From assembly GCA_028683435.1 (NCBI GenBank), contig JAQUIG010000001.1, forward strand, positions 196,393 to 260,392: a stretch of 64,000 nt of DNA, written 5' to 3'. The stretch comes from Desulfuromonadaceae bacterium. GTDB lineage: Bacteria > Desulfobacterota > Desulfuromonadia > Geobacterales > Pseudopelobacteraceae. The notes beneath the pieces are model-generated. The model ran no database searches, was not told the origin of the DNA, and saw only the letters and a list, made by a program, of their open reading frames with translations. Both the position numbers and the translations under genes were made by a program. Shown one piece after another: positions 1 through 64,000 of this stretch (positions within the stretch are counted from its first letter, which is position 1; each line of letters opens with the position of its first letter).

Positions 1-230
1 ATGTAACCCATGTCCCTTCATTTTGACCTCCCTTAAAGGTTTCGATCTGATGTTTGTTGCCTGTCAGAATTATACCACTCGATAATTGGTGTTGCGCGGA
101 AATAATCCACACCGATTTTTGAGGTTGAGAAAGCCGGCCTTCTGAGGTATTCTTCGCAGATAAAAAAGTTGGTGGTGTCAGGCTTTCGGGGCACACTTTT
201 TAACATTTTCAAACCACAAGGAGTCACATC

Positions 231-659
231 ATGGCGAGTCTTAACAAGGTTATGCTGATCGGAAATCTGGGCAAAGACCCTGAAGTACGTTTTACCGCAT
301 CCGGTCAGGCCGTAACAAGTTTTTCCCTTGCTACCAGTGAAAAATTCAAGGGAAAGACTGGTGAATGGGAAGAGCGCACCGAATGGCACAACATCACTCT
401 CTGGGGCAAGCTGGCAGAGATCGCCGGCGAGTATCTTTCCAAAGGGAAGACCGTCTACATCGAGGGGCGCCTGCAGACCCGTAAATGGCAGGACAAAAGC
501 GGCAATGACCGCTACACGACCGAAATTGTCGGCGACAAGATGCAGATGCTTTCCGCCAAGGGAGAGCGGAGTGGCGGAGAAGCATCCTCAGCTCCAAAAA
601 CCAGCGGTGCAAGCAATTACGAGGAGCCTCCTTTCCAGGATGATGACATCCCGTTCTAG
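231..659 (+). CDS. ssb: Single-stranded DNA-binding protein
   Basis: Translation [37 protein letters not shown]..., acidic tail ending DDDIPF typical of SSB. Confidence 0.97.
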
Positions 660-677
660 AACAGGTATGACTGGAAA

Positions 678-727
678 CAGTAAACTAAAGGCCGGAAATC
701 CAATGATTTCCGGCCTTTAGTTTACTG
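678..727. terminator. Bidirectional rho-independent terminator hairpin
   Basis: cagtaaactaaaggccggaaatccaatgatttccggcctttagtttactg near-perfect inverted repeat between ssb and the convergent kinase operon. Confidence 0.85.
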
Positions 728-798
728 TTCATAAATCAGATTGCTCAATTATGCGGAATAACGATTAAGGAGCGCGATTGATTCGAGGGGGCTGGATC

Positions 799-3258
799 CT
801 ATATCACGGAAGCCGGCAGATACAGCGAAACTCTGGTGCCGATTCCCACTGAAGATTCTACGGAAATATGTCCGGCATGCCTCTTCACTATGGCGAGGCA
901 TATCGAGAGCCCAAGCCCCATCCCCCGTTGACTGTAGGTATCCTTGGTCGAAAAATAAGGGTCGAAGATCTTCGGAAGATTTTCCTCCGGGATTCCCGGG
1001 CCGTCATCCTGAATCGTAATACAAACATAGAGGCCCGATCTGAGGGGCAGCCCTTTTTTGCTGTCGATGCAGCAGTTTCCAATATTGATTGCGACCGCTC
1101 CGCCGGCGGGCATGGCCTCCTTTGCATTGGTCAGCAGATTATCAAACAGCTGCCTGATCTGGCGCGGGTCTGCTCCTGTCTGAACGGCATCATCTGGTGC
1201 GGATACGGCGAACGAAATCATTGAACCCTTGAATAGCGTTTTCGCGGCATCCTTGATGAGGGCGGGAAGGACTATCGACTCCTTGACCGGAGAGCCTCCT
1301 TGCGAAAAAGCCTGCAAACGGATACAGAGTCCCTTGGCACGCTCACATGCTTCTTCCGCATCCGTGAGCGGTTCGACAGCCGCCGCGTTGCCCTCTGCAA
1401 GCATCTTGACAAAGGTTATGTTGCCATAAATTATGTTCAGTACATTGTTGAAGTCGTGGGCCAGCCCTCCGGAGAGGAGGCAGATCGATTCCAGGTTATT
1501 GATCCTGTTGACTTCTTCTCCGAGTCGTTTCATTTCGGTGACGTCGGTAATAACCCCTGCCATTTTGATTGGACGGCCATCTTCGTCATGCCTGACGATC
1601 TTCCCCCTTCCCATGACATCCTTGATTTTCCCCGATTTTGTGACCATGCGGTAATGAGCCTGATATTCAGCAGTTGTTCCTTCCAGATTTTCTTTCACGC
1701 GCCTTTGCACATCGGCGGCATCATCGGGATGAATGGTTTGCAGAAAAAATTCAAACGTCGAGTCCACTTCTCCGGGCGTATATTCGGTCATTTCATAATA
1801 TCTCGTATTCAGGATTCCCTGGTTGGTAATCAAATCCCATTCCCAAGTGGCATCGTTTGACCCCTCCAGCACAAATTCCAGCCGCTGTGCGTGCTCTTTC
1901 AATGCACGTTCCAGCCGCTTCAGCTCGCTGACATCGTGCATCACATGGACAGACGACTCGATCGTGCCGTCTTCGGCCAGGATCGGAGCCGCGGTGACGC
2001 TAAAATCGCCGTTCAGATTCTTCTCAAAATGGCACCCTGATTCGGTCTTCCCCGACTCAAGCATTCTTTGATGAGGGCAGGAGGAGTGAGGTTCCTGGGA
2101 GCCATGCAGCAGTTCATAACAGTGCCTGCCGACCGCCTCCTCCTGGGAGATTCCCAACCGCACCGCCATTGACCTGTTCATGCTTGTTATGCGGTAATCG
2201 GCACCAATGATCGCTATAAAATCAGGCACCGTGTCGAATGTCAGTTTCCAGTCATCCCTGGATTTGAGCAGATTTCGGGTCGCCTCGAACGATTTGTCCT
2301 TGTACTGCAGTACGTTGAAGAAGAGCAGCAGCAGAAGAGCAAACACGATAGTGACCATGATTCCGAACAGGCGGTAAGTTGAAACGATACCGGGGTCATC
2401 CAGTAATACGAGCGTCCAGCCGCCGCTGCCGAACGGCAGACGCACCACGTAATGCTCCTCGTTCTGAAACCGTGCATAGGTTCCGGTTCGGGGTTCTGCC
2501 TCCAGCTGCGGTTCAAACGTGATGCTCCCGAACTGCCCCGATTCCATCAAAGCGGCGCGTTTTTTTTCATCAACCGGCCACAAGCTGTTGAACAGGAGTT
2601 CCTCGCTGCTGGATATGAATATGATCCCTTCGGGGCTGACCAGGTACGCATGGGGATACTTCTTCAAGAATTCTTTGATAGCGTCAACGCTTCTCTTGAC
2701 AACGACAACACCAGATGTTGTACCGGCGTTGCCGGTCACTGGCATTGACGCATAATAGCCCCTTTCGCGGGTGATTCTGCCGAGGGCAAAATACCTGGTT
2801 AGCCGTCCCGCCGCTGCGCCGGAGAAATACGGCCTGCTCGCAAAGGATTTACCGACCAGTGAGTTTTGTTCATTCCTGTTTGATGAGGCAACAGTCAGCC
2901 CTTCTCTGTCCATCAGGAAGCAGAGCGACATCTCGAAATTATTGTTAATGCGGTCAAGCAGCCTGTTCGCACGTTCCACGTCTGCAGGACTGCCCGAGGA
3001 AAGGGCTGCAACAACCGCATCTGCCGGACCCAGCGACTTTGCGGCGTTTGTAACATCATCCAGATTGTCATGAAGGAAAAAGGAAATCAGGGTTGCGTCC
3101 CGAGCAACCTTTTCCTCGAATTCCTTTGCCGCAATCCGGCCGAGAAAGCCGGTGAGAAGCCAGCCGGATGCGATCGTCAGGATGCTCGCAACGACGAAGG
3201 CGTGAAGATACGAGTTTTTCCGTATTGATGGCCGGGATTCCATACTAGATAGCTCCAA
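799..3258 (-). CDS. Membrane sensor histidine kinase (Cache-like extracytoplasmic domain, PAS/PAC domains, HisKA/HATPase)
   Basis: Two TM segments flanking sensor domain; PAS regions; LSGGLAHDFNNVLNIIYGN H-box; DDGPGIPEENLPKIFDPYFSTK and GMGLGLSI motifs. Confidence 0.9.
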   Translation of the reverse strand: MELSSMESRPSIRKNSYLHAFVVASILTIASGWLLTGFLGRIAAKEFEEKVARDATLISFFLHDNLDDVTNAAKSLGPADAVVAALSSGSPADVERANRLLDRINNNFEMSLCFLMDREGLTVASSNRNEQNSLVGKSFASRPYFSGAAAGRLTRYFALGRITRERGYYASMPVTGNAGTTSGVVVVKRSVDAIKEFLKKYPHAYLVSPEGIIFISSSEELLFNSLWPVDEKKRAALMESGQFGSITFEPQLEAEPRTGTYARFQNEEHYVVRLPFGSGGWTLVLLDDPGIVSTYRLFGIMVTIVFALLLLLFFNVLQYKDKSFEATRNLLKSRDDWKLTFDTVPDFIAIIGADYRITSMNRSMAVRLGISQEEAVGRHCYELLHGSQEPHSSCPHQRMLESGKTESGCHFEKNLNGDFSVTAAPILAEDGTIESSVHVMHDVSELKRLERALKEHAQRLEFVLEGSNDATWEWDLITNQGILNTRYYEMTEYTPGEVDSTFEFFLQTIHPDDAADVQRRVKENLEGTTAEYQAHYRMVTKSGKIKDVMGRGKIVRHDEDGRPIKMAGVITDVTEMKRLGEEVNRINNLESICLLSGGLAHDFNNVLNIIYGNITFVKMLAEGNAAAVEPLTDAEEACERAKGLCIRLQAFSQGGSPVKESIVLPALIKDAAKTLFKGSMISFAVSAPDDAVQTGADPRQIRQLFDNLLTNAKEAMPAGGAVAINIGNCCIDSKKGLPLRSGLYVCITIQDDGPGIPEENLPKIFDPYFSTKDTYSQRGMGLGLSICLAIVKRHAGHISVESSVGIGTRVSLYLPASVI

Positions 3259-4855
3259 TTGCGGTCAGGCCCTGATCACGGAAAGCAATTTCATTAGGTT
3301 GGCTGGAGGTCGCCAGGGTGTTGCTTACTCGCTCCGACTGTTTGGCAGTATCGGCAAAATTTTCATATACCGCCGCAAACAGAGGCGCGGTTGCGATAAA
3401 GGCCTTCAACACCTGCGGGTCGAAATGCTGCGGCAGGGTCCTCCCATCACCCCCGGTGATGATTTTCACCGTTGTGGCATGGTCGAGGGGCGGTTTGTAG
3501 ACCCGCGCATTCCTCAAGGCATCATATTGGTCGGCGATATTCATGATTCTCCCTTCGAGAGGTATCTCCTCACCGGAAAGGCCAAACGGGTAACCGGACC
3601 CATCCCATCGTTCATGGTGGGAAAGAGCGATCTGCCTGGCGATGCCGAACTTCGGATGGTCGCCGATTATCTTCGCCCCCTTCATGGTATGAAGTTTCAT
3701 GATCGTCCATTCCTCCGGGTCGAGTTCACCTGGCTTTTTAAGAATTTCCGACGGCGTATGCACCTTGCCGACATCGTGCAGGGTTGCATGCAGCTTGATG
3801 CTTTGTACCCACTGTTCCCCCAGGCCGAGCCGGCCAGCGACAATGGCGCAGTATTCTCCTACTCTGAGTATGTGGTCGCCGGTGTCCTCATCATTTGCCT
3901 CAGATGCCCTGGCAAGTGAGTGTACCGTATAGGCCAGGGCGTCATCGCTCTCCCTGATTTGAATCGCCAGATGCATGAAAAACAGGGTCTGCATGGCAAG
4001 ACTCTCCAGTACCGTGGCATCGAACTGCGTCACCTCCCTGCCGTAATTAAGCGCAAACACCGATGCCATATCGCTGAGATAGCAGGTCATGTTTCCGACG
4101 GCGATCCCTCTGGAGGTGAGACATTCAACGAGCGGTCTGAATTGGGGCAGCGATGCGGGATTTTTGCAGAAACAGGAGGAGCGATCTCCGGCCGAAATGT
4201 CCAATGGAGCATGCAGGTCGATAGCGCTCCTCTCCAACTCCCTGGAATCATACCGATAGCGGTACCATTCATACGAATTGCCGGTGAGAATGCGTACCAG
4301 AACCGTTGATGGCCTGCCGGCGGAATCAGCGTCCTTTCTGATGATCTGGCCGGCAAGGCTGTCGATCTGCAGCATGAGGTCGAACCCCGCCGGGCGGAAG
4401 GAGGTCATGATGCGGTTGCCGAACGATGTCAGGTTATGGATGTTGCTGTACGAATCATCCAGCATGTTATCGAGCTGTTTGGTTCTGAGCAGCATCTTCA
4501 CCCGTGCCAGCACTTCGCAATGGTCATACGGCTTGGCAAGGAATTCGTCAGCTCCCGCCTCGATCCCACGGATGCGGTCTGCTTTGGAATCGAGGGCGGT
4601 TATCATGACCACGGGGATATGCCGGTATCGTTCATCCCCCTTGATCCGCCGGCAGGTTTCGAACCCGTCGATTCCCGGCATCATGACATCGGTGAGCACC
4701 AGATCAACCGCACGGCTGCCGATTATATCGAGCGCTTCCCGGCCGTCATTGGCCTTGATAACCTGATAGCCGGACGTGCCGAGCGTCCTTTCAAGGAGTT
4801 TTAGGTTGCCCGGTTCATCATCAACGCAGAGTATGACAGGATTTGATGCATTCAA
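3245..4855 (-). CDS. Response regulator with HD-GYP phosphodiesterase domain
   Basis: N-terminal receiver (ILCVDDEPGNLKLLERTL...VDLVLTDVMMPGIDGFE) and LHDVGKVHTP...HHERWDGSGYPFGL HD-GYP motif. Confidence 0.93.
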   Translation of the reverse strand: MNASNPVILCVDDEPGNLKLLERTLGTSGYQVIKANDGREALDIIGSRAVDLVLTDVMMPGIDGFETCRRIKGDERYRHIPVVMITALDSKADRIRGIEAGADEFLAKPYDHCEVLARVKMLLRTKQLDNMLDDSYSNIHNLTSFGNRIMTSFRPAGFDLMLQIDSLAGQIIRKDADSAGRPSTVLVRILTGNSYEWYRYRYDSRELERSAIDLHAPLDISAGDRSSCFCKNPASLPQFRPLVECLTSRGIAVGNMTCYLSDMASVFALNYGREVTQFDATVLESLAMQTLFFMHLAIQIRESDDALAYTVHSLARASEANDEDTGDHILRVGEYCAIVAGRLGLGEQWVQSIKLHATLHDVGKVHTPSEILKKPGELDPEEWTIMKLHTMKGAKIIGDHPKFGIARQIALSHHERWDGSGYPFGLSGEEIPLEGRIMNIADQYDALRNARVYKPPLDHATTVKIITGGDGRTLPQHFDPQVLKAFIATAPLFAAVYENFADTAKQSERVSNTLATSSQPNEIAFRDQGLTAIGAI

Positions 4856-6792
4856 TTGTCATGTCCGCCGGGTGTCTGTGTGTCCAGCATCTCCCGTACA
4901 TTTGACAGCAGTACGTCGGGTGAAACCGGTTTCTGGATGAATACGGAGTTTCCATCAAACAGATTGTCCTCCGTAAAGATATCCTTCGTGTAGCCGCTGA
5001 CAAAAAGCACTTTCAGTCCGGGGCGCAGCATTCTCATTTCGTCGCACGCCAGCTTGCCGTTCTTGTTCGGCATGATCGCGTCGAGGATTACGAGATCGAT
5101 GTGATCCCCGTATTCAATAAATTTATCCACAGCATCCTGGCCGTCCACCGCCTCGATTACATGGTAGCCGTAGTGGCACAGCACGTTTTTTGACAGCCTC
5201 CGCAAGGCAGCATCATCCTCACCAACAAGAATGGTCTCGGTTCCGCCACGCACCGGGGTTGCCTCCCGTGCATCATTTTTGCCGGCGACCGCTGGTGCAA
5301 GTACGATGGGCAAATAGATTTTGAAGATCGTTCCGGTTCCGGGTTCACTGTAGACCGTGATGAAGCCGTCGTGTTTCTTGACGATACCGTACGCAATGGA
5401 AAGGCCGAGACCAGTTCCCTCCCCCTGCGCTTTCGTGGTGAAGAACGGCTCAAATACATGTGACTGAGTCTCCTTGTCCATGCCGGAACCGGTATCTGAC
5501 ACCGAAAATGAAGAATATATACCGGCTGTGCCGAATCCGTGGGTTTCTATAAATTCCTGATTCAGCGTTACGAGCCGCGTCTCAATGGACAATCTGCCGC
5601 CGTTCGGCATTGCGTCGCGTCCATTTGTTACGAGGTTCATGAACACCTGCTCTATCTGCCCACGATTAGCCAGTACGGTAAGCGGCTCCTCCGAGCATGA
5701 TAATTTCAGTTCGATATCTTCCCTGATCAGCCTGCGAAGAAATGCTTCATTTCCCTTTATAACTTCGCTGATATCGATTACAGCCAAAGTTACTGCCTGC
5801 TTTCTGCTGAAAGCCAGAAGTCCATTGGTAAGATCGGCGGCTCGAGTGGATGCCTTTATCAACTCTTCGGCATAATGTTTAACCGGTTCGTTGTCCTTTG
5901 CTTTAGCCAGAATCAAGTGGGTATAACCGAAGATCGCCTGCAGGATATTGTTGAAGTCATGGGCCACACCTCCGGCCAGCTGCCCGATCGCCTCCATCTT
6001 CTGAGCCTGGCGGATCTGCTCCTCGAGCTTTTTCCGATCCGTGACGTCACGGATGATCATGCTCGTTTTCTGGCTGCCATCACATTCAGGAAATACCGCC
6101 GATGATGTTTCCGCAGGGAATGTGCTGCCGTCTCCTCGCTTCAGGGTGATTTCTCCGCGACACTGTCCGGAACGTTTTCTCTCTTCCAGCATGGCGCATA
6201 ATTTCGCATCATCAATATTCACGAGACCTGCGCGCCCGACGCGGCAAATCTCCGTCTCACTCATCCTGAAAACGCGGCACGCTTCCGGATTTGCCGATAG
6301 GACGGAGCCGTCTGTTCTGGTCAGCAGAATAGCGTCGATGCTGTGTTCGTAGATCATGCGGAAGCGTTCGTTGCTTTCGCGCAGCTCCTTTTCGGCTGTT
6401 CGTTTTTCCTTGAGTACCGCGGCGTCCCTGAGGCTTCGCTCGATGGCCGGCACCAGGCGGGCCATATTCCCCTTGAGCACAAAGTCCCGGACACCCAATT
6501 TGAGAAGTTCCGCCGCTTTTTCTTCGCCCACCGTACCGGTAACCAGGATAACCGGAATATCGGGAAGCATCTCCCGCAGTAGATCCAGGTTCACCTGAAA
6601 ATTAAGCAGGGGAACATTGTAGTCGGACAGTACCAGATCCCAGTTCTCCCTGCCGAGCGCCTCTTTCAACCCCGTCAGGGTGTCCACACGGCGACAGCGG
6701 GCTGGCAGCCCTTTCTGCCTGAGATGGAGTTCGACCATCAGGAAGTCGGCATGGCTGTCCTCAATTACGAGGATATTGAGCGGCTCTGTCAT
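4852..6792 (-). CDS. Hybrid histidine kinase (receiver-PAS-HisKA-HATPase-receiver)
   Basis: LNILVIEDSHADFLMVE receiver; GGVAHDFNNILQAIFGY; GTGLGLSIAYGIVKKHDG; C-terminal receiver VILDAIMPNKNGK; 4-bp overlap with the next gene. Confidence 0.92.
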   Translation of the reverse strand: MTEPLNILVIEDSHADFLMVELHLRQKGLPARCRRVDTLTGLKEALGRENWDLVLSDYNVPLLNFQVNLDLLREMLPDIPVILVTGTVGEEKAAELLKLGVRDFVLKGNMARLVPAIERSLRDAAVLKEKRTAEKELRESNERFRMIYEHSIDAILLTRTDGSVLSANPEACRVFRMSETEICRVGRAGLVNIDDAKLCAMLEERKRSGQCRGEITLKRGDGSTFPAETSSAVFPECDGSQKTSMIIRDVTDRKKLEEQIRQAQKMEAIGQLAGGVAHDFNNILQAIFGYTHLILAKAKDNEPVKHYAEELIKASTRAADLTNGLLAFSRKQAVTLAVIDISEVIKGNEAFLRRLIREDIELKLSCSEEPLTVLANRGQIEQVFMNLVTNGRDAMPNGGRLSIETRLVTLNQEFIETHGFGTAGIYSSFSVSDTGSGMDKETQSHVFEPFFTTKAQGEGTGLGLSIAYGIVKKHDGFITVYSEPGTGTIFKIYLPIVLAPAVAGKNDAREATPVRGGTETILVGEDDAALRRLSKNVLCHYGYHVIEAVDGQDAVDKFIEYGDHIDLVILDAIMPNKNGKLACDEMRMLRPGLKVLFVSGYTKDIFTEDNLFDGNSVFIQKPVSPDVLLSNVREMLDTQTPGGHDN

Positions 6793-6994
6793 CGTATGTT
6801 CACTCCTGCGGCGGTTTGGCGCTAGCCGTGCCGCCTTTTTGGCCGGCCAAGCCCTTGGGTTCTTTAATTCTTAAATATTCACATGTTACGTGTGTGGAAC
6901 GGTTATTACTATGGGGGGAAGTACTAATGAGGAAGTGTGCTGATGCGTGCGTCGTCCCTGTGTGACGGGGAGAAATATCGTTGGGATGTCGCTG

Positions 6995-7642
6995 CTAGAG
7001 CGGTGAAATTCCTTCGCGGATTGCGTATCGGGTGAGATCAGCTATGCCCCTGATATTCAGTTTGTCCATGATATGCTGCCGGTGCTTATCGACGGTTTTC
7101 GCGCAGATGCTCAGGTCGGCGGCAATCTGTGGAGTGCTGCGCCCTTCGGCTACGAGCTTGAGAACACACCGTTCTCTGGGGGTAAGAACAGAAAAGATAG
7201 TGGTCCCTTCTCTCAACTGCTTTTGGACATATTCTCCGAGCACCAGGCTGATGACAGGGGGGCTCAGGTAAATATTGCCGGAGATAACCTCACGGATTGC
7301 GTCAACCAGTTCCTCGAAGGCTTTTTCCTTCAGCACGTAGCCGCTTGTACCTGCTTTGAGCATTTTAACTGTTGAACATCTTTCCATATTCATTGACAAG
7401 GCGATAACCTTGGCGCCGGGGGCTTTGGAGATGATCCGGCGAGTTGCCTCGATGCCGTCCAAACCGGGCAGGGCGGTATCCATTACAACTACATCCGGTT
7501 TATGCTCACCGGTGAGGGCGACCGTTTCATCCCCGGTGTCGGCCTCGGCAGCCACTTCAAACTCGTCGTACTTCCCCAGAAGGCTGCGGAGACCTTCGCG
7601 CATTTTTTTCTGCTTAAAGGCAAGAAGTATCTTGATTTTCAT
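6995..7642 (-). CDS. LuxR/NarL-family response regulator
   Basis: Receiver MKIKILLAFKQKK...DVVVMDTALPGLDGIEATRR plus LTPRERCVLKLVAEGRSTPQIAADLSICAKTVDKHRQHIMDKL HTH; start moved to the internal Met. Confidence 0.93.
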   Translation of the reverse strand: MKIKILLAFKQKKMREGLRSLLGKYDEFEVAAEADTGDETVALTGEHKPDVVVMDTALPGLDGIEATRRIISKAPGAKVIALSMNMERCSTVKMLKAGTSGYVLKEKAFEELVDAIREVISGNIYLSPPVISLVLGEYVQKQLREGTTIFSVLTPRERCVLKLVAEGRSTPQIAADLSICAKTVDKHRQHIMDKLNIRGIADLTRYAIREGISPL

Positions 7643-7946
7643 GGCGGATCCTTTGATTACATGGGAAAAAGTTGAATAGTGCGGCTTGAAACGTTGTTCT
7701 CTCAAAAGCAGAAAAAGGGCACAAATTATGACCAAACCAGCAAAATTGAATATTCACCACTTACGTATCAATTTGCTTCGTCAGGAGTGCAACGATACCA
7801 TAATGTGATCCGATTTTCAAATCGGACCGTCTTCAACAAAGCGATGGCAACTTGACAGTGCCAGAGGTAGGGGTAAAATTGATATGAAGCCACGGGATGG
7901 CGCCAGTCAAAAACTAAAATTTAAATTATCAAGTTAAGGGGAAAAA

Positions 7947-8564
7947 ATGAAAAAGTTATTTTGTGTACTTATCATAGCATCACTCACGCTGGCTTTATCA
8001 GGCTGCGGAGGTGGCGGCAGTTCCCCACCCCCGACATACGGGGTCCAGATTCTCAGTAATCCAACGTATGACGGTGATATTGAACTTACATCCAACGGAT
8101 ATATCATATCTCAGAATGGCCTCGCGAGCGTGTTTGCCGGTATAGACCCTGATACAGGATCAGAAACCCGTGCTTTTCTGAATTTTTCTTTGTCAGCAGT
8201 CCCGGGTAATGCATTCATTAATTCGGCGGAACTTGATTTATTCATCGATAGTTTCAAGTCGATAGACAGAATCATTCCCATACGAATAGAGCTGGTTTCT
8301 TTTGCTCCTCCATTAGTGGGTTCTGATTATGACCGTATTATTCTACCACCGCTAGAAACAGTAACGTCAAATATTTATCTGTCTGACGTCGGTAATCATG
8401 TATTGATTGATGTCACCCGATTGGTGGATACGGCCCAATTATTAGGGCTTGGTTACTTCCAAATTCGCATATTGGAAAATTTGGGACTTGTTAATCCGGG
8501 AGTTTTTGAGATCAACAATGCGACAACCACTAAAGCTCCTTTACTTGATATTATTTACCAATAA
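7947..8564 (+). CDS. Putative lipoprotein, DNRLRE-like beta-sandwich domain
   Basis: Lipobox LALSGCGGGGS; RAFLNFSLSAVPGNAFINSAELDLFI pattern. Confidence 0.7.
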   Translation: MKKLFCVLIIASLTLALSGCGGGGSSPPPTYGVQILSNPTYDGDIELTSNGYIISQNGLASVFAGIDPDTGSETRAFLNFSLSAVPGNAFINSAELDLFIDSFKSIDRIIPIRIELVSFAPPLVGSDYDRIILPPLETVTSNIYLSDVGNHVLIDVTRLVDTAQLLGLGYFQIRILENLGLVNPGVFEINNATTTKAPLLDIIYQ

Positions 8565-8585
8565 GCTGATCTAACAAAAAAAATG

Positions 8586-8628
8586 TTTATTAAGAAACCC
8601 GCTTCTATTGAGGCGGGTTTCTTAATAA
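8586..8628. terminator. Rho-independent terminator
   Basis: ttattaagaaacccgcttctattgaggcgggtttcttaataa. Confidence 0.85.
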
Positions 8629-8707
8629 ATTGCTTCCTATGTGAACCAGATAACAGTAGCACCGAATAAAACAAGATTTTCGGTAAATAATGTGAACAGT
8701 ATGTAAA

Positions 8708-8761
8708 CAAAGCCCCATCAGACTCAACCCCTCATACTCAGATATGGTGGGGCTTTTTGTT
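8708..8761 (+). terminator. Possible second rho-independent terminator
   Basis: aaagccccatc...gatatggtggggctttttgtt stem followed by T-run. Confidence 0.5.
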
Positions 8762-8926
8762 GTTGTCTTTGAGTTGATAAATAATTATAGTTTTTCCGTG
8801 GCCGATTCGTAAGCAGTCGCGCGCCGCGACAACTTCAGCGCCTTTGCTGTCTCTCCATAAAGCGCTTGCAGTACACGTAATTCACGATTCACTCCCCCTC
8901 TGAGTTGAATCGCCCTCCTTTGGGAG

Positions 8927-9793
8927 TTGAATATGATTATCAGGAATATTCTTTCTGCCATTGCCGTTTTTGCATTCCAGCTTGGGGGGGAAGTTCAGGC
9001 ACAAGACATCAATCCCAGCAGGGAAGCCATCAAGCCCCTTTGGGAATTATGCGTGGTGGGGGGTGGCACGTATTTCCCGGATTATCCGGCTGCTGATAAA
9101 AACAGTCTACGTGGGCTGGCTCTGCCGTATATCGTCTATCGTGGAGATATTTTACGCCTTGGGGGCGATAGTATTGCGAAGGGTGTATTTATTGATAATG
9201 ATTATACAGAACTCAATGTGAGTCTGGAAGCTTCCTTTAATGCCAATTCCGACGATAATGATGCGCGGCGGGGGATGCCGGATTTGGATTATCTTGGTGA
9301 AATCGGCCCCCAGTTAAAGATCAAACTCGGAGAATTGTACGGCGGTAAAACAGAATTGCAACTGCCCGTTCGTGCGGTAGTTTCCACCGATTTCAGAAGG
9401 TTCGATCATAGAGGCTACCTCTTCAATCCAAGGTTTTTCTACCAGCGGCAGAACATTTTCAATTCTGCTATCAATATCAATTGCTCTATCGGCTCCAGTT
9501 TTGCCACCAAAAAACTGCATCAGTATTTTTATCGAGTCGAACCGCGGTTTGCGACCGCTGCCCGCCCTGCATATGAAGCAGACGGCGGATATTTAGGCAG
9601 TGCAATAACAGTCGGGCTCTCCTATGGCATCACGGATCGAGTCCGGGGCTATGTCGGAGGGCAAGCCGGATATTATGGCGGTGCCGCGAATGATGGCAGC
9701 CCCTTGTTCCGCCAAAAAGTGAATTCTTCCGTCCACCTCGGTTTAACATGGTCAATCTTTCAAAGCGATGCCCGTGCCGGTTCTCATAGATAA
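8927..9793 (+). CDS. MipA/OmpV-family outer membrane protein
   Basis: Signal-like N-terminus; GGTYFPDYPAADKNSLRGLALPYIVYRGDILR; predicted beta-barrel pattern to HLGLTWSIF. Confidence 0.8.
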   Translation: MNMIIRNILSAIAVFAFQLGGEVQAQDINPSREAIKPLWELCVVGGGTYFPDYPAADKNSLRGLALPYIVYRGDILRLGGDSIAKGVFIDNDYTELNVSLEASFNANSDDNDARRGMPDLDYLGEIGPQLKIKLGELYGGKTELQLPVRAVVSTDFRRFDHRGYLFNPRFFYQRQNIFNSAININCSIGSSFATKKLHQYFYRVEPRFATAARPAYEADGGYLGSAITVGLSYGITDRVRGYVGGQAGYYGGAANDGSPLFRQKVNSSVHLGLTWSIFQSDARAGSHR

Positions 9794-9831
9794 GTGCCCA
9801 GCGTATCTATTATTGTAAACAAACGACCCTC

Positions 9832-11601
9832 TTGTTGAAACAGGAAGCATCTATCAAAGACCTTGCCCGCCTCATACCTTATGTGTCCTCGCTCCGCTGG
9901 CGCTATGCCGCCGGAGCGCTGTTTCTCCTCCTTACCAACGCCTTTGCACTGTTGATCCCCTGGTTCATGAAGCTGGCGGTAGAAGCGCTGCAGCATCCGC
10001 AGGCGGCACGCCTCTCCCCGTCCACCTGTGCCCTCGTGATCATGATCCTGGCCGTGCTGCACTGCATCACCCGCATTTTTTCCCGGACATTGATTCTTAA
10101 TGCCGCCCGCATCATCGAGTTCCGCATCCGTGACGACCTGTTCCATCGCCTGACGCTGCTGGATATCGGCTACTTCTCAACCAGCAGGAGCGGGGACATC
10201 CTGTCCCGCTTTTCAAATGATCTGACCAACGTCCGCATGCTGGCCGGCTTTGGCTCGATGAGCGCCATCAACACGTTGCTGGTCTATACTGCCGCCGTGA
10301 CGATGATGGCCCGCATTCATCCCTGGCTTACATTCTGGGCGATCCTCCCCTTCCCGCTGATGGTGCTGGTCGTCAAAAAAATCAGCCATCGTCTCTTTCA
10401 ACGTTCTCTTCAAGCCCAGGAGGAGCTGGCACACCTTTCCAGTCAGGCCGAGGAAACGGTTTCTGCTGTGCGGCTGATAAAGTCCTACTGCCGGGAAGAG
10501 TATTTTCAGGAAGAGTTTGTCAAAACCGGAGAGCGGTATCTCGGACATAACCTTCGGCTGGCGCGATTGCGAGGCATTATAATCCCGGTGATGGCAACAG
10601 CGACCGGAGTTGGGACCCTCATCGTGCTGTTTATGGGTGGACGGCTGGTCATTGCCGGCAGCATCACTCTCGGGGATTTTGTGGCCTTCAGCGGGTATCT
10701 GGCGATGCTTGTCTGGCCGACAGCAGTTCTGGGGTGGATACTGACCCTGGCACAGCGGGGTGGCGCCTCCATGTCACGCCTGGCCGGAATTCTGGGAGCC
10801 GAGCCGACGGTGGTCGATCAACCCACAGCACAACCGATCAACGCCCTGCAGCAGGGGATCGAAGCACGTGAGCTCGGTTTCAGCTATGGGGGCGAACCGG
10901 TTATCGGCGGCGTCTCTTTTCATATTCTGGCAGGGGAAACGGTAGGGATTACCGGAGAGGTTGGAAGCGGGAAAACGACCCTGTTGCGACTGATTGCAAG
11001 ATTGCTCCCGGTCGCTGACGGGATGTTGTTTGTGGACGGCAGGGACATCACCACGATAACCAGAGCGAGCCTGCGACGCCTGATCGGATACGTACCCCAG
11101 GAAACCTTCCTCTTTTCGCGAACCGTCGCCGACAACATTAGGTACGGAATTACGGGTGAACATTCTGCGAATAGTGTCACTAAAGCGTCGGAGCAGGCCG
11201 GTTTTCTTGAGGATGTTGAATCGTTTCCGGAACGATTTGAAACCCGGGTGGGTGAAGGTGGTGTGACCCTTTCCGGCGGTCAGAAACAACGTCTTGCGAT
11301 CGCCCGTGCCGTTGCCGGCAATCCGCCGATCCTTTTACTCGACGATCCGCTTTCATCTGTCGACGCCGGCCGCGAGGAGGAGATCCTCAACAAGCTGGAG
11401 GAATTCTGTGCCGGAAGGACCGTGCTGATCGTCTCACAGAGGATTTCAGCCTTTCGCAATTGCGAACGCATTCTCGTCCTTAAATCGGGACTGATTGCCG
11501 AGCAGGGCCCCCCTGCAGAATTATTTAAACAGGGGGGGCTTTACACGAAAATTTGTCATACGCAGCAGCAAAACCGCGAGACAGCGGAGCAAGACGTATA
11601 A
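9832..11601 (+). CDS. ABC exporter, fused membrane and ATP-binding domains
   Basis: TTG start; ABC transmembrane region; Walker A GEVGSGKTT; signature VTLSGGQKQRLAIARAV; ILLLDDPLSSVD. Confidence 0.93.
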   Translation: MLKQEASIKDLARLIPYVSSLRWRYAAGALFLLLTNAFALLIPWFMKLAVEALQHPQAARLSPSTCALVIMILAVLHCITRIFSRTLILNAARIIEFRIRDDLFHRLTLLDIGYFSTSRSGDILSRFSNDLTNVRMLAGFGSMSAINTLLVYTAAVTMMARIHPWLTFWAILPFPLMVLVVKKISHRLFQRSLQAQEELAHLSSQAEETVSAVRLIKSYCREEYFQEEFVKTGERYLGHNLRLARLRGIIIPVMATATGVGTLIVLFMGGRLVIAGSITLGDFVAFSGYLAMLVWPTAVLGWILTLAQRGGASMSRLAGILGAEPTVVDQPTAQPINALQQGIEARELGFSYGGEPVIGGVSFHILAGETVGITGEVGSGKTTLLRLIARLLPVADGMLFVDGRDITTITRASLRRLIGYVPQETFLFSRTVADNIRYGITGEHSANSVTKASEQAGFLEDVESFPERFETRVGEGGVTLSGGQKQRLAIARAVAGNPPILLLDDPLSSVDAGREEEILNKLEEFCAGRTVLIVSQRISAFRNCERILVLKSGLIAEQGPPAELFKQGGLYTKICHTQQQNRETAEQDV

Positions 11602-11674
11602 ACGTTGATACTGTCATGCCTGCGGCTGAAGCAGAGGTGACGATTCACGCGCAGGACAGCAGCTCCGACTGGCA

Positions 11675-12628
11675 CTAGATCCCTTCAAACAGTGGCGTCG
11701 AAAGATAACGCTCCGCGCCGTCAGGGAGGATAACCACGATGGTCTTGCCGGCGAATTCATCCAACTGGCCGAGACGTACCGCTGCCGCCACTGCAGCGCC
11801 GCAGGAGATACCGACCAGCAGCCCTTCCTCTTTTGCCAGGCGTTTGGCGAATTCAATCGCTTCAGCGCTATCCACCTGTTCGACCCGGTCAACGAGGGAG
11901 AGATCGAGATTATCCGGGATAAATCCGGCACCGATCCCCTGGATCTTGTGCGGGGCCGGCTGAAGCGGCTGGCCGGCCAGATGCTGGCTGATGACAGGGC
12001 TTTCCTTCGGCTCAACCGCTACCGATATAATCTTCTTCCCTTTACCGGTTTTTATGTAGCGCGAAATCCCGGTGATGGTCCCGCCGGTGCCGACTCCGGC
12101 AACGACAACATCGACCCCGCCATCGGTGTCGTTCCAGATTTCTGGGCCGGTCGTCTTTTCGTGAATCTCCGGGTTGGCCGGGTTTTTAAACTGCTGCGGC
12201 AGAAAATACCTTTCCGGCTCCGCGGCGGCGATATCCTCGGCGCGGCTGATGGCTCCCTGCATACCTTCGGCACCCGGGGTCAGAATCAGATTGGCGCCCA
12301 GTGCGGCCAGTACGCGGCGACGCTCGATACTCATCGTTTCCGGCATGGTCAGGGTCAATCCGCAGCCGCGGGCGGCTGCAACGAAAGCCAGTGCGATGCC
12401 GGTGTTGCCTGATGTCGGTTCGATGATCTCGATGCCTGGCCTCAAAATGCCGCGTTTCTCGGCGTCCCAGATCATGTTGGCGCCGATGCGGCATTTGACC
12501 GAATAGGCAGGGTTGCGACCCTCGACTTTTGCCAGGATGGTCGCTTTGGAATTGCCAACGATATGGTTCAGTTTGACCAAGGGGGTGTTGCCGATCGACA
12601 GTGAGTTGTCTGCATATATTTTACTCAT
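11675..12628 (-). CDS. cysK: Cysteine synthase (O-acetylserine sulfhydrylase)
   Basis: [47 protein letters not shown]. Confidence 0.95.
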
Positions 12629-12694
12629 GACTTTTCTCCTTCGATACTGGGTTCATCTATTGCCATTCTGGAAGAATCCCGGCTCAAAAACAAC

Positions 12695-12728
12695 AAAAAA
12701 GGGGTTACAGCATAAACTGTAACCCCTT
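12695..12728 (-). terminator. Hairpin between tRNA-Lys and cysK
   Basis: aaaaaaggggttacagcataaactgtaacccctt inverted repeat; T-run on the minus strand. Confidence 0.75.
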
Positions 12729-12735
12729 GAATGTT

Positions 12736-12811
12736 TGGTGAGCCGCGTTGGGGTCGAACCAACGACCACCTGATTAAAAGTCAGGTGCTCTACCGACTGA
12801 GCTAGCGGCTC
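12736..12811 (-). tRNA. tRNA-Lys (anticodon TTT)
   Basis: Reverse complement GAGCCGCTAGCTCAGTCGGTAGAGCACCTGACTTTTAATCAGGTGGTCGTTGGTTCGACCCCAACGCGGCTCACCA folds as a complete cloverleaf with encoded CCA. Confidence 0.97.
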
Positions 12812-13580
12812 AAAAAGAAGAGTTTTATACCTGTTTAGCTGGTCCGTGTCAATGATTATTTTACCTCATGACTCATTTTTTACTTTGGTTCACCGTTGAC
12901 CCACCTCCATTCAGAAATTACGAATCAAAAACCGTCCGCTCTCGACTCAGAAAGAAGAATTTTATTATCGCGCCAAAATACCGTGCCATCTACGAGGGAG
13001 CATACCGGACACGCCGCATGGCGACCGGTATCTCCATGGTAGAAAACGGCATATTAACCGGAGAATATTATTTCATATAATAAGGTTTTTCAACATCACG
13101 GCACATCTTTGCTTGTCCCGCTCAGAAGTCGCCTTTCCCCTTTGTTATCACACTGATAACTATTTAATAGCCAGTATAACCGGCAGCAACCCCGCATCCA
13201 AACCCGCATCACATTTTAAAGATAGAACGCAGTTTAAATTTTGATTATTTTTATGTTGCATTTACTGTTTCAACAATGTTATGTATACCCCACTTTTAGC
13301 GAGTATTGTTGCTTATTACCTGGAATATATGGTGTATATGCCTATATTTATTGAACTATTTTTACAACCTGCTGCTATTATTTTTTTACTTAATTCAGCC
13401 AACTAAAAATTTATTACCGGTTATATTTTCAATATAGTACATTTGTTTTAAAACAACCGTTGACACATCCCGACCGTTCTAAAAGTAAACGCAAGTCTAT
13501 TTATGCAAAATAAAATGAAAGGAGATGACGGTATCGCATTAAGCAGCAAATCCTGTACGCAAACAAGAAAGGAGTAACTA

Positions 13581-13892
13581 ATGGCAGAGAGACAGTATGA
13601 TTGGGCGACAATCGCGCAAAATCCGAAGTTCCTTGAACTCACCCACAAAAAGACAGCATTCCTTTTCGGTTGGTGGATTTTTTCAACAGCTTACTACTTC
13701 CTGCTCCCCATCGGAGCAGCCTATGCACCCGGTCTCTTCAAGATCAAGATAATCGGTGTCATCAACTTCGGTTATGTATTCGCCCTTTCCCAGTTTTTTG
13801 TATCCTGGGCACTGGCGCTTTACTATGCCCACGTTGCCAACAAGGACTTTGACCGCTTGACCAGGGAACTGATCGACGAACTTCATCTTTAG
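13581..13892 (+). CDS. DUF485-family small membrane protein, partner of the downstream symporter
   Basis: TM segments; QNPKFLELTHKKTAFLFGWWIFSTAYYFLLPIG; directly upstream of actP-like gene. Confidence 0.9.
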   Translation: MAERQYDWATIAQNPKFLELTHKKTAFLFGWWIFSTAYYFLLPIGAAYAPGLFKIKIIGVINFGYVFALSQFFVSWALALYYAHVANKDFDRLTRELIDELHL

Positions 13893-13908
13893 AAAAGGAG
13901 GATACGAC

Positions 13909-15891
13909 ATGACTTTCAAAAAAATCATCATCGCCGCAAGCTTGACCCTCTCTATTGCCGCAGCCGCCTTTGCTGAAGAGCCGACAAAGGCATCGACCGC
14001 TCCAGGTTCAACTCCCGCTGTTGCAGCCCCGGCCGCCCAAGGTGCACCGGCACTGTCCGCAGCAACTGATCAGACAACGGCTCCCGCCGTCGCACCGCCA
14101 CTTGCCAAAAAGAGAGAGCTGAAGGCCAACAAGGTTGTCACCCTCTCGATGTTCGCCGTCATCATCGGCATCACCATGGCTGTTGTCGTCTGGGCCGCCA
14201 AGCAGACCAAGACCGCCGCAGACTTCTACGCCGCCGGTGGCGGTATTACCGGCACACAGAACGGCTGGGCCATCGCCGGTGACTACATGTCGGCAGCTTC
14301 CTTCCTCGGTATTTCCGGCCTGATTTCGCTGTACGGGTATGACGGTTTCATGTACTCCGTCGGCTGGCTGGTTGCCTACATCACCGTTCTCCTTATCGTT
14401 GCCGAGCCGTGCCGTAACGCCGGCAAGTACACCCTGGGGGATATCCTCTCCTTCCGTACGAATCCCAAGCCGGTTCGCGCCTTTGCCGCCATCTCGACGG
14501 TAGCCGTCTCGACCTTCTACCTGACCGCCCAGATGGTCGGCGCAGGCAAGCTGATGGCTCTTCTGGTCGGCGTACCTTACAAAACCGCCATCGTCGGCGT
14601 TGGTATCCTGATGGTCGGCTATGTCGTCTTCGGCGGCATGACCGCTACTACCTGGGTACAGATCATCAAGGCCGGTCTGCTCATGTCGGGCGCCTTCCTG
14701 CTGTCCGTGCTGGTTCTGGCCAAAGCCGGCTTTAACCCGATCTACTTCTTTGACATGATCGTCCATAGCCCCGACATTCAGGACCACGTCTCCAAGCTGG
14801 TGTTGAGAGATGGTGTTATCCTTAACGGTATTGATGCCGGACAGCGTTTCCTTGAGCCGGGTCTGTTCATGAAATCACCACTCGACCAGATCTCCCTCGG
14901 CATGGCCCTTGTTCTGGGTACAGCCGGTATGCCGCACATCCTGATGCGCTTCTTCACCGTACCGACTGCACAGGCAGCCCGTAAATCTGTTATCATCGCC
15001 ATGTTCATCATCGGCTTCTTCTATGTCCTGACCACTCTGCTCGGTTTCGGCGCAGCCATTAACCTGACACCACAGGGCATTATCTCGGTTGACCCGGGCG
15101 GCAACATGGCTACCCTGATGCTGGCGCAGCAGTTGGGCGCCGATATTGCCCCGATCATGGGCGACCTCTTCCTGGCCTTCCTCTGTTCCGTTGCTTTTGC
15201 CACCATCCTGGCGGTTGTTTCCGGTCTGGTTCTGGCAGCATCCGCAGCCATCGCCCACGACATCTGGGTTAACGTCGTCAAGGACGGCCACGCCGACCAG
15301 CATGAGCAGGTCATGGCTGCCCGCATCACCTCGCTGGTAGTTGGCGTTGTCGGTATCATAATCGGCCTCATGGCCGAAAAAGCCAACGTTGCCCACCTGG
15401 TTGCGCTGGCCTTCGCCGTCGCTTCCTCCGGCAACCTGCCGGTCGTCGTGCTGTCGCTCTTCTGGCGCAAGTTCAATACTGCCGGTGTTATCTCCGGCCT
15501 GGTTGTTGGTACGGTCGCCTCCATCGGTCTGGTTATGGTTTCCCCCAACATGACCTATCCGAAGATTGTAGCAGCCGGCGCTAAGAAGGTCGTTGTTGCT
15601 ATGGAGAAGAAACAGGCTGCACTGCCTGCAGGTGTTCTGCTTGATGAGAAGGACGCCAAAGCGCTTGCCAAGGCTAAAGTTGACGAACTGAAAGACGGAA
15701 CATCCATGATGGGTCTTGATAAACCTCTCTTTGGCCTGAAAAACCCGGGCATCCTCTCGATCCCGCTCGGCTTCATCGCCGCAATTCTGGGATGCCTGAT
15801 GTTTCCGAACAAGAGATCCGAAGAGATGTTCGACGAGGTGTATGTCCGCCAGAACACCGGTCTCGGCATGGCCAAGGCTGTCGAGCATTAA
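13909..15891 (+). CDS. actP: Cation/acetate symporter (sodium:solute symporter family, ActP-like)
   Basis: FYAAGGGITGTQNGWAIAGDYMSAASFLGISGLI; GTAGMPHILMRFFTV; multi-TM. Confidence 0.92.
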   Translation: MTFKKIIIAASLTLSIAAAAFAEEPTKASTAPGSTPAVAAPAAQGAPALSAATDQTTAPAVAPPLAKKRELKANKVVTLSMFAVIIGITMAVVVWAAKQTKTAADFYAAGGGITGTQNGWAIAGDYMSAASFLGISGLISLYGYDGFMYSVGWLVAYITVLLIVAEPCRNAGKYTLGDILSFRTNPKPVRAFAAISTVAVSTFYLTAQMVGAGKLMALLVGVPYKTAIVGVGILMVGYVVFGGMTATTWVQIIKAGLLMSGAFLLSVLVLAKAGFNPIYFFDMIVHSPDIQDHVSKLVLRDGVILNGIDAGQRFLEPGLFMKSPLDQISLGMALVLGTAGMPHILMRFFTVPTAQAARKSVIIAMFIIGFFYVLTTLLGFGAAINLTPQGIISVDPGGNMATLMLAQQLGADIAPIMGDLFLAFLCSVAFATILAVVSGLVLAASAAIAHDIWVNVVKDGHADQHEQVMAARITSLVVGVVGIIIGLMAEKANVAHLVALAFAVASSGNLPVVVLSLFWRKFNTAGVISGLVVGTVASIGLVMVSPNMTYPKIVAAGAKKVVVAMEKKQAALPAGVLLDEKDAKALAKAKVDELKDGTSMMGLDKPLFGLKNPGILSIPLGFIAAILGCLMFPNKRSEEMFDEVYVRQNTGLGMAKAVEH

Positions 15892-15900
15892 AAGTGAGGG

Positions 15901-15933
15901 TACATCTTCTGCTGACTGTGCAGAAGATGTACT
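15901..15933 (+). terminator. Hairpin downstream of actP
   Basis: gtacatcttctgctgactgtgcagaagatgtac. Confidence 0.6.
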
Positions 15934-15976
15934 TGTAAATGCACTAACACCGTTTATCAGATTGCTGTGATATAGT

Positions 15977-16005
15977 GGGGATGGCTTCGGCCATCCCTTT
16001 TTTTT
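15977..16005 (+). terminator. Rho-independent terminator
   Basis: gggatggcttcggccatcccttttttttat. Confidence 0.85.
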
Positions 16006-16044
16006 ATAAATAGCAGCAGAATATCAATTCAAAGAGGTCATTTC

Positions 16045-17187
16045 GTGGAAACTGTTTCCATTACAACATCCGACGGGTATGAATTATCAAACCTGCGGCA
16101 GGCCGTGATCAAGCTGCTTGAACCGCTAGGCGGCATCTCTGCATTTATCAGCAGCGGGGAGCGGGTTTTGCTTAAACCGAACATGCTGGCCGCCAAAGAA
16201 CCGGATCTTGCCGTCACCACTCATCCAGCGCTGGTACGGGTCGTTGCCGAGCTCGCCAGAGAAGCTGGCGGTATCGTACAGATCGGCGACAGCCCGGGTA
16301 TCGGCGGTTTTGCGCGGGTAGCTGAGAAATGCGGAATATCTGACGCTGCGCGAGAAAGTGGTACCGCACTTGTTGAATTCGATGAGGCTGTCGATCTTCA
16401 AGGAAACGGTACATTTCGCTCCATTCGTCTGGCTCGCGCTTATTACGAGGCGGATAAGATCATAAACCTCCCCAAGCTGAAAACCCATGAAATGATGACG
16501 ATGACCTGTGCGGTCAAAAACCTGTTCGGAGCGGTGATTGGAGCGGAGAAAGCGGCGTGGCATCTGAAGGCCGGCAGTTCACGGCAGTTGTTTGCCCGGC
16601 TGCTGCTTGAAATATATCAGCTGAAAAAACCGGCCCTCAATATTGTCGACGCGATCACTGCGATGGAGGGGAACGGGCCTGGCAGCGGAGACCCGATCAA
16701 ACTCGGACTATTGATCGCCGGGGTAAACCCGGTGGCGGTTGACCTCATCGCCGGAAGGGTGGCCGGAATACCTGCCGACCTGCTACCGATCGAACAGGAA
16801 GCGGTCAGCATGGGACTTCCGGGCGCGCTGTTTGAAGATATTCAGCTCTGCGGCACACCGGTTGAGACCATTCCAGAAATCCGTTTCAGGCTCCCCACCG
16901 GAGTTGACGTTCAATTCGGACTGCCGCATTTCCTGGCAAGAACACTTAAAAGCCACCTCACCTCGTATCCGGCAGCCGATCCTGACATCTGCATCCTGTG
17001 CGGTGTCTGCCGCGACGCCTGCCCTCCGGGAGCGATCACCATTAAAAACAGCGCGCTGTCGGTTGACAATGCGCGCTGTATTCGCTGCTGGTGCTGTCGT
17101 GAACTTTGTCCTTATGATGCCATGAAGATCAAAAGCGGGATGATTCTCAGGGTTCTGATGCTGCTGTCAGGAACAAAAAACGGCTGA
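16045..17187 (+). CDS. DUF362-family protein with C-terminal 4Fe-4S ferredoxin domain
   Basis: NMLAAKEPDLAVTTHPALVRVVAELAREAGG; INLPKLKTHEMMTMTCAVKNLFGAV; CILCGVCRDACP and CIRCWCCRELCP clusters. Confidence 0.88.
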   Translation: METVSITTSDGYELSNLRQAVIKLLEPLGGISAFISSGERVLLKPNMLAAKEPDLAVTTHPALVRVVAELAREAGGIVQIGDSPGIGGFARVAEKCGISDAARESGTALVEFDEAVDLQGNGTFRSIRLARAYYEADKIINLPKLKTHEMMTMTCAVKNLFGAVIGAEKAAWHLKAGSSRQLFARLLLEIYQLKKPALNIVDAITAMEGNGPGSGDPIKLGLLIAGVNPVAVDLIAGRVAGIPADLLPIEQEAVSMGLPGALFEDIQLCGTPVETIPEIRFRLPTGVDVQFGLPHFLARTLKSHLTSYPAADPDICILCGVCRDACPPGAITIKNSALSVDNARCIRCWCCRELCPYDAMKIKSGMILRVLMLLSGTKNG

Positions 17188-17877
17188 TTATTCTTCCTCT
17201 TCAGATCCCATCGGAATTTCACGATAGGCCCGCTCCTCCTCCACCCGTTTGGTCTGGGCCTGCATCTTTTCAAGGTCGGTTTTGCATTTAACACAGTGGC
17301 GGGCAAACGGCATCGCTTTAAGTCTGCCAAGAGGGATGTCTTCGTCGCACTCTTCGCAAATGCCATAATCCCCCTCACTGATGCGCAGCAGAGCCTCATC
17401 GATACTGTGAATCTTTTCACGCTCGCGATCACCAAGCAGCAAGCCCAACTCCCGGTCCCGCTCGGAAGACGCCTGATCATAGATGTCTCCGCTTGGCTCG
17501 ATTGCTGCTACCGCTTCAGTACCGCTCTTGACCGATTTCCTGATCTCGCGGAGGGTGTCTTCTTTGAGTTTTTCAAGAATAACCCTGATCTCCTGCCACT
17601 TTTGATCCTGGGGTACATCCTGAGCTGTTCGGGGAGGTGTGCTCTCCACAGCCGGCTTGGGGACGATCTCCTGCTCAACAATCTCCGGGGGATGGTGTGA
17701 TTTTGCTTTTGAAGCACTGCTTGTGCTCTTATCCCCTTCAACCTGCGCCGGGTCCTGGGTCGGGATTGATTCATCCTTTGATTTTGCAGCAACTATCTTC
17801 TTTGCTGTCGTTATCGTTGAGGTCTTCTTTGCCGCTTTTGGGGCGGCTTTTATTGTCTCTTTGGGTATTGTTGCCAT
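17188..17877 (-). CDS. DksA/TraR C4 zinc-finger protein with long Lys/Ala-rich N-terminal extension
   Basis: YGICEECDEDIPLGRLKAMPFARHCVKCKTDLE; start taken at MATIPKETIK. Confidence 0.88.
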   Translation of the reverse strand: MATIPKETIKAAPKAAKKTSTITTAKKIVAAKSKDESIPTQDPAQVEGDKSTSSASKAKSHHPPEIVEQEIVPKPAVESTPPRTAQDVPQDQKWQEIRVILEKLKEDTLREIRKSVKSGTEAVAAIEPSGDIYDQASSERDRELGLLLGDREREKIHSIDEALLRISEGDYGICEECDEDIPLGRLKAMPFARHCVKCKTDLEKMQAQTKRVEEERAYREIPMGSEEEE

Positions 17878-18109
17878 GATGTATAATCTCCGCGTTCTGG
17901 ATAGTAAGTAGCGTGGCCTTAAAAAACGGCGGCAAACTATGGCAGATAACAGGTGCTTTGTAAAGCTATATATGGAAAAGGGTGGGTACTGAGGTAGGAG
18001 GATGCTTGCGGTCAACCGGTGTATGACTCAAAGCAAACCACGGCAGATAAACGCGCCGGCGTGCTTGGCATTGTTTTTTCCCCAACCGGCAACTAAAATA
18101 CGCACGCAA

Positions 18110-18158
18110 AAAAAACCACACCGGCTCTGCATAACAGAGATGCCGGTGTGGCCTTGAA
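18110..18158 (-). terminator. Terminator-like hairpin after pal
   Basis: aaaaaaaccacaccggctctgcataacagagatgccggtgtggcc. Confidence 0.75.
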
Positions 18159-18181
18159 ATGGAGGAAATAAGATCCGTTTA

Positions 18182-18757
18182 TTATTTAACGACTACAAAC
18201 TCGGCACGTCTGTTTTTTGCCCAGGCACCTTCGTCACTACCACTTACAGCAGGTTTTTCCTCACCATAGCTGATTACGGAGAGGTTTTCAGCCTTGACGC
18301 CAAGAGTTATTAAATATTTCTGGGCGGATTTGGCGCGATGCTCACCCAATGCCAGATTGTATTCGGCAGAGCCGCGCTCATCGGTGTGACCTTCGATCTG
18401 AATTTTTGCATTCGGCAATGATTTAAGAATAACATCGGCATTTTTGGAGAGGACATCGCGGGAATCCTGACGAAGGTCCGATTTGTCGAAATCGAAATAT
18501 ACTGCTTCGAATCTGTTTTCGGCAACGGGGCTCTGGGTATCTTGGGGGGCAACCGCACTGACAACCGCATCCTGTACCGGCGCTGTCTCCTCAACCGGCT
18601 GGGTCTGTTCAACAGCTTTTGTCGGTTCGGCCTTTTCGACTGCTACCGGAGGTACAACGGCCTCTTCCTTTTTTACCGCTTCCTTGTTTGCACAACCGGC
18701 GGTAAGCAACGCGAACATGCTGATGCTCGCCAACAGTGTGATCATGGTCTTTTTCAT
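18182..18757 (-). CDS. pal: Peptidoglycan-associated lipoprotein
   Basis: Lipobox LLTAGC; AVYFDFDKSDLRQDSRDVLSKNA; IEGHTDERGSAEYNLALGEHRA. Confidence 0.93.
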   Translation of the reverse strand: MKKTMITLLASISMFALLTAGCANKEAVKKEEAVVPPVAVEKAEPTKAVEQTQPVEETAPVQDAVVSAVAPQDTQSPVAENRFEAVYFDFDKSDLRQDSRDVLSKNADVILKSLPNAKIQIEGHTDERGSAEYNLALGEHRAKSAQKYLITLGVKAENLSVISYGEEKPAVSGSDEGAWAKNRRAEFVVVK

Positions 18758-18890
18758 AACAAGCTCCTGTGCTGCATAAAATGAGGCATAATGCCTTTAA
18801 AAACTACATAGAAATTATTATACATCGCAGAATCAGTATTGCAACAGGTAATGTCAGATTTCTGCGACGGTTCTGCGCGTACCCGCAGCA

Positions 18891-20171
18891 TCAGCGCGCT
18901 GACCAGACCGGTTGAAAATGCCCTCCCTTGCCATGAGAAACTTTTGCTTGCCCGGCCCCATCGGCGCGCATAACGTATACCCCATTGCCGCTGCTCCGCT
19001 TTGAGCCGAAAGCAATAAAACGGCCGTCTGCTGACCAGGAAGGGTTTTCGTTGCTGCCATCAAATGTGAGCTGAGTGTCGGAAGAGCCATCCGGGGCGAT
19101 GACGAAGATGTTGAACCCACCACCCGTCATTCTGGAGTATGCAATCTTGTCCCCCTTTGGCGACCAGCTGGGATTGACGTTGTAACTGCCGGAGATGGTC
19201 AGCCTTTTGACACCGCTGCCATCCGCATTCATAACAAATATCTGTGGTTTCCCCAGCCGATCCGACACAAAAGCGAGCTGTTTGCCGTCCGGCGACCAGG
19301 CAGGGTTGAGATCGAGAGCCGGATTGATCGTCAAACGGGTCGGATGACTGCCATCTTTGCCGATAGTATAAATTTCGGCATCACCATCCTTACTGAGTGC
19401 AAGCGCTATTTTACTCCCGTCCGGTGACCAGCTGCCGGTAATATTAAGCCCTTTACTACGGGAGACGGCAACCTCTGCCGTATTCGACAGGGAGCGGCGA
19501 TACAGATCAGGATTGCGCCGTTTGTATGACGTGAAGAGGATCTCTCTGCCGTCAGGAGAGAAAGCGGGGTTCAGGTTGATGGAGCCGTTTTTTGTCAGCG
19601 GCAGCGGGTTATGACCATCCCAATCCATGACAAATATTTCCTTGTTGCCAGTTTGAGTCGATACGTAGGCGATCCTGGTCGTGAAGGGACCTTTTTCGCC
19701 GGTAAGCGCGAGGAGGATTTCGTCGGCAAACGCGTGGCTGACTCGGCGCAGATCCTTTGCTGTGCCGAGATAACGCTTTGCAGTAATCAACTTGCGATTA
19801 ATGACATCAAAAAGGCGAAACTCGATTGTCAGCCGGCCGTTTTTCAGACTGTATTCGCTCCGAACCAGCATATCAAAACCGGCACTCAGCCACGGCACAA
19901 AATCGATATCCGCCGGTGGAAAACCCTTGTCAGCCGACTGCTCCGTATGAATTTCTGCGGCAACGAGACCGGACAGGTTCATATCATATGCGATGACATC
20001 AGAAGCGATTCCGGCTGATGCGGAATCGGGAGAGACATCGAGTGAACGCGGGGGGGCAACGGCCATCTTCAGCTGACGATTGCCGGGAGCGGTGACTTCA
20101 ATATAACCGGATTGGGCATACAGAGAAGCTGAAGAAGCGAGAAGAAGCAGCAACGCAAGAAATATTTTCAT
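18891..20171 (-). CDS. tolB: Tol-Pal system beta-propeller protein TolB
   Basis: Signal peptide; repeated SWSPDGSKIA/AWSPDGKQLAFVSDR propeller motifs; start moved to MKIFLALLLLL. Confidence 0.93.
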   Translation of the reverse strand: MKIFLALLLLLASSASLYAQSGYIEVTAPGNRQLKMAVAPPRSLDVSPDSASAGIASDVIAYDMNLSGLVAAEIHTEQSADKGFPPADIDFVPWLSAGFDMLVRSEYSLKNGRLTIEFRLFDVINRKLITAKRYLGTAKDLRRVSHAFADEILLALTGEKGPFTTRIAYVSTQTGNKEIFVMDWDGHNPLPLTKNGSINLNPAFSPDGREILFTSYKRRNPDLYRRSLSNTAEVAVSRSKGLNITGSWSPDGSKIALALSKDGDAEIYTIGKDGSHPTRLTINPALDLNPAWSPDGKQLAFVSDRLGKPQIFVMNADGSGVKRLTISGSYNVNPSWSPKGDKIAYSRMTGGGFNIFVIAPDGSSDTQLTFDGSNENPSWSADGRFIAFGSKRSSGNGVYVMRADGAGQAKVSHGKGGHFQPVWSAR

Positions 20172-20187
20172 GGTGTGTCCTGTTAAA

Positions 20188-20961
20188 TTATCGTGATGTG
20201 CCGCTGGAGATACTCCTTGGCTTGAAAACAAAGCCGTTTTCATAAACGGTGCGGCCGGGAGGTACGGTAAACTTTACGCTGGCCAGATCGATTGCCCGCC
20301 TGACCGCCAGCTCGAAAGCCGCATCACCACTGCTCCTTTCGATTTTTACCCCTGAAAGTCGGCCATCAGGCGCGATGGTCAATCGCACGACCACTTCAGG
20401 GTTTTTGGTTGAGTAGCTGCTTGTCACTTTCAACGCATCTTCTAGCCGTGATTTGATGTAATCCCCATAGCGGCTTCCCGCCTCAGCGCCGCCTGCTCCA
20501 GGCATGCCGATTTTAGAGCTGCCGCCTGTTTTCACCTTACTCCGCAATGTATCAAAAACGGCCTCTTCCCGCCTGGCCTCTGCGCTCCGCTCCAGTTTTG
20601 CCATCCGTTCGGCAAACGCGGCATCAGCCGCTCCTGATTTATGCGGCACTGGTACCAGGGGAGGTTTACTAACGGCTTTTGGAGATGTCACGGATGGGGG
20701 TAGCGCCATCGCAGGAGGGGTAAGGAGAGGTGGAGGAGGCGCCGCCTCCGATTCAGCCGGCTTTTGCGCTGGGGCACCTGACGAGGGATTAGCGGTCGGC
20801 AGATTAACTACATCAACATAATATGTCTCCTGAACTGGCGTCTGCAGCGGAAGCAGCCGCCCCGACCACGCCAGCAACAAAAAAACCGCCAGGTGAATGA
20901 CGGCCGAAGCGATGAAACTGGCACTCATGCCGGTGTCGATTCTCGGGGTGCGGGAGACCAT
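20188..20961 (-). CDS. tolA: TolA/TonB-like energy-transducing protein
   Basis: N-terminal TM, Pro/Ala-rich linker, TonB C-terminal domain VVVRLTIAPDGRLSGVKIERSSGDAAFELAVRRAI; position in tol cluster. Confidence 0.85.
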   Translation of the reverse strand: MVSRTPRIDTGMSASFIASAVIHLAVFLLLAWSGRLLPLQTPVQETYYVDVVNLPTANPSSGAPAQKPAESEAAPPPPLLTPPAMALPPSVTSPKAVSKPPLVPVPHKSGAADAAFAERMAKLERSAEARREEAVFDTLRSKVKTGGSSKIGMPGAGGAEAGSRYGDYIKSRLEDALKVTSSYSTKNPEVVVRLTIAPDGRLSGVKIERSSGDAAFELAVRRAIDLASVKFTVPPGRTVYENGFVFKPRSISSGTSR

Positions 20962-21374
20962 TATTTAGCCGCCGGTTCCGTTACCATGCCGAGGCGTTCA
21001 ATGCCGGCTCCCTTGATATCGGCCATGGTGCGTACCACCTCACCGTACGGCACTCCGGCATCGGCTTTCAAAAACACCTCTTTTTTTGTCCGGGTGGCAA
21101 ACATGGTAGAGAGCCGTCCCCGCAGCTCTCCAGCCGGGACCTCCTCTTTGTCGATGAAGATCTTCCCGCTACTGTCGACAGAGACAACGACTGACTCCTC
21201 GGCCGGAGTCATAGCCCTGGTATCTGCTTTCGGAAGATTGACCTGCACCCCTTGCTGCATCATCGGTGCGGTCACCATGAAAATAACCAGCAGCACCAGC
21301 ATGACATCCACCAGCGGAGTGACGTTTATCTCTGCCATCACGGCACGATTGTTGTTCTGTCCTCCCATGGCCAT
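20961..21374 (-). CDS. tolR: ExbD/TolR-family protein
   Basis: AEINVTPLVDVMLVLLVIFMVTAPMMQQGVQVNLPKA. Confidence 0.94.
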   Translation of the reverse strand: MAMGGQNNNRAVMAEINVTPLVDVMLVLLVIFMVTAPMMQQGVQVNLPKADTRAMTPAEESVVVSVDSSGKIFIDKEEVPAGELRGRLSTMFATRTKKEVFLKADAGVPYGEVVRTMADIKGAGIERLGMVTEPAAK

Positions 21375-21377
21375 GGT

Positions 21378-22049
21378 CTATTTCCCCGCGATATTGCGCT
21401 GTACGATATTGAGAAATTCAGTCGTGAAGCTGTCCATCTCATTTATCAGTACGCGAATTTTATGTTGGAAGTGATTGTAGGCCATGACAGCCGGGATGGC
21501 TGCCACCAGGCCGATGGCGGTGGCGATAAGTGCTTCGGCAATGCCGGGAGCGACAACAGCCAGCGAGGCGGAACCGGTCTTGCCGATCCCTTCAAAGGCA
21601 GTCATGATGCCCCAGACGGTACCGAACAGCCCGATGAAAGGGGAGGTGGAGCCGGTCGTAGCGAGGAACGTCAAATACTTTTCGAGCCGTGTTATCTCTG
21701 AGTTAGTGGCGCGGCGCAGGGCGCGGGAGACATTCTCAACTCCGCCAAGATCGGTGCTGAGAGCGCTGCCGTCGCTCTTGCTGTCGCTCTCGACAACCTT
21801 TTTCAGCTCACTGTACCCCTCATTGAATAAAACTGTCAGCGGAGAGTGGGCAAAGCGGTCAACCTGTGAGGCGATGGCGTCAAAACGCTTTGACTTCCAG
21901 AAAAAATCCATGAACCTTTCAGATTCGCCCTTTGCTCGCTGGACCTGAAAAAACTTGAACAGGATGATGCCCCACGAAACGACCGAGAATGATAGCAGCA
22001 GCAGTAGAACGAGCTTAACAACAATGCCTGCGCTGGAGATTATTTCCAC
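21378..22049 (-). CDS. tolQ: MotA/TolQ/ExbB proton channel family protein
   Basis: GLFGTVWGIMTAFEGIGKTGSASLAVVAPGIAEALIATAIGLVAAIPAVMAYN. Confidence 0.94.
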   Translation of the reverse strand: MEIISSAGIVVKLVLLLLLSFSVVSWGIILFKFFQVQRAKGESERFMDFFWKSKRFDAIASQVDRFAHSPLTVLFNEGYSELKKVVESDSKSDGSALSTDLGGVENVSRALRRATNSEITRLEKYLTFLATTGSTSPFIGLFGTVWGIMTAFEGIGKTGSASLAVVAPGIAEALIATAIGLVAAIPAVMAYNHFQHKIRVLINEMDSFTTEFLNIVQRNIAGK

Positions 22050-22141
22050 GAGATGATACCTCCATTTTGATTATAGGCTAAAAAAGCTAGTACTTTCAAA
22101 CAGTCAAGTCAAGACAAAACGGAGGCAGCCGCTACGCCTCT

Positions 22142-23350
22142 TCAGCGTTCTGCCAGCCGCGCGGCGACGTGGTCAAGAATTGTCCCGGCCAGCTGGTCTT
22201 TGGACATCAGCCCGCAGTCATAGGAACTGCCGTCCTTGAAAATCAGCAGAGCGCGGTTCGTATCAACGTTGAAGCCGGCATCCGGCTGACTGACATCATT
22301 GGCGACGATCATATCAAGGTTTTTTTCGCTCAGTTTCTTTGCCGCATTTTCGGCCAGCGCATCGGTCTCAGCTGCAAAACCGACCAGAAACGGACTCCGT
22401 GTCAACCCGCCATTCATCCCCCCCAGACCGGCAAGAATATCGGGGTTCTTAACAAGTTCGATCGTCATGGAATCCCCCTTCTTCTTGATCTTTGTGTTGT
22501 TTCTCACCAAAGGTCGATAGTCCGCCACCGCCGCGGCCTTGATGACAACGTGGCATTTGGCCACTCGCGCCAGAACCTCCCGCTGCATCTCCACTGCGCT
22601 TGTAACGGTGACAACCGTTACCCCCTCCGGCCTGGCCAGGGATGTCGGGCCGCTGATCAGCAGCACCTGAGCGCCGCGCCTCCGCGCCGCACGCGCCAGG
22701 GCATATCCCATCTTGCCCGAGGAGTAGTTGCTGATATAACGGACCGGATCAAGCTCCTCACGGGTCGGCCCGGCGGTTATCAGTATCGTTCGACCGGCCA
22801 AATCCTTCGCTGTCACAGCCGCGACAGCTCCCTCGAAGATGGTTTCAGGCGCGGCCAGCTTTCCTTCCCCTTCCCATCCGCATGCCAGAGAGCCGCTGAC
22901 CGGGGCTTCAAACAGGTAGCCGAGGCGGCGCAGCTTACCTTCATTTTCCAGATAGATCGGGTTGCTGTACATGTTGACGTTCATGGCGGGGGCGAAGAGG
23001 ACCGGCGCTTTAGTGGCCATAATCGTCGTGGTGAGCATGTCATCAGCGATGCCGGCGGCAATTTTGCCGATAACATTGGCCGTGGCCGGGGCGACAATGA
23101 AGAGGTCGGCGCGGTCAGCCAGGCTGATATGTCCGATTTCCCCTTCCTCAATCAGATTGAACAGCTCGGTATGGACCGGGTTTGACGAAAGTGTTTGAAA
23201 CGTAAGCGGGGCAACGAACTCCCGGGCGGCACGCGTCATGATGACATGAACGTCCGCTCCGGACTTGGTCAGCAGCCGCAGCAGTTCAACCGCCTTGTAA
23301 GCGGCGATGCCGCCACAAACCCCAAGAATTATTTTTTTATTCCCAAGCAT
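22142..23350 (-). CDS. coaBC: Bifunctional phosphopantothenoylcysteine decarboxylase / phosphopantothenate-cysteine ligase
   Basis: ILGVCGGIAAYKAVELLRLL; FAPAMNVNMYSNP; ILITAGPTREELDPVRYISNYSSGKMGYALA. Confidence 0.95.
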   Translation of the reverse strand: MLGNKKIILGVCGGIAAYKAVELLRLLTKSGADVHVIMTRAAREFVAPLTFQTLSSNPVHTELFNLIEEGEIGHISLADRADLFIVAPATANVIGKIAAGIADDMLTTTIMATKAPVLFAPAMNVNMYSNPIYLENEGKLRRLGYLFEAPVSGSLACGWEGEGKLAAPETIFEGAVAAVTAKDLAGRTILITAGPTREELDPVRYISNYSSGKMGYALARAARRRGAQVLLISGPTSLARPEGVTVVTVTSAVEMQREVLARVAKCHVVIKAAAVADYRPLVRNNTKIKKKGDSMTIELVKNPDILAGLGGMNGGLTRSPFLVGFAAETDALAENAAKKLSEKNLDMIVANDVSQPDAGFNVDTNRALLIFKDGSSYDCGLMSKDQLAGTILDHVAARLAER

Positions 23351-23363
23351 ATAACGGCCCGCC

Positions 23364-23987
23364 TCAAAAATAGGGATTACAACGTTTTTCGTGCCCGATG
23401 GTCGTCTGCGGGCCATGTCCGGGATATGCGATCACATCGTCCGGCAGGGTAAAGAGTTTGGTGCGGATTGATTCAAGCAGCTGCTCGTGTGATCCGCCCG
23501 GCAGGTCGGTTCGCCCGATTGAATCGGCGAAGAGCGTATCGCCGGTAATAACTATCCCCTCCTCCTCAAAATAGAGAGAGCATCCCCCCCCGGTGTGGCC
23601 AGGGGTATGGAGGACTTTCAGGCGGCATGTGCCGAAGAGAATGTCCATGCCGTCGGTCAGATAGGCATCAGCGGCCGGTGAATTTTCCCCCTGCACACCG
23701 TACTTGCGGGCGACTTCAGCCGCCCGGCCGAGCATGGGCGCATCAGCCTCGTGAATCAGAAGCCTGGCGCCAAAGGCGGCCGACGCCTGACGGTTCCCCC
23801 CGATATGGTCAAAATGACCGTGCGTATTTATTATCGTGCCTATCTTCAAGCCGTGCTGCTGAACACGGGTGACAATCAGCTCCACATCTCCACCCGGATC
23901 GACGACGATCCCTTCGCGGCTACTTTCACATCCGACAATATAACAGTTGACTGACAGCGGACCGACAGCAATGGATTCAAATATCAT
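23364..23987 (-). CDS. MBL-fold metallo-hydrolase (glyoxalase II-like)
   Basis: NTHGHFDHIGG; VLHTPGHTGGGCSLY; VITGDTLFADSIGRTDLPGG; YPGHGPQTTIGHEK. Confidence 0.93.
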   Translation of the reverse strand: MIFESIAVGPLSVNCYIVGCESSREGIVVDPGGDVELIVTRVQQHGLKIGTIINTHGHFDHIGGNRQASAAFGARLLIHEADAPMLGRAAEVARKYGVQGENSPAADAYLTDGMDILFGTCRLKVLHTPGHTGGGCSLYFEEEGIVITGDTLFADSIGRTDLPGGSHEQLLESIRTKLFTLPDDVIAYPGHGPQTTIGHEKRCNPYF

Positions 23988-24121
23988 GGATTATCTCCAG
24001 TTTCAGCAATAGCGGCATATAAGGCAGGCGGGGAATCCGGAAAAGAGTGTTTATTGACATCCGCCGTGAACATGATACACTTATGCAACCAGACCAGCAA
24101 CCAACTAACGGAGAATAAGGT

Positions 24122-24307
24122 ATGAAAACAGTTGTCGTAGAAACGGAAAACTGCATCAGTTGCGGCCTCTGCATCTCAACCTGTCCGGCTGTTTTCAGAT
24201 TTGACAGCAGCGGCAAGTCGGAATGCTTTGACCCTGCCGGTGCTCCTGAAGCTGAAATCCAGAGTGCGATTGACGGCTGTCCGGTCCAGTGTATCCGCTG
24301 GGCATAA
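24122..24307 (+). CDS. Ferredoxin
   Basis: MKTVVVETENCISCGLCISTCPAVFRFD...GCPVQCIRW. Confidence 0.92.
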   Translation: MKTVVVETENCISCGLCISTCPAVFRFDSSGKSECFDPAGAPEAEIQSAIDGCPVQCIRWA

Positions 24308-24332
24308 ATCAGATAAAAAGGAGCTGTAAATT

Positions 24333-24491
24333 ATGGAACGTTGGATCTGCACTATCTGCCAGTATGTTTACGACCCCGCCGTTGGCGACCCGGATCGCGG
24401 GATTGCGCCTGGGACATCATTTGAGGCGCTTCCGGATGACTGGGCCTGTCCGCTCTGCGGCGCCGGCAAGGATGCCTTCGAAAAAGAGTAA
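24333..24491 (+). CDS. Rubredoxin (52 aa, absent from the supplied ORF track)
   Basis: [52 protein letters not shown] with CxxC...CPLCG pairs; RBS aaaaggagctg. Confidence 0.96.
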
Positions 24492-24495
24492 ACAG

Positions 24496-24532
24496 AACGT
24501 GGCGGGCTCTCATGCCCGCCACGCTTTTTTTG
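24496..24532 (+). terminator. Rho-independent terminator
   Basis: acgtggcgggctctcatgcccgccacgctttttttg. Confidence 0.85.
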
Positions 24533-24534
24533 TC

Positions 24535-24729
24535 TCACTTCTTATCAGCTGCCTTTATGATATCGACCTTCGTTTCACCGGCTTCAATTATAACCCGCCA
24601 GACCAAACCGCACACCCCGCACTCTTTAACCGGCGAATGTTCAGCCGTAAAACCGTTTGAATGCATATCGAGACCAATTTCCGTCCGACTGCCGCAGTTA
24701 GGGCATTTCATTGTCTGTGTTACCTCCAT
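24535..24729 (-). CDS. Small zinc-ribbon hypothetical protein
   Basis: CPNCGS...CGVCGLVW paired CxxC. Confidence 0.6.
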   Translation of the reverse strand: MEVTQTMKCPNCGSRTEIGLDMHSNGFTAEHSPVKECGVCGLVWRVIIEAGETKVDIIKAADKK

Positions 24730-24755
24730 ACTGAGTTTTCTGCTGGTATTATAAA

Positions 24756-25829
24756 TTATGCCAGTTCCGGCAAAATCGTTGTGATTGCGCTAAAAAGTCC
24801 GTCCAGATCGGCGCGCGTCATATCACCCATATGGGCAATACGGAAGGTTTTTCCCTTGATTTTGCCGTACCCGTCGTCAAACGCAAAGCCCGCTTCGTCA
24901 AGGCTCTTTTTCAGCGATGCCAGATCAATCCCGCGGCTGTTGCGGCTGCAGGTCAATGTCTGTGAACGGTACGCCGCTTCCGGAAAAGATTCAAAGCCGC
25001 GATCGGTCAGCCAGCTGCGCACATAACCGGCAAGATCATTGTGGCGTGCCCAGCGGTTCTCCAGCCCTTCGGCAAACATCCGCTGCAGTTGACAGTCAAG
25101 GGCATAGATCAGTGAGATGCAGGGGGTCGATGGGGTATTGTTCTTGGCATCATTGGCGGCAAACTCGGTAAAATCAAAATAATAGCCGCGCCCCTCCATG
25201 CCGGCTGCCCGCTGGAGCGCCTTTTCGCTGGCGGTAAAGACAGCCAGACCGGGCGGGAGGGCAAAAGCCTTCTGCACTCCGAAAATACAGCTGTCGATGC
25301 CGAGCTCATCGACAGGAATTTTGAGGGCGCTCATTGACGAGACCGTATCGACAATAAACATGACCTCCGGGAATTTGCGCATGACTTCAGCGATCTCCCC
25401 CAGCGGGGACATGACGCCGGTGGAGGTTTCGTTATGGATCATGGTCATGCTGTCGTATTTCCCGCTGGCAAGAGCCGTTTCAACGGCCTCGGCAGACACC
25501 GGAGTCCCCCAGTCGAAGCGGATGGCATCGGCCTGCTTGCCGCAACGCAGCGTGACATCGTGCCACTTGTCGGAAAAGGCGCCGTTGCAGAAATTGGCGC
25601 AGCGCGTACCGACCAGGTTGCGGATCGCCCCCTCCATAACTCCGAAGGCACTGGAGGTCGCCAGAAAAACCTTGTCATCGGTGAAGAGCAGTTTTTTCAA
25701 GCCGGAGGTGACCCGGCCATGCAGCTCGGCATACTCTTTCATGCGGTGGCCGATCATGGGGGCGGCCATCGCTTTCAGAACATCAGGATGAACCTCAACC
25801 GGTCCGGGAATAAACAGTTTTTTATGCAT
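24756..25829 (-). CDS. Class V aminotransferase, alanine-glyoxylate/serine-pyruvate aminotransferase family
   Basis: KKLFIPGPVEVHPDVLKAMAAPMIGHR; DTVSSMSALKIPVDELGIDSCIFGVQKAFALPPGLAV. Confidence 0.9.
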   Translation of the reverse strand: MHKKLFIPGPVEVHPDVLKAMAAPMIGHRMKEYAELHGRVTSGLKKLLFTDDKVFLATSSAFGVMEGAIRNLVGTRCANFCNGAFSDKWHDVTLRCGKQADAIRFDWGTPVSAEAVETALASGKYDSMTMIHNETSTGVMSPLGEIAEVMRKFPEVMFIVDTVSSMSALKIPVDELGIDSCIFGVQKAFALPPGLAVFTASEKALQRAAGMEGRGYYFDFTEFAANDAKNNTPSTPCISLIYALDCQLQRMFAEGLENRWARHNDLAGYVRSWLTDRGFESFPEAAYRSQTLTCSRNSRGIDLASLKKSLDEAGFAFDDGYGKIKGKTFRIAHMGDMTRADLDGLFSAITTILPELA

Positions 25830-26018
25830 GACACAACACTCCGGTGCAGAAATATAGTGGTTCATTAGCGTGTTATTACGCTAGCAAATGGAGGGGATAA
25901 AGTCAAGATACAGCGAGGAAGGGGGAAAAAGAGCGGCACGGCAACTGCAAAACGGTGCTTTTTAGTTGTGCGATTGATAACTGCCGTCGTATCATAAATC
26001 CAAAAGGAGTTCATTAAT

Positions 26019-26279
26019 ATGCCAAAAAAGACACCTGATCTTTTCCTCACGATAACTGCTTTCTTTTTGTACATTGTCGGGGGGGTCGGTACATTCGGAG
26101 GTATCGCCCTCGTACTTCTGATGGGGGGGCAGGATCTCTTCGGCTGGGGGGATGCCAAACCTATTGGCTATCTCCTGGTGTGCACCGGCTTGTGTCTATC
26201 CGTCATGGGAGTTCTTTTTCTGCGGCTTGTCAGGAACAGGACTAACAATCTTCTCTGCCAAAGCTTGAAACCGAAATAA
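26019..26279 (+). CDS. Small membrane hypothetical protein
   Basis: 86-aa ORF with two predicted TM segments, RBS ccaaaaggag upstream. Confidence 0.6.
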   Translation: MPKKTPDLFLTITAFFLYIVGGVGTFGGIALVLLMGGQDLFGWGDAKPIGYLLVCTGLCLSVMGVLFLRLVRNRTNNLLCQSLKPK

Positions 26280-26427
26280 AACCATGCCACTGATTTATTG
26301 GCGGCAAATCCCTCAATACTTGATTATTGAACATGATTAGGGCGCAGTTTGCAATTGACGATGTCATTCTCTGCCTGTATAGTTGCGCGCTCAAATGACA
26401 TTCCACCGGTACAGAGGAGCGCTCCCC

Positions 26428-27459
26428 ATGTTTAAAAGAATTTTATTGTTAGCCATTACAGTATCACTGCTGTCAGTCATCTGCGCCGGTGCGGCTGAAA
26501 CCAAAGATGTCAGATTCAATTTCAAAAACGCTGGTTCCGTTGTGTTCAGTCACGAATTACACCTGAAAGCATACAATAATAATTGCAAAGTCTGCCACAA
26601 CGCCATCTTTAATCTGACAGACAAAAAGCGCTACACAATGGCCGAAATGGAAAAAACTAAATCCTGCGGTGCCTGCCATAGTGGGGTAAAGACGTTCAGT
26701 GTCGCCAGTGACAAGGACTGTTCGCGCTGTCACACAGGCAAACCGCAAAGCGTACCATACGCAGTAAAAGGCCTTGGTTCCGTCGTTTTCAGCCATGCAT
26801 CACACATTGCCAAGGCAGGCGGTTCTTGCAAAGCGTGTCATAACGGCAAAGTGATAACCGGCAAGGAAAAAGCGGTAACAATGGCAGAAATGGAAAAAGG
26901 GCGTACCTGCGGTGCTTGCCACAACGGCAAACGCGCATTTACTGTAACGGAAAACTGTGACCGCTGCCACAAAACCCTCAAGCCGAAAGAGATTGCCTTC
27001 AAACTGAAAGGGGTAACACCTGCCACTTTCAGCCACACATTTCACACCTCGGTTTACAGCTGCAAAGATTGCCACACAAAAACTTTTCCTTACAAAACGG
27101 TTGTCGGCAAAGCCACCATGGACGACATGGCCAAAGGCAAGTCCTGTGGCCTCTGCCACAACGGCAAGGATGCGTTTGCATCGTCCGGTGATTGCAACAA
27201 ATGCCACAAAGGCATGAAACCGGCCCAATTGACTTTCAAAAGTAAGAACGGCACGATCACCGGATATTTCAGCCATGCGTTTCATACTGAAATCTACAAA
27301 TGCAACGACTGCCACTCCAAGCTGTTTCCTTATGGCAACGGTAAGAGCGCCACCATGAAGCAGATGGAGGCCGGTGCCGCTTGCGGCGCCTGCCACGACG
27401 GTAACAGTGCCTTCTCTGTAAAGGGAGATTGCCTGAAGTGTCACGGCAAACAGTCGTAA
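26428..27459 (+). CDS. Dodecaheme c-type cytochrome made of four triheme c7 domains
   Basis: Signal peptide; 12 CxxCH motifs in four repeats each starting with FSHxxH; domain plan like G. sulfurreducens GSU1996/OmcQ. Confidence 0.93.
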   Translation: MFKRILLLAITVSLLSVICAGAAETKDVRFNFKNAGSVVFSHELHLKAYNNNCKVCHNAIFNLTDKKRYTMAEMEKTKSCGACHSGVKTFSVASDKDCSRCHTGKPQSVPYAVKGLGSVVFSHASHIAKAGGSCKACHNGKVITGKEKAVTMAEMEKGRTCGACHNGKRAFTVTENCDRCHKTLKPKEIAFKLKGVTPATFSHTFHTSVYSCKDCHTKTFPYKTVVGKATMDDMAKGKSCGLCHNGKDAFASSGDCNKCHKGMKPAQLTFKSKNGTITGYFSHAFHTEIYKCNDCHSKLFPYGNGKSATMKQMEAGAACGACHDGNSAFSVKGDCLKCHGKQS

Positions 27460-27507
27460 CAGAGGACGCACCGCTACAAAGCAAGCGGACAGCTTAGGTT
27501 CGAATGG

Positions 27508-27541
27508 GGTGACAAACAACGGTTTGTCACCCCATTTTTTG
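27508..27541 (+). terminator. Rho-independent terminator
   Basis: ggtgacaaacaacggtttgtcaccccattttttg. Confidence 0.8.
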
Positions 27542-27701
27542 CATACTTATTAAATTATTGATTTTGTACCCTCTGTAGTGTATAGACATTCCGTTTAGTG
27601 TATATACTTTTCATACAGCCACTCTTTTGCAGCCAATCTACTCAATTCAACAATCACGATATTTTAGCATATTCACATATTACCGCATGGAGGATTCATT
27701 G

Positions 27702-29591
27702 ATGTTGAACAAGCTTTGTCGTCTCATTCCTTTATTGTCCCTGTTTGTCGCTGTCGCCTTGCCGGCGGCTGCCGAGCAGGGGATGGCCATTGATCCGGCC
27801 ACCTGCCTGGGTTGCCACAGCGACAAGATGTCTGCTCATGATTTTGCAGCGTCTGTTCATGGCAAGAATGCCTGTACCAGTTGCCACGTCGACATTACCG
27901 ATCTCGCTAAACATATGAAACAGGAGATCAAAGTACAGAAGGTACAGTGCGAGCGCTGCCATAAAAAACAGAACGCCGAGCACTATTCAAGTGTACATGC
28001 CGAAAAAGGGGTGACGTGTGCCGAGTGTCACACCGACATCCATACCCATAAATACTGGAATAATGACAAACGTATCGTCGTCGCCAAATGTATCCAGTGT
28101 CACGACAAGCAAGCTGTCTACCAGAAGTCGATCCACGGCAAGTCGGTTGCAGCCGGCAACATGGATTCAGCCGCCTGTAACGACTGTCACAATCTCCACG
28201 CGATTAGCAAACTTGGCGCTGCTAATGACCACAAAGGGAGAGAATTCCAGACAAAAGTCTGCTTGAAGTGCCATAGTGACGAGAAGATGATGGCAAGAAA
28301 CAATGTCACGAATGTCGCAGTTAAATCATACATGGAGAGTTACCACGGCAAGAATTACCGTCTCGGTTACCCTGAAAAAGTTGCCGGATGTGCCGATTGC
28401 CATACCGCACACTCGGTGTTGCCGAAATCTGATCCGCAATCGAGTATCAACCCTGCAAATATGGTTAAGCAATGTGCCGTGTGCCATTCCAAGGCAACAC
28501 CTCTCTTCGCCCAGTATTATGCACATGGCGAGATGACCGACCGGGAAAAATATCCCATCCTGTTCTACACGTTTGTCGCTATGACCGGACTACTGCTTTC
28601 TACGTTTGCCGTATTCTGGATACATACTCTTCTCTGGATGTTCCGCGGATTTGTTGAAAACCGGGAGAAAGCCGCCAAGCTGGCTTCAGGCGCCCTTCAT
28701 CACGTTCACGTTACTGAAGCGGGTACACATCTTCACGTCATTCCTGATGCACACAAGCAGTATCGTCGCTTTAACCGTCTGCACATCTTCCTTCATTTCC
28801 TGGTCATCACCAGCTTCCTGCTCCTTTCGTTGACCGGCCTGCCGCTCAAGTTCAGTACTCAGACATGGGCGATAGCACTGATGAACCTTTACGGCGGTGC
28901 TGCAAATGCCGCTCTGCTCCATCGCATCGGAGCCGCCATTACCTTCGTCTATTTTGGTTCCGCCATTGTGATGAGCATTAACTTTCTTTTCATCCGGAAA
29001 GATATCAAGGGGAATCCGCTTCAGCGCCTCTTCGGCCCTGATTCACTCTGCTTCAATCTGCGCGACATCAAAGATGTGTACAATATGGTCAGATGGTTCC
29101 TCTTCAAGGGGCCGAAACCGACCTTCGAGCGGTGGACCTACTGGGAAAAATTCGACTTTGTCGCTGTATTCTGGGGTATGTTCGCCATAGGCGGTTCCGG
29201 CCTGATGCTCTGGTTCCCCGAATTTTTCGGGCTGTTTCTGCCAGGATGGGCGTTTAACGTAGCCACAATCGTCCATTCTGACGAGGCGCTCCTGGCTACC
29301 GGCTTTATCTTCTCGGTCCACTTTTTCAACACCCACGGACGTCCCGAGAAGTTCCCGATGGATTTCGTTATCTTCAATGGTCAAATCGCCAAAGAAGAGA
29401 TGATCGAGGAGCGCGGAGACCAGTGGAAACGCTATGAGGATGAGGGCATCACCGAACAGTTCGCCTGCAAAAAGAACAGTGGCGTGATCTATGACTTCCT
29501 TTTGAAGGGTTTCGGATTCACCGCCCTGTTCATCGGCCTCGGCCTGCTGGTGCTGATAATCCTTGCCATTGCCGGAGGAGGCGGACACTAG
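27702..29591 (+). CDS. Fused nonaheme c-type / diheme b-type cytochrome, CbcL-like inner-membrane quinone oxidoreductase
   Basis: 9 CxxCH motifs, then multi-TM cytochrome b region with conserved His (RLHIFLHFLVITSFLLLSLTGLPLKFS; VHSDEALLATGFIFSVHFFN). Confidence 0.85.
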   Translation: MLNKLCRLIPLLSLFVAVALPAAAEQGMAIDPATCLGCHSDKMSAHDFAASVHGKNACTSCHVDITDLAKHMKQEIKVQKVQCERCHKKQNAEHYSSVHAEKGVTCAECHTDIHTHKYWNNDKRIVVAKCIQCHDKQAVYQKSIHGKSVAAGNMDSAACNDCHNLHAISKLGAANDHKGREFQTKVCLKCHSDEKMMARNNVTNVAVKSYMESYHGKNYRLGYPEKVAGCADCHTAHSVLPKSDPQSSINPANMVKQCAVCHSKATPLFAQYYAHGEMTDREKYPILFYTFVAMTGLLLSTFAVFWIHTLLWMFRGFVENREKAAKLASGALHHVHVTEAGTHLHVIPDAHKQYRRFNRLHIFLHFLVITSFLLLSLTGLPLKFSTQTWAIALMNLYGGAANAALLHRIGAAITFVYFGSAIVMSINFLFIRKDIKGNPLQRLFGPDSLCFNLRDIKDVYNMVRWFLFKGPKPTFERWTYWEKFDFVAVFWGMFAIGGSGLMLWFPEFFGLFLPGWAFNVATIVHSDEALLATGFIFSVHFFNTHGRPEKFPMDFVIFNGQIAKEEMIEERGDQWKRYEDEGITEQFACKKNSGVIYDFLLKGFGFTALFIGLGLLVLIILAIAGGGGH

Positions 29592-29616
29592 CCCCTGCTG
29601 AGTAATGACAACCGGC

Positions 29617-29661
29617 ACAACAAAAGGCCGTACCTGTTCGCAGGTGCGGCCTTTTGTTGTG
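29617..29661 (+). terminator. Rho-independent terminator
   Basis: caacaaaaggccgtacctgttcgcaggtgcggccttttgttgtg. Confidence 0.85.
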
Positions 29662-29764
29662 CTAACAGACTGTAAGAAAACATTTTTTATTTGACATCGA
29701 CCTGCCGGCTGTATAGAGAATATATACCTTAATACTTTACTCAATTGGTTGCATACTGGAGAAA

Positions 29765-31291
29765 ATGATGGAACAGAAAAAACCGACCGCCTATAGATAT
29801 CTGATGAACCCTGTCAGTATTACCGGGATCTTGCTGGCGCTGACTGCCACCATACTTATAGTGGCGTTTCTGGTCCTTGAGGCGTCAAGCGGACTGGATA
29901 ATGCGTATATCGGCATTTTTGTTTACTTTGCTTTCCCTGCGATGCTGATCCTGGGCTTGATATTGATTCCGGCCGGGAGCTGGCGGGCAAGAAAGAAGTA
30001 CCGCAGCGACCCTGAAGCCGGCATTCCGCCCCTGCCGCGTCTCGACTTCAACGACCCAAACAAACTGAGACTGGCCATCTTTTTTATTCTGGCCTCCGTT
30101 GTCTTTTTTCTGATCGTCGGCATTGCTGCCGTCAAGGGGTACGAATTTACCGAGTCGACAACCTTCTGCGGCGAACTCTGCCATGTACCGATGGAACCGG
30201 AGCTCACCGCCTGGAAAAACTCTCCGCATGCCAAGGTTAAATGCGTTGAATGCCATGTCGGCCCTGGTGCTGAATGGTATGTAAAAGCCAAGATCTCCGG
30301 CTTGCGCCAGTTGTGGGTTATGCTAAACCGTTCCTGGCCGACCCCCATTCAGACCCCGATTGAAAACCTTAGGCCGGCGCGCTCAACCTGCGAGCATTGC
30401 CATTGGCCGGAGAAATTCTACGCCGGCCGTCAAAAAATATTTTATCACTATGCGCCAAACGAAGATAATACCCCGCGAGAAATTGACATGCTGATCAAGA
30501 TCGGCGGGACTCCCAAGACCCCCAATGCCATGGGTATTCACTGGCACATTGGCCGTGAGGTCAACTATATTGCCGGAGACAAGAAACGGCTGACGATTCC
30601 TTACGTCGCGGTTAAAGGTGCCGATGGAAAAATAACGGAGTACATGGATCCGGCAAAACCGCTGTCCAGGGATCAGATCGCCAAGAGTGAGCAACGCCTC
30701 ATGGACTGCATCGACTGCCACAACAAACCGACCCACATCTACCACTCTCCGGGCGAGGAGATGGACCGGCACTTTGCCTCCAATACGATTGACCGTAGCA
30801 TCCCCTACCTGAAAAAGGTCGCCGTCAATCTGCTGGAAAAACCGTACCGTACATCGGAAGAAGCGGTTGCGGCTATCGAGGCGGGCATCAATGACTACTA
30901 TGCAAAGAATTACCCCGATGTCGTCCGCACGCAGGGGCCGGCACTAACCCGGGCTATCGGCGAGATAAAAGGGATCTACAAACGTAATTATTTCCCCAGG
31001 ATGAAAGTTTCCTGGAATACCTACCCGAACCATATCGGTCATTTTTATACCCCGGGCTGTTTCCGCTGCCATGACGGCAAACACAAATCACCCGAGGGGA
31101 AGGTGATTTCCAAGGATTGCACTATATGTCACACCATGCTGGGGCAAATCCAGGAGAACGTCCCCAAGGGAAAACCGGTTACCGAATTTGTCCACCCGGT
31201 TGACATCGGTGACGAACTTAACAATACCAACTGCAGCGAATGCCATTCCGCCGGCGGCCAGGACGTCGCAGGCGGCGGTAACGAGCAGTAA
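29765..31291 (+). CDS. NapC/NirT-family multiheme inner-membrane cytochrome c, ImcH-like
   Basis: Two N-terminal TM segments; 6 CxxCH motifs plus one CGELCH (CxxxCH) followed by a conserved Met. Confidence 0.82.
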   Translation: MMEQKKPTAYRYLMNPVSITGILLALTATILIVAFLVLEASSGLDNAYIGIFVYFAFPAMLILGLILIPAGSWRARKKYRSDPEAGIPPLPRLDFNDPNKLRLAIFFILASVVFFLIVGIAAVKGYEFTESTTFCGELCHVPMEPELTAWKNSPHAKVKCVECHVGPGAEWYVKAKISGLRQLWVMLNRSWPTPIQTPIENLRPARSTCEHCHWPEKFYAGRQKIFYHYAPNEDNTPREIDMLIKIGGTPKTPNAMGIHWHIGREVNYIAGDKKRLTIPYVAVKGADGKITEYMDPAKPLSRDQIAKSEQRLMDCIDCHNKPTHIYHSPGEEMDRHFASNTIDRSIPYLKKVAVNLLEKPYRTSEEAVAAIEAGINDYYAKNYPDVVRTQGPALTRAIGEIKGIYKRNYFPRMKVSWNTYPNHIGHFYTPGCFRCHDGKHKSPEGKVISKDCTICHTMLGQIQENVPKGKPVTEFVHPVDIGDELNNTNCSECHSAGGQDVAGGGNEQ

Positions 31292-31302
31292 CGGAAACCG
31301 CG

Positions 31303-31345
31303 CACGACAAAGCCCCCGGATAGTCTCCGGGGGCTTTGTCGTGCG
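31303..31345. terminator. Bidirectional terminator
   Basis: cacgacaaagcccccggatagtctccgggggctttgtcgtgcg. Confidence 0.85.
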
Positions 31346-31366
31346 TGTCTACTATTCGGATGCAGC

Positions 31367-31531
31367 CTACAACTCCTCGAAATCCTCTTCAACAGACTTT
31401 GCTTCTGCTTCGCTCCCCGCATCATCCTCGACCTTCTCATCCACAAGCTTTTCAAGAAACTGCCTGTTGTCGGAGATGGTCTTGCGGACGTCCGCAAGAA
31501 GCTTGTCAAGATCGTCTGCCACGTCTGCCAT
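31367..31531 (-). CDS. Small acidic hypothetical protein (54 aa)
   Basis: MADVADDLDKLLADVRKTISDNRQFLEKLVDEKVEDDAGSEAEAKSVEEDFEEL, RBS aggagataat, directly upstream of trxB; below the ORF-track cutoff. Confidence 0.55.
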   Translation of the reverse strand: MADVADDLDKLLADVRKTISDNRQFLEKLVDEKVEDDAGSEAEAKSVEEDFEEL

Positions 31532-31541
31532 GGATTATCTC

Positions 31542-32624
<1,083 letters not shown>

Positions 32625-32718
32625 TCACCAAAACGGAAAATTGATACTAATCAGGAGTCTGTTTGACCGGTGCCGACCCATCTGCTACTATCAGACCCTT
32701 ATCATGAGGAGTACAACC

Positions 32719-33924
32719 ATGGAGCTTATCGAGCTTATTTCCGATGCGTACGACCGCCTGAAAAAGCGTGTCCGGCACAGCGAGCTGATCTATTCACACT
32801 ATTACAGCGAACTGCTGGGGCTGCCGCTCCATTTCAAATGCGAAAACCTGCAGCGGACCGGCTCCTTCAAGATCCGGGGCGCGCTCAACTTCATGACCTC
32901 CCAGCCGCGTGAGAAGTTGCAGCATGGTGTCATCACCGCATCGGCCGGCAATCATGCCCAGGGGGTCGCCTTTTCCGCCGACCTGCTCAGCGTCGCCGCC
33001 ACCGTGTATATGCCGGAGATAACCCCGCCGCAGAAAGTCCAGGCGACGCGCGATTACGGTGCCGAGGTCGTACTGATCGGACGCAATTTTGACGAGGCGT
33101 GTGCGGCAGCGGTAGCTGCGCAGCGGCAAAGCGGAGCTCTGTTCGTGCACCCTTTTGACGATGAACTGGTCATGGCGGGGCAGGGGACCATCGCCCTGGA
33201 GATCCTGGAAGATCTCCCCGACCTGCGCAACGTCATCATTCCGGTCGGCGGCGGCGGCCTGATTGCCGGCATGGCGGCGGCGCTGCGCGAGCGTGCGCCA
33301 CACGTCCGCATCATCGGCGTCGAATCGTCCGCCGCGCCGTCAATGTCCGCCTCCTTTGCCGCCAAAAAACCGGTCGAGCAGCCGGTACGCGTCACCCTTG
33401 CCGACGGCATCGCCGTTAAACTGCCAGGGTCGCGGACGGTGCCGATTATCTGCGATCTGGTCGATGAGATTATCCAGGTTGAGGAGGAGGATATCGCCCT
33501 GGCGATCGTTTCCCTGCTGGAAAAGACCAAGATGCTGGTCGAAGGGGCGGGGGCGGTCACGCTGGCGGCGATACTGAACAGGAGAATTCCAAATCTCGAA
33601 GGGAAAACCGTCTGCCTTCTTTCTGGTGGAAACATCGATGTCAAAACGATCTCGCAGGTTGTGGAGCGGGGGCTGATTGCCGGGGGACGCTACCTCAGGC
33701 TGGTCGTCGAGTTGGACGACCACCCCGGCGCGCTGGCGACCCTCGCCGAGAACATCGCCGCGACCCGCGCCAATATCTTCCACATTACCCATGACCGCCG
33801 CTCCAAATCCCTGGCGATCGGCCGGACGGATGTGTCGTTGGAGTTGGAAACACGTGGCTATGAGCATATCAAGGAGATTGTCGGATATCTGGAAGGAAAG
33901 GGATACAAACTGACGGTTGTGTAA
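32719..33924 (+). CDS. ilvA: Threonine ammonia-lyase with C-terminal ACT domain
   Basis: LHFKCENLQRTGSFKIRGALNFM; TASAGNHAQGVA; PVGGGGLIAGMAAAL; ACT tail EIVGYLEGKGYKLTVV. Confidence 0.94.
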   Translation: MELIELISDAYDRLKKRVRHSELIYSHYYSELLGLPLHFKCENLQRTGSFKIRGALNFMTSQPREKLQHGVITASAGNHAQGVAFSADLLSVAATVYMPEITPPQKVQATRDYGAEVVLIGRNFDEACAAAVAAQRQSGALFVHPFDDELVMAGQGTIALEILEDLPDLRNVIIPVGGGGLIAGMAAALRERAPHVRIIGVESSAAPSMSASFAAKKPVEQPVRVTLADGIAVKLPGSRTVPIICDLVDEIIQVEEEDIALAIVSLLEKTKMLVEGAGAVTLAAILNRRIPNLEGKTVCLLSGGNIDVKTISQVVERGLIAGGRYLRLVVELDDHPGALATLAENIAATRANIFHITHDRRSKSLAIGRTDVSLELETRGYEHIKEIVGYLEGKGYKLTVV

Positions 33925-33956
33925 TAGGCCCCTGCTCAGCTTTTCTTACACGTCAA

Positions 33957-34081
33957 AAGCCCCCTCATCCGCCCTGTCGGGCACCTTCTCCTTTAGGCCC
34001 TGTGGGTCCTCAGGGAGAAGGGATAATAATCATACCCTCTCCCAGCGGGAGAGGGTGGCCGAAGGCCGGGTGAGGGGGTAA
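33957..34081. repeat. Composite interspersed palindromic repeat
   Basis: cccctcatccgccctgtcgggcaccttctcc...ccctctcccagcgggagagggtggccgaaggccgggtgaggggg. Confidence 0.85.
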
Positions 34082-34145
34082 AGCAGGATTTTAGCTTCGC
34101 TGCATACACTAAACTGGACAACATTGGATCACATATACAAAAACA

Positions 34146-34181
34146 AAAAATCCTTCGAGGTCGTCTCGAAGGATTTTTTTA
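34146..34181. terminator. Hairpin terminator
   Basis: aaaaaatccttcgaggtcgtctcgaaggatttttt. Confidence 0.8.
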
Positions 34182-34200
34182 TCAGCAGATGCACGTCCTT

Positions 34201-34245
34201 CAACCCCCTTAATCTCCCCTTATCAGGGGAGATTAAGGGGGTTGG
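34201..34245. repeat. Palindromic element
   Basis: aacccccttaatctccccttatcaggggagattaagggggttgg. Confidence 0.7.
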
Positions 34246-34272
34246 TTTTGAATGTGACTGAGGGACTCGGAC

Positions 34273-34323
34273 AGGGAGATTGTCAGTTATTTGAAGCAAA
34301 GGGGGTATAACCTGACGGTGGTG
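34273..34323 (+). pseudogene. Remnant of an ilvA-like 3' end (ACT-domain tail)
   Basis: Translates REIVSYLKQRGYNLTVV against ilvA tail KEIVGYLEGKGYKLTVV (11/17 aa, 38/51 nt). Confidence 0.6.
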
Positions 34324-34714
34324 CAGCGGCAGGCGCATCCGCAGGTTTGCTGCGCAGGCCGGCGGCGAGGTTGAAATCGATCTCGATGACGATAGAGAGC
34401 TTCTCCGGATCGGGGTAGGCCAGCACCTCGTAAAGCCGCTTCTCGACAAAAATGCTCAGATTGAGGATGTCTTCGCGGAGGTTTTGCGGCAGCGGGTTTT
34501 CCGGGTCGGTCAGTTCCGTCTGGAAGAAGCTCCACACCTTCTGATTAAAACTTACGGCCTCGGAGAGCTTGGCATAGCTGTCCGCATCATCCCAGTTTTC
34601 CTGCACCTTTTTCAGCATAATGCCGGCACGGGACAGCACCGATGCTTCCAGCTCCCTTCCGGAGAGACCGACCTTCTGCATGTTTGAATACGCATTTGCT
34701 GGGCTGTATGACAT
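34283..34714 (-). CDS. flaF: FlaF-like flagellin biosynthesis regulator
   Basis: SYSPANAYSNMQKVGLSGRELEASVLSRAGIML...VSFNQKVWSFFQTELTDPENPLPQNLREDILNLSIFVEKRLYEVLAYP matches the FlaF pattern. Confidence 0.82.
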   Translation of the reverse strand: MSYSPANAYSNMQKVGLSGRELEASVLSRAGIMLKKVQENWDDADSYAKLSEAVSFNQKVWSFFQTELTDPENPLPQNLREDILNLSIFVEKRLYEVLAYPDPEKLSIVIEIDFNLAAGLRSKPADAPAAAPPSGYTPFASNN

Positions 34715-34855
34715 TGTTCATCCTTATGTTCTGGAGGGTTTGTTGCCGGTTCGGTGTCGTAGGCTAATTAAAATAGTAACCTTGCTGGCGCAAGAAATCA
34801 AGGCTCTTAAGGGTGTCTATTGATAATTGTTTCTGCCCCGTGCACCGAACCCTTC

Positions 34856-34915
34856 ACCCCACCCCCTCATCCAGCCTTCGGCCACCTTCTCCCTCAAGGG
34901 AGAAGGGATATTCTT
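34856..34915. repeat. Interspersed palindromic repeat
   Basis: accccaccccctcatccagccttcggccaccttctccctcaagggagaaggg. Confidence 0.8.
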
Positions 34916-34955
34916 GCCCCTCCCCAAAAAAAATCAACCAACCCAAAATAGCCCC

Positions 34956-34982
34956 TAAAGTTTATCGACCCCCCTCCGATAT
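34956..34982 (+). promoter_or_regulatory. Sigma-28 (FliA) promoter of flagellin
   Basis: TAAAGTTT-N11-TCCGATAT versus consensus TAAAGTTT-N11-GCCGATAA. Confidence 0.85.
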
Positions 34983-35002
34983 GAGTACCTAGATACAATA
35001 AA

Positions 35003-35049
35003 GAACCGGCGCGCGACGGTTCTCATCACACCCCCGGCAAGAATGCCGG
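35003..35049 (+). promoter_or_regulatory. Flagellin 5' UTR double hairpin
   Basis: gaaccggcgcgcgacggttc and ccggcaagaatgccgg stem-loops between the sigma-28 promoter and the RBS. Confidence 0.55.
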
Positions 35050-35075
35050 AAAAAACCTAGAAAAGGAGCTTCACC

Positions 35076-36914
35076 ATGGCAATCAACGACATTTCCTTGA
35101 CATCCGGTATGCGTAACAACCTTCTGGCCCTTCAGGGTACAGCAGCAGCATTGTCCCAGACCCAGGACCGCCTGAGCAGCGGCAAAAAAGTAAACAGCGC
35201 TCTTGACAACCCGACCAACTTCTTCTCTGCTCAGTCACATCTGCAGCGCGCATCCGACCTGGGCGACCGCAAAGACGGCATGTCAGAAGGCATCCAGACC
35301 GTAAAGGCCGCCAACGCCGGTATCACCGCCATCACGTCACTGATCCAGGCAGCAAAAGGTCTCGCCAGCTCCGCCCTCGGCACGACCGATCTTGTAGCCC
35401 GTCAGAGCTATCAGGATCAGTTCAACACCCTGCGTACCCAGATCGACGATCTGGCGAATGATTCCGGCTACAAGGGCACCAACCTGCTTAACGGTGCCAC
35501 CCTGACCGTCCAGTTCAACGAGAGCACAGATGCTTCAACTCTTGCAATCGGCGGTTTTGATGCCACAACAGTCGGCCTCGGTATCACCGCACCGGCCACG
35601 GCTGCCTACGCCGCCTCAGCAACAGCTCTTACAGCTGCCGGGGTTGCCGACACGGCACTCGCAGCAGCAGGTACCGCGCTGGGCACGATCAGTGATTCAT
35701 TTACGGCAGCAGGCGACGCTCAAACCGCACTTGTAGATGCAGGTGCCGCAATCACCGCCGCCAAAGCATCAGATGACGCCATGACTGTCGCCACCGATGG
35801 ATTTGCTGCCGTAGAAGCTTCAATCCTTGCTGGTACGGCCGCTGACGCTGCCGCCGGCACTGCCGCCACATCAGCCGCTGATACACTTGATGCTTATGCT
35901 TTAACAATTACCGATACGACTGATAAAAAGCAGTTTACGGATGCTGCTGATGTCCTTAGAGCTGCCGGCGTTAGTCTTACCGCTGGGTCTACTGTAGCAG
36001 ACAGTACCAGTGCAGATATAACTGCTGCAATTGCTGCTTTTACCTATACAACCGCAACAGCCGCAGCAACGGTCGCCGCATCAGCCGCAATTGACACCGC
36101 CGTTACTAACGCCGGTCTTGCTGCTGCCGCAATAACAGGCACAGATACTGCCGCCGCGGCGTTCTTCACCGATGCAGCAACAGACCTTGGGACAGCCAAG
36201 GCCGCTTTAGCAGCACCAACTGCACAAAAAGCAATTGATGCTTCAGACGACGCTGCCAAACTTGATGCTTACACCGTCGACACAACCGCTGTCGAAGCAT
36301 CAACCCTTGCCGCTGCAACGGCCGCAACCGCCGCCGCCACAACCGCGACCGCTAATGCCGCTGCTGCGACTCTGGCTGGCGACACGGCAACTGCGACTGG
36401 CGAAACCGCTGTTAGCGCTGCCTTCACTGCAGCCGCAGCATTACTTACGACTGCCAATACTACAGTAGCAGCTCTTGGCGGTACAACACTCTCTACAGAA
36501 ACTACTGAGAACGCAGCAGCAGCTGCAGCTGGAACAGCAGCAGCTGCCGGCAACACTGTTGCCGCAGATCTGGCCCTTCTTGCTACTGCAGCCATCGCTG
36601 ATGGTTGGAACAACACTGACGCCACCGCCGGTGCAACCGCTATTAACGCCTCTTCAACAAAACTCGACAACGCCCTGACCACACTCAGGACCCAGTCGTC
36701 ATCACTGGCAGCGAACCTGTCGGTCGTCACCACCCGTCAGGATTTCACCTCAAACATGATCTCAACCCTGACACAGGGCGCCGATAACCTGACCCTGGCC
36801 GACATGAACCAGGAAGGCGCCAACATGCTGATGCTGCAGACGCGTCAGTCGCTCGGCACCACCGCTCTGAGTCTCTCTTCACAGGCCGCTCAGTCGATCC
36901 TGAAACTGTTCTAG
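35076..36914 (+). CDS. fliC: Flagellin with expanded Ala/Thr-rich central domain
   Basis: N-terminal D0/D1 (LQGTAAALSQTQDRLSSGKKVNSALDNPTNFF) and C-terminal D1/D0 (ADMNQEGANMLMLQTRQSLGTTALSLSSQAAQSILKLF). Confidence 0.93.
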   Translation: MAINDISLTSGMRNNLLALQGTAAALSQTQDRLSSGKKVNSALDNPTNFFSAQSHLQRASDLGDRKDGMSEGIQTVKAANAGITAITSLIQAAKGLASSALGTTDLVARQSYQDQFNTLRTQIDDLANDSGYKGTNLLNGATLTVQFNESTDASTLAIGGFDATTVGLGITAPATAAYAASATALTAAGVADTALAAAGTALGTISDSFTAAGDAQTALVDAGAAITAAKASDDAMTVATDGFAAVEASILAGTAADAAAGTAATSAADTLDAYALTITDTTDKKQFTDAADVLRAAGVSLTAGSTVADSTSADITAAIAAFTYTTATAAATVAASAAIDTAVTNAGLAAAAITGTDTAAAAFFTDAATDLGTAKAALAAPTAQKAIDASDDAAKLDAYTVDTTAVEASTLAAATAATAAATTATANAAAATLAGDTATATGETAVSAAFTAAAALLTTANTTVAALGGTTLSTETTENAAAAAAGTAAAAGNTVAADLALLATAAIADGWNNTDATAGATAINASSTKLDNALTTLRTQSSSLAANLSVVTTRQDFTSNMISTLTQGADNLTLADMNQEGANMLMLQTRQSLGTTALSLSSQAAQSILKLF

Positions 36915-36942
36915 GATCGGTAACAGAAGTATTTTAAATGAT

Positions 36943-36985
36943 ATTGGAGGGGGATGGAAATCCCCCTCCTTTTCTCTTTTCTGAG
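36943..36985 (+). terminator. Rho-independent terminator of flagellin
   Basis: ttggagggggatggaaatccccctccttttctcttttc. Confidence 0.8.
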
Positions 36986-37016
36986 TAGAATCAGTTTCCC
37001 GCAGTCGCGACAAAAC

Positions 37017-37170
37017 AGTCCCCTCTCCCTGAGGACCCTCTGGGGCCTAAAGGAGAGGGCTAGGGTGAGGGGGCAGAGGTGGATTATGCGGCAGTGTTAT
37101 CCCCCTCATCCGGCCTTCGGGCACCTTCTCCCTCGAGGGAGAAGGTGCCCGAAGGCCGGATGAGGGGTGC
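37017..37170. repeat. Composite interspersed palindromic repeats (two adjacent units)
   Basis: cccctctccctgaggaccctctggggcctaaaggagagggctagggtgaggggg ... ccccctcatccggccttcgggcaccttctccctcgagggagaaggtgcccgaaggccggatgagggg. Confidence 0.88.
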
Positions 37171-37273
37171 TTTTGACGTTAAGCAAAAACCTGTCTGGAC
37201 AACGCTAGCTATTTGAAAGAGATTTATCTTCAATTTATGACCGTTTGAAGTATACCACGGTGGAGGTGACCCC

Positions 37274-37885
37274 ATGTCCATTCAACCTGTAGATGTACAA
37301 CCTTCGTACCCGGCACAAAAAAAGGCAGCGGAGTCTCTTCCCCTTCCGCCCGGCCGCTCGTATCAACAATCAGGCGCACAAGCGGGCGCTGATTCAATAG
37401 ACCTTAACGCCGAAATACCGGCTCTGCCGCGCTTCGATAAAATGCAGTCCGATAAATCGACCCGGAACGAAGTGGCGGCCAGCATCAAGAACGCCGACAG
37501 CACCATGGTGGAAATCGGCACCAAGATTGATTCCATGAAAGAGAACCTGGAAATAATCGTCAAGAATTTTCCCCCCTATCCCCCCGGGAGTAATGAGCGA
37601 ATAAATTTCCTCAGAAACTTCAACTCACTACGGCAGCAGATCGATGCCCTCACCATTCCGCGCCCCAACGAGACCAGCGACATCGCCCTCAAGCTGCAGG
37701 GGCTTGGCACCGGGAAGGGGGGACTTAATATCCCGGCACTGGCCGATTCCGTGCCGGAAGCGACAGATCCGCAGATTCATCAGGCGATAGGGAATCTGGA
37801 TCGTGCGAGAAAGACTCTTGACGCCGGCAGAGCGGCTTTGGCAGGAGAGGCCGCAACATTGATAGCAAACGCAGCGTCGAGGTAG
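37274..37885 (+). CDS. Hypothetical protein in the flagellin operon
   Basis: 203 aa, RBS ggtggaggtgac; 3-bp gap to flbT; helical, no recognised domain. Confidence 0.7.
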   Translation: MSIQPVDVQPSYPAQKKAAESLPLPPGRSYQQSGAQAGADSIDLNAEIPALPRFDKMQSDKSTRNEVAASIKNADSTMVEIGTKIDSMKENLEIIVKNFPPYPPGSNERINFLRNFNSLRQQIDALTIPRPNETSDIALKLQGLGTGKGGLNIPALADSVPEATDPQIHQAIGNLDRARKTLDAGRAALAGEAATLIANAASR

Positions 37886-37888
37886 ACA

Positions 37889-38290
37889 ATGGCATTAAAG
37901 ATCAGCTTGAAGCCGCATGAACGGATGATTATCGGTGGCGCTGTTGTTAAAAACGGCAACAAAGTCGTCGATCTGTTTATCGAGAACAACGTCTCCATCC
38001 TGCGGGAAAAGGATATCATCAACGAAGCGGGGGCAAACACCCCCTGCAAGCGGATCTATTTCATCATCCAGCTCATGTACATCGACGGGGGAAAGTCTGC
38101 CGATTATCAGAACAGCTATGAAGACCTGGTCAGGGAGCTCGTGGCAGCGGCACCAAGCACCGCAGCTTTAGTTGCCCAGATCAATGAATCGATATCAGCA
38201 GGGAAACTTTACCCGGCGCTGAAATTGGCCCATCAGCTGATTGACTATGAAGATCTGCTTATCAAACTGGCCGAACCGGTGACAGAGTAA
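37889..38290 (+). CDS. flbT: FlbT-like flagellin regulator
   Basis: LKISLKPHERMIIGGAVVKNGNKVVDLFIENNVSILREKDII...ANTPCKRIYFIIQLMYID. Confidence 0.88.
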   Translation: MALKISLKPHERMIIGGAVVKNGNKVVDLFIENNVSILREKDIINEAGANTPCKRIYFIIQLMYIDGGKSADYQNSYEDLVRELVAAAPSTAALVAQINESISAGKLYPALKLAHQLIDYEDLLIKLAEPVTE

Positions 38291-38363
38291 CCCCGCACAT
38301 AAACCCCGCCTGTACTTCTTCACCAATGTCCGATCGCATTTTCAGCTTTAAAGGAACCAGTTC

Positions 38364-40640
38364 ATGACAACAGACAAAACTCTCTCTCGAAAGCAACGAA
38401 GGGGAGCAGAGACGATAGCAAAGCGCTCCGCCGGTAAGCCGGGACAATCCCCCAACGTATTTGATGGAATCAATTTTTTGGTGACGTTGTTCAATCAGGG
38501 GTGCTACGCGGAAGGTGAAGCGTTTGCACGGCAACAGATAAAGCGATTCCCGCACCATGGCTTTTTCTGGAAAGCCCTGGGATTGATGATCAGATCTCAG
38601 GGACGCGATTTGGAATCGGTGGAGCCGATGCAGAAAGCGGCACTATTGTTGCCTAAGGACGCCGAGACGCATTTCAATCTGGGCAGCACTCTCAATGATC
38701 TGGGGCGCCTGAATGAGGCTGAGGCCAGTTTCCGCCGCGCGCTGGAGCTCAAACCGGATTACGTTGAGGCTCATAGCAATCTCGGTAACACGTTCAAGAT
38801 TCTTGGCCGCCTGAATGAGGCAGAAGCGTGCTTCCGCCGCGCACTGGAGATCAAGCCCGATTACGCCTTGTCACATAGTAATCTCGGTGTCACCCTAAGG
38901 GATCTGGGTCGCCTGGATGAGGCAGAAACCAGCTTTCGCCGCACACTGGAGCTCAAGCCGGATTACGCCGATGCTCATTACAATCTCGGCAACACTCTCA
39001 TGGACCTTGGGCGCCTGAATGAGGCAGAAGTCTGCTTCCGCCTCGCGTTGGAGATCAAACCGGATTACGAAAAGGTATATTGCAATCTTGGCAACACGCT
39101 CAATGCTCTGGGTCGTCTGCATGAGGCCGAGGCCAGCCACCGCCGCGCGCTGGAGATCAAGCCGGATTATGCTGAGGCGCATAACAATCTGGGCATCACT
39201 CTCAAGGAGCTGAATCAGCTGAGTGAAGCTGAAGCCTGCTACCACCGCGCACTGGAGTTAAATCCTGATTACGTTGAGGCGTATAGCAACCTGGGCATGG
39301 CTCTCAAGGATCTGGGGCGCCAGAATGAGGCTGAAGCCAGCTACCGTCGCGCACTGGCGATCAAGCCGGATTCCGCAATATCGCACAGCAATCTGCTCTT
39401 CACCCTCAACTACGCAGCCAGTCACCCTCCTTCGTATCTCCTTGAAGAGGCCCGTGCCTGGGAGACCGGCTGCATCTCTGAAACAGACAGGCGTGTCGCG
39501 CATGCAAGGGGATTCAGCCGCCCAACTCTCACCGGCCGCCGATTGCGTGTCGGGTATGTATCGGCTGATTTCAGACAACACGCAGTAAGCTACTTTGTGG
39601 AGCAAGTTTTTGCTCATCACGATGCTGCCCGCCTGGAGGTTTTTGCCTACAGTGCCAGTGCAACGCGTGATGCCGTCACCGAGCGGATCGAGGCCCTGGT
39701 CGAGCATTGGGTTCCGGTGATCGGGCTTTCAGATCAGAAACTGCGTGATCGCATAGAAGCTGACGAGATTGATGTGCTGATTGACCTTTCCGGGCATACG
39801 GCGCAGAACCGTTTGGGGGTGTTCGCACTGCGCGCCGCACCGGTGCAGGCTCATTGGCTCGGGTACTTCGCCAGCACGGGGCTCACGGAGATGGATTACT
39901 GGATTGGTGACCCGATCCTCACCCCGCCTGAGACGGATAATCATTTCAGTGAGACGGTGTGGCGTCTGCCACGAACCTGGGTCTGCTATGAGGGCAAGGT
40001 AGAAGCACCCGAAAGTTGCTGGCAACCGACAGCGGACGGCACGCTGTGGCTGGGAAGTTTTAACAATCTGCCCAAGCTCACTCCTGCCACCTTTGCCCTC
40101 TGGGCACAGGTGCTCCATAAGCTCCCGGAAGCAAAACTGCTCCTTAAGACCAAGGGACTGACGGAAGAACGGAACCGCCAGCGCATCATGGATACCATGG
40201 CCAGCTACGGCATCGGAAATGAGCGCATCGAACTGCAGGACAGCCGCATCACGGTAGACTGGGCAAGCCATATGGCATACTATGACCGCCTGGACATTGC
40301 GCTGGACCCGGTTGGCGGAGTCGGCGGCGGCACCACTACTTGCGATGCCCTCTGGATGGGGGTGCCGGTAGTAAGCCTGGCCGGCGATCGCATGGCATCG
40401 CGTATGACCGCCTCAATGCTGGATGCAATAGGGCGTCCTGAATGGCTGGCAGGATCTGAAGAAGAATACGTGGCGAAAGTGACTGAGCTAGCCCATGATG
40501 TGGCGGGGCGTGAAGTCATGAGGACAAGCCAGCGGGAGCGCATGGCCTCCAGTCCACTATGCGATGCAAAGGGGCTTGCCGGGAAGCTGGAAGATGCCTA
40601 TGGGGCAATGTTTGAACAGTTGGCGGAAATAGTGGGTTGA
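38364..40640 (+). CDS. TPR-containing O-GlcNAc-transferase-like (SPINDLY/GT41) glycosyltransferase, copy 1
   Basis: Seven consecutive 34-aa TPRs; catalytic region GRRLRVGYVSADFRQHAVSYFVEQVF...DVLIDLSGHTAQNRLGVFALRAAPVQAHWLGYFASTG. Confidence 0.92.
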   Translation: MTTDKTLSRKQRRGAETIAKRSAGKPGQSPNVFDGINFLVTLFNQGCYAEGEAFARQQIKRFPHHGFFWKALGLMIRSQGRDLESVEPMQKAALLLPKDAETHFNLGSTLNDLGRLNEAEASFRRALELKPDYVEAHSNLGNTFKILGRLNEAEACFRRALEIKPDYALSHSNLGVTLRDLGRLDEAETSFRRTLELKPDYADAHYNLGNTLMDLGRLNEAEVCFRLALEIKPDYEKVYCNLGNTLNALGRLHEAEASHRRALEIKPDYAEAHNNLGITLKELNQLSEAEACYHRALELNPDYVEAYSNLGMALKDLGRQNEAEASYRRALAIKPDSAISHSNLLFTLNYAASHPPSYLLEEARAWETGCISETDRRVAHARGFSRPTLTGRRLRVGYVSADFRQHAVSYFVEQVFAHHDAARLEVFAYSASATRDAVTERIEALVEHWVPVIGLSDQKLRDRIEADEIDVLIDLSGHTAQNRLGVFALRAAPVQAHWLGYFASTGLTEMDYWIGDPILTPPETDNHFSETVWRLPRTWVCYEGKVEAPESCWQPTADGTLWLGSFNNLPKLTPATFALWAQVLHKLPEAKLLLKTKGLTEERNRQRIMDTMASYGIGNERIELQDSRITVDWASHMAYYDRLDIALDPVGGVGGGTTTCDALWMGVPVVSLAGDRMASRMTASMLDAIGRPEWLAGSEEEYVAKVTELAHDVAGREVMRTSQRERMASSPLCDAKGLAGKLEDAYGAMFEQLAEIVG
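38658..39371 (+). repeat. Seven tandem 102-bp TPR-encoding units
   Basis: Repeated NLGxTLxDLGRLNEAEAxFRRALEIKPDY at 34-aa spacing. Confidence 0.9.
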
Positions 40641-40697
40641 TTCCGCAGATAATCAAAACGAAAAATGTTGAAAACATGCAATAGCAGAGGATCGGGC

Positions 40698-43109
40698 ATG
40701 ACCAACCGAAAACAAAGACGGGCTACCGAAACGAGAGCAAAAAGTGGTCATAACAAGACCGGGCAGACGCATCAAACACCAGGAGCGGGTGCTTCACCAC
40801 CGGTCGAAAATCCTACTTCGGAAGAAATAGGACTTTTAGTGACTCTGTTTAACCAGGGTCGCTACATAGAAGGAGAAGCCATTGCCCGGCAACAAATAAA
40901 GCGTTTTCCACAACATGGTTTTTTCTGGAAGGTCTTGGGACTGATGATCAAATCTCAGGGTCGTATCATGGAATCGCTGGAGGCAATGCAGAAAGCGGCA
41001 ACATTGTTGCCGATGGACGCAGAAGCGCATTTCAATCTTGGCATCACTCTCAATGATCTGGGGCGCCTGAATGAAGCAGAACTCTCCTACCGCAGGGCTC
41101 TGGAGATCAAGCCGGATTACGTTGAGGCACAGAGCAATCTCGGTAACATATTCAAGACTCTTGGCCGTCTGAACGAGGCAGAAGCCTGTTATCGCCGTGC
41201 GCTGGAGCTTAAGCCGGATTGCGCCCTTCCACATAGCAACCTTGGCGTCATTTTACGAGATCTCGGTCGCCTGAATGAGGCTGAATCCTCTTTCCGTCGT
41301 GCTCTGGAAATCAATCCGGATTACGCTGAAGCACATTACAATCTTGGCAACACTCTCATGGATCTTGACCGCATGAATGAGGCCGAAGCCTGCTTTCGCC
41401 GCGCAGTGGAGATCAAGCCGGATTACGCTGAGGCACATTATAATCTTGGCAAAGCATTCAATGCCCTGGGCCACCAGAATGAGGCCGAAGCCAGTTATCT
41501 CCGCGCGTTGGAGATCAAGCCAGGTTACGTTGAGGCACATTACAATCTTGGCATAACCCTTATGGACCTGGGTCGCCAGCGTGAGGCCGAAGCCTGCTAT
41601 CTCCGCGCGCTGGAGATCAAGCCGGATTACGTTGAGGCACATACCAATCTTGGTATTACCTTAATGGGTCTGGGTCGTATGAGAGAGGCCGAAGCCTGCT
41701 ACCGTCGCGCTGTGGAGATAAATCCTGATTACGTTGAGGCATATACCAACCTTGGCAATACCCTCAAGGATCTGGGGCGCCAGCATGAGGCCGAAGCCTG
41801 TTACCGCCGGGCACTGGAGATCAAGCCGGATTACGCAATGGCGCACAGCAATCTGCTCTTCACCCTCAACTACGCAGCCAGTCACCCTCCTTCGTATCTC
41901 CTTGAAGAGGCCCGTGCCTGGGAGACCGGCTGCATCTCTGAAACAGACAGGCGTGTCGCGCATGCAAGGGGATTCAGCCGCCCAACTCTCACCGGCCGCC
42001 GATTGCGTGTCGGGTATGTATCGGCTGATTTCAGACAACACGCAGTAAGCTACTTTGTGGAGCAAGTTTTTGCTCATCACGATGCTGCCCGCCTGGAGGT
42101 TTTTGCCTACAGTGCCAGTGCAACGCGTGATGCCGTCACCGAGCGGATCGAGGCCCTGGTCGAGCATTGGGTTCCGGTGATCGGGCTTTCAGATCAGAAA
42201 CTGCGTGATCGCATAGAAGCTGACGAGATTGATGTGCTGATTGACCTTTCCGGGCATACGGCGCAGAACCGTTTGGGGGTGTTCGCACTGCGCGCCGCAC
42301 CGGTGCAGGCTCATTGGCTCGGGTACTTCGCCAGCACGGGGCTCACGGAGATGGATTACTGGATTGGTGACCCGATCCTCACCCCGCCTGAGACGGATAA
42401 TCATTTCAGTGAGACGGTGTGGCGTCTGCCACGAACCTGGGTCTGCTATGAGGGCAAGGTAGAAGCACCCGAAAGTTGCTGGCAACCGACAGCGGACGGC
42501 ACGCTGTGGCTGGGAAGTTTTAACAATCTGCCCAAGCTCACTCCTGCCACCTTTGCCCTCTGGGCACAGGTGCTCCATAAGCTCCCGGAAGCAAAACTGC
42601 TCCTTAAGACCAAGGGACTGACGGAAGAACGGAACCGCCAGCGCATCATGGATACCATGGCCAACCACGGCATCGGGAATGAGCGCATCGAACTGCAGGA
42701 CAGCCGCATCACGGTGGACTGGGCCAGCCATATGGCATACTATGACCGCCTGGATATTGCGCTGGACCCGGTAGGCGGCCTTGCTGGTGGCACAACCACT
42801 TGCGACGCGCTCTGGATGGGAGTGCCGGTAGTAAGCATGGCCGGTGATCGCATGGCATCGCGTATGACCGCCTCAATGCTGGATGCAATAGGGCGACCTG
42901 AATGGCTGGCAGAATCTGAAGAAGAATATGTGGCGAAAGTGACTGAGCTGGCCCATGATGTGGCGGGGCGTGAAGTCATGAGGGTAAGCCAGCGGGAGCG
43001 CATGGCCTCCAGTCCACTATGCGATGCAAAGAGGCTTGCCGGGAAGCTGGAAGATGCCTATGGAGGGATGTTTGAACGGTGGCGAACAAACATGCAAAAA
43101 ACAGTTTGA
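40698..43109 (+). CDS. TPR-containing O-GlcNAc-transferase-like (SPINDLY/GT41) glycosyltransferase, copy 2
   Basis: Eight consecutive TPRs and a catalytic region almost identical to copy 1. Confidence 0.92.
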   Translation: MTNRKQRRATETRAKSGHNKTGQTHQTPGAGASPPVENPTSEEIGLLVTLFNQGRYIEGEAIARQQIKRFPQHGFFWKVLGLMIKSQGRIMESLEAMQKAATLLPMDAEAHFNLGITLNDLGRLNEAELSYRRALEIKPDYVEAQSNLGNIFKTLGRLNEAEACYRRALELKPDCALPHSNLGVILRDLGRLNEAESSFRRALEINPDYAEAHYNLGNTLMDLDRMNEAEACFRRAVEIKPDYAEAHYNLGKAFNALGHQNEAEASYLRALEIKPGYVEAHYNLGITLMDLGRQREAEACYLRALEIKPDYVEAHTNLGITLMGLGRMREAEACYRRAVEINPDYVEAYTNLGNTLKDLGRQHEAEACYRRALEIKPDYAMAHSNLLFTLNYAASHPPSYLLEEARAWETGCISETDRRVAHARGFSRPTLTGRRLRVGYVSADFRQHAVSYFVEQVFAHHDAARLEVFAYSASATRDAVTERIEALVEHWVPVIGLSDQKLRDRIEADEIDVLIDLSGHTAQNRLGVFALRAAPVQAHWLGYFASTGLTEMDYWIGDPILTPPETDNHFSETVWRLPRTWVCYEGKVEAPESCWQPTADGTLWLGSFNNLPKLTPATFALWAQVLHKLPEAKLLLKTKGLTEERNRQRIMDTMANHGIGNERIELQDSRITVDWASHMAYYDRLDIALDPVGGLAGGTTTCDALWMGVPVVSMAGDRMASRMTASMLDAIGRPEWLAESEEEYVAKVTELAHDVAGREVMRVSQRERMASSPLCDAKRLAGKLEDAYGGMFERWRTNMQKTV
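41016..41831 (+). repeat. Eight tandem 102-bp TPR-encoding units
   Basis: 34-aa periodicity, one unit more than copy 1. Confidence 0.9.
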
Positions 43110-43139
43110 ATCATCTATAATATTCAGGAGAATTAGCTC

Positions 43140-44060
43140 ATGGTAACGATAGACCGCGTTCGGGACAAAGATGCCCTATTGAAATTTTCAACACCCAAGC
43201 CTGTCATGACACGGGAATCAGCGGATAGCATTGTGGCTGATATATTGACCAAATGGCAAATGGAAACCGCCGAAGAAGCCCTGCGGGTCTCCACCATTTT
43301 GGCAGATGAATTCCCCGATCAAGAGCCGCCTGATGGCTTCTGGCACGATGCTTCATCTGTGGCATTTCGTGATTTTTTCGTGTGGGGTCATAATCATAAC
43401 TTTGGCCATGGCATCAGCCGCGCTGGGGCCATGAGCAGCCGCCATATTGAAATTACCGCAGAGGCGCTCGAATTGGGGATGCTTCCCGCTCGACTGGACG
43501 GCAAGAAGGTGCTCGATGTCGGCTGTTGGAGTGGAGGCGATCTGCTGGTACTGGCAGGTCTTGGCGGACAGGTAACCTGCGTCGAAGAGCATCCGATTGC
43601 GGCACGCGCAGCACACCGCCTCGCAGCGTTGCTCGGCCTGGATGCCCCGGTTATTGAGGCGAGCTTGTATAAAGACCGCCCCGACTGGGCAGGAAAGTTC
43701 GATTATGTGTACTGCTCCGGCGTGATTTATCACGTCACCGATCCATTACTATTTTTGAGAATTTTGTTTGCCTATTTGAAGCCTGGCGGAGAGGTGTTTC
43801 TGGAAACAAAGGCGGTAGCGGGAGAAGGAAGTGTCTGCGGCTATTCTGGTACGATGGAGAAAGGGTGGAACTGGTATGCCCCGAATGAAACTGCCTTGGG
43901 ACGCTGGATGGTTGATGCCGGTTTTGAGCCCTCCAGCATCAGGATTTATCGCCGTTTCAACGATCGCCTGTTAGCGTACGGTCGTAAGGCCGAGACCCGA
44001 TCAATGCGCGAAACAGCAGGTTTTTCGCGCCCCGGAAGCTGGCTGGAAGGAGTTGTGTAA
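43140..44060 (+). CDS. SAM-dependent methyltransferase (class I)
   Basis: LDGKKVLDVGCWSGGDLLVLAGLGGQVTCVEEHP; FDYVYCSGVIYHVTDPLLFLRILFAYLKPGGEVFLET. Confidence 0.88.
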   Translation: MVTIDRVRDKDALLKFSTPKPVMTRESADSIVADILTKWQMETAEEALRVSTILADEFPDQEPPDGFWHDASSVAFRDFFVWGHNHNFGHGISRAGAMSSRHIEITAEALELGMLPARLDGKKVLDVGCWSGGDLLVLAGLGGQVTCVEEHPIAARAAHRLAALLGLDAPVIEASLYKDRPDWAGKFDYVYCSGVIYHVTDPLLFLRILFAYLKPGGEVFLETKAVAGEGSVCGYSGTMEKGWNWYAPNETALGRWMVDAGFEPSSIRIYRRFNDRLLAYGRKAETRSMRETAGFSRPGSWLEGVV

Positions 44061-44062
44061 TC

Positions 44063-44599
44063 GTGAAACTTCATCTGGGGTGTGGCTCAAAATTTATTCC
44101 CGACTTTATACACATTGATATTATTGAGGGTGATCATATCGATCACCACTGTTCGGTTTGCAACCTTCCCTATCCTGATGACAGTGCCGATCTGATTTAT
44201 GCATCCCATGTACTGGAACATTTCGGGCGTTTTGAGATGCGAAACCTTCTGCGTGAGTGGTGCCGGGTTCTCGCACCCGGTGGGATACTCCGACTTGCGG
44301 TGCCGGACTTTTCTGCCTGTGCCAAAATATACTACGAAGAGGGTCTCAAGGATGGCCTGAGCGGTTTGATCGGGCTGATATGCGGCGGACAAAGAAATGA
44401 GTACGATTTTCACAAGATGATTTTTGATGAACCATTTTTGACAGGGGAGCTTTTTGCAGCGGGGTTTCGTGAGGTGCGTCGCTGGGATTGGCGGTTGACG
44501 GAACATGCCGATATTGATGATTACTCTCAAGCATATATTCCGCATCTGGATAAGGAAAATGGGACTCTGATGAGCCTGAATCTCGAAGCGGTCAAATAG
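44063..44599 (+). CDS. SAM-dependent methyltransferase (methyltransf_11-like), GTG start
   Basis: KLHLGCGSKFIPDFIHIDI...DLIYASHVLEHFGRFEMRNLLREWCRVLAPGGILRLAVPDF. Confidence 0.87.
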   Translation: MKLHLGCGSKFIPDFIHIDIIEGDHIDHHCSVCNLPYPDDSADLIYASHVLEHFGRFEMRNLLREWCRVLAPGGILRLAVPDFSACAKIYYEEGLKDGLSGLIGLICGGQRNEYDFHKMIFDEPFLTGELFAAGFREVRRWDWRLTEHADIDDYSQAYIPHLDKENGTLMSLNLEAVK

Positions 44600-44839
44600 G
44601 TTATTAAATGCCCAACCATAATGCTGACCACGTCCACAAAAAGACGAACCTGAGGATCTGGCCAATTCTCCGGCAGGCACGCCTTCGGAAAAGTAGCGGT
44701 CTCACGTTTTCTTGAAGGACGGGATGATCTTGAGCGAGATAGCCGCTTTATGGACAAAGGGGTCGGGTATCCGCCGGATGGTTTTTTGAAGAGAACATCT
44801 TGAGAACAATGGAACCGATTGCCATTGAGAGATGACATT

Positions 44840-45145
44840 ATGACAACGCGCGATTTTCCACCCATCCACCCTGGAGAAATTCTTTTGACAGAATTTTTAG
44901 ATCCGATGCAGATTACCCAGTATTGCCTGGCAAAAGATATTGGCGTAGCACCAAGGCGCATAAATGAAATTGTGCATGGTAGGCGGGCCATTACTGCAGA
45001 TACCGCGTTGCGCCTCGGTCGTTTTTTCAGCATGGAAACTGAATTCTGGCTCAACCTTCAGACCCATTATGATATGGAAGTGACACTTGAAGCACTTCAG
45101 GACCGCCTTGATCATGAAGTCCATCCCTTACGTCTTGCCGCATAA
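44840..45145 (+). CDS. higA: HigA-family antitoxin (XRE HTH)
   Basis: PPIHPGEILLTEFLDPMQITQYCLAKDIGVAPRRINEIVHGRRAITADTALRLGRFFSMETEFWLNLQ. Confidence 0.9.
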   Translation: MTTRDFPPIHPGEILLTEFLDPMQITQYCLAKDIGVAPRRINEIVHGRRAITADTALRLGRFFSMETEFWLNLQTHYDMEVTLEALQDRLDHEVHPLRLAA

Positions 45146-45235
45146 CGCGAAAAGGTGGACAGAATGATTTTAGGGAAGAAAAGCCCCCCTCATCCTGCCT
45201 GCGGGCACCTGGGAAAAATCAGCAAACGCTCTGCA

Positions 45236-45531
45236 TCACCTTTTCATCATCCGCTTGCCGCCTAAGTTCAGCAGCCGCTCATAGAAGGTTTTGTTACAGG
45301 ACCTGCACTGAAAACGCCTCGTTATCCGCTTAAATTCCTACACGTTTGCCGTGGGCAGGTAAATCGCGGATCAGTTTTTCGTTCCGGCCAAGGCCAACGA
45401 GATTGTCACGACTGCAATTCTCACAGGTTCGTGGTGGATTACCGGTTTTTGACGTTGATATGGTAGTCGAATTCGGTTTCAACGATGCTGGTTATGGCGT
45501 AGGCTGGGAGATTGAGTATATTGGTAGGCAT
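45236..45531 (-). pseudogene. Degenerate ISL3-family transposase N-terminus
   Basis: Minus-strand reading with stops and a frameshift: MPTNILNLPAYAITSIVETEFDYHINVKNR*...CENCSRDNLVGLGRNEKLIRDLPAHGKRVGI / KRITRRFQCRSCNKTFYERLLNLGGKRMMKR*. Confidence 0.75.
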
Positions 45532-45534
45532 GGA

Positions 45535-46503
45535 CTATTCACCCACTACCAATAGGTTTACTACCAATCGAACCATCAAGTTCTTATTCTCAGGTTGGCT
45601 TTCGGCTATCAGCAGAGCAAGGGCGGTAAGCATGTTCTCATTGATATTAGCGTTCATCCCTTCTTGCCGCTGGTATAACACGAAAAGAAAACTTCCAATC
45701 CTCTTATTGCCATCAAGGAAAGGGTGATCCTTAATGATGAAATAAAGCAGGTGTGCTGCCTTCTCTTCCCGAGTCCGGTACAATGATTCACCGAACATAG
45801 TCTGTTCGATATTTCCAAGAATAGCATCTAAAGCATCGCCGCGTTCTGTCCCGAAAAGCCCAGTAGCTTCTCCATGTGTTTGCAATTCACATTTGAGGTC
45901 GGCTATGGCCTGCGCAGCATACTTGTAATCAAGAACACCTCTTGCTGGTTGGCAACCCGGTGGGAGGGCAAGAGCGTCTTCGTCATACTGTAACAGGAGC
46001 CGCCAAGTTTTTGCATAGCCCACGATCACGGCCAAAACATCCTGGCCAGCTTCCGTTACAAGAGCTTGGTTGGAGAGAGTACGAGCAAGCAGATCGACTG
46101 CCTGTTGCATCTCGGAAAGCCCCTTTTCGGCAATGCGGGTCTTATTGATGGTGTAGCCCTGGACAAGATGATCGCGGAGTACCTTTGTAGCCCACTGCCG
46201 GAATTTGGTGCCTTGTTTCGAATTTACCTTGTAGCCGACAGAAATTATTGCGTCGAGATTGTAATAATCAACTTGATATGTTTTCCCATCTGCGGCAGTT
46301 GTTGCACATTTTGCAACAACTGAATCCTTGTCGAGTTCTTTTTCTTTAAAAATATTGCTTAAATGCCTTGAAATACCTGATTTATCACGCGCAAAAAGAT
46401 CCGCCATTTGGTCAATGGTTAGCCATACCGTTTCCGCTTCAAGATGTACCTCAAGTTGCGTAGCTCCATCTTGGCCTTCATAAATGATGATTTGTCGAGT
46501 CAT
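45535..46503 (-). CDS. RhuM-family virulence protein with C-terminal Fic/DOC domain
   Basis: ETVWLTIDQMADLFARDKSGISRHLSNIFKEKEL...YNLDAIISVGYKVNSKQGTKFRQWAT; Fic motif HPFLDGNKRIGSFLF. Confidence 0.88.
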   Translation of the reverse strand: MTRQIIIYEGQDGATQLEVHLEAETVWLTIDQMADLFARDKSGISRHLSNIFKEKELDKDSVVAKCATTAADGKTYQVDYYNLDAIISVGYKVNSKQGTKFRQWATKVLRDHLVQGYTINKTRIAEKGLSEMQQAVDLLARTLSNQALVTEAGQDVLAVIVGYAKTWRLLLQYDEDALALPPGCQPARGVLDYKYAAQAIADLKCELQTHGEATGLFGTERGDALDAILGNIEQTMFGESLYRTREEKAAHLLYFIIKDHPFLDGNKRIGSFLFVLYQRQEGMNANINENMLTALALLIAESQPENKNLMVRLVVNLLVVGE

Positions 46504-46687
46504 GATTTTGGGATCTCATTATATGAAACGGTTATTGTCTCCCAAACGATGCCAAATTCATAAGGCACTCCGATGCGTGCGGTCATATTAAGGCGGTTGG
46601 TATCTATGTACGTGATATTTCGTATTCTGATATATCACCTTCCTTCCAATCGCGGGGACAATCTTCGCACTCCCTTCAATCATTAAA

Positions 46688-47869
46688 TCAGAACGATAGA
46701 GCCTTAAACCCGTCAACCTGATCTGCAGCCGGGTCTATTTTATTGCCAAAATTATCTGTGCCGGAAAACTGGAATACGAGGTGGGATGGGTCTATTGTGC
46801 CGGTGGCAAAGGCGTTCTGAGAGATGGTGAAGGTGAGGGTTGCCTGCATTTTGGAGGGATCATATACCACGCGCTTCGGGGTTCTTGCGACGCTTGTTTC
46901 CGTATCCGAGTTCAGATTGACGCCGTTGTTGTACAGTCCGGCCTCGCCGCCGTTTGCCTTGGCTATGGACCAGTTGCCGACATTCATGATCGAAGCGGAA
47001 TCCATCTCCGTGTCGAACTGGAACACCATGGTGAAATCCTTTGAGGTGTTGGGTAAAAAGAGTGCGGCGTCAAGAGACTTGAGCAGCGTGCCGGGGCCGG
47101 TCAGGTTTTTGAAGCTCGAAGCATCGGGAAGGCTGGAAATGATCTTTGGTGCGAACAACGCCTGCTTGAGATCGCCGGCCAGAGTGCCGTTGCCCAATGT
47201 CGTGAGGATGTCGACCTGCTCCTGCGCCTTGTCGTTCTGGCCGAGCCCTTTATAGGCGTTGCCGAGCTCGAAATGGGCCTCCTCAAAATCCTTTTGCAAA
47301 GAGAGCGCCTTGGTGGCCAGGGCGACCGCATCGTCATACTTGCCCAGTTTGTTATCCACCATGGCGAGGCCGTAATAGCCGTGGGCATCTTTCGGTGCGA
47401 TTTTGGTGACTTTGGTAAACTGTACCTCCGCTTCGCCCAGCCGGTTGTTCTGGGCATAGATGTTGCCGAGGGCATAGGGGGCATAGGTGGATGACGGATC
47501 CATTTTTGCCGATATCTTGTACTGCTTTTCTGCTTCAGCGTTATTGCCGGCCTGCATATACGCGTTGCCGAGGCTGTTGTACGCATCGGCTGACGTCGGA
47601 TCGAGCCGGATCAGGTTTTTGTAGGCAACAACGGCGTCTGCGGTATTGTTCATTGCCAGATAGGTATTGCCCAGATTGTTATAGGCATCCGTGGAACTTG
47701 GATCCATGCTGAGTGCCTTCTTTAACTGGCCGATCGCTTCCGGGTATTTGCCGGCCTGGAGGAATGTACCGGCAGTCGACAGCGAGTATTGTGCAAGTGA
47801 AGCCCGCAGCTGGCTTTGGTCTGTAGAGAGGGCGGCGAACAGGTTGTTGGATGATGTGGTAAAGTCCAT
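46688..47869 (-). CDS. TPR-repeat protein, flagellar-locus associated
   Basis: Multiple TPRs (AYNNLGNTYLAMNNTADAVVAYKNLIRLDPTSADAYNSLGNAYMQAGN); start at MDFTTSSNNLFAAL. Confidence 0.82.
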   Translation of the reverse strand: MDFTTSSNNLFAALSTDQSQLRASLAQYSLSTAGTFLQAGKYPEAIGQLKKALSMDPSSTDAYNNLGNTYLAMNNTADAVVAYKNLIRLDPTSADAYNSLGNAYMQAGNNAEAEKQYKISAKMDPSSTYAPYALGNIYAQNNRLGEAEVQFTKVTKIAPKDAHGYYGLAMVDNKLGKYDDAVALATKALSLQKDFEEAHFELGNAYKGLGQNDKAQEQVDILTTLGNGTLAGDLKQALFAPKIISSLPDASSFKNLTGPGTLLKSLDAALFLPNTSKDFTMVFQFDTEMDSASIMNVGNWSIAKANGGEAGLYNNGVNLNSDTETSVARTPKRVVYDPSKMQATLTFTISQNAFATGTIDPSHLVFQFSGTDNFGNKIDPAADQVDGFKALSF

Positions 47870-47922
47870 GTTTTGATCCTTTATGGAACTGGCAATGACA
47901 TAAAGTAAAGGGTATGGATAAT

Positions 47923-47949
47923 ATATCGGCATTTTCGCTAAATATATAA
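47923..47949 (-). promoter_or_regulatory. Possible sigma-28 promoter (weak -35)
   Basis: Minus strand GCCGATAT -10 about 50 bp upstream of the TPR gene; -35 TTATATAT matches poorly. Confidence 0.4.
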
Positions 47950-47980
47950 TTGTTTTTTTTGAGTATGATCAAATGTGTAG

Positions 47981-48007
47981 TATAGTTCTTCATATAGATG
48001 TCGATAA
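47981..48007 (+). promoter_or_regulatory. Sigma-28 (FliA) promoter
   Basis: TATAGTTC-N11-GTCGATAA. Confidence 0.7.
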
Positions 48008-48048
48008 GCCATATATAGAGCATATTCGAAGCGCCAGGAGGTCTCCTC

Positions 48049-48237
48049 ATGTCAATGGCACAACTTTCACCCAATAGCGTTATTGCCAATCCTGCACATT
48101 TGAATCCACAGGTCAAGGCAGAGCAGGCAACATCGGCTCCTCAAATTAATCAGGATGCCCTGCAGTCGGTTCAGGCATCGAGGAGCGATACCGTGACAAT
48201 TTCTGCGCAAGCGCTGCAGAAGGCGGCACGTGATTGA
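48049..48237 (+). CDS. Small hypothetical protein, probably flagellar regulon
   Basis: 62 aa; RBS aggagg; ends RSDTVTISAQALQKAARD; preceded by a sigma-28-like promoter. Confidence 0.7.
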   Translation: MSMAQLSPNSVIANPAHLNPQVKAEQATSAPQINQDALQSVQASRSDTVTISAQALQKAARD

Positions 48238-48351
48238 GATAGCAAACAAAGAGAATCAAACAGCTTTGTGAAGCCAAAAAAGTCATTGAAGCGTTAAGCG
48301 CAAAGGTGTATAAACATTATTAATGCCTAAGATGAAGTAGTGGAGGATGCC

Positions 48352-48738
48352 ATGGATGTGAACTCGATAACAGGTGATGCGGCTGCGTACACGTTGCCGT
48401 CTTTGAGTGCGGCTGTCCCTCCAGGTCGGTCAACTACCGTGGCTTCAGCGGCAAATAACCCGCCATCAAGTCAAACGGAGCCGCCAAATGTTGTTGTAAA
48501 GGCCGATAACAAGATTTTTCCTGCGAACAAACAAGCTCCGGATGCAGGCATTGAAAAGCTGAATACGCCTGTTCGGGCAATGAGTCATGTTGTAGAGTCA
48601 TATAATCAGCAGGGGAAGGTACGGATCAAGTTCATGGACAGCAGCAACAATGTCGTCTATCAGATCCCTACGGAGATGGTAGCCAAGATGGAAGATCAAA
48701 TGCTGAAGCCGGAGACTGCCGCTGACGTTGAAGGATAG
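48352..48738 (+). CDS. flaG: FlaG-family flagellar protein
   Basis: VRIKFMDSSNNVVYQIPTEMVAKMEDQM typical of FlaG. Confidence 0.8.
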   Translation: MDVNSITGDAAAYTLPSLSAAVPPGRSTTVASAANNPPSSQTEPPNVVVKADNKIFPANKQAPDAGIEKLNTPVRAMSHVVESYNQQGKVRIKFMDSSNNVVYQIPTEMVAKMEDQMLKPETAADVEG

Positions 48739-48870
48739 ATGGCCCTTTAGATTTCTGACGGCTGTTATAATACTGTTTCATGGGTACCTGACAGGTATGG
48801 GGCTAAGCTTCGTACCTTTTTTTCATCCCGGTGTTCCCCCGCCGCTGGAAACAATTTTCAAGGAGCAGCC

Positions 48871-49857
48871 ATGCAGACAGATAAAGTTGCCATAGGCATA
48901 GATATCGGCGGAACAACCACCGCGTTCGGCTTTGTGGATCGTCAGGGCGGCCTGTTATTCGAGACGACCCTGGACACGCACGCTCATCAGCCGGCAGAGA
49001 CCCTTGTTGCCCGTCTTTGTGACGCTATCGGGAGTTTGCTCAAGGTGCTCCCGCCGCAGGTCAGGCTTTCGGGGATCGGCATCGGCGCCCCCAACGCCAA
49101 TTACCTCCGGGGGACGGTTGAAAATCCGCCTAATCTCAAATGGGGGGCGTCAACCAATCTGGTGGGGCCGTTTCGTCAGCGGTACGATCTGCCGGTCGCG
49201 ATCACCAATGATGCCAACGCCGCCGCAATCGGCGAGCTGCTGTTCGGCGGCGCCCGCGGGATGAAGCATGCAATTGTCATTACGCTCGGAACCGGCCTCG
49301 GAAGCGGCATCATCACCAATGGCGAGCTGCTGTACGGCGCCGACGGCTTCGCCGGTGAACTCGGCCATACGACCGTCGACCCGGGGGGACGGTCGTGCGC
49401 CTGCGGCAAGCGGGGATGTCTGGAGACGTACGTTTCCGCCACCGGCCTCTGCCGGAGCGTTTCCGAGCTGCTGGGACAACGGCGTGATCCGAGCACCCTG
49501 CGGGAGACCTGTTTCAGCCAGTTGACTTCAAAAATGATCTATGAAGCGGCCTGCGCCGGGGACAGCATTGCGCTGGCCGCCTTCGATTTTACGGCTCGTA
49601 TTCTCGGGATGAAGCTGGCCGACGCCGTTGCGCACACGAGCCCCGAAGCGATCTTTCTCTCCGGCGGGCTGGCGGCGGCGGGAGATCTGCTGCTGGCGCC
49701 GACACGGCGCTATCTGGAGGAGTTTCTGTTCACCCCGTACAGAGGGAAGGTAAAACTGCTCCGGTCGGGACTGCCGGAGAGTAGTGGTGCGGTTCTGGGT
49801 GCGGCGGCGCTGGCCTGGCATGAGGTGGACAAGGCAAAAATCACTACGCCCCGCTGA
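48871..49857 (+). CDS. ROK-family sugar kinase/glucokinase
   Basis: AIGIDIGGTTTAFGFVDRQG; ELGHTTVDPGGRSCACGKRGCLETYVS. Confidence 0.93.
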   Translation: MQTDKVAIGIDIGGTTTAFGFVDRQGGLLFETTLDTHAHQPAETLVARLCDAIGSLLKVLPPQVRLSGIGIGAPNANYLRGTVENPPNLKWGASTNLVGPFRQRYDLPVAITNDANAAAIGELLFGGARGMKHAIVITLGTGLGSGIITNGELLYGADGFAGELGHTTVDPGGRSCACGKRGCLETYVSATGLCRSVSELLGQRRDPSTLRETCFSQLTSKMIYEAACAGDSIALAAFDFTARILGMKLADAVAHTSPEAIFLSGGLAAAGDLLLAPTRRYLEEFLFTPYRGKVKLLRSGLPESSGAVLGAAALAWHEVDKAKITTPR

Positions 49858-51853
49858 CCTCCACCGCCACATCATACAGCGTACTCCCGCGACCACCGTC
49901 CGTCAGTCGCTGCGACGTCAGGGCATTGACCCCGCGTTCACCGGGGATGAACTCCCGCCACCAGACCCCTTCGGTGACGACCGTTCCGGCCGGCACCCGC
50001 TCCGAAATCCGCAGTGTAAAACGGACCTCTCCCAGGTCATTGCAGGCGGTCACCGTTTGCCCATCAGCCAGACCACGCACAGCGGCATCTACCCGGTTCA
50101 TCAGCAGCTCCATGCATTTCTGCTTCGAGCGGAGATCGTCCTGCTCATAAAAACTGGAGTTGAGGGCGAACGGCGTGGTCGCCGGCTGCAGGCTGAGCGG
50201 ATAGCCGTCCCGTTCGGCATGGGTCGGGAGGAGGCGCGGCAACGTTTCTTCTTCCCTCACGTTCAGAATTTCAATTTTTCCCGATGGTGTTACCCATTCC
50301 ATCTTCGGCTCGGACTGTGGGGTCAGCATGACCGGCTCCCCCTGCCGCAACTTTTCGGTAACGGCAGCGTCCCGCCAGCGGTTTTCTCCGGCCAGCAGCA
50401 GCTCGATCAGTTCATCGGCCGAAAGGCGGAAAAACGGTTCATTCCACCCCATGCCCTCCGCCAGCAGACTGAACAGTTCCCAGTTGTTTTTTGCTTCACC
50501 GACCGGCGGAATCGCAGCGCTGCAGCGCTGGGCGTGGTAGCTGCCGTAGCAGCGGTACAGATCGGGATGTTCCAGCGAAGAGGTGGCCGGCAGGACGATA
50601 TCGGCATAGCGGGCGGTATCGGTGAGGAAACGTTCGTGGACGACGGTGAACAGCTCCTCCCGCTCCAGGCCGCGGATGACGGCGTTCTGGTCGGGGGCGA
50701 TCGCGGCAGGGTTTGAGTGATAGACATACAGCGACATCACCGGCGGATTGTCCAGTTCGGTCAGCGCCCCCCCCAGCTGATTCATGCTGACGGTTCGCGG
50801 CGAGCCTGCCATAAAATCCTCCCGTGTCACGCACTGCAGTGGAAAGGCTCCTCCGGTGGAGGTGCCGAGAAAGATGCCGCCACCCGGCTTGGTCCAGGCA
50901 CCGACGGCAGCGGGGAGACAACTGATCGTGCGGACGGTCATGGCACCGTTGCCGTAACGCGTCAGGCCGCTCCCCAAACGGATGAAGGGGGCCTTTGCCC
51001 GGGCGTACTCCCGCGCCAGCCGCTCGATGACCCCGGCCGACAGACCGCAAACCTCAGCCATCCGGGCAGGTGAGCAGTTCGGGAGAACCTGAGCCGCCAG
51101 CTCCTTGAAGCCGAGCACGTTGGCGGCGATGAATTCCCGGTCAAGCAGCCCTTCCCGCTCAATGACATGCAGCATCCCGAGCGCCAGAGAGCCATCCCCC
51201 CCGGGGCGGACCAGAAAGGTTTCGTCGGCCGCATCGCAGGTCGGTGTGCGGTAGGTATCGATCGTCCACAACCGGGCACCCTTTCGCCGGGCACTCTGGG
51301 CATCACGCATCGCGTGGATGCTGGTTGCAGCGGCATTGATTCCCCAGAGGATCACCAGATCGCTCTGTTCAACCTCGGCAGGGTCCATCGCCGGCGTATC
51401 CCCCATAAGCGTCTTCCATCCCGCATCCTTGGCGGGCGAACAGATCGTCCGTTCCAGCCGCGACGCTCCCAGCTTGTTGAAAAAGGCGTGGCCGGCATTG
51501 CGCTGCACGAGCCCCATCGTACCGGCATAGGAGTAGGGGAGGATGGCTTCTGCTCCGTGGTCGGCGATGATCACACGCCAGCGGCGGCAGATCGTTGCTG
51601 TCGCCTCTTCCCACGAGATCGGCTCGAATACTCCGTCCCCCTTCTTCCCGGCCCGCCGGAGCGGTGTCGTCAGCCGCCGGGGTGAGTGGACTGTACGCTC
51701 ATAATGCCCCATCTTCGGGCAGAGGAGGCCGCGGGTAACCGGGTGTCCAGGATCGCCGCTGACAGCGGTGGCGCGACAATTTTCAACGGTGACCAGCAGG
51801 CCACAGGCATCGGGGCAGTCATAGGGGCAGACGGAACGGGTTGTTACCGACAT
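49844..51853 (-). CDS. Molybdopterin-dependent oxidoreductase (4Fe-4S)
   Basis: CPYDCPDACGLLVTVENCRATAVSGDPGHPVTRGLLCPKMGHYERTVHSPRRLTTPLRR. Confidence 0.9.
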   Translation of the reverse strand: MSVTTRSVCPYDCPDACGLLVTVENCRATAVSGDPGHPVTRGLLCPKMGHYERTVHSPRRLTTPLRRAGKKGDGVFEPISWEEATATICRRWRVIIADHGAEAILPYSYAGTMGLVQRNAGHAFFNKLGASRLERTICSPAKDAGWKTLMGDTPAMDPAEVEQSDLVILWGINAAATSIHAMRDAQSARRKGARLWTIDTYRTPTCDAADETFLVRPGGDGSLALGMLHVIEREGLLDREFIAANVLGFKELAAQVLPNCSPARMAEVCGLSAGVIERLAREYARAKAPFIRLGSGLTRYGNGAMTVRTISCLPAAVGAWTKPGGGIFLGTSTGGAFPLQCVTREDFMAGSPRTVSMNQLGGALTELDNPPVMSLYVYHSNPAAIAPDQNAVIRGLEREELFTVVHERFLTDTARYADIVLPATSSLEHPDLYRCYGSYHAQRCSAAIPPVGEAKNNWELFSLLAEGMGWNEPFFRLSADELIELLLAGENRWRDAAVTEKLRQGEPVMLTPQSEPKMEWVTPSGKIEILNVREEETLPRLLPTHAERDGYPLSLQPATTPFALNSSFYEQDDLRSKQKCMELLMNRVDAAVRGLADGQTVTACNDLGEVRFTLRISERVPAGTVVTEGVWWREFIPGERGVNALTSQRLTDGGRGSTLYDVAVEVSGA

Positions 51854-51972
51854 GGCGTATGTCCTTTTACTCCTGGAATGTCTGCACGACTATAGCCGAT
51901 TTCAAAAAACATTTGCAGATGAAATCGTTTTGATGCGATAACACCGGAGACTATAAATCTGAGAGGTGTACC

Positions 51973-52533
51973 ATGCCGCAACAATCGGAAATCCTTCATT
52001 ACGCCGTTTCTGTGGTCGGCAAAGACCGCCCCGGCATCGTGGCCGCCATAAGCGAGGGGCTTTTTAACCTCGGCTGCAACATCGCCGATTCCAGCTGCAC
52101 GATGCTGGGTGGCGAGTTTGCGATGATCCTGATTATCTCGCTTAAAAAGCCGTTTAGCAAATCACGGCTGCTTGAGGAGTTGAAACCGGTCTGCGACCGG
52201 ATCGGGATGACGCTGGGGGTTCGGACCCTCCATCCAGACGAGGTTGCCCGTCAGGAGAGTGACAGCGAGATCTGCATGATTTCGGTTTATGGCGCCGACC
52301 AGCCGGGCATCGTGTATCGCGTCACCCGCGAGCTTGCCGCTCTCAATATCAACATCACCGATCTCAATACCAAGCTGATCGGGACCGAGGAGGAGCCGGT
52401 CTACGTATTGATGCTGGAGGTGGCGCTGCCGGACGGCATGACCGCTGAAAAAGTGGAACGTACTCTGGCTGATCTTAAAAAAGAGCTGAACGTGGAGATC
52501 GGTGTTCGGGTCATTACGCCGGTGGCTTTCTAG
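51973..52533 (+). CDS. Double-ACT-domain protein, GcvR-like
   Basis: YAVSVVGKDRPGIVAAISEGLFNLGCNIADSSCTMLGGEFAMILI; ISVYGADQPGIVYRVTRELAALNINITDLNTK. Confidence 0.9.
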   Translation: MPQQSEILHYAVSVVGKDRPGIVAAISEGLFNLGCNIADSSCTMLGGEFAMILIISLKKPFSKSRLLEELKPVCDRIGMTLGVRTLHPDEVARQESDSEICMISVYGADQPGIVYRVTRELAALNINITDLNTKLIGTEEEPVYVLMLEVALPDGMTAEKVERTLADLKKELNVEIGVRVITPVAF

Positions 52534-52535
52534 CT

Positions 52536-53039
52536 ATGGCGGTTCAGCCAATTTTACGTTATCCGCATCCGGTGCTGAAAAAGCTCTGCCATCGGGTTGA
52601 AAAAATCGACCGGAAGATCCATGAGCTGATCACGGATCTTGTTGATACGATGCATGAGGGGCCCGGCTCAGTCGGTGTTGCTGCCTCGCAGATCGGCGTC
52701 ACGCTCCGCGTTTGTGTGGTTGATGTGTCGAAGAACCGTCACGGCAAAGAGAACAACCACGGCCTGCTCCGCATGATCAATCCGGAGATCACCGATCGCA
52801 GCGGTACGGCGACGATGCGCGAGGGGTGTATGAGTGTGCCTGATTACACCGGCGATGTCGATCGGGCCACCGAAATTACGCTGCAGTTCAGCGAGCCGGA
52901 CGGAAACCTCCGTGAGATAACCGCGAGCGGCTTTGAGGCGGTCGCAATCCAGCACGAAATGGACCATCTGGACGGTGTATTGTTCCTGGACCGGGTAACG
53001 AGCATCAAAACCGGGCTGTTCCGGCGAAAGAGCTATTGA
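52536..53039 (+). CDS. def: Peptide deformylase
   Basis: GVAASQIG; EGCMSVPDY; AIQHEMDHLDGVLFLDRV. Confidence 0.95.
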   Translation: MAVQPILRYPHPVLKKLCHRVEKIDRKIHELITDLVDTMHEGPGSVGVAASQIGVTLRVCVVDVSKNRHGKENNHGLLRMINPEITDRSGTATMREGCMSVPDYTGDVDRATEITLQFSEPDGNLREITASGFEAVAIQHEMDHLDGVLFLDRVTSIKTGLFRRKSY

Positions 53040-53059
53040 TTAACTGATGAGGTGAAACC

Positions 53060-53605
53060 ATGCCGGATCTCTTGACTAAAAAAGAACGTAAGGAACTGCT
53101 GAAGATCGCCCGGGAAACGGTTGTTGACTATGTCACAAACCGGAAAGTTCCCGCCGTCACATCAACATCACCGGGGTTGAACCTTCACTCCGGCTGCTTT
53201 GTCACGATTAAAGAGAAGGGGGAGCTGCGTGGGTGCATCGGCAATTTTGTCTCCGACCAGCCGCTTTATCTGCTGGTGCAGGAGATGGCGGTCTCGGCGG
53301 CAACCAGCGATCCCCGTTTTTATCCGATGAAACCAGAGGATCTGGCCGATTTTTCGCTTGATATCTCGGTGCTTTCACCACTGAAAAAGGCCGACTCGGT
53401 CGAGGAGATCAAGGTCGGAATCCACGGCATCTTCATCGTCAAAGGGAGTTATCGCGGCGTGCTGCTGCCTCAGGTGGCCACCGAATACGGCTGGAACCGT
53501 GACCAGTTCCTGCAGCATACCTGCATAAAAGCCGGTCTGCCAAAGGACGCCTGGCAGGGAGAATGTGACATTTATATCTTCAGTGCCCAGGTCTTTGGGG
53601 AGTAA
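53060..53605 (+). CDS. AMMECR1-domain protein
   Basis: GCFVTIKEKGELRGCIGNFVSDQPLYLLVQEMAVSAATSDPRFYPM. Confidence 0.92.
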   Translation: MPDLLTKKERKELLKIARETVVDYVTNRKVPAVTSTSPGLNLHSGCFVTIKEKGELRGCIGNFVSDQPLYLLVQEMAVSAATSDPRFYPMKPEDLADFSLDISVLSPLKKADSVEEIKVGIHGIFIVKGSYRGVLLPQVATEYGWNRDQFLQHTCIKAGLPKDAWQGECDIYIFSAQVFGE

Positions 53606-53630
53606 GCAGAGACCGCAAGAATAAGTCCCC

Positions 53631-53706
53631 CATCAGGCAATTGCCCCAATAATTGACCTCAGGCAATTACCGAGGCAATTATCTCATAATTGACCAACAA
53701 TTGACC
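53631..53706. repeat. Degenerate short repeats (GGTCAATT/GGCAATT)
   Basis: Repeated aggcaatt, aattgacc units between AMMECR1 and the AlbA_2 gene 3' end. Confidence 0.65.
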
Positions 53707-53718
53707 AATAGTGTCAAT

Positions 53719-55425
53719 TCAGGGTCGATCCTTAGTTTGCAAATACCAGAAAGCCCCAGCACCATGGCCGGATGAGAAAATCTGGCCATCTGCCTCAAGC
53801 TCCTTAAGCACCCCAGTCACTTGCTTTCGGCCAAGATCAGAAAAGTTCCGTATATCCTTGTTACTGAGCGGGCGCTCCTTAACAAGCGAGAGAATGCGAA
53901 CCTTGATGGCCTCTCTGTCCAACCTTCTGGTCATGTCATAGGTTGCGCCATCACTCAGAATCGCTGCAGAACGACGGGACAGTCGATAGACAGTGCCACG
54001 CCCTGTGCCGCTATGTTCCAGCATGAGCAGATTGGTTTCAAGTGAAGCAAGCTTTTCTTTCAGACGACGGTCATCATAGGGGTAAGCTTCGCGTACTTCA
54101 TTCCATTGTGCTTCATGCCGTCGGCGGAAAAAGTGTAAGAGCAGAAGGTCATCCACATCCAGATAAGCTCCGTTAACGTCGACCAGAAGATCCAGTAATG
54201 CCTTGAATGCAGTATCAACCTTCTGTCCAGGGAACGTCACCCTGACCGTTTGGCCAATCTCGTCAAAGCTCGGAGGTTCCTTGCCTTCTTCCAACAGGGC
54301 TCTAAAGATTCTTGGGACACCAAGATTCTGACGGTTCGCCAGCCGAGTCGCAAGCAGAACCGTCTCAACCAGATACCGGTTTCTTGTGACTGGTGGGTGG
54401 TGGAGGATGTTTGCAGGGGTCACACCGCCTGAAAATCCACCTGGGCTGTTTATCTCAAACCGGTCGCGGTAATGGCGGATAAAAACCATCCCCGGAATAG
54501 AATAGTCTCGATGGGCAAAGGCATTCAACAACGCTTCACGCAGGGCGATGGTCGGATATTGTGGAAATTCCGGGTGAAAAAGTCCGGATTGAACAATTGT
54601 GACAGGATTGTTCTGTCCCAAAAGCAGCATGATCTTGTCCAGCGCCACCAAGATACAGTCACGACCACCGAATGGCTGGGTCTCGTAATCGGTGTCGGTA
54701 CGCATGCGACTGTATTTCCACTCATGATTTGGCGCATGGATGGCAAGCACATCATCCCTTCCAGCAACCAAAAGACCGGCCAGGGTCAAACGTCCATCCT
54801 TGAAAAACCCGAGTTTGCTGCATAAATCATAGTCATCACAGGCCAAGAGGTCGCTGGGGGCTCTCATGCTCTTCATCTCTCGTCTCAAAATCTCAAGCGC
54901 TGCGAGTGATATGGCTTTGAAGGGCTCTTCAATTGGCAAAACGGATGACGTCTGATCACTGAGGCCTGCTCTTTCGCGTAATTGCCGCAGCAGAGAGCCG
55001 GTCAGCGGTTTACAGTCCTTACCTATCCGCATCCATCCCTTGCCTGATGTCGTGGTATATGGAGGCATGGACGGATAGACGTGCATCAACAGAAGGCGAC
55101 GTGGGCCATACACCAACCATTCGAACTGAACCGGCAACTTAGGGTCGATACAATCGTACAAAGTGGCTTTCAACGCTTCCAAATCAGGGGCAAAGTCGAT
55201 TCCGATAATTGCTTTATCACAGCCGGTTACTCGCTCCCTCACACCAAAGACCACCGTACCACCTGAAGCATTACCAAAGCATATCGCCATTTCCTTGGCA
55301 AGCTCGCGCAACTTAGCCTCAGTGGGGCACTCCTTGAAGTCAAGGGTTTCGGATTCAAGTTCATCGGCAATCTGCTCCTCAAGCAGCGGGAGCAGGGACA
55401 GGACTTTTTCGGGTGAATGGGCCAC
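53719..55425 (-). CDS. AlbA_2-domain ATP-binding protein (Schlafen-AlbA/HATPase_c_4 type) with winged-helix C-terminus
   Basis: ESETLDFKECPTEAKLRELAKEMAICFGNASGGTVVFGVRE; REALLNAFAHRDYSIPG...RFEINSPGGFSGGVTP. Confidence 0.88.
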   Translation of the reverse strand: MAHSPEKVLSLLPLLEEQIADELESETLDFKECPTEAKLRELAKEMAICFGNASGGTVVFGVRERVTGCDKAIIGIDFAPDLEALKATLYDCIDPKLPVQFEWLVYGPRRLLLMHVYPSMPPYTTTSGKGWMRIGKDCKPLTGSLLRQLRERAGLSDQTSSVLPIEEPFKAISLAALEILRREMKSMRAPSDLLACDDYDLCSKLGFFKDGRLTLAGLLVAGRDDVLAIHAPNHEWKYSRMRTDTDYETQPFGGRDCILVALDKIMLLLGQNNPVTIVQSGLFHPEFPQYPTIALREALLNAFAHRDYSIPGMVFIRHYRDRFEINSPGGFSGGVTPANILHHPPVTRNRYLVETVLLATRLANRQNLGVPRIFRALLEEGKEPPSFDEIGQTVRVTFPGQKVDTAFKALLDLLVDVNGAYLDVDDLLLLHFFRRRHEAQWNEVREAYPYDDRRLKEKLASLETNLLMLEHSGTGRGTVYRLSRRSAAILSDGATYDMTRRLDREAIKVRILSLVKERPLSNKDIRNFSDLGRKQVTGVLKELEADGQIFSSGHGAGAFWYLQTKDRP

Positions 55426-55634
55426 AATATATTACCGCCTTTAGTCAATGTGTAGACGCGACACTTACGTTGCTTCCTTAGCCGCTGATTCCCAACTTAT
55501 TTTGTATGTGGTTGAGACAGTCCTCGTCGGTGACCGAGGTTTAGAACAGGTTTATCTGGTCTTCTGCAAATTTCTTACGAGCAAGATGCCGTTTGCCTTG
55601 AATCGTCTCAAAGCTCACAAAAAACTAAAAAACT

Positions 55635-55768
55635 GGGACAGATCAATTTGATTCTAATGATCATCTTTTGTAGACCTACCTAATCCCGCTGCATCAACTG
55701 TTCATTAGTTATAAATAGATCTGTCCCGCATTTATACCGATAAATAGATCTGTCCCGCATTTATACCG
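55635..55768. repeat. Inverted/tandem repeat around gggacagatc / gatctgtccc
   Basis: gggacagatcaattt at 55635 and two exact tandem 29-bp copies of ataaatagatctgtcccgcatttataccg at 55711-55768. Confidence 0.8.
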
Positions 55769-55777
55769 CATTTATAC

Positions 55778-55919
55778 GCTGCCGCAGGTGGCGACTGAAT
55801 ACGGCTGGAACCGTGACCAGTTCCTGCAGCATACCTGCGTAAAAGCCGGTCTGACAAAGGACGCCTGGCAGGGGGAGTGTGATATTTATATCTTCAGCGC
55901 CCAGGTCTTTGGGGAGTAA
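55778..55919 (+). pseudogene. Displaced 3' end of the AMMECR1 gene
   Basis: 142 bp with 133/142 identity to 53464-53605, same stop codon; no 5' portion. Confidence 0.92.
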
Positions 55920-55921
55920 AT

Positions 55922-56794
55922 CTACAGCAACCCGCGCACAATCTCTTCGAACTCGCCGGCAAGCGGCGCCTTTACACTTATTTCCATCTTCTTTGTATTC
56001 TGAAACTTCATAACCGAACAATGCAGCATCATCCGCCTCGCCGCGCCGCCGTCGTAAGTAGCATCGCCTAAAATCGGCAGGCCGACCGAGGCAAGATGCA
56101 CCCTGATCTGGTGGGTGCGGCCGGTCAGCGGCCTCGCTTCCACCAATGAGATATCACCTGATGTCGCCACCGTCCGAAATTCGGTGACAGCCGCTTTGCC
56201 GCCTTCAACGATCCCGTAACGTGCCGAGGCGACCTTGCCGATCGGCGCGTCCACCGTCCACCGCTCCTGATCGGGGCGTCCGGAAACCAGCGCCAGATAG
56301 AGTTTGTCAACCAGGCCATCCTGAAACAGCTTGGAGAGTCGAGCGGCACTCTGCCGGTTTTTCGGGAAGAGCATCGCTCCCGACGTGCCGCGATCGAGGC
56401 GGTGGACAACCCGGGCCGGTTCACTGCTCCCGGCCGCCTTGAAATATTCGGTCACCCAGTATTCGAGCGTCCCTTTCAGCTGATACGGGGTGCGCTGGCT
56501 GTTGATCCCGGCCGGCTTGTTGACGGCGATCAGCTCCTCATCCTCATACAGCAGCGCCTCGGGGGGCAGCTGCAGTTCCTTAAAGCGCCCCGTTTCCATG
56601 ACGCCGATCTCGATGACGTCACCCGCCTTGACACTCCTCGATGCCACCCGCACCAGCGCAACGTTGATCGTACAGCCGCCACGGTCGATGATACGGCGCG
56701 CCTCTGATTTGCTGACCCCCGGACAGAGGGTACTGATCGCATCATCGAGCCGGCTGCCGTTCTGCTCTTTTCCTACATTTTTTCGTAGTATCAT
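55922..56794 (-). CDS. RluA-family pseudouridine synthase
   Basis: VVHRLDRGTSGAMLFPKNRQSAARLSKLFQDGLVDKLYLALVSG; ARPLTGRTHQIRVHLASVGLPILGD; start at MILRKNVG. Confidence 0.92.
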   Translation of the reverse strand: MILRKNVGKEQNGSRLDDAISTLCPGVSKSEARRIIDRGGCTINVALVRVASRSVKAGDVIEIGVMETGRFKELQLPPEALLYEDEELIAVNKPAGINSQRTPYQLKGTLEYWVTEYFKAAGSSEPARVVHRLDRGTSGAMLFPKNRQSAARLSKLFQDGLVDKLYLALVSGRPDQERWTVDAPIGKVASARYGIVEGGKAAVTEFRTVATSGDISLVEARPLTGRTHQIRVHLASVGLPILGDATYDGGAARRMMLHCSVMKFQNTKKMEISVKAPLAGEFEEIVRGLL

Positions 56795-56879
56795 GCCGTT
56801 CGTAGTACCCTTTTTAGCCCCCGAAGGCAAACAAATCCTTTGTGGCAAAAGCCTCCTCGTTCTGCTATCCTTCGCCACT

Positions 56880-57470
56880 ATGACTGATGCCAACTGCACA
56901 TCCATAGCGGCACTGCGCGGACCGGTGCCGCTATCGCACCTGTTTCTGCGCAACTTTCTGCGTGACGGGGACAGCGCCGTTGACGCAACCTGCGGCAACG
57001 GCCATGACACCCTGCTGCTGGCCGGACTGGTCGGCGCTCGCGGCCACGTCTGGGGCTTCGATATTCAACCTCAAGCGATTGATGAGACCGGTCGCAGGCT
57101 GGCAGGAGCGGAGCTGTCGAACCGGGTAACGCTGCTGCAGAGAGGACATGAAGAGTTGGCAGAGTATGTCACCGTTCCGCTGCAGGCTGTGCTGTTCAAT
57201 CTCGGCTATCGACCGGGTGGTGATCGCAGCATCATTACCCGGCCGGGTACAACGGTTGCCGCGCTTGAACAATCACTGACTCTGCTTGCAGCCGGCGGCA
57301 TTGTGCTGGTGGCGGTTTACCCTGGACACGGTGGCGGCGCGGAAGAGCAATCCACCGTCGACGGGTGGGCCGCGCGTCTCGATCCGCGGACACATCATTG
57401 TTGGCGCATGGGACAGACCAACGTCACCCCGGATGCGCCTTACCTGCTGCTTGCCCAGAGGTCGCTCTGA
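56880..57470 (+). CDS. Class I SAM-dependent methyltransferase (rRNA-methyltransferase-like)
   Basis: DGDSAVDATCGNGHDTLLLAGLVGARGHVWGFDIQPQAIDETGRRL; VLFNLGYRPGGD. Confidence 0.87.
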   Translation: MTDANCTSIAALRGPVPLSHLFLRNFLRDGDSAVDATCGNGHDTLLLAGLVGARGHVWGFDIQPQAIDETGRRLAGAELSNRVTLLQRGHEELAEYVTVPLQAVLFNLGYRPGGDRSIITRPGTTVAALEQSLTLLAAGGIVLVAVYPGHGGGAEEQSTVDGWAARLDPRTHHCWRMGQTNVTPDAPYLLLAQRSL

Positions 57471-57471
57471 C

Positions 57472-58617
57472 ATGCCCGGTTATCTGTTCCCCTTTGTCGT
57501 TATCCTCCCCTCACTGGCCTATTCGCTGATCTCGCTCCGGTGCGCAGTGAAATATTTCAAAAATCACGATCTTCCAACGCCAAGCGCATCTCCTCCCGGT
57601 GTATCGATCTTGAAGCCGGTCAAAGGGATGGATGCAGACAGTTACGATAATTTCGCCTCGTTCTGCACCCAGCAGTATGCCGGGAAGACACAACTCATTT
57701 TTGCCGCCGCGTCACCTGATGACGCGATCATTCCGGTCATCCGGCAGCTGATGGCTGATTTTACCAATCACGATATCAGCCTGGTGGTAAATCCGGCACT
57801 GCATGGGCCAAATTACAAGGTGTCCAACCTGATTAACGCTTTTCCGCACGCCAGGCATGACATCATTATCGTCTGCGACAGCGACATCAGCGTAACCCCG
57901 GATTACCTGACGTCTGTTATCGCACATTTCCGTAACCCGCAGGTCGGCCTGGTCACCTCACTGTACCGCACCTCAGACGTGCATGGTATCGCCACTGCGC
58001 TTGAGGCGCTCGGCTTTACGTCTGAGATGATTCCCAATGTCATGGTGGCGCGGCAGCTGGAAGGGCTTACCTTTGCCCTCGGTGCTTCGATGGCGGTAAG
58101 GCGTGAGGCGCTGATGAATATCGGCGGGTTCGAATCACTGGCGGAATATCTGGCCGATGATTATCAGCTCGGCAACAAGATCCACCGTGCCGGGTGGCTG
58201 CTTGCGCTTGACAATTGTTTTGTCGAGAGTGTCATCAAAGCGGAAAATCTGATGACGGTACTGTCGCGCCAGCTCCGCTGGGCCCGCACCATGCGGGTCA
58301 GCCGGCCGGGAGGCTATCTGGCATCCGGCGTGACGTTCCCCTTTCCCGCTGCTCTGCTCGCAACACTGCTGGCTCCGTCACCGGTCATCGGGATCGCGGC
58401 CGTCGCACTGCTGTACACCGTACGGCTGAGCGTCTGCACCCTGCTCAGCCGCCGCTTCGTCCGGGACGGGCTGCTGCCCCGCTGGCTCTGGCTGCTGCCG
58501 CTGCGGGATATGCTGGCTTTTTTTACCTGGGCGCTTTCTTTTCTGGGAAATCGGGTAGATTGGCGCGGCAGCAGATTTGTTCTGAAACCGGGGGGAAAGA
58601 TTGAAGAGTTGGTTTAA
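57472..58617 (+). CDS. hpnI: HpnI-like (GT21/ceramide-glucosyltransferase-like) glycosyltransferase
   Basis: GVSILKPVKGMDADSYDNFASFCTQQYAGKTQLIFAAASPDD; IIVCDSDISVTPDYL; ADDYQLGNKIHRAGW; QLRWARTMRVSRPGGY. Confidence 0.8.
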   Translation: MPGYLFPFVVILPSLAYSLISLRCAVKYFKNHDLPTPSASPPGVSILKPVKGMDADSYDNFASFCTQQYAGKTQLIFAAASPDDAIIPVIRQLMADFTNHDISLVVNPALHGPNYKVSNLINAFPHARHDIIIVCDSDISVTPDYLTSVIAHFRNPQVGLVTSLYRTSDVHGIATALEALGFTSEMIPNVMVARQLEGLTFALGASMAVRREALMNIGGFESLAEYLADDYQLGNKIHRAGWLLALDNCFVESVIKAENLMTVLSRQLRWARTMRVSRPGGYLASGVTFPFPAALLATLLAPSPVIGIAAVALLYTVRLSVCTLLSRRFVRDGLLPRWLWLLPLRDMLAFFTWALSFLGNRVDWRGSRFVLKPGGKIEELV

Positions 58618-58759
58618 TGCAATAATTTTATTTCATCCGTGCCCTGCCATCTTATCGCCATAACTCACCTCTGCAAAAGAGCGGACGCTTTAATTGACAA
58701 GACAATTTTCAACTCATATAAAAAATTATTGACTAACGTAACGTCAAAAAGCTATTACT

Positions 58760-58775
58760 GAATGAACGTTCATTC
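58760..58775. promoter_or_regulatory. Candidate TetR operator 1
   Basis: Perfect palindrome GAATGAACGTTCATTC just upstream of the tetR gene. Confidence 0.8.
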
Positions 58776-58790
58776 TGATAGGAGCTGTCC

Positions 58791-59369
58791 ATGGTAAAAA
58801 ATGACAAACGAGACGAGATCGTTCGCGCGGCGCTGGAGTTGATAGCCGAGCATGGTTTTCATGGTGCGCCGATGGCGATGATCGCCGGGCGTGCCGGAGT
58901 TGGGGCCGGGACGATCTACCGCTACTTTGAAAACAAGGACGTGCTGATCACTGAGCTGTACAGGGATATCGAAAAGAATATCATGGAGGCTCTGCAGCAA
59001 GGATATTCCGTCGAAAAACCGTTCCGGGAGCGTTTTCTCCATTTAGGCACGGAGTTGCTGCACCATTTTATACACAATCCGCTTGTCTTTCGCTACCTGG
59101 AGCAGTTCCATAATTCTCCCTACGGCGTGGCCTTTCGGCGAGATAAAATACTGGGGACGTCGACGAGTGAATGCAATGTATTCAGAGAGCTGTTTGAGTT
59201 GGGCACAACCCAGCAGATACTGAAAGACCTCCCCCTGGTGATACTGTTCGCCCTCTTTTTCGGCCCGGTACTGTCCGTCGCCCGTGACCATATTCTCGGT
59301 TTCGTCGAGTTGGACGAAGTCCTGATTCATCACACAATCGAAGCCTGCTGGGATGGAATCAAGCGATAA
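58791..59369 (+). CDS. TetR/AcrR-family transcriptional regulator
   Basis: IVRAALELIAEHGFHGAPMAMIAGRAGVGAGTIYRYFENKDVLITELY. Confidence 0.93.
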   Translation: MVKNDKRDEIVRAALELIAEHGFHGAPMAMIAGRAGVGAGTIYRYFENKDVLITELYRDIEKNIMEALQQGYSVEKPFRERFLHLGTELLHHFIHNPLVFRYLEQFHNSPYGVAFRRDKILGTSTSECNVFRELFELGTTQQILKDLPLVILFALFFGPVLSVARDHILGFVELDEVLIHHTIEACWDGIKR

Positions 59370-59415
59370 TCGATAACGGCTGAGGCGGCAGAAAAACCTT
59401 TTACTATACGCATCA

Positions 59416-59431
59416 GAATGAACATTCATTC
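59416..59431. promoter_or_regulatory. Candidate TetR operator 2
   Basis: GAATGAACATTCATTC upstream of the RND adaptor; one base from operator 1. Confidence 0.78.
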
Positions 59432-59453
59432 CAAAATATCCACAGAGGTGTCT

Positions 59454-60641
59454 ATGCAATTCACGCTCAGAAGCACATTATTTACCAGCATTGGAATCCT
59501 TAGCGTCAGCTTTTTACTCAGCGGCTGCGGTAAAAAACAGGCCGCTTCCGGTCCGCCACAGGGCCCACCGGAAGTCGGGGTGGTAACCATCCAGCAGCAA
59601 CGGGTCACGTTAACCACGGAGCTTGCGGGACGCACATCACCGCAGCAGATTGCCGAAGTACGCCCCCAGGTGGGCGGGATCATCCAGAAGCGGCTGTTCA
59701 CCGAGGGTTCCGACGTAAAGGCCGGACAGGTTCTTTACAAGATAGACCCCGCTTCCTATCAGGCCGCCTACGCCAGCGCCAAGGCTGCCGAGGCCAGGGC
59801 TGTGGCCAATCTTTTTTCCGTGCGACTCAAGGCAGGGCGCTATCAGGATTTGGTAAAGATCAATGCGGTCAGCCAGCAGGATAATGATGATGCCCAGGCC
59901 TCGCTCAAGCAGGCTGAGGCGGACGTGGCTTCCACCAGGGCGGCGGTGCAAACTGCCGGGATTAATCTGGCTTATACCAAGGTAACGGCTCCGATTGCCG
60001 GACGAATCGGTCGCTCAAACGTAACTGACGGGGCACTGGTAACCGCGAGCCAACCGGCAGCCTTGGCCACTATTCAACAACTTGGCACCATGTATGTTGA
60101 TGTAACCCAGTCCAGTTCCGACATGATCAAGCTGAAGCAGAACCTGGCCAACGGCATCTTGAAGAAGAGCGACTCAACGCTGGTCAAGCTGCTCCTGGAA
60201 GATGGTTCGGCCTATCCCTTGACCGGAACGCTCAAATTTTCCGAGGTCACCGTAGATCAAAGCACCGGTTCCGTCACTCTGCGCGCAGTATTTCCCAATC
60301 CCAAACAGGCACTTCTCCCCGGTATGTTTGTGCGTGCCGTTCTGGTTGAAGGGGTAAATGAAGCTGCCATACTGGTTCCGCAACGGGGAGTTACCCGCAA
60401 TCCGAAAGGTGAGGCCCTGGTCATGACCGTTGGAGCCGGGGAGAAGGTTGAGCCACGCCCGATCAAGGTAGTAAGGACGGTAGGGGACAACTGGCTGGTC
60501 AGTGACGGATTAAAAACGGGAGACCGTGTCATTCTGGAAGGGATCCAGAAGGCACGGCCTGGGACACAGGTCAAAGCGGTTCCGTTTGGCAGCGCACCGG
60601 CAGCAGCACCCGCCGGAGCAGCTCCGACTGTAAAGAAATAG
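59454..60641 (+). CDS. RND efflux periplasmic adaptor (AcrA/MexA family)
   Basis: Lipobox FLLSGC; VTLTTELAGRTSPQQIAEVRPQVGGIIQKRLFTEGSDVKAGQVLYKIDP. Confidence 0.94.
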   Translation: MQFTLRSTLFTSIGILSVSFLLSGCGKKQAASGPPQGPPEVGVVTIQQQRVTLTTELAGRTSPQQIAEVRPQVGGIIQKRLFTEGSDVKAGQVLYKIDPASYQAAYASAKAAEARAVANLFSVRLKAGRYQDLVKINAVSQQDNDDAQASLKQAEADVASTRAAVQTAGINLAYTKVTAPIAGRIGRSNVTDGALVTASQPAALATIQQLGTMYVDVTQSSSDMIKLKQNLANGILKKSDSTLVKLLLEDGSAYPLTGTLKFSEVTVDQSTGSVTLRAVFPNPKQALLPGMFVRAVLVEGVNEAAILVPQRGVTRNPKGEALVMTVGAGEKVEPRPIKVVRTVGDNWLVSDGLKTGDRVILEGIQKARPGTQVKAVPFGSAPAAAPAGAAPTVKK

Positions 60642-60648
60642 CATGAAA

Positions 60649-60771
60649 GTTCCTTCTCCCTGAGGACCCTCTGGGGCCTCAAGGAGAAGGTGGCCGAAGG
60701 CCGGATGAGGGGAGAGCTGCAGCATTCCCCCCTCACCCTAACCCTCTCCCTCATGGAGAGGGGATTATTTA
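60649..60771. repeat. Composite interspersed palindromic repeat
   Basis: ttccttctccctgaggaccctctggggcctcaaggagaaggtggccgaaggccggatgagggg...ccctctccctcatggagagggg. Confidence 0.85.
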
Positions 60772-60793
60772 TATGTAATAAAGGAGCCGCTCC

Positions 60794-63700
60794 ATGCCTA
60801 AATTTTTCATTAATCGCCCGATCTTTGCCTGGGTGATCGCCATACTGGTCATGCTGGCGGGTCTGCTGTCAATCAAGACGTTGCCGGTCTCCCAGTATCC
60901 GCCGATCGCGCCGCCGCAGATCACCATCAATGCCATGTATCCGGGGGCTTCCGCCCAGACCGTGCAGGACACGGTCACCCAGGTCGTGGAACAGAAGCTG
61001 AACGGCATCGACAATCTCATTTACATGTCCTCCACCAGCGATTCCGCCGGGGCGATCGCCATCAACCTGACCTTCAAGGCCGGCACCGACCCGAACATCG
61101 CCCAGGTACAGGTGCAGAACAAGCTGCAGCTGGCCACCCCGCTGCTTCCACAGATTGTCCAACGGCAGGGGATCCAGGTGGTCAAGTCCACGAAGAACTT
61201 CCTGATGATGGTCGGCATTGTGTCTGAAGACGGCTCCATGAACCGCCACTCACTGACCGACTACCTCGTTGCCAATGTCCAGGATATAGTCAGCCGGACG
61301 GAAGGGGTTGGCGAGTTGATGGTCTTTGGCTCCCAGAATGCCATGCGGGTCTGGTTAAATCCGTCTAAACTTAACAACTACCGTTTGACAACCAATGACG
61401 TGATTGCAGCGCTGCAGGCGCAAAACGCCCAGGTTTCCGCCGGCCAGTTCGGCGGTCAACCCTCGGCACAGGGACAGCAGCTGAACGCTACTATTACGGC
61501 GCGGACCCTGCTCCAGACAACGGATCAGTTTGATGCCATCATTCTGCGCACCAACGGCGACGGCTCCACCGTAAGGCTGAAGGATGTTGCCGAATGTAAA
61601 ATCGGCACCGAGAATTACGACATCGAGGCCCGCTACAAGAGGAGCCCGATCGGAGGTATGGCTATCCGCCTGGCAGCCGGGGCCAATGCTCTCGATACCG
61701 CCACCAGGGTCAAAACAAAGATGGCCGAGCTTGAAAAATTCTTCCCGGCAGGCGTCAAGGTCGTGTATCCCTATGACAGCACCCCGTTTGTCAAGATCTC
61801 CATCGAAGAGGTGGTCCAGACCCTGCTCGAGGCGATTTTCCTGGTTTTTATCATCATGTTCCTCTTTCTGCAGAATATCCGCGCCACCCTGATCCCGACC
61901 ATCGCCGTACCGGTGGTACTGCTCGGCACCATGGGGGTGTTGTCTGTCGCCGGATTCTCCATCAACACCCTCACCATGTTCGCCCTGGTCATTGTCATTG
62001 GCCTGCTGGTTGACGATGCCATCGTCGTCGTCGAGAACGTGGAACGAATCATGTCCGAGGAAGGGCTGTCCCCGAAAGAGGCGACCATCAAATCGATGGG
62101 GCAGATCACCAGCGCCCTCTGGGGCATTGCCACCGTGCTGACGGCGGTCTTTCTTCCAATGGCCTTCTTTCCAGGTTCAACCGGTGTCATCTACCGGCAG
62201 TTTTCCATCACGATCATTTCCGCCATGATCCTGTCGGTGCTGCTTGCCATGACGCTGACGCCAGCACTCTGTGCCACCCTGCTCAAACCGGTGGAAAAAG
62301 GGCATACACCGGGCGAGTGTGGCTGGTTCTGCCGATTCTTCCGCTGGTTCAACAAATTTTTCGATTTCAGCCGGGATAAGTATATAGGGATCGTCGGACG
62401 CTCCTTTAATAAACCGGTGCGGTATCTGGTGGTCTACGGTGCGATTGTGGTGGGAATGGTGTTCCTCTTCCTGCGCCTTCCGACCTCGTTCCTGCCGGAT
62501 GAGGATCAGGGTTTTATCATCTGCCAGATTCAGCTTCCGGCCGGCGCAACCCAGGAGCGTACCATGGAGGTTGTTAAAAAGCTGGAGAATCACTTTTTAG
62601 ATAATGAACAAAAAACGGTGGAGGCGGTCATCACCGTGGCAGGCTTCAGCTTTGCCGGGCGGGGTCAGAACATGGGATTGGCCTTCGTCAGACTGAAGGA
62701 TTGGAAGTACCGACAGTCCCCTGATTTGAAGGCTCCAGCTATTGCCGGCCGGGCCATGGGGGCTTTCTCCCAGTTCAGGGATGGTCTCGCATTTGCGTTT
62801 TCGCCACCGGCGGTAATTGAACTGGGGCAGGCCAATGGCTTCGACTTCATGCTTCAGGACCGTGGCGGGCTCGGGCATGAAAAACTGATGGAAGCCCGCA
62901 ACATGCTGCTCGGGATGGCGATGCAAAACCCGAAACTCAAAGCGGTCCGCCCCAACGGACAGGATGATTCACCCCAGTTCAAAATCGACATCGACGATGT
63001 CCGGGCCGGGGCGCTTGGCGTTCCGCTGACAAGTATCAATGAAGTTCTTGCCACCGCCTGGGGGAGTTCATACGTCAACGACTTTATAGAAAACGGCCGG
63101 GTCAAGAAGGTATATCTCCAGGCCGATGCGAAATACAGGATGCTGCCGGAAGATATCGGCAGTTGGTACGTGCGCAACGACAAGAGTGAAATGGTGCCGT
63201 TTTCGGCCTTTGCCACCTCCAGCTGGAAGTATGGTTCACCCCGTTTGGAACGCTACAACGGCATTCCGTCCGCCGAAATCATGGGACAGGCGGCGACCGG
63301 GATAAGCACCGGCGAGGCGATGAAGGAGATGGAGGAGATGGCAGCCAAGCTGCCGCCGGGATTCGGCTACGAATGGACCGGTCTCTCCTACGAGGAAAAG
63401 AATGCCGGCGCGCAGGCACCGCTGCTCTACGCCATCTCGCTGCTGGTGGTGTTTCTCTCCGTGGCGGCACTGTACGAGAGCTGGACCATCCCCTTTGTCA
63501 ACCTGCTGATGATACCGCTCGGGCTGGTCGGAGCGATCACTGCCGTTTCGTTGCGGGTTCTTCCCAACGACGTCTATCTCCAAATCGGACTGTTGACCAC
63601 CATCGGTCTTTCCACCAAGAACGCCATTTTGATCATCCAGTTCATCAAGGAGCAGATGAGCCAAGGGCATGAACTTGTCGAGGCAACCTTGGCGGCGGTG

Positions 63701-63961
63701 AAGATCAGGCTTCGTCCGGTCATCATGACCTCGCTGGCGTTCTTTTTCGGCACCCTGCCGCTGGCGCTTACCAAAGGGGCAGGCGCTGCCGCACAGAACG
63801 CCATCGGCACCGCTGTCACCGGCGGATTGCTCACGGCAACCTTCATCGACCTGATCTTTATCCCGTTTTTCTTTGTGCTGGTGTCGCGGTGGTTTATAAA
63901 GAAGCCCAAACTTCCACACACAGGAACTGACGCTTTAGGCAACGCCCCGGAGGCTAACTGA
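60794..63961 (+). CDS. RND efflux inner-membrane transporter (AcrB/MexB, HAE1 family)
   Basis: [56 protein letters not shown]; 1055 aa. Confidence 0.96.
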
Positions 63962-63962
63962 T

Positions 63963-64000
63963 ATGAAACGAAGTATTATGCTACCAGTCATCGCAACAAT
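63963..64000 (+). CDS. Start of the next efflux operon gene, truncated by window end (probable outer membrane factor)
   Basis: ATG 2 bp after the RND stop; MKRSIMLPVIAT signal-like start; assignment from operon position only. Confidence 0.4.
   Translation, partial: MKRSIMLPVIAT

Follow-up and report, generated by a model that had tools for sequence, protein, structure and literature searches.

An AlbA_2 ATPase gene inserted behind AMMECR1, with a displaced AMMECR1 end beside the gene's former neighbour

In the window (the whole 64,000-nucleotide stretch of DNA analysed here), AMMECR1 and an rluA-like gene are separated by an insert, and the final part of AMMECR1 is found on both sides of it. 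The features of the locus are, in order:

53060..53605, plus strand: AMMECR1 (AmmeMemoSam_A-type), intact, 181 aa (Pfam PF01871, 1.8e-56; NCBIfam TIGR04335, 190 bits, cut-off 99).
53464..53605, plus strand: copy A, the 142-bp end of the intact AMMECR1, matching copy B at 133/142 positions.
53606..53718: left flank on the 3' side of the AlbA_2 gene, AT-richer, with AATTG repeats.
53719..55425, minus strand: gene for a 568-aa SLFN_AlbA_2 and HATPase_c_4 protein (Pfam), rare and horizontally scattered.
55628..55777, no strand assigned: REP-like terminal repeat element, with related copies on another contig (C23).
55778..55919, plus strand: copy B, a displaced and 5'-truncated AMMECR1 3' end that keeps its stop codon and the native spacing to rluA.
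55922..56794, minus strand: rluA-like pseudouridine synthase (Pfam PF00849, 6.9e-32), the original convergent neighbour of AMMECR1.

Copies A and B form an ungapped direct repeat of 142 bp (93.7% identity), far beyond chance expectation (E 7.8e-55 when the 276-kb contig, C56, is compared with itself), and the repeat takes in the final 46 codons of AMMECR1 together with its stop codon. Directly behind the TAA stop codon the homology ends, copy A running on into GCAGAGACC and copy B into ATCTACAGC; 2 bp separate the end of copy B from the rluA stop. The repeat includes a perfectly identical run of 42 bp, with homology extending on both sides of it. The nine differences are made up of seven synonymous changes, one I to V and one P to T replacement. 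At both amino-acid changes the minority residue is in copy B (the base of the I codon is present in 23/29 relatives and that of the P codon in 27/29), and both appear to be derived in that copy. A first-pass annotation had pointed to this repeat, to the position of its second copy directly before the rluA-like gene and to the seven silent changes among nine, and all three observations are borne out.

The self-comparison of the contig revealed no other gene-end duplications besides tandem-repeat genes and one weak 138-bp pair. This pair, a direct repeat of 77% identity outside the window (L109:12384-13843, C56:272384-273843), lies upstream of two different genes and appears to be an upstream or regulatory region that both have in common. 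Within the window, positions 38675-43084 hold two stretches of 102-bp-unit tandem repeats, 1.95 kb each, 90% identical to one another and 0.5 kb apart.

The DNA between copies A and B is 2,172 bp long and holds a single 568-aa open reading frame plus repeats; the ORF, its Pfam domains and the tandem repeat agree with the earlier description of about 2.2 kb with one AlbA_2 gene and repeats. The predicted protein carries an SLFN_AlbA_2 domain (PF04326, 5.4e-13, 49.9 bits against a gathering cut-off of 25.3) and a HATPase_c_4 domain (PF13749, 2e-15, above the gathering score). The gene has a GC3 of 0.54, against 0.65-0.72 in the neighbouring genes, and is rare in the class, being found in 3/277 genomes at E<=1e-100. 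Its nearest relatives (81-86% amino-acid identity in the best segment) reside on three MAG contigs, in unrelated contexts without AMMECR1. The three aligned homologues have in common only the gene and up to about 80 bp downstream, and share no element ends; homology to one of them, on L056, spans 53639-55441, covering the gene plus some 80 bp downstream and nothing beyond, so that 53639-53718 also lies downstream of the homologue there. An AlbA_2 gene beside AMMECR1 was found nowhere else, whether in the genus (39 congeneric genomes), in GTDB genome contigs or in the class (277 genomes), and the search for the same arrangement at other AMMECR1 loci, proposed in the first-pass annotation, was therefore negative. 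We found no match of the protein in viral contigs and no known RNA in the insert.

A defence assignment of the AlbA_2 protein was considered and rejected, the PADLOC matches being confined to about 50 residues of Argonaute-associated models. In a Geobacteraceae MAG (L056:66-6654) the AlbA_2 homologue adjoins a protein of 1623 aa that weakly matches TrwB/HerA-like ATPases, and this neighbourhood may be of a defence type. A second AlbA_2 gene (80% amino-acid identity, one internal TAA) survives as a C-terminal remnant 150 kb away, outside the window (L085:7727-8128, C56:97727-98128), between a PIN-domain gene and purA, the latter named from its sequence.

Relatives show the site without the insert. 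In 19 congeners AMMECR1 and rluA are uninterrupted convergent genes at a stop-to-stop distance of -4 to 45 bp, the adjacency that had been suggested as a check, and the duplicated arrangement is accordingly not ancestral. Since the 2 bp between copy B and the rluA stop match the native spacing of these empty-site congeners, copy B occupies the original position of the gene end, and the arrangement with the insert is the derived one. The empty site in relatives, together with a gene that is missing from near relatives and scattered among distant ones, supports the reading of the AlbA_2 gene as a horizontally acquired insertion. Every congener with a match has one orthologous AMMECR1, and we found no second gene or gene end in any of them.

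Two congeners, G006 and G016, carry a different insert of 2.9 kb with two paralogous genes at the same site, which indicates that the site has taken up DNA more than once. These inserts come with no second copy of the AMMECR1 end. The paralogues (L068:804-3739 in G016 and L080:417-3293 in G006) are about 386 and 389 aa long with signal-peptide-like N-termini, and the G016 pair has no Pfam match.

The right end of the insert is formed by the REP-like element. Positions 55628-55733 have two further copies on contig C23, at 94% and 81% identity, and the 94% copy (C23:60167-60271) overlaps the 3' end of a Y1_Tnp gene (C23:60247-60933; 6.6e-17) for an IS200-like (RAYT-type) transposase. With the same repeat at the end of a transposase gene, the repeat in the insert qualifies as a REP element of an IS200-like transposase. 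The locus on C23 (L086:3380-4934), where REP-like hairpin repeats lie at the 3' end of the RAYT-type transposase gene, is likely to represent the source family of the insert's repeat. The tail of the element consists of an exact 29-bp unit present twice, followed by a partial unit, and directly abuts copy B. Because one of the two C23 copies has a similar iterated tail, the tail probably belongs to the element itself and is not a junction scar; the idea that the 29-bp tandem is a repair scar was dropped for this reason.

We examined how copies A and B are related in a tree of AMMECR1 from at most 30 congeneric sequences and the window. The two copies cluster together with support of 94/88 (31 species). 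They differ at 9/142 positions (6%), and the nearest other species shows at least 15 differences (10% or more) over the same segment. The first-pass annotation had proposed to test copy A for a closest match outside the species; among the 31 species copy A is nearest to copy B. Being mutually nearest, the two copies either had a donor from a near-sister lineage or are in-genome duplicates. The 5' part of AMMECR1 could be assigned to neither copy (held-together AU p 0.34 and 0.39).

The excess of synonymous changes bears on the same question. In simulations in which both copies are of equal age, A is constrained, B is unconstrained since its birth and nine differences accumulate in total, two or fewer non-synonymous changes arose in only 0.6-1.5% of neutral-relic runs (P 0.006-0.015); with B constrained, the observed excess was ordinary. 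Since neutral relics so rarely give this outcome, most of the divergence between A and B probably dates from a time when selection acted on both, with only nine changes to judge from. The first-pass annotation was thus right that a neutral local duplication would not be expected to give such a pattern, a relic neutral from birth fitting poorly (P about 0.01). Its further suggestion, that the copies probably diverged under selection in separate lineages, is plausible and not forced, as the same synonymous excess would be expected of a full-length in-genome duplicate whose truncation came later.

We propose, with about even confidence, that the insert came in with DNA of a near-sister lineage: recombination within AMMECR1 would have secured one side, and the REP end would have joined illegitimately on the other. 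Three elements of this account are inferred, namely the donor, the route and the identity of the resident copy. A segment of a closely related lineage's DNA, in which an AMMECR1 end preceded the AlbA_2 gene and a REP-type repeat, would have entered the cell. Its AMMECR1 end would have recombined with the resident AMMECR1 along their common sequence, and its far end would have joined the resident gene illegitimately at the edge of the REP element, by homology-facilitated illegitimate recombination or an equivalent single-crossover insertion-duplication. AMMECR1 would thereby have remained whole, completed by one version of its 3' end (copy A), and the other version (copy B) would have been pushed 2.2 kb downstream, beside its former neighbour rluA. 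With AMMECR1 homology on one side and a non-homologous junction at 55777/55778 on the other, the locus offers a candidate crossover. AMMECR1 followed by AlbA_2 in the donor-type order occurs in none of the 39 congeneric genomes (one genome per species) or the three MAG loci. In favour of this route we count the empty site in 19 congeners, the scattered occurrence and lower GC3 of the AlbA_2 gene, the mainly silent differences between A and B, the closeness of the two copies, the REP element that ends at copy B and the lack of an integrase on the contig. The genome has ComEC- and DprA-family genes, which are compatible with DNA uptake and are no proof of competence, both families also occurring in non-competent bacteria. 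Against this route stand the small number of substitutions, nine, behind the selection argument, the 5' part of AMMECR1 that fits neither copy better, the donor-type order that was found in no genome, and a homology that ends at the stop codon, for which the donor's insert would have to begin exactly there.

The main rival, next after recombination with sister-lineage DNA and less probable, is a duplication within the genome. AMMECR1, whole or only its 3' end, would have been copied locally, the AlbA_2 gene would have arrived between the copies, and the second copy would have been truncated later, perhaps through loss of DNA at the REP element. The REP element at the truncation point agrees with this, as do the pairing of A and B among the 31 species and the synonymous excess, which a full-length duplicate under selection would explain. 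However, a second orthologous AMMECR1 is absent from every congener with a match, a neutral duplicate of the 3' end only fits poorly on the simulations above, and the duplication would need to stop exactly at the stop codon.

It is unlikely that the insert is a decayed site-specific integrative element with the AMMECR1 3' end as its attachment site and a replacement end of its own. The geometry is that of such an element, with copy A restoring the gene, copy B beside the old neighbour and homology ending at the stop codon, and the 42-bp identical run could be the core. Yet homology runs on at both sides of that run, no Phage_integrase gene is present in the insert or elsewhere on its contig, common element ends are missing from the AlbA_2 homologues elsewhere, and the 39 congeneric genomes hold no second occurrence at AMMECR1. 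The first-pass view of a cassette with its own gene end thus stands as to the derived insertion of a rare gene; a mobile unit is not established, as there is neither an integrase on the contig nor a second occurrence in the 39 congeneric genomes. An assembly chimera of two co-existing strains, conceivable in a draft genome of 97 contigs with A and B at roughly a strain- to sister-species distance, is very improbable given a contamination of 0.76%, the lack of a shared word at 55777/55778 long enough for a mis-join, and a 276-kb contig that is contiguous on either side. Most speculatively, and least probably of all, the AMMECR1 3' end might be the attachment site of a small integrase-less mobile unit (the AlbA_2 gene and its REP end) that restores its target gene with its own version of the end, an IS200-like transposase perhaps moving it in trans.

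The insert has left a clear footprint, that of ordinary gene acquisition rather than a new kind of mobile element. With its empty-site relatives and its displaced gene end, it is a clean footprint of the gain of a single gene beside a conserved one, an event type in which a gene can be gained without harm to its neighbour. By itself it leaves the knowledge of gene transfer in general unchanged.

Compared with known SLFN_AlbA_2 / HATPase_c_4 proteins, the encoded protein has both domains above the gathering score and nothing unusual; what differs is the site. The repeat resembles the REP elements of REP-associated tyrosine (IS200-like) transposases in its hairpin arms GGGACAGATC...GATCTGTCCC and in having copies at the transposase's own locus, whereas the element in the insert stands alone and bears a 29-bp tandem tail. 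Prophages 21 and e14 in icd are integrative elements that replace the 3' end of a gene. As there, the copy on the side of the element completes the gene and the displaced copy lies at the far end, with few and mostly silent differences between them; unlike those prophages, the AMMECR1 insert has no integrase, no defined element ends and no recurrence in relatives, where each congener with a match has one AMMECR1 end. Displaced 3' gene ends in T6SS loci of V. cholerae have been ascribed to the kind of recombination that we favour, homology-facilitated illegitimate recombination having been proposed for the T6SS effector/immunity arrays (PMC5361080) and for Rhs loci. In those loci, as would be the case here, a conserved gene part acts as the anchor, a downstream gene is gained and the old 3' end is left downstream as a remnant. 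Unlike in the T6SS and Rhs cases, the displaced end at AMMECR1 belongs to a conserved housekeeping-type gene whose C-terminus is unchanged, and the mechanism is read from sequence alone; the cargo is a single AlbA_2 ATPase gene in place of the toxin/immunity pair of the T6SS arrays.
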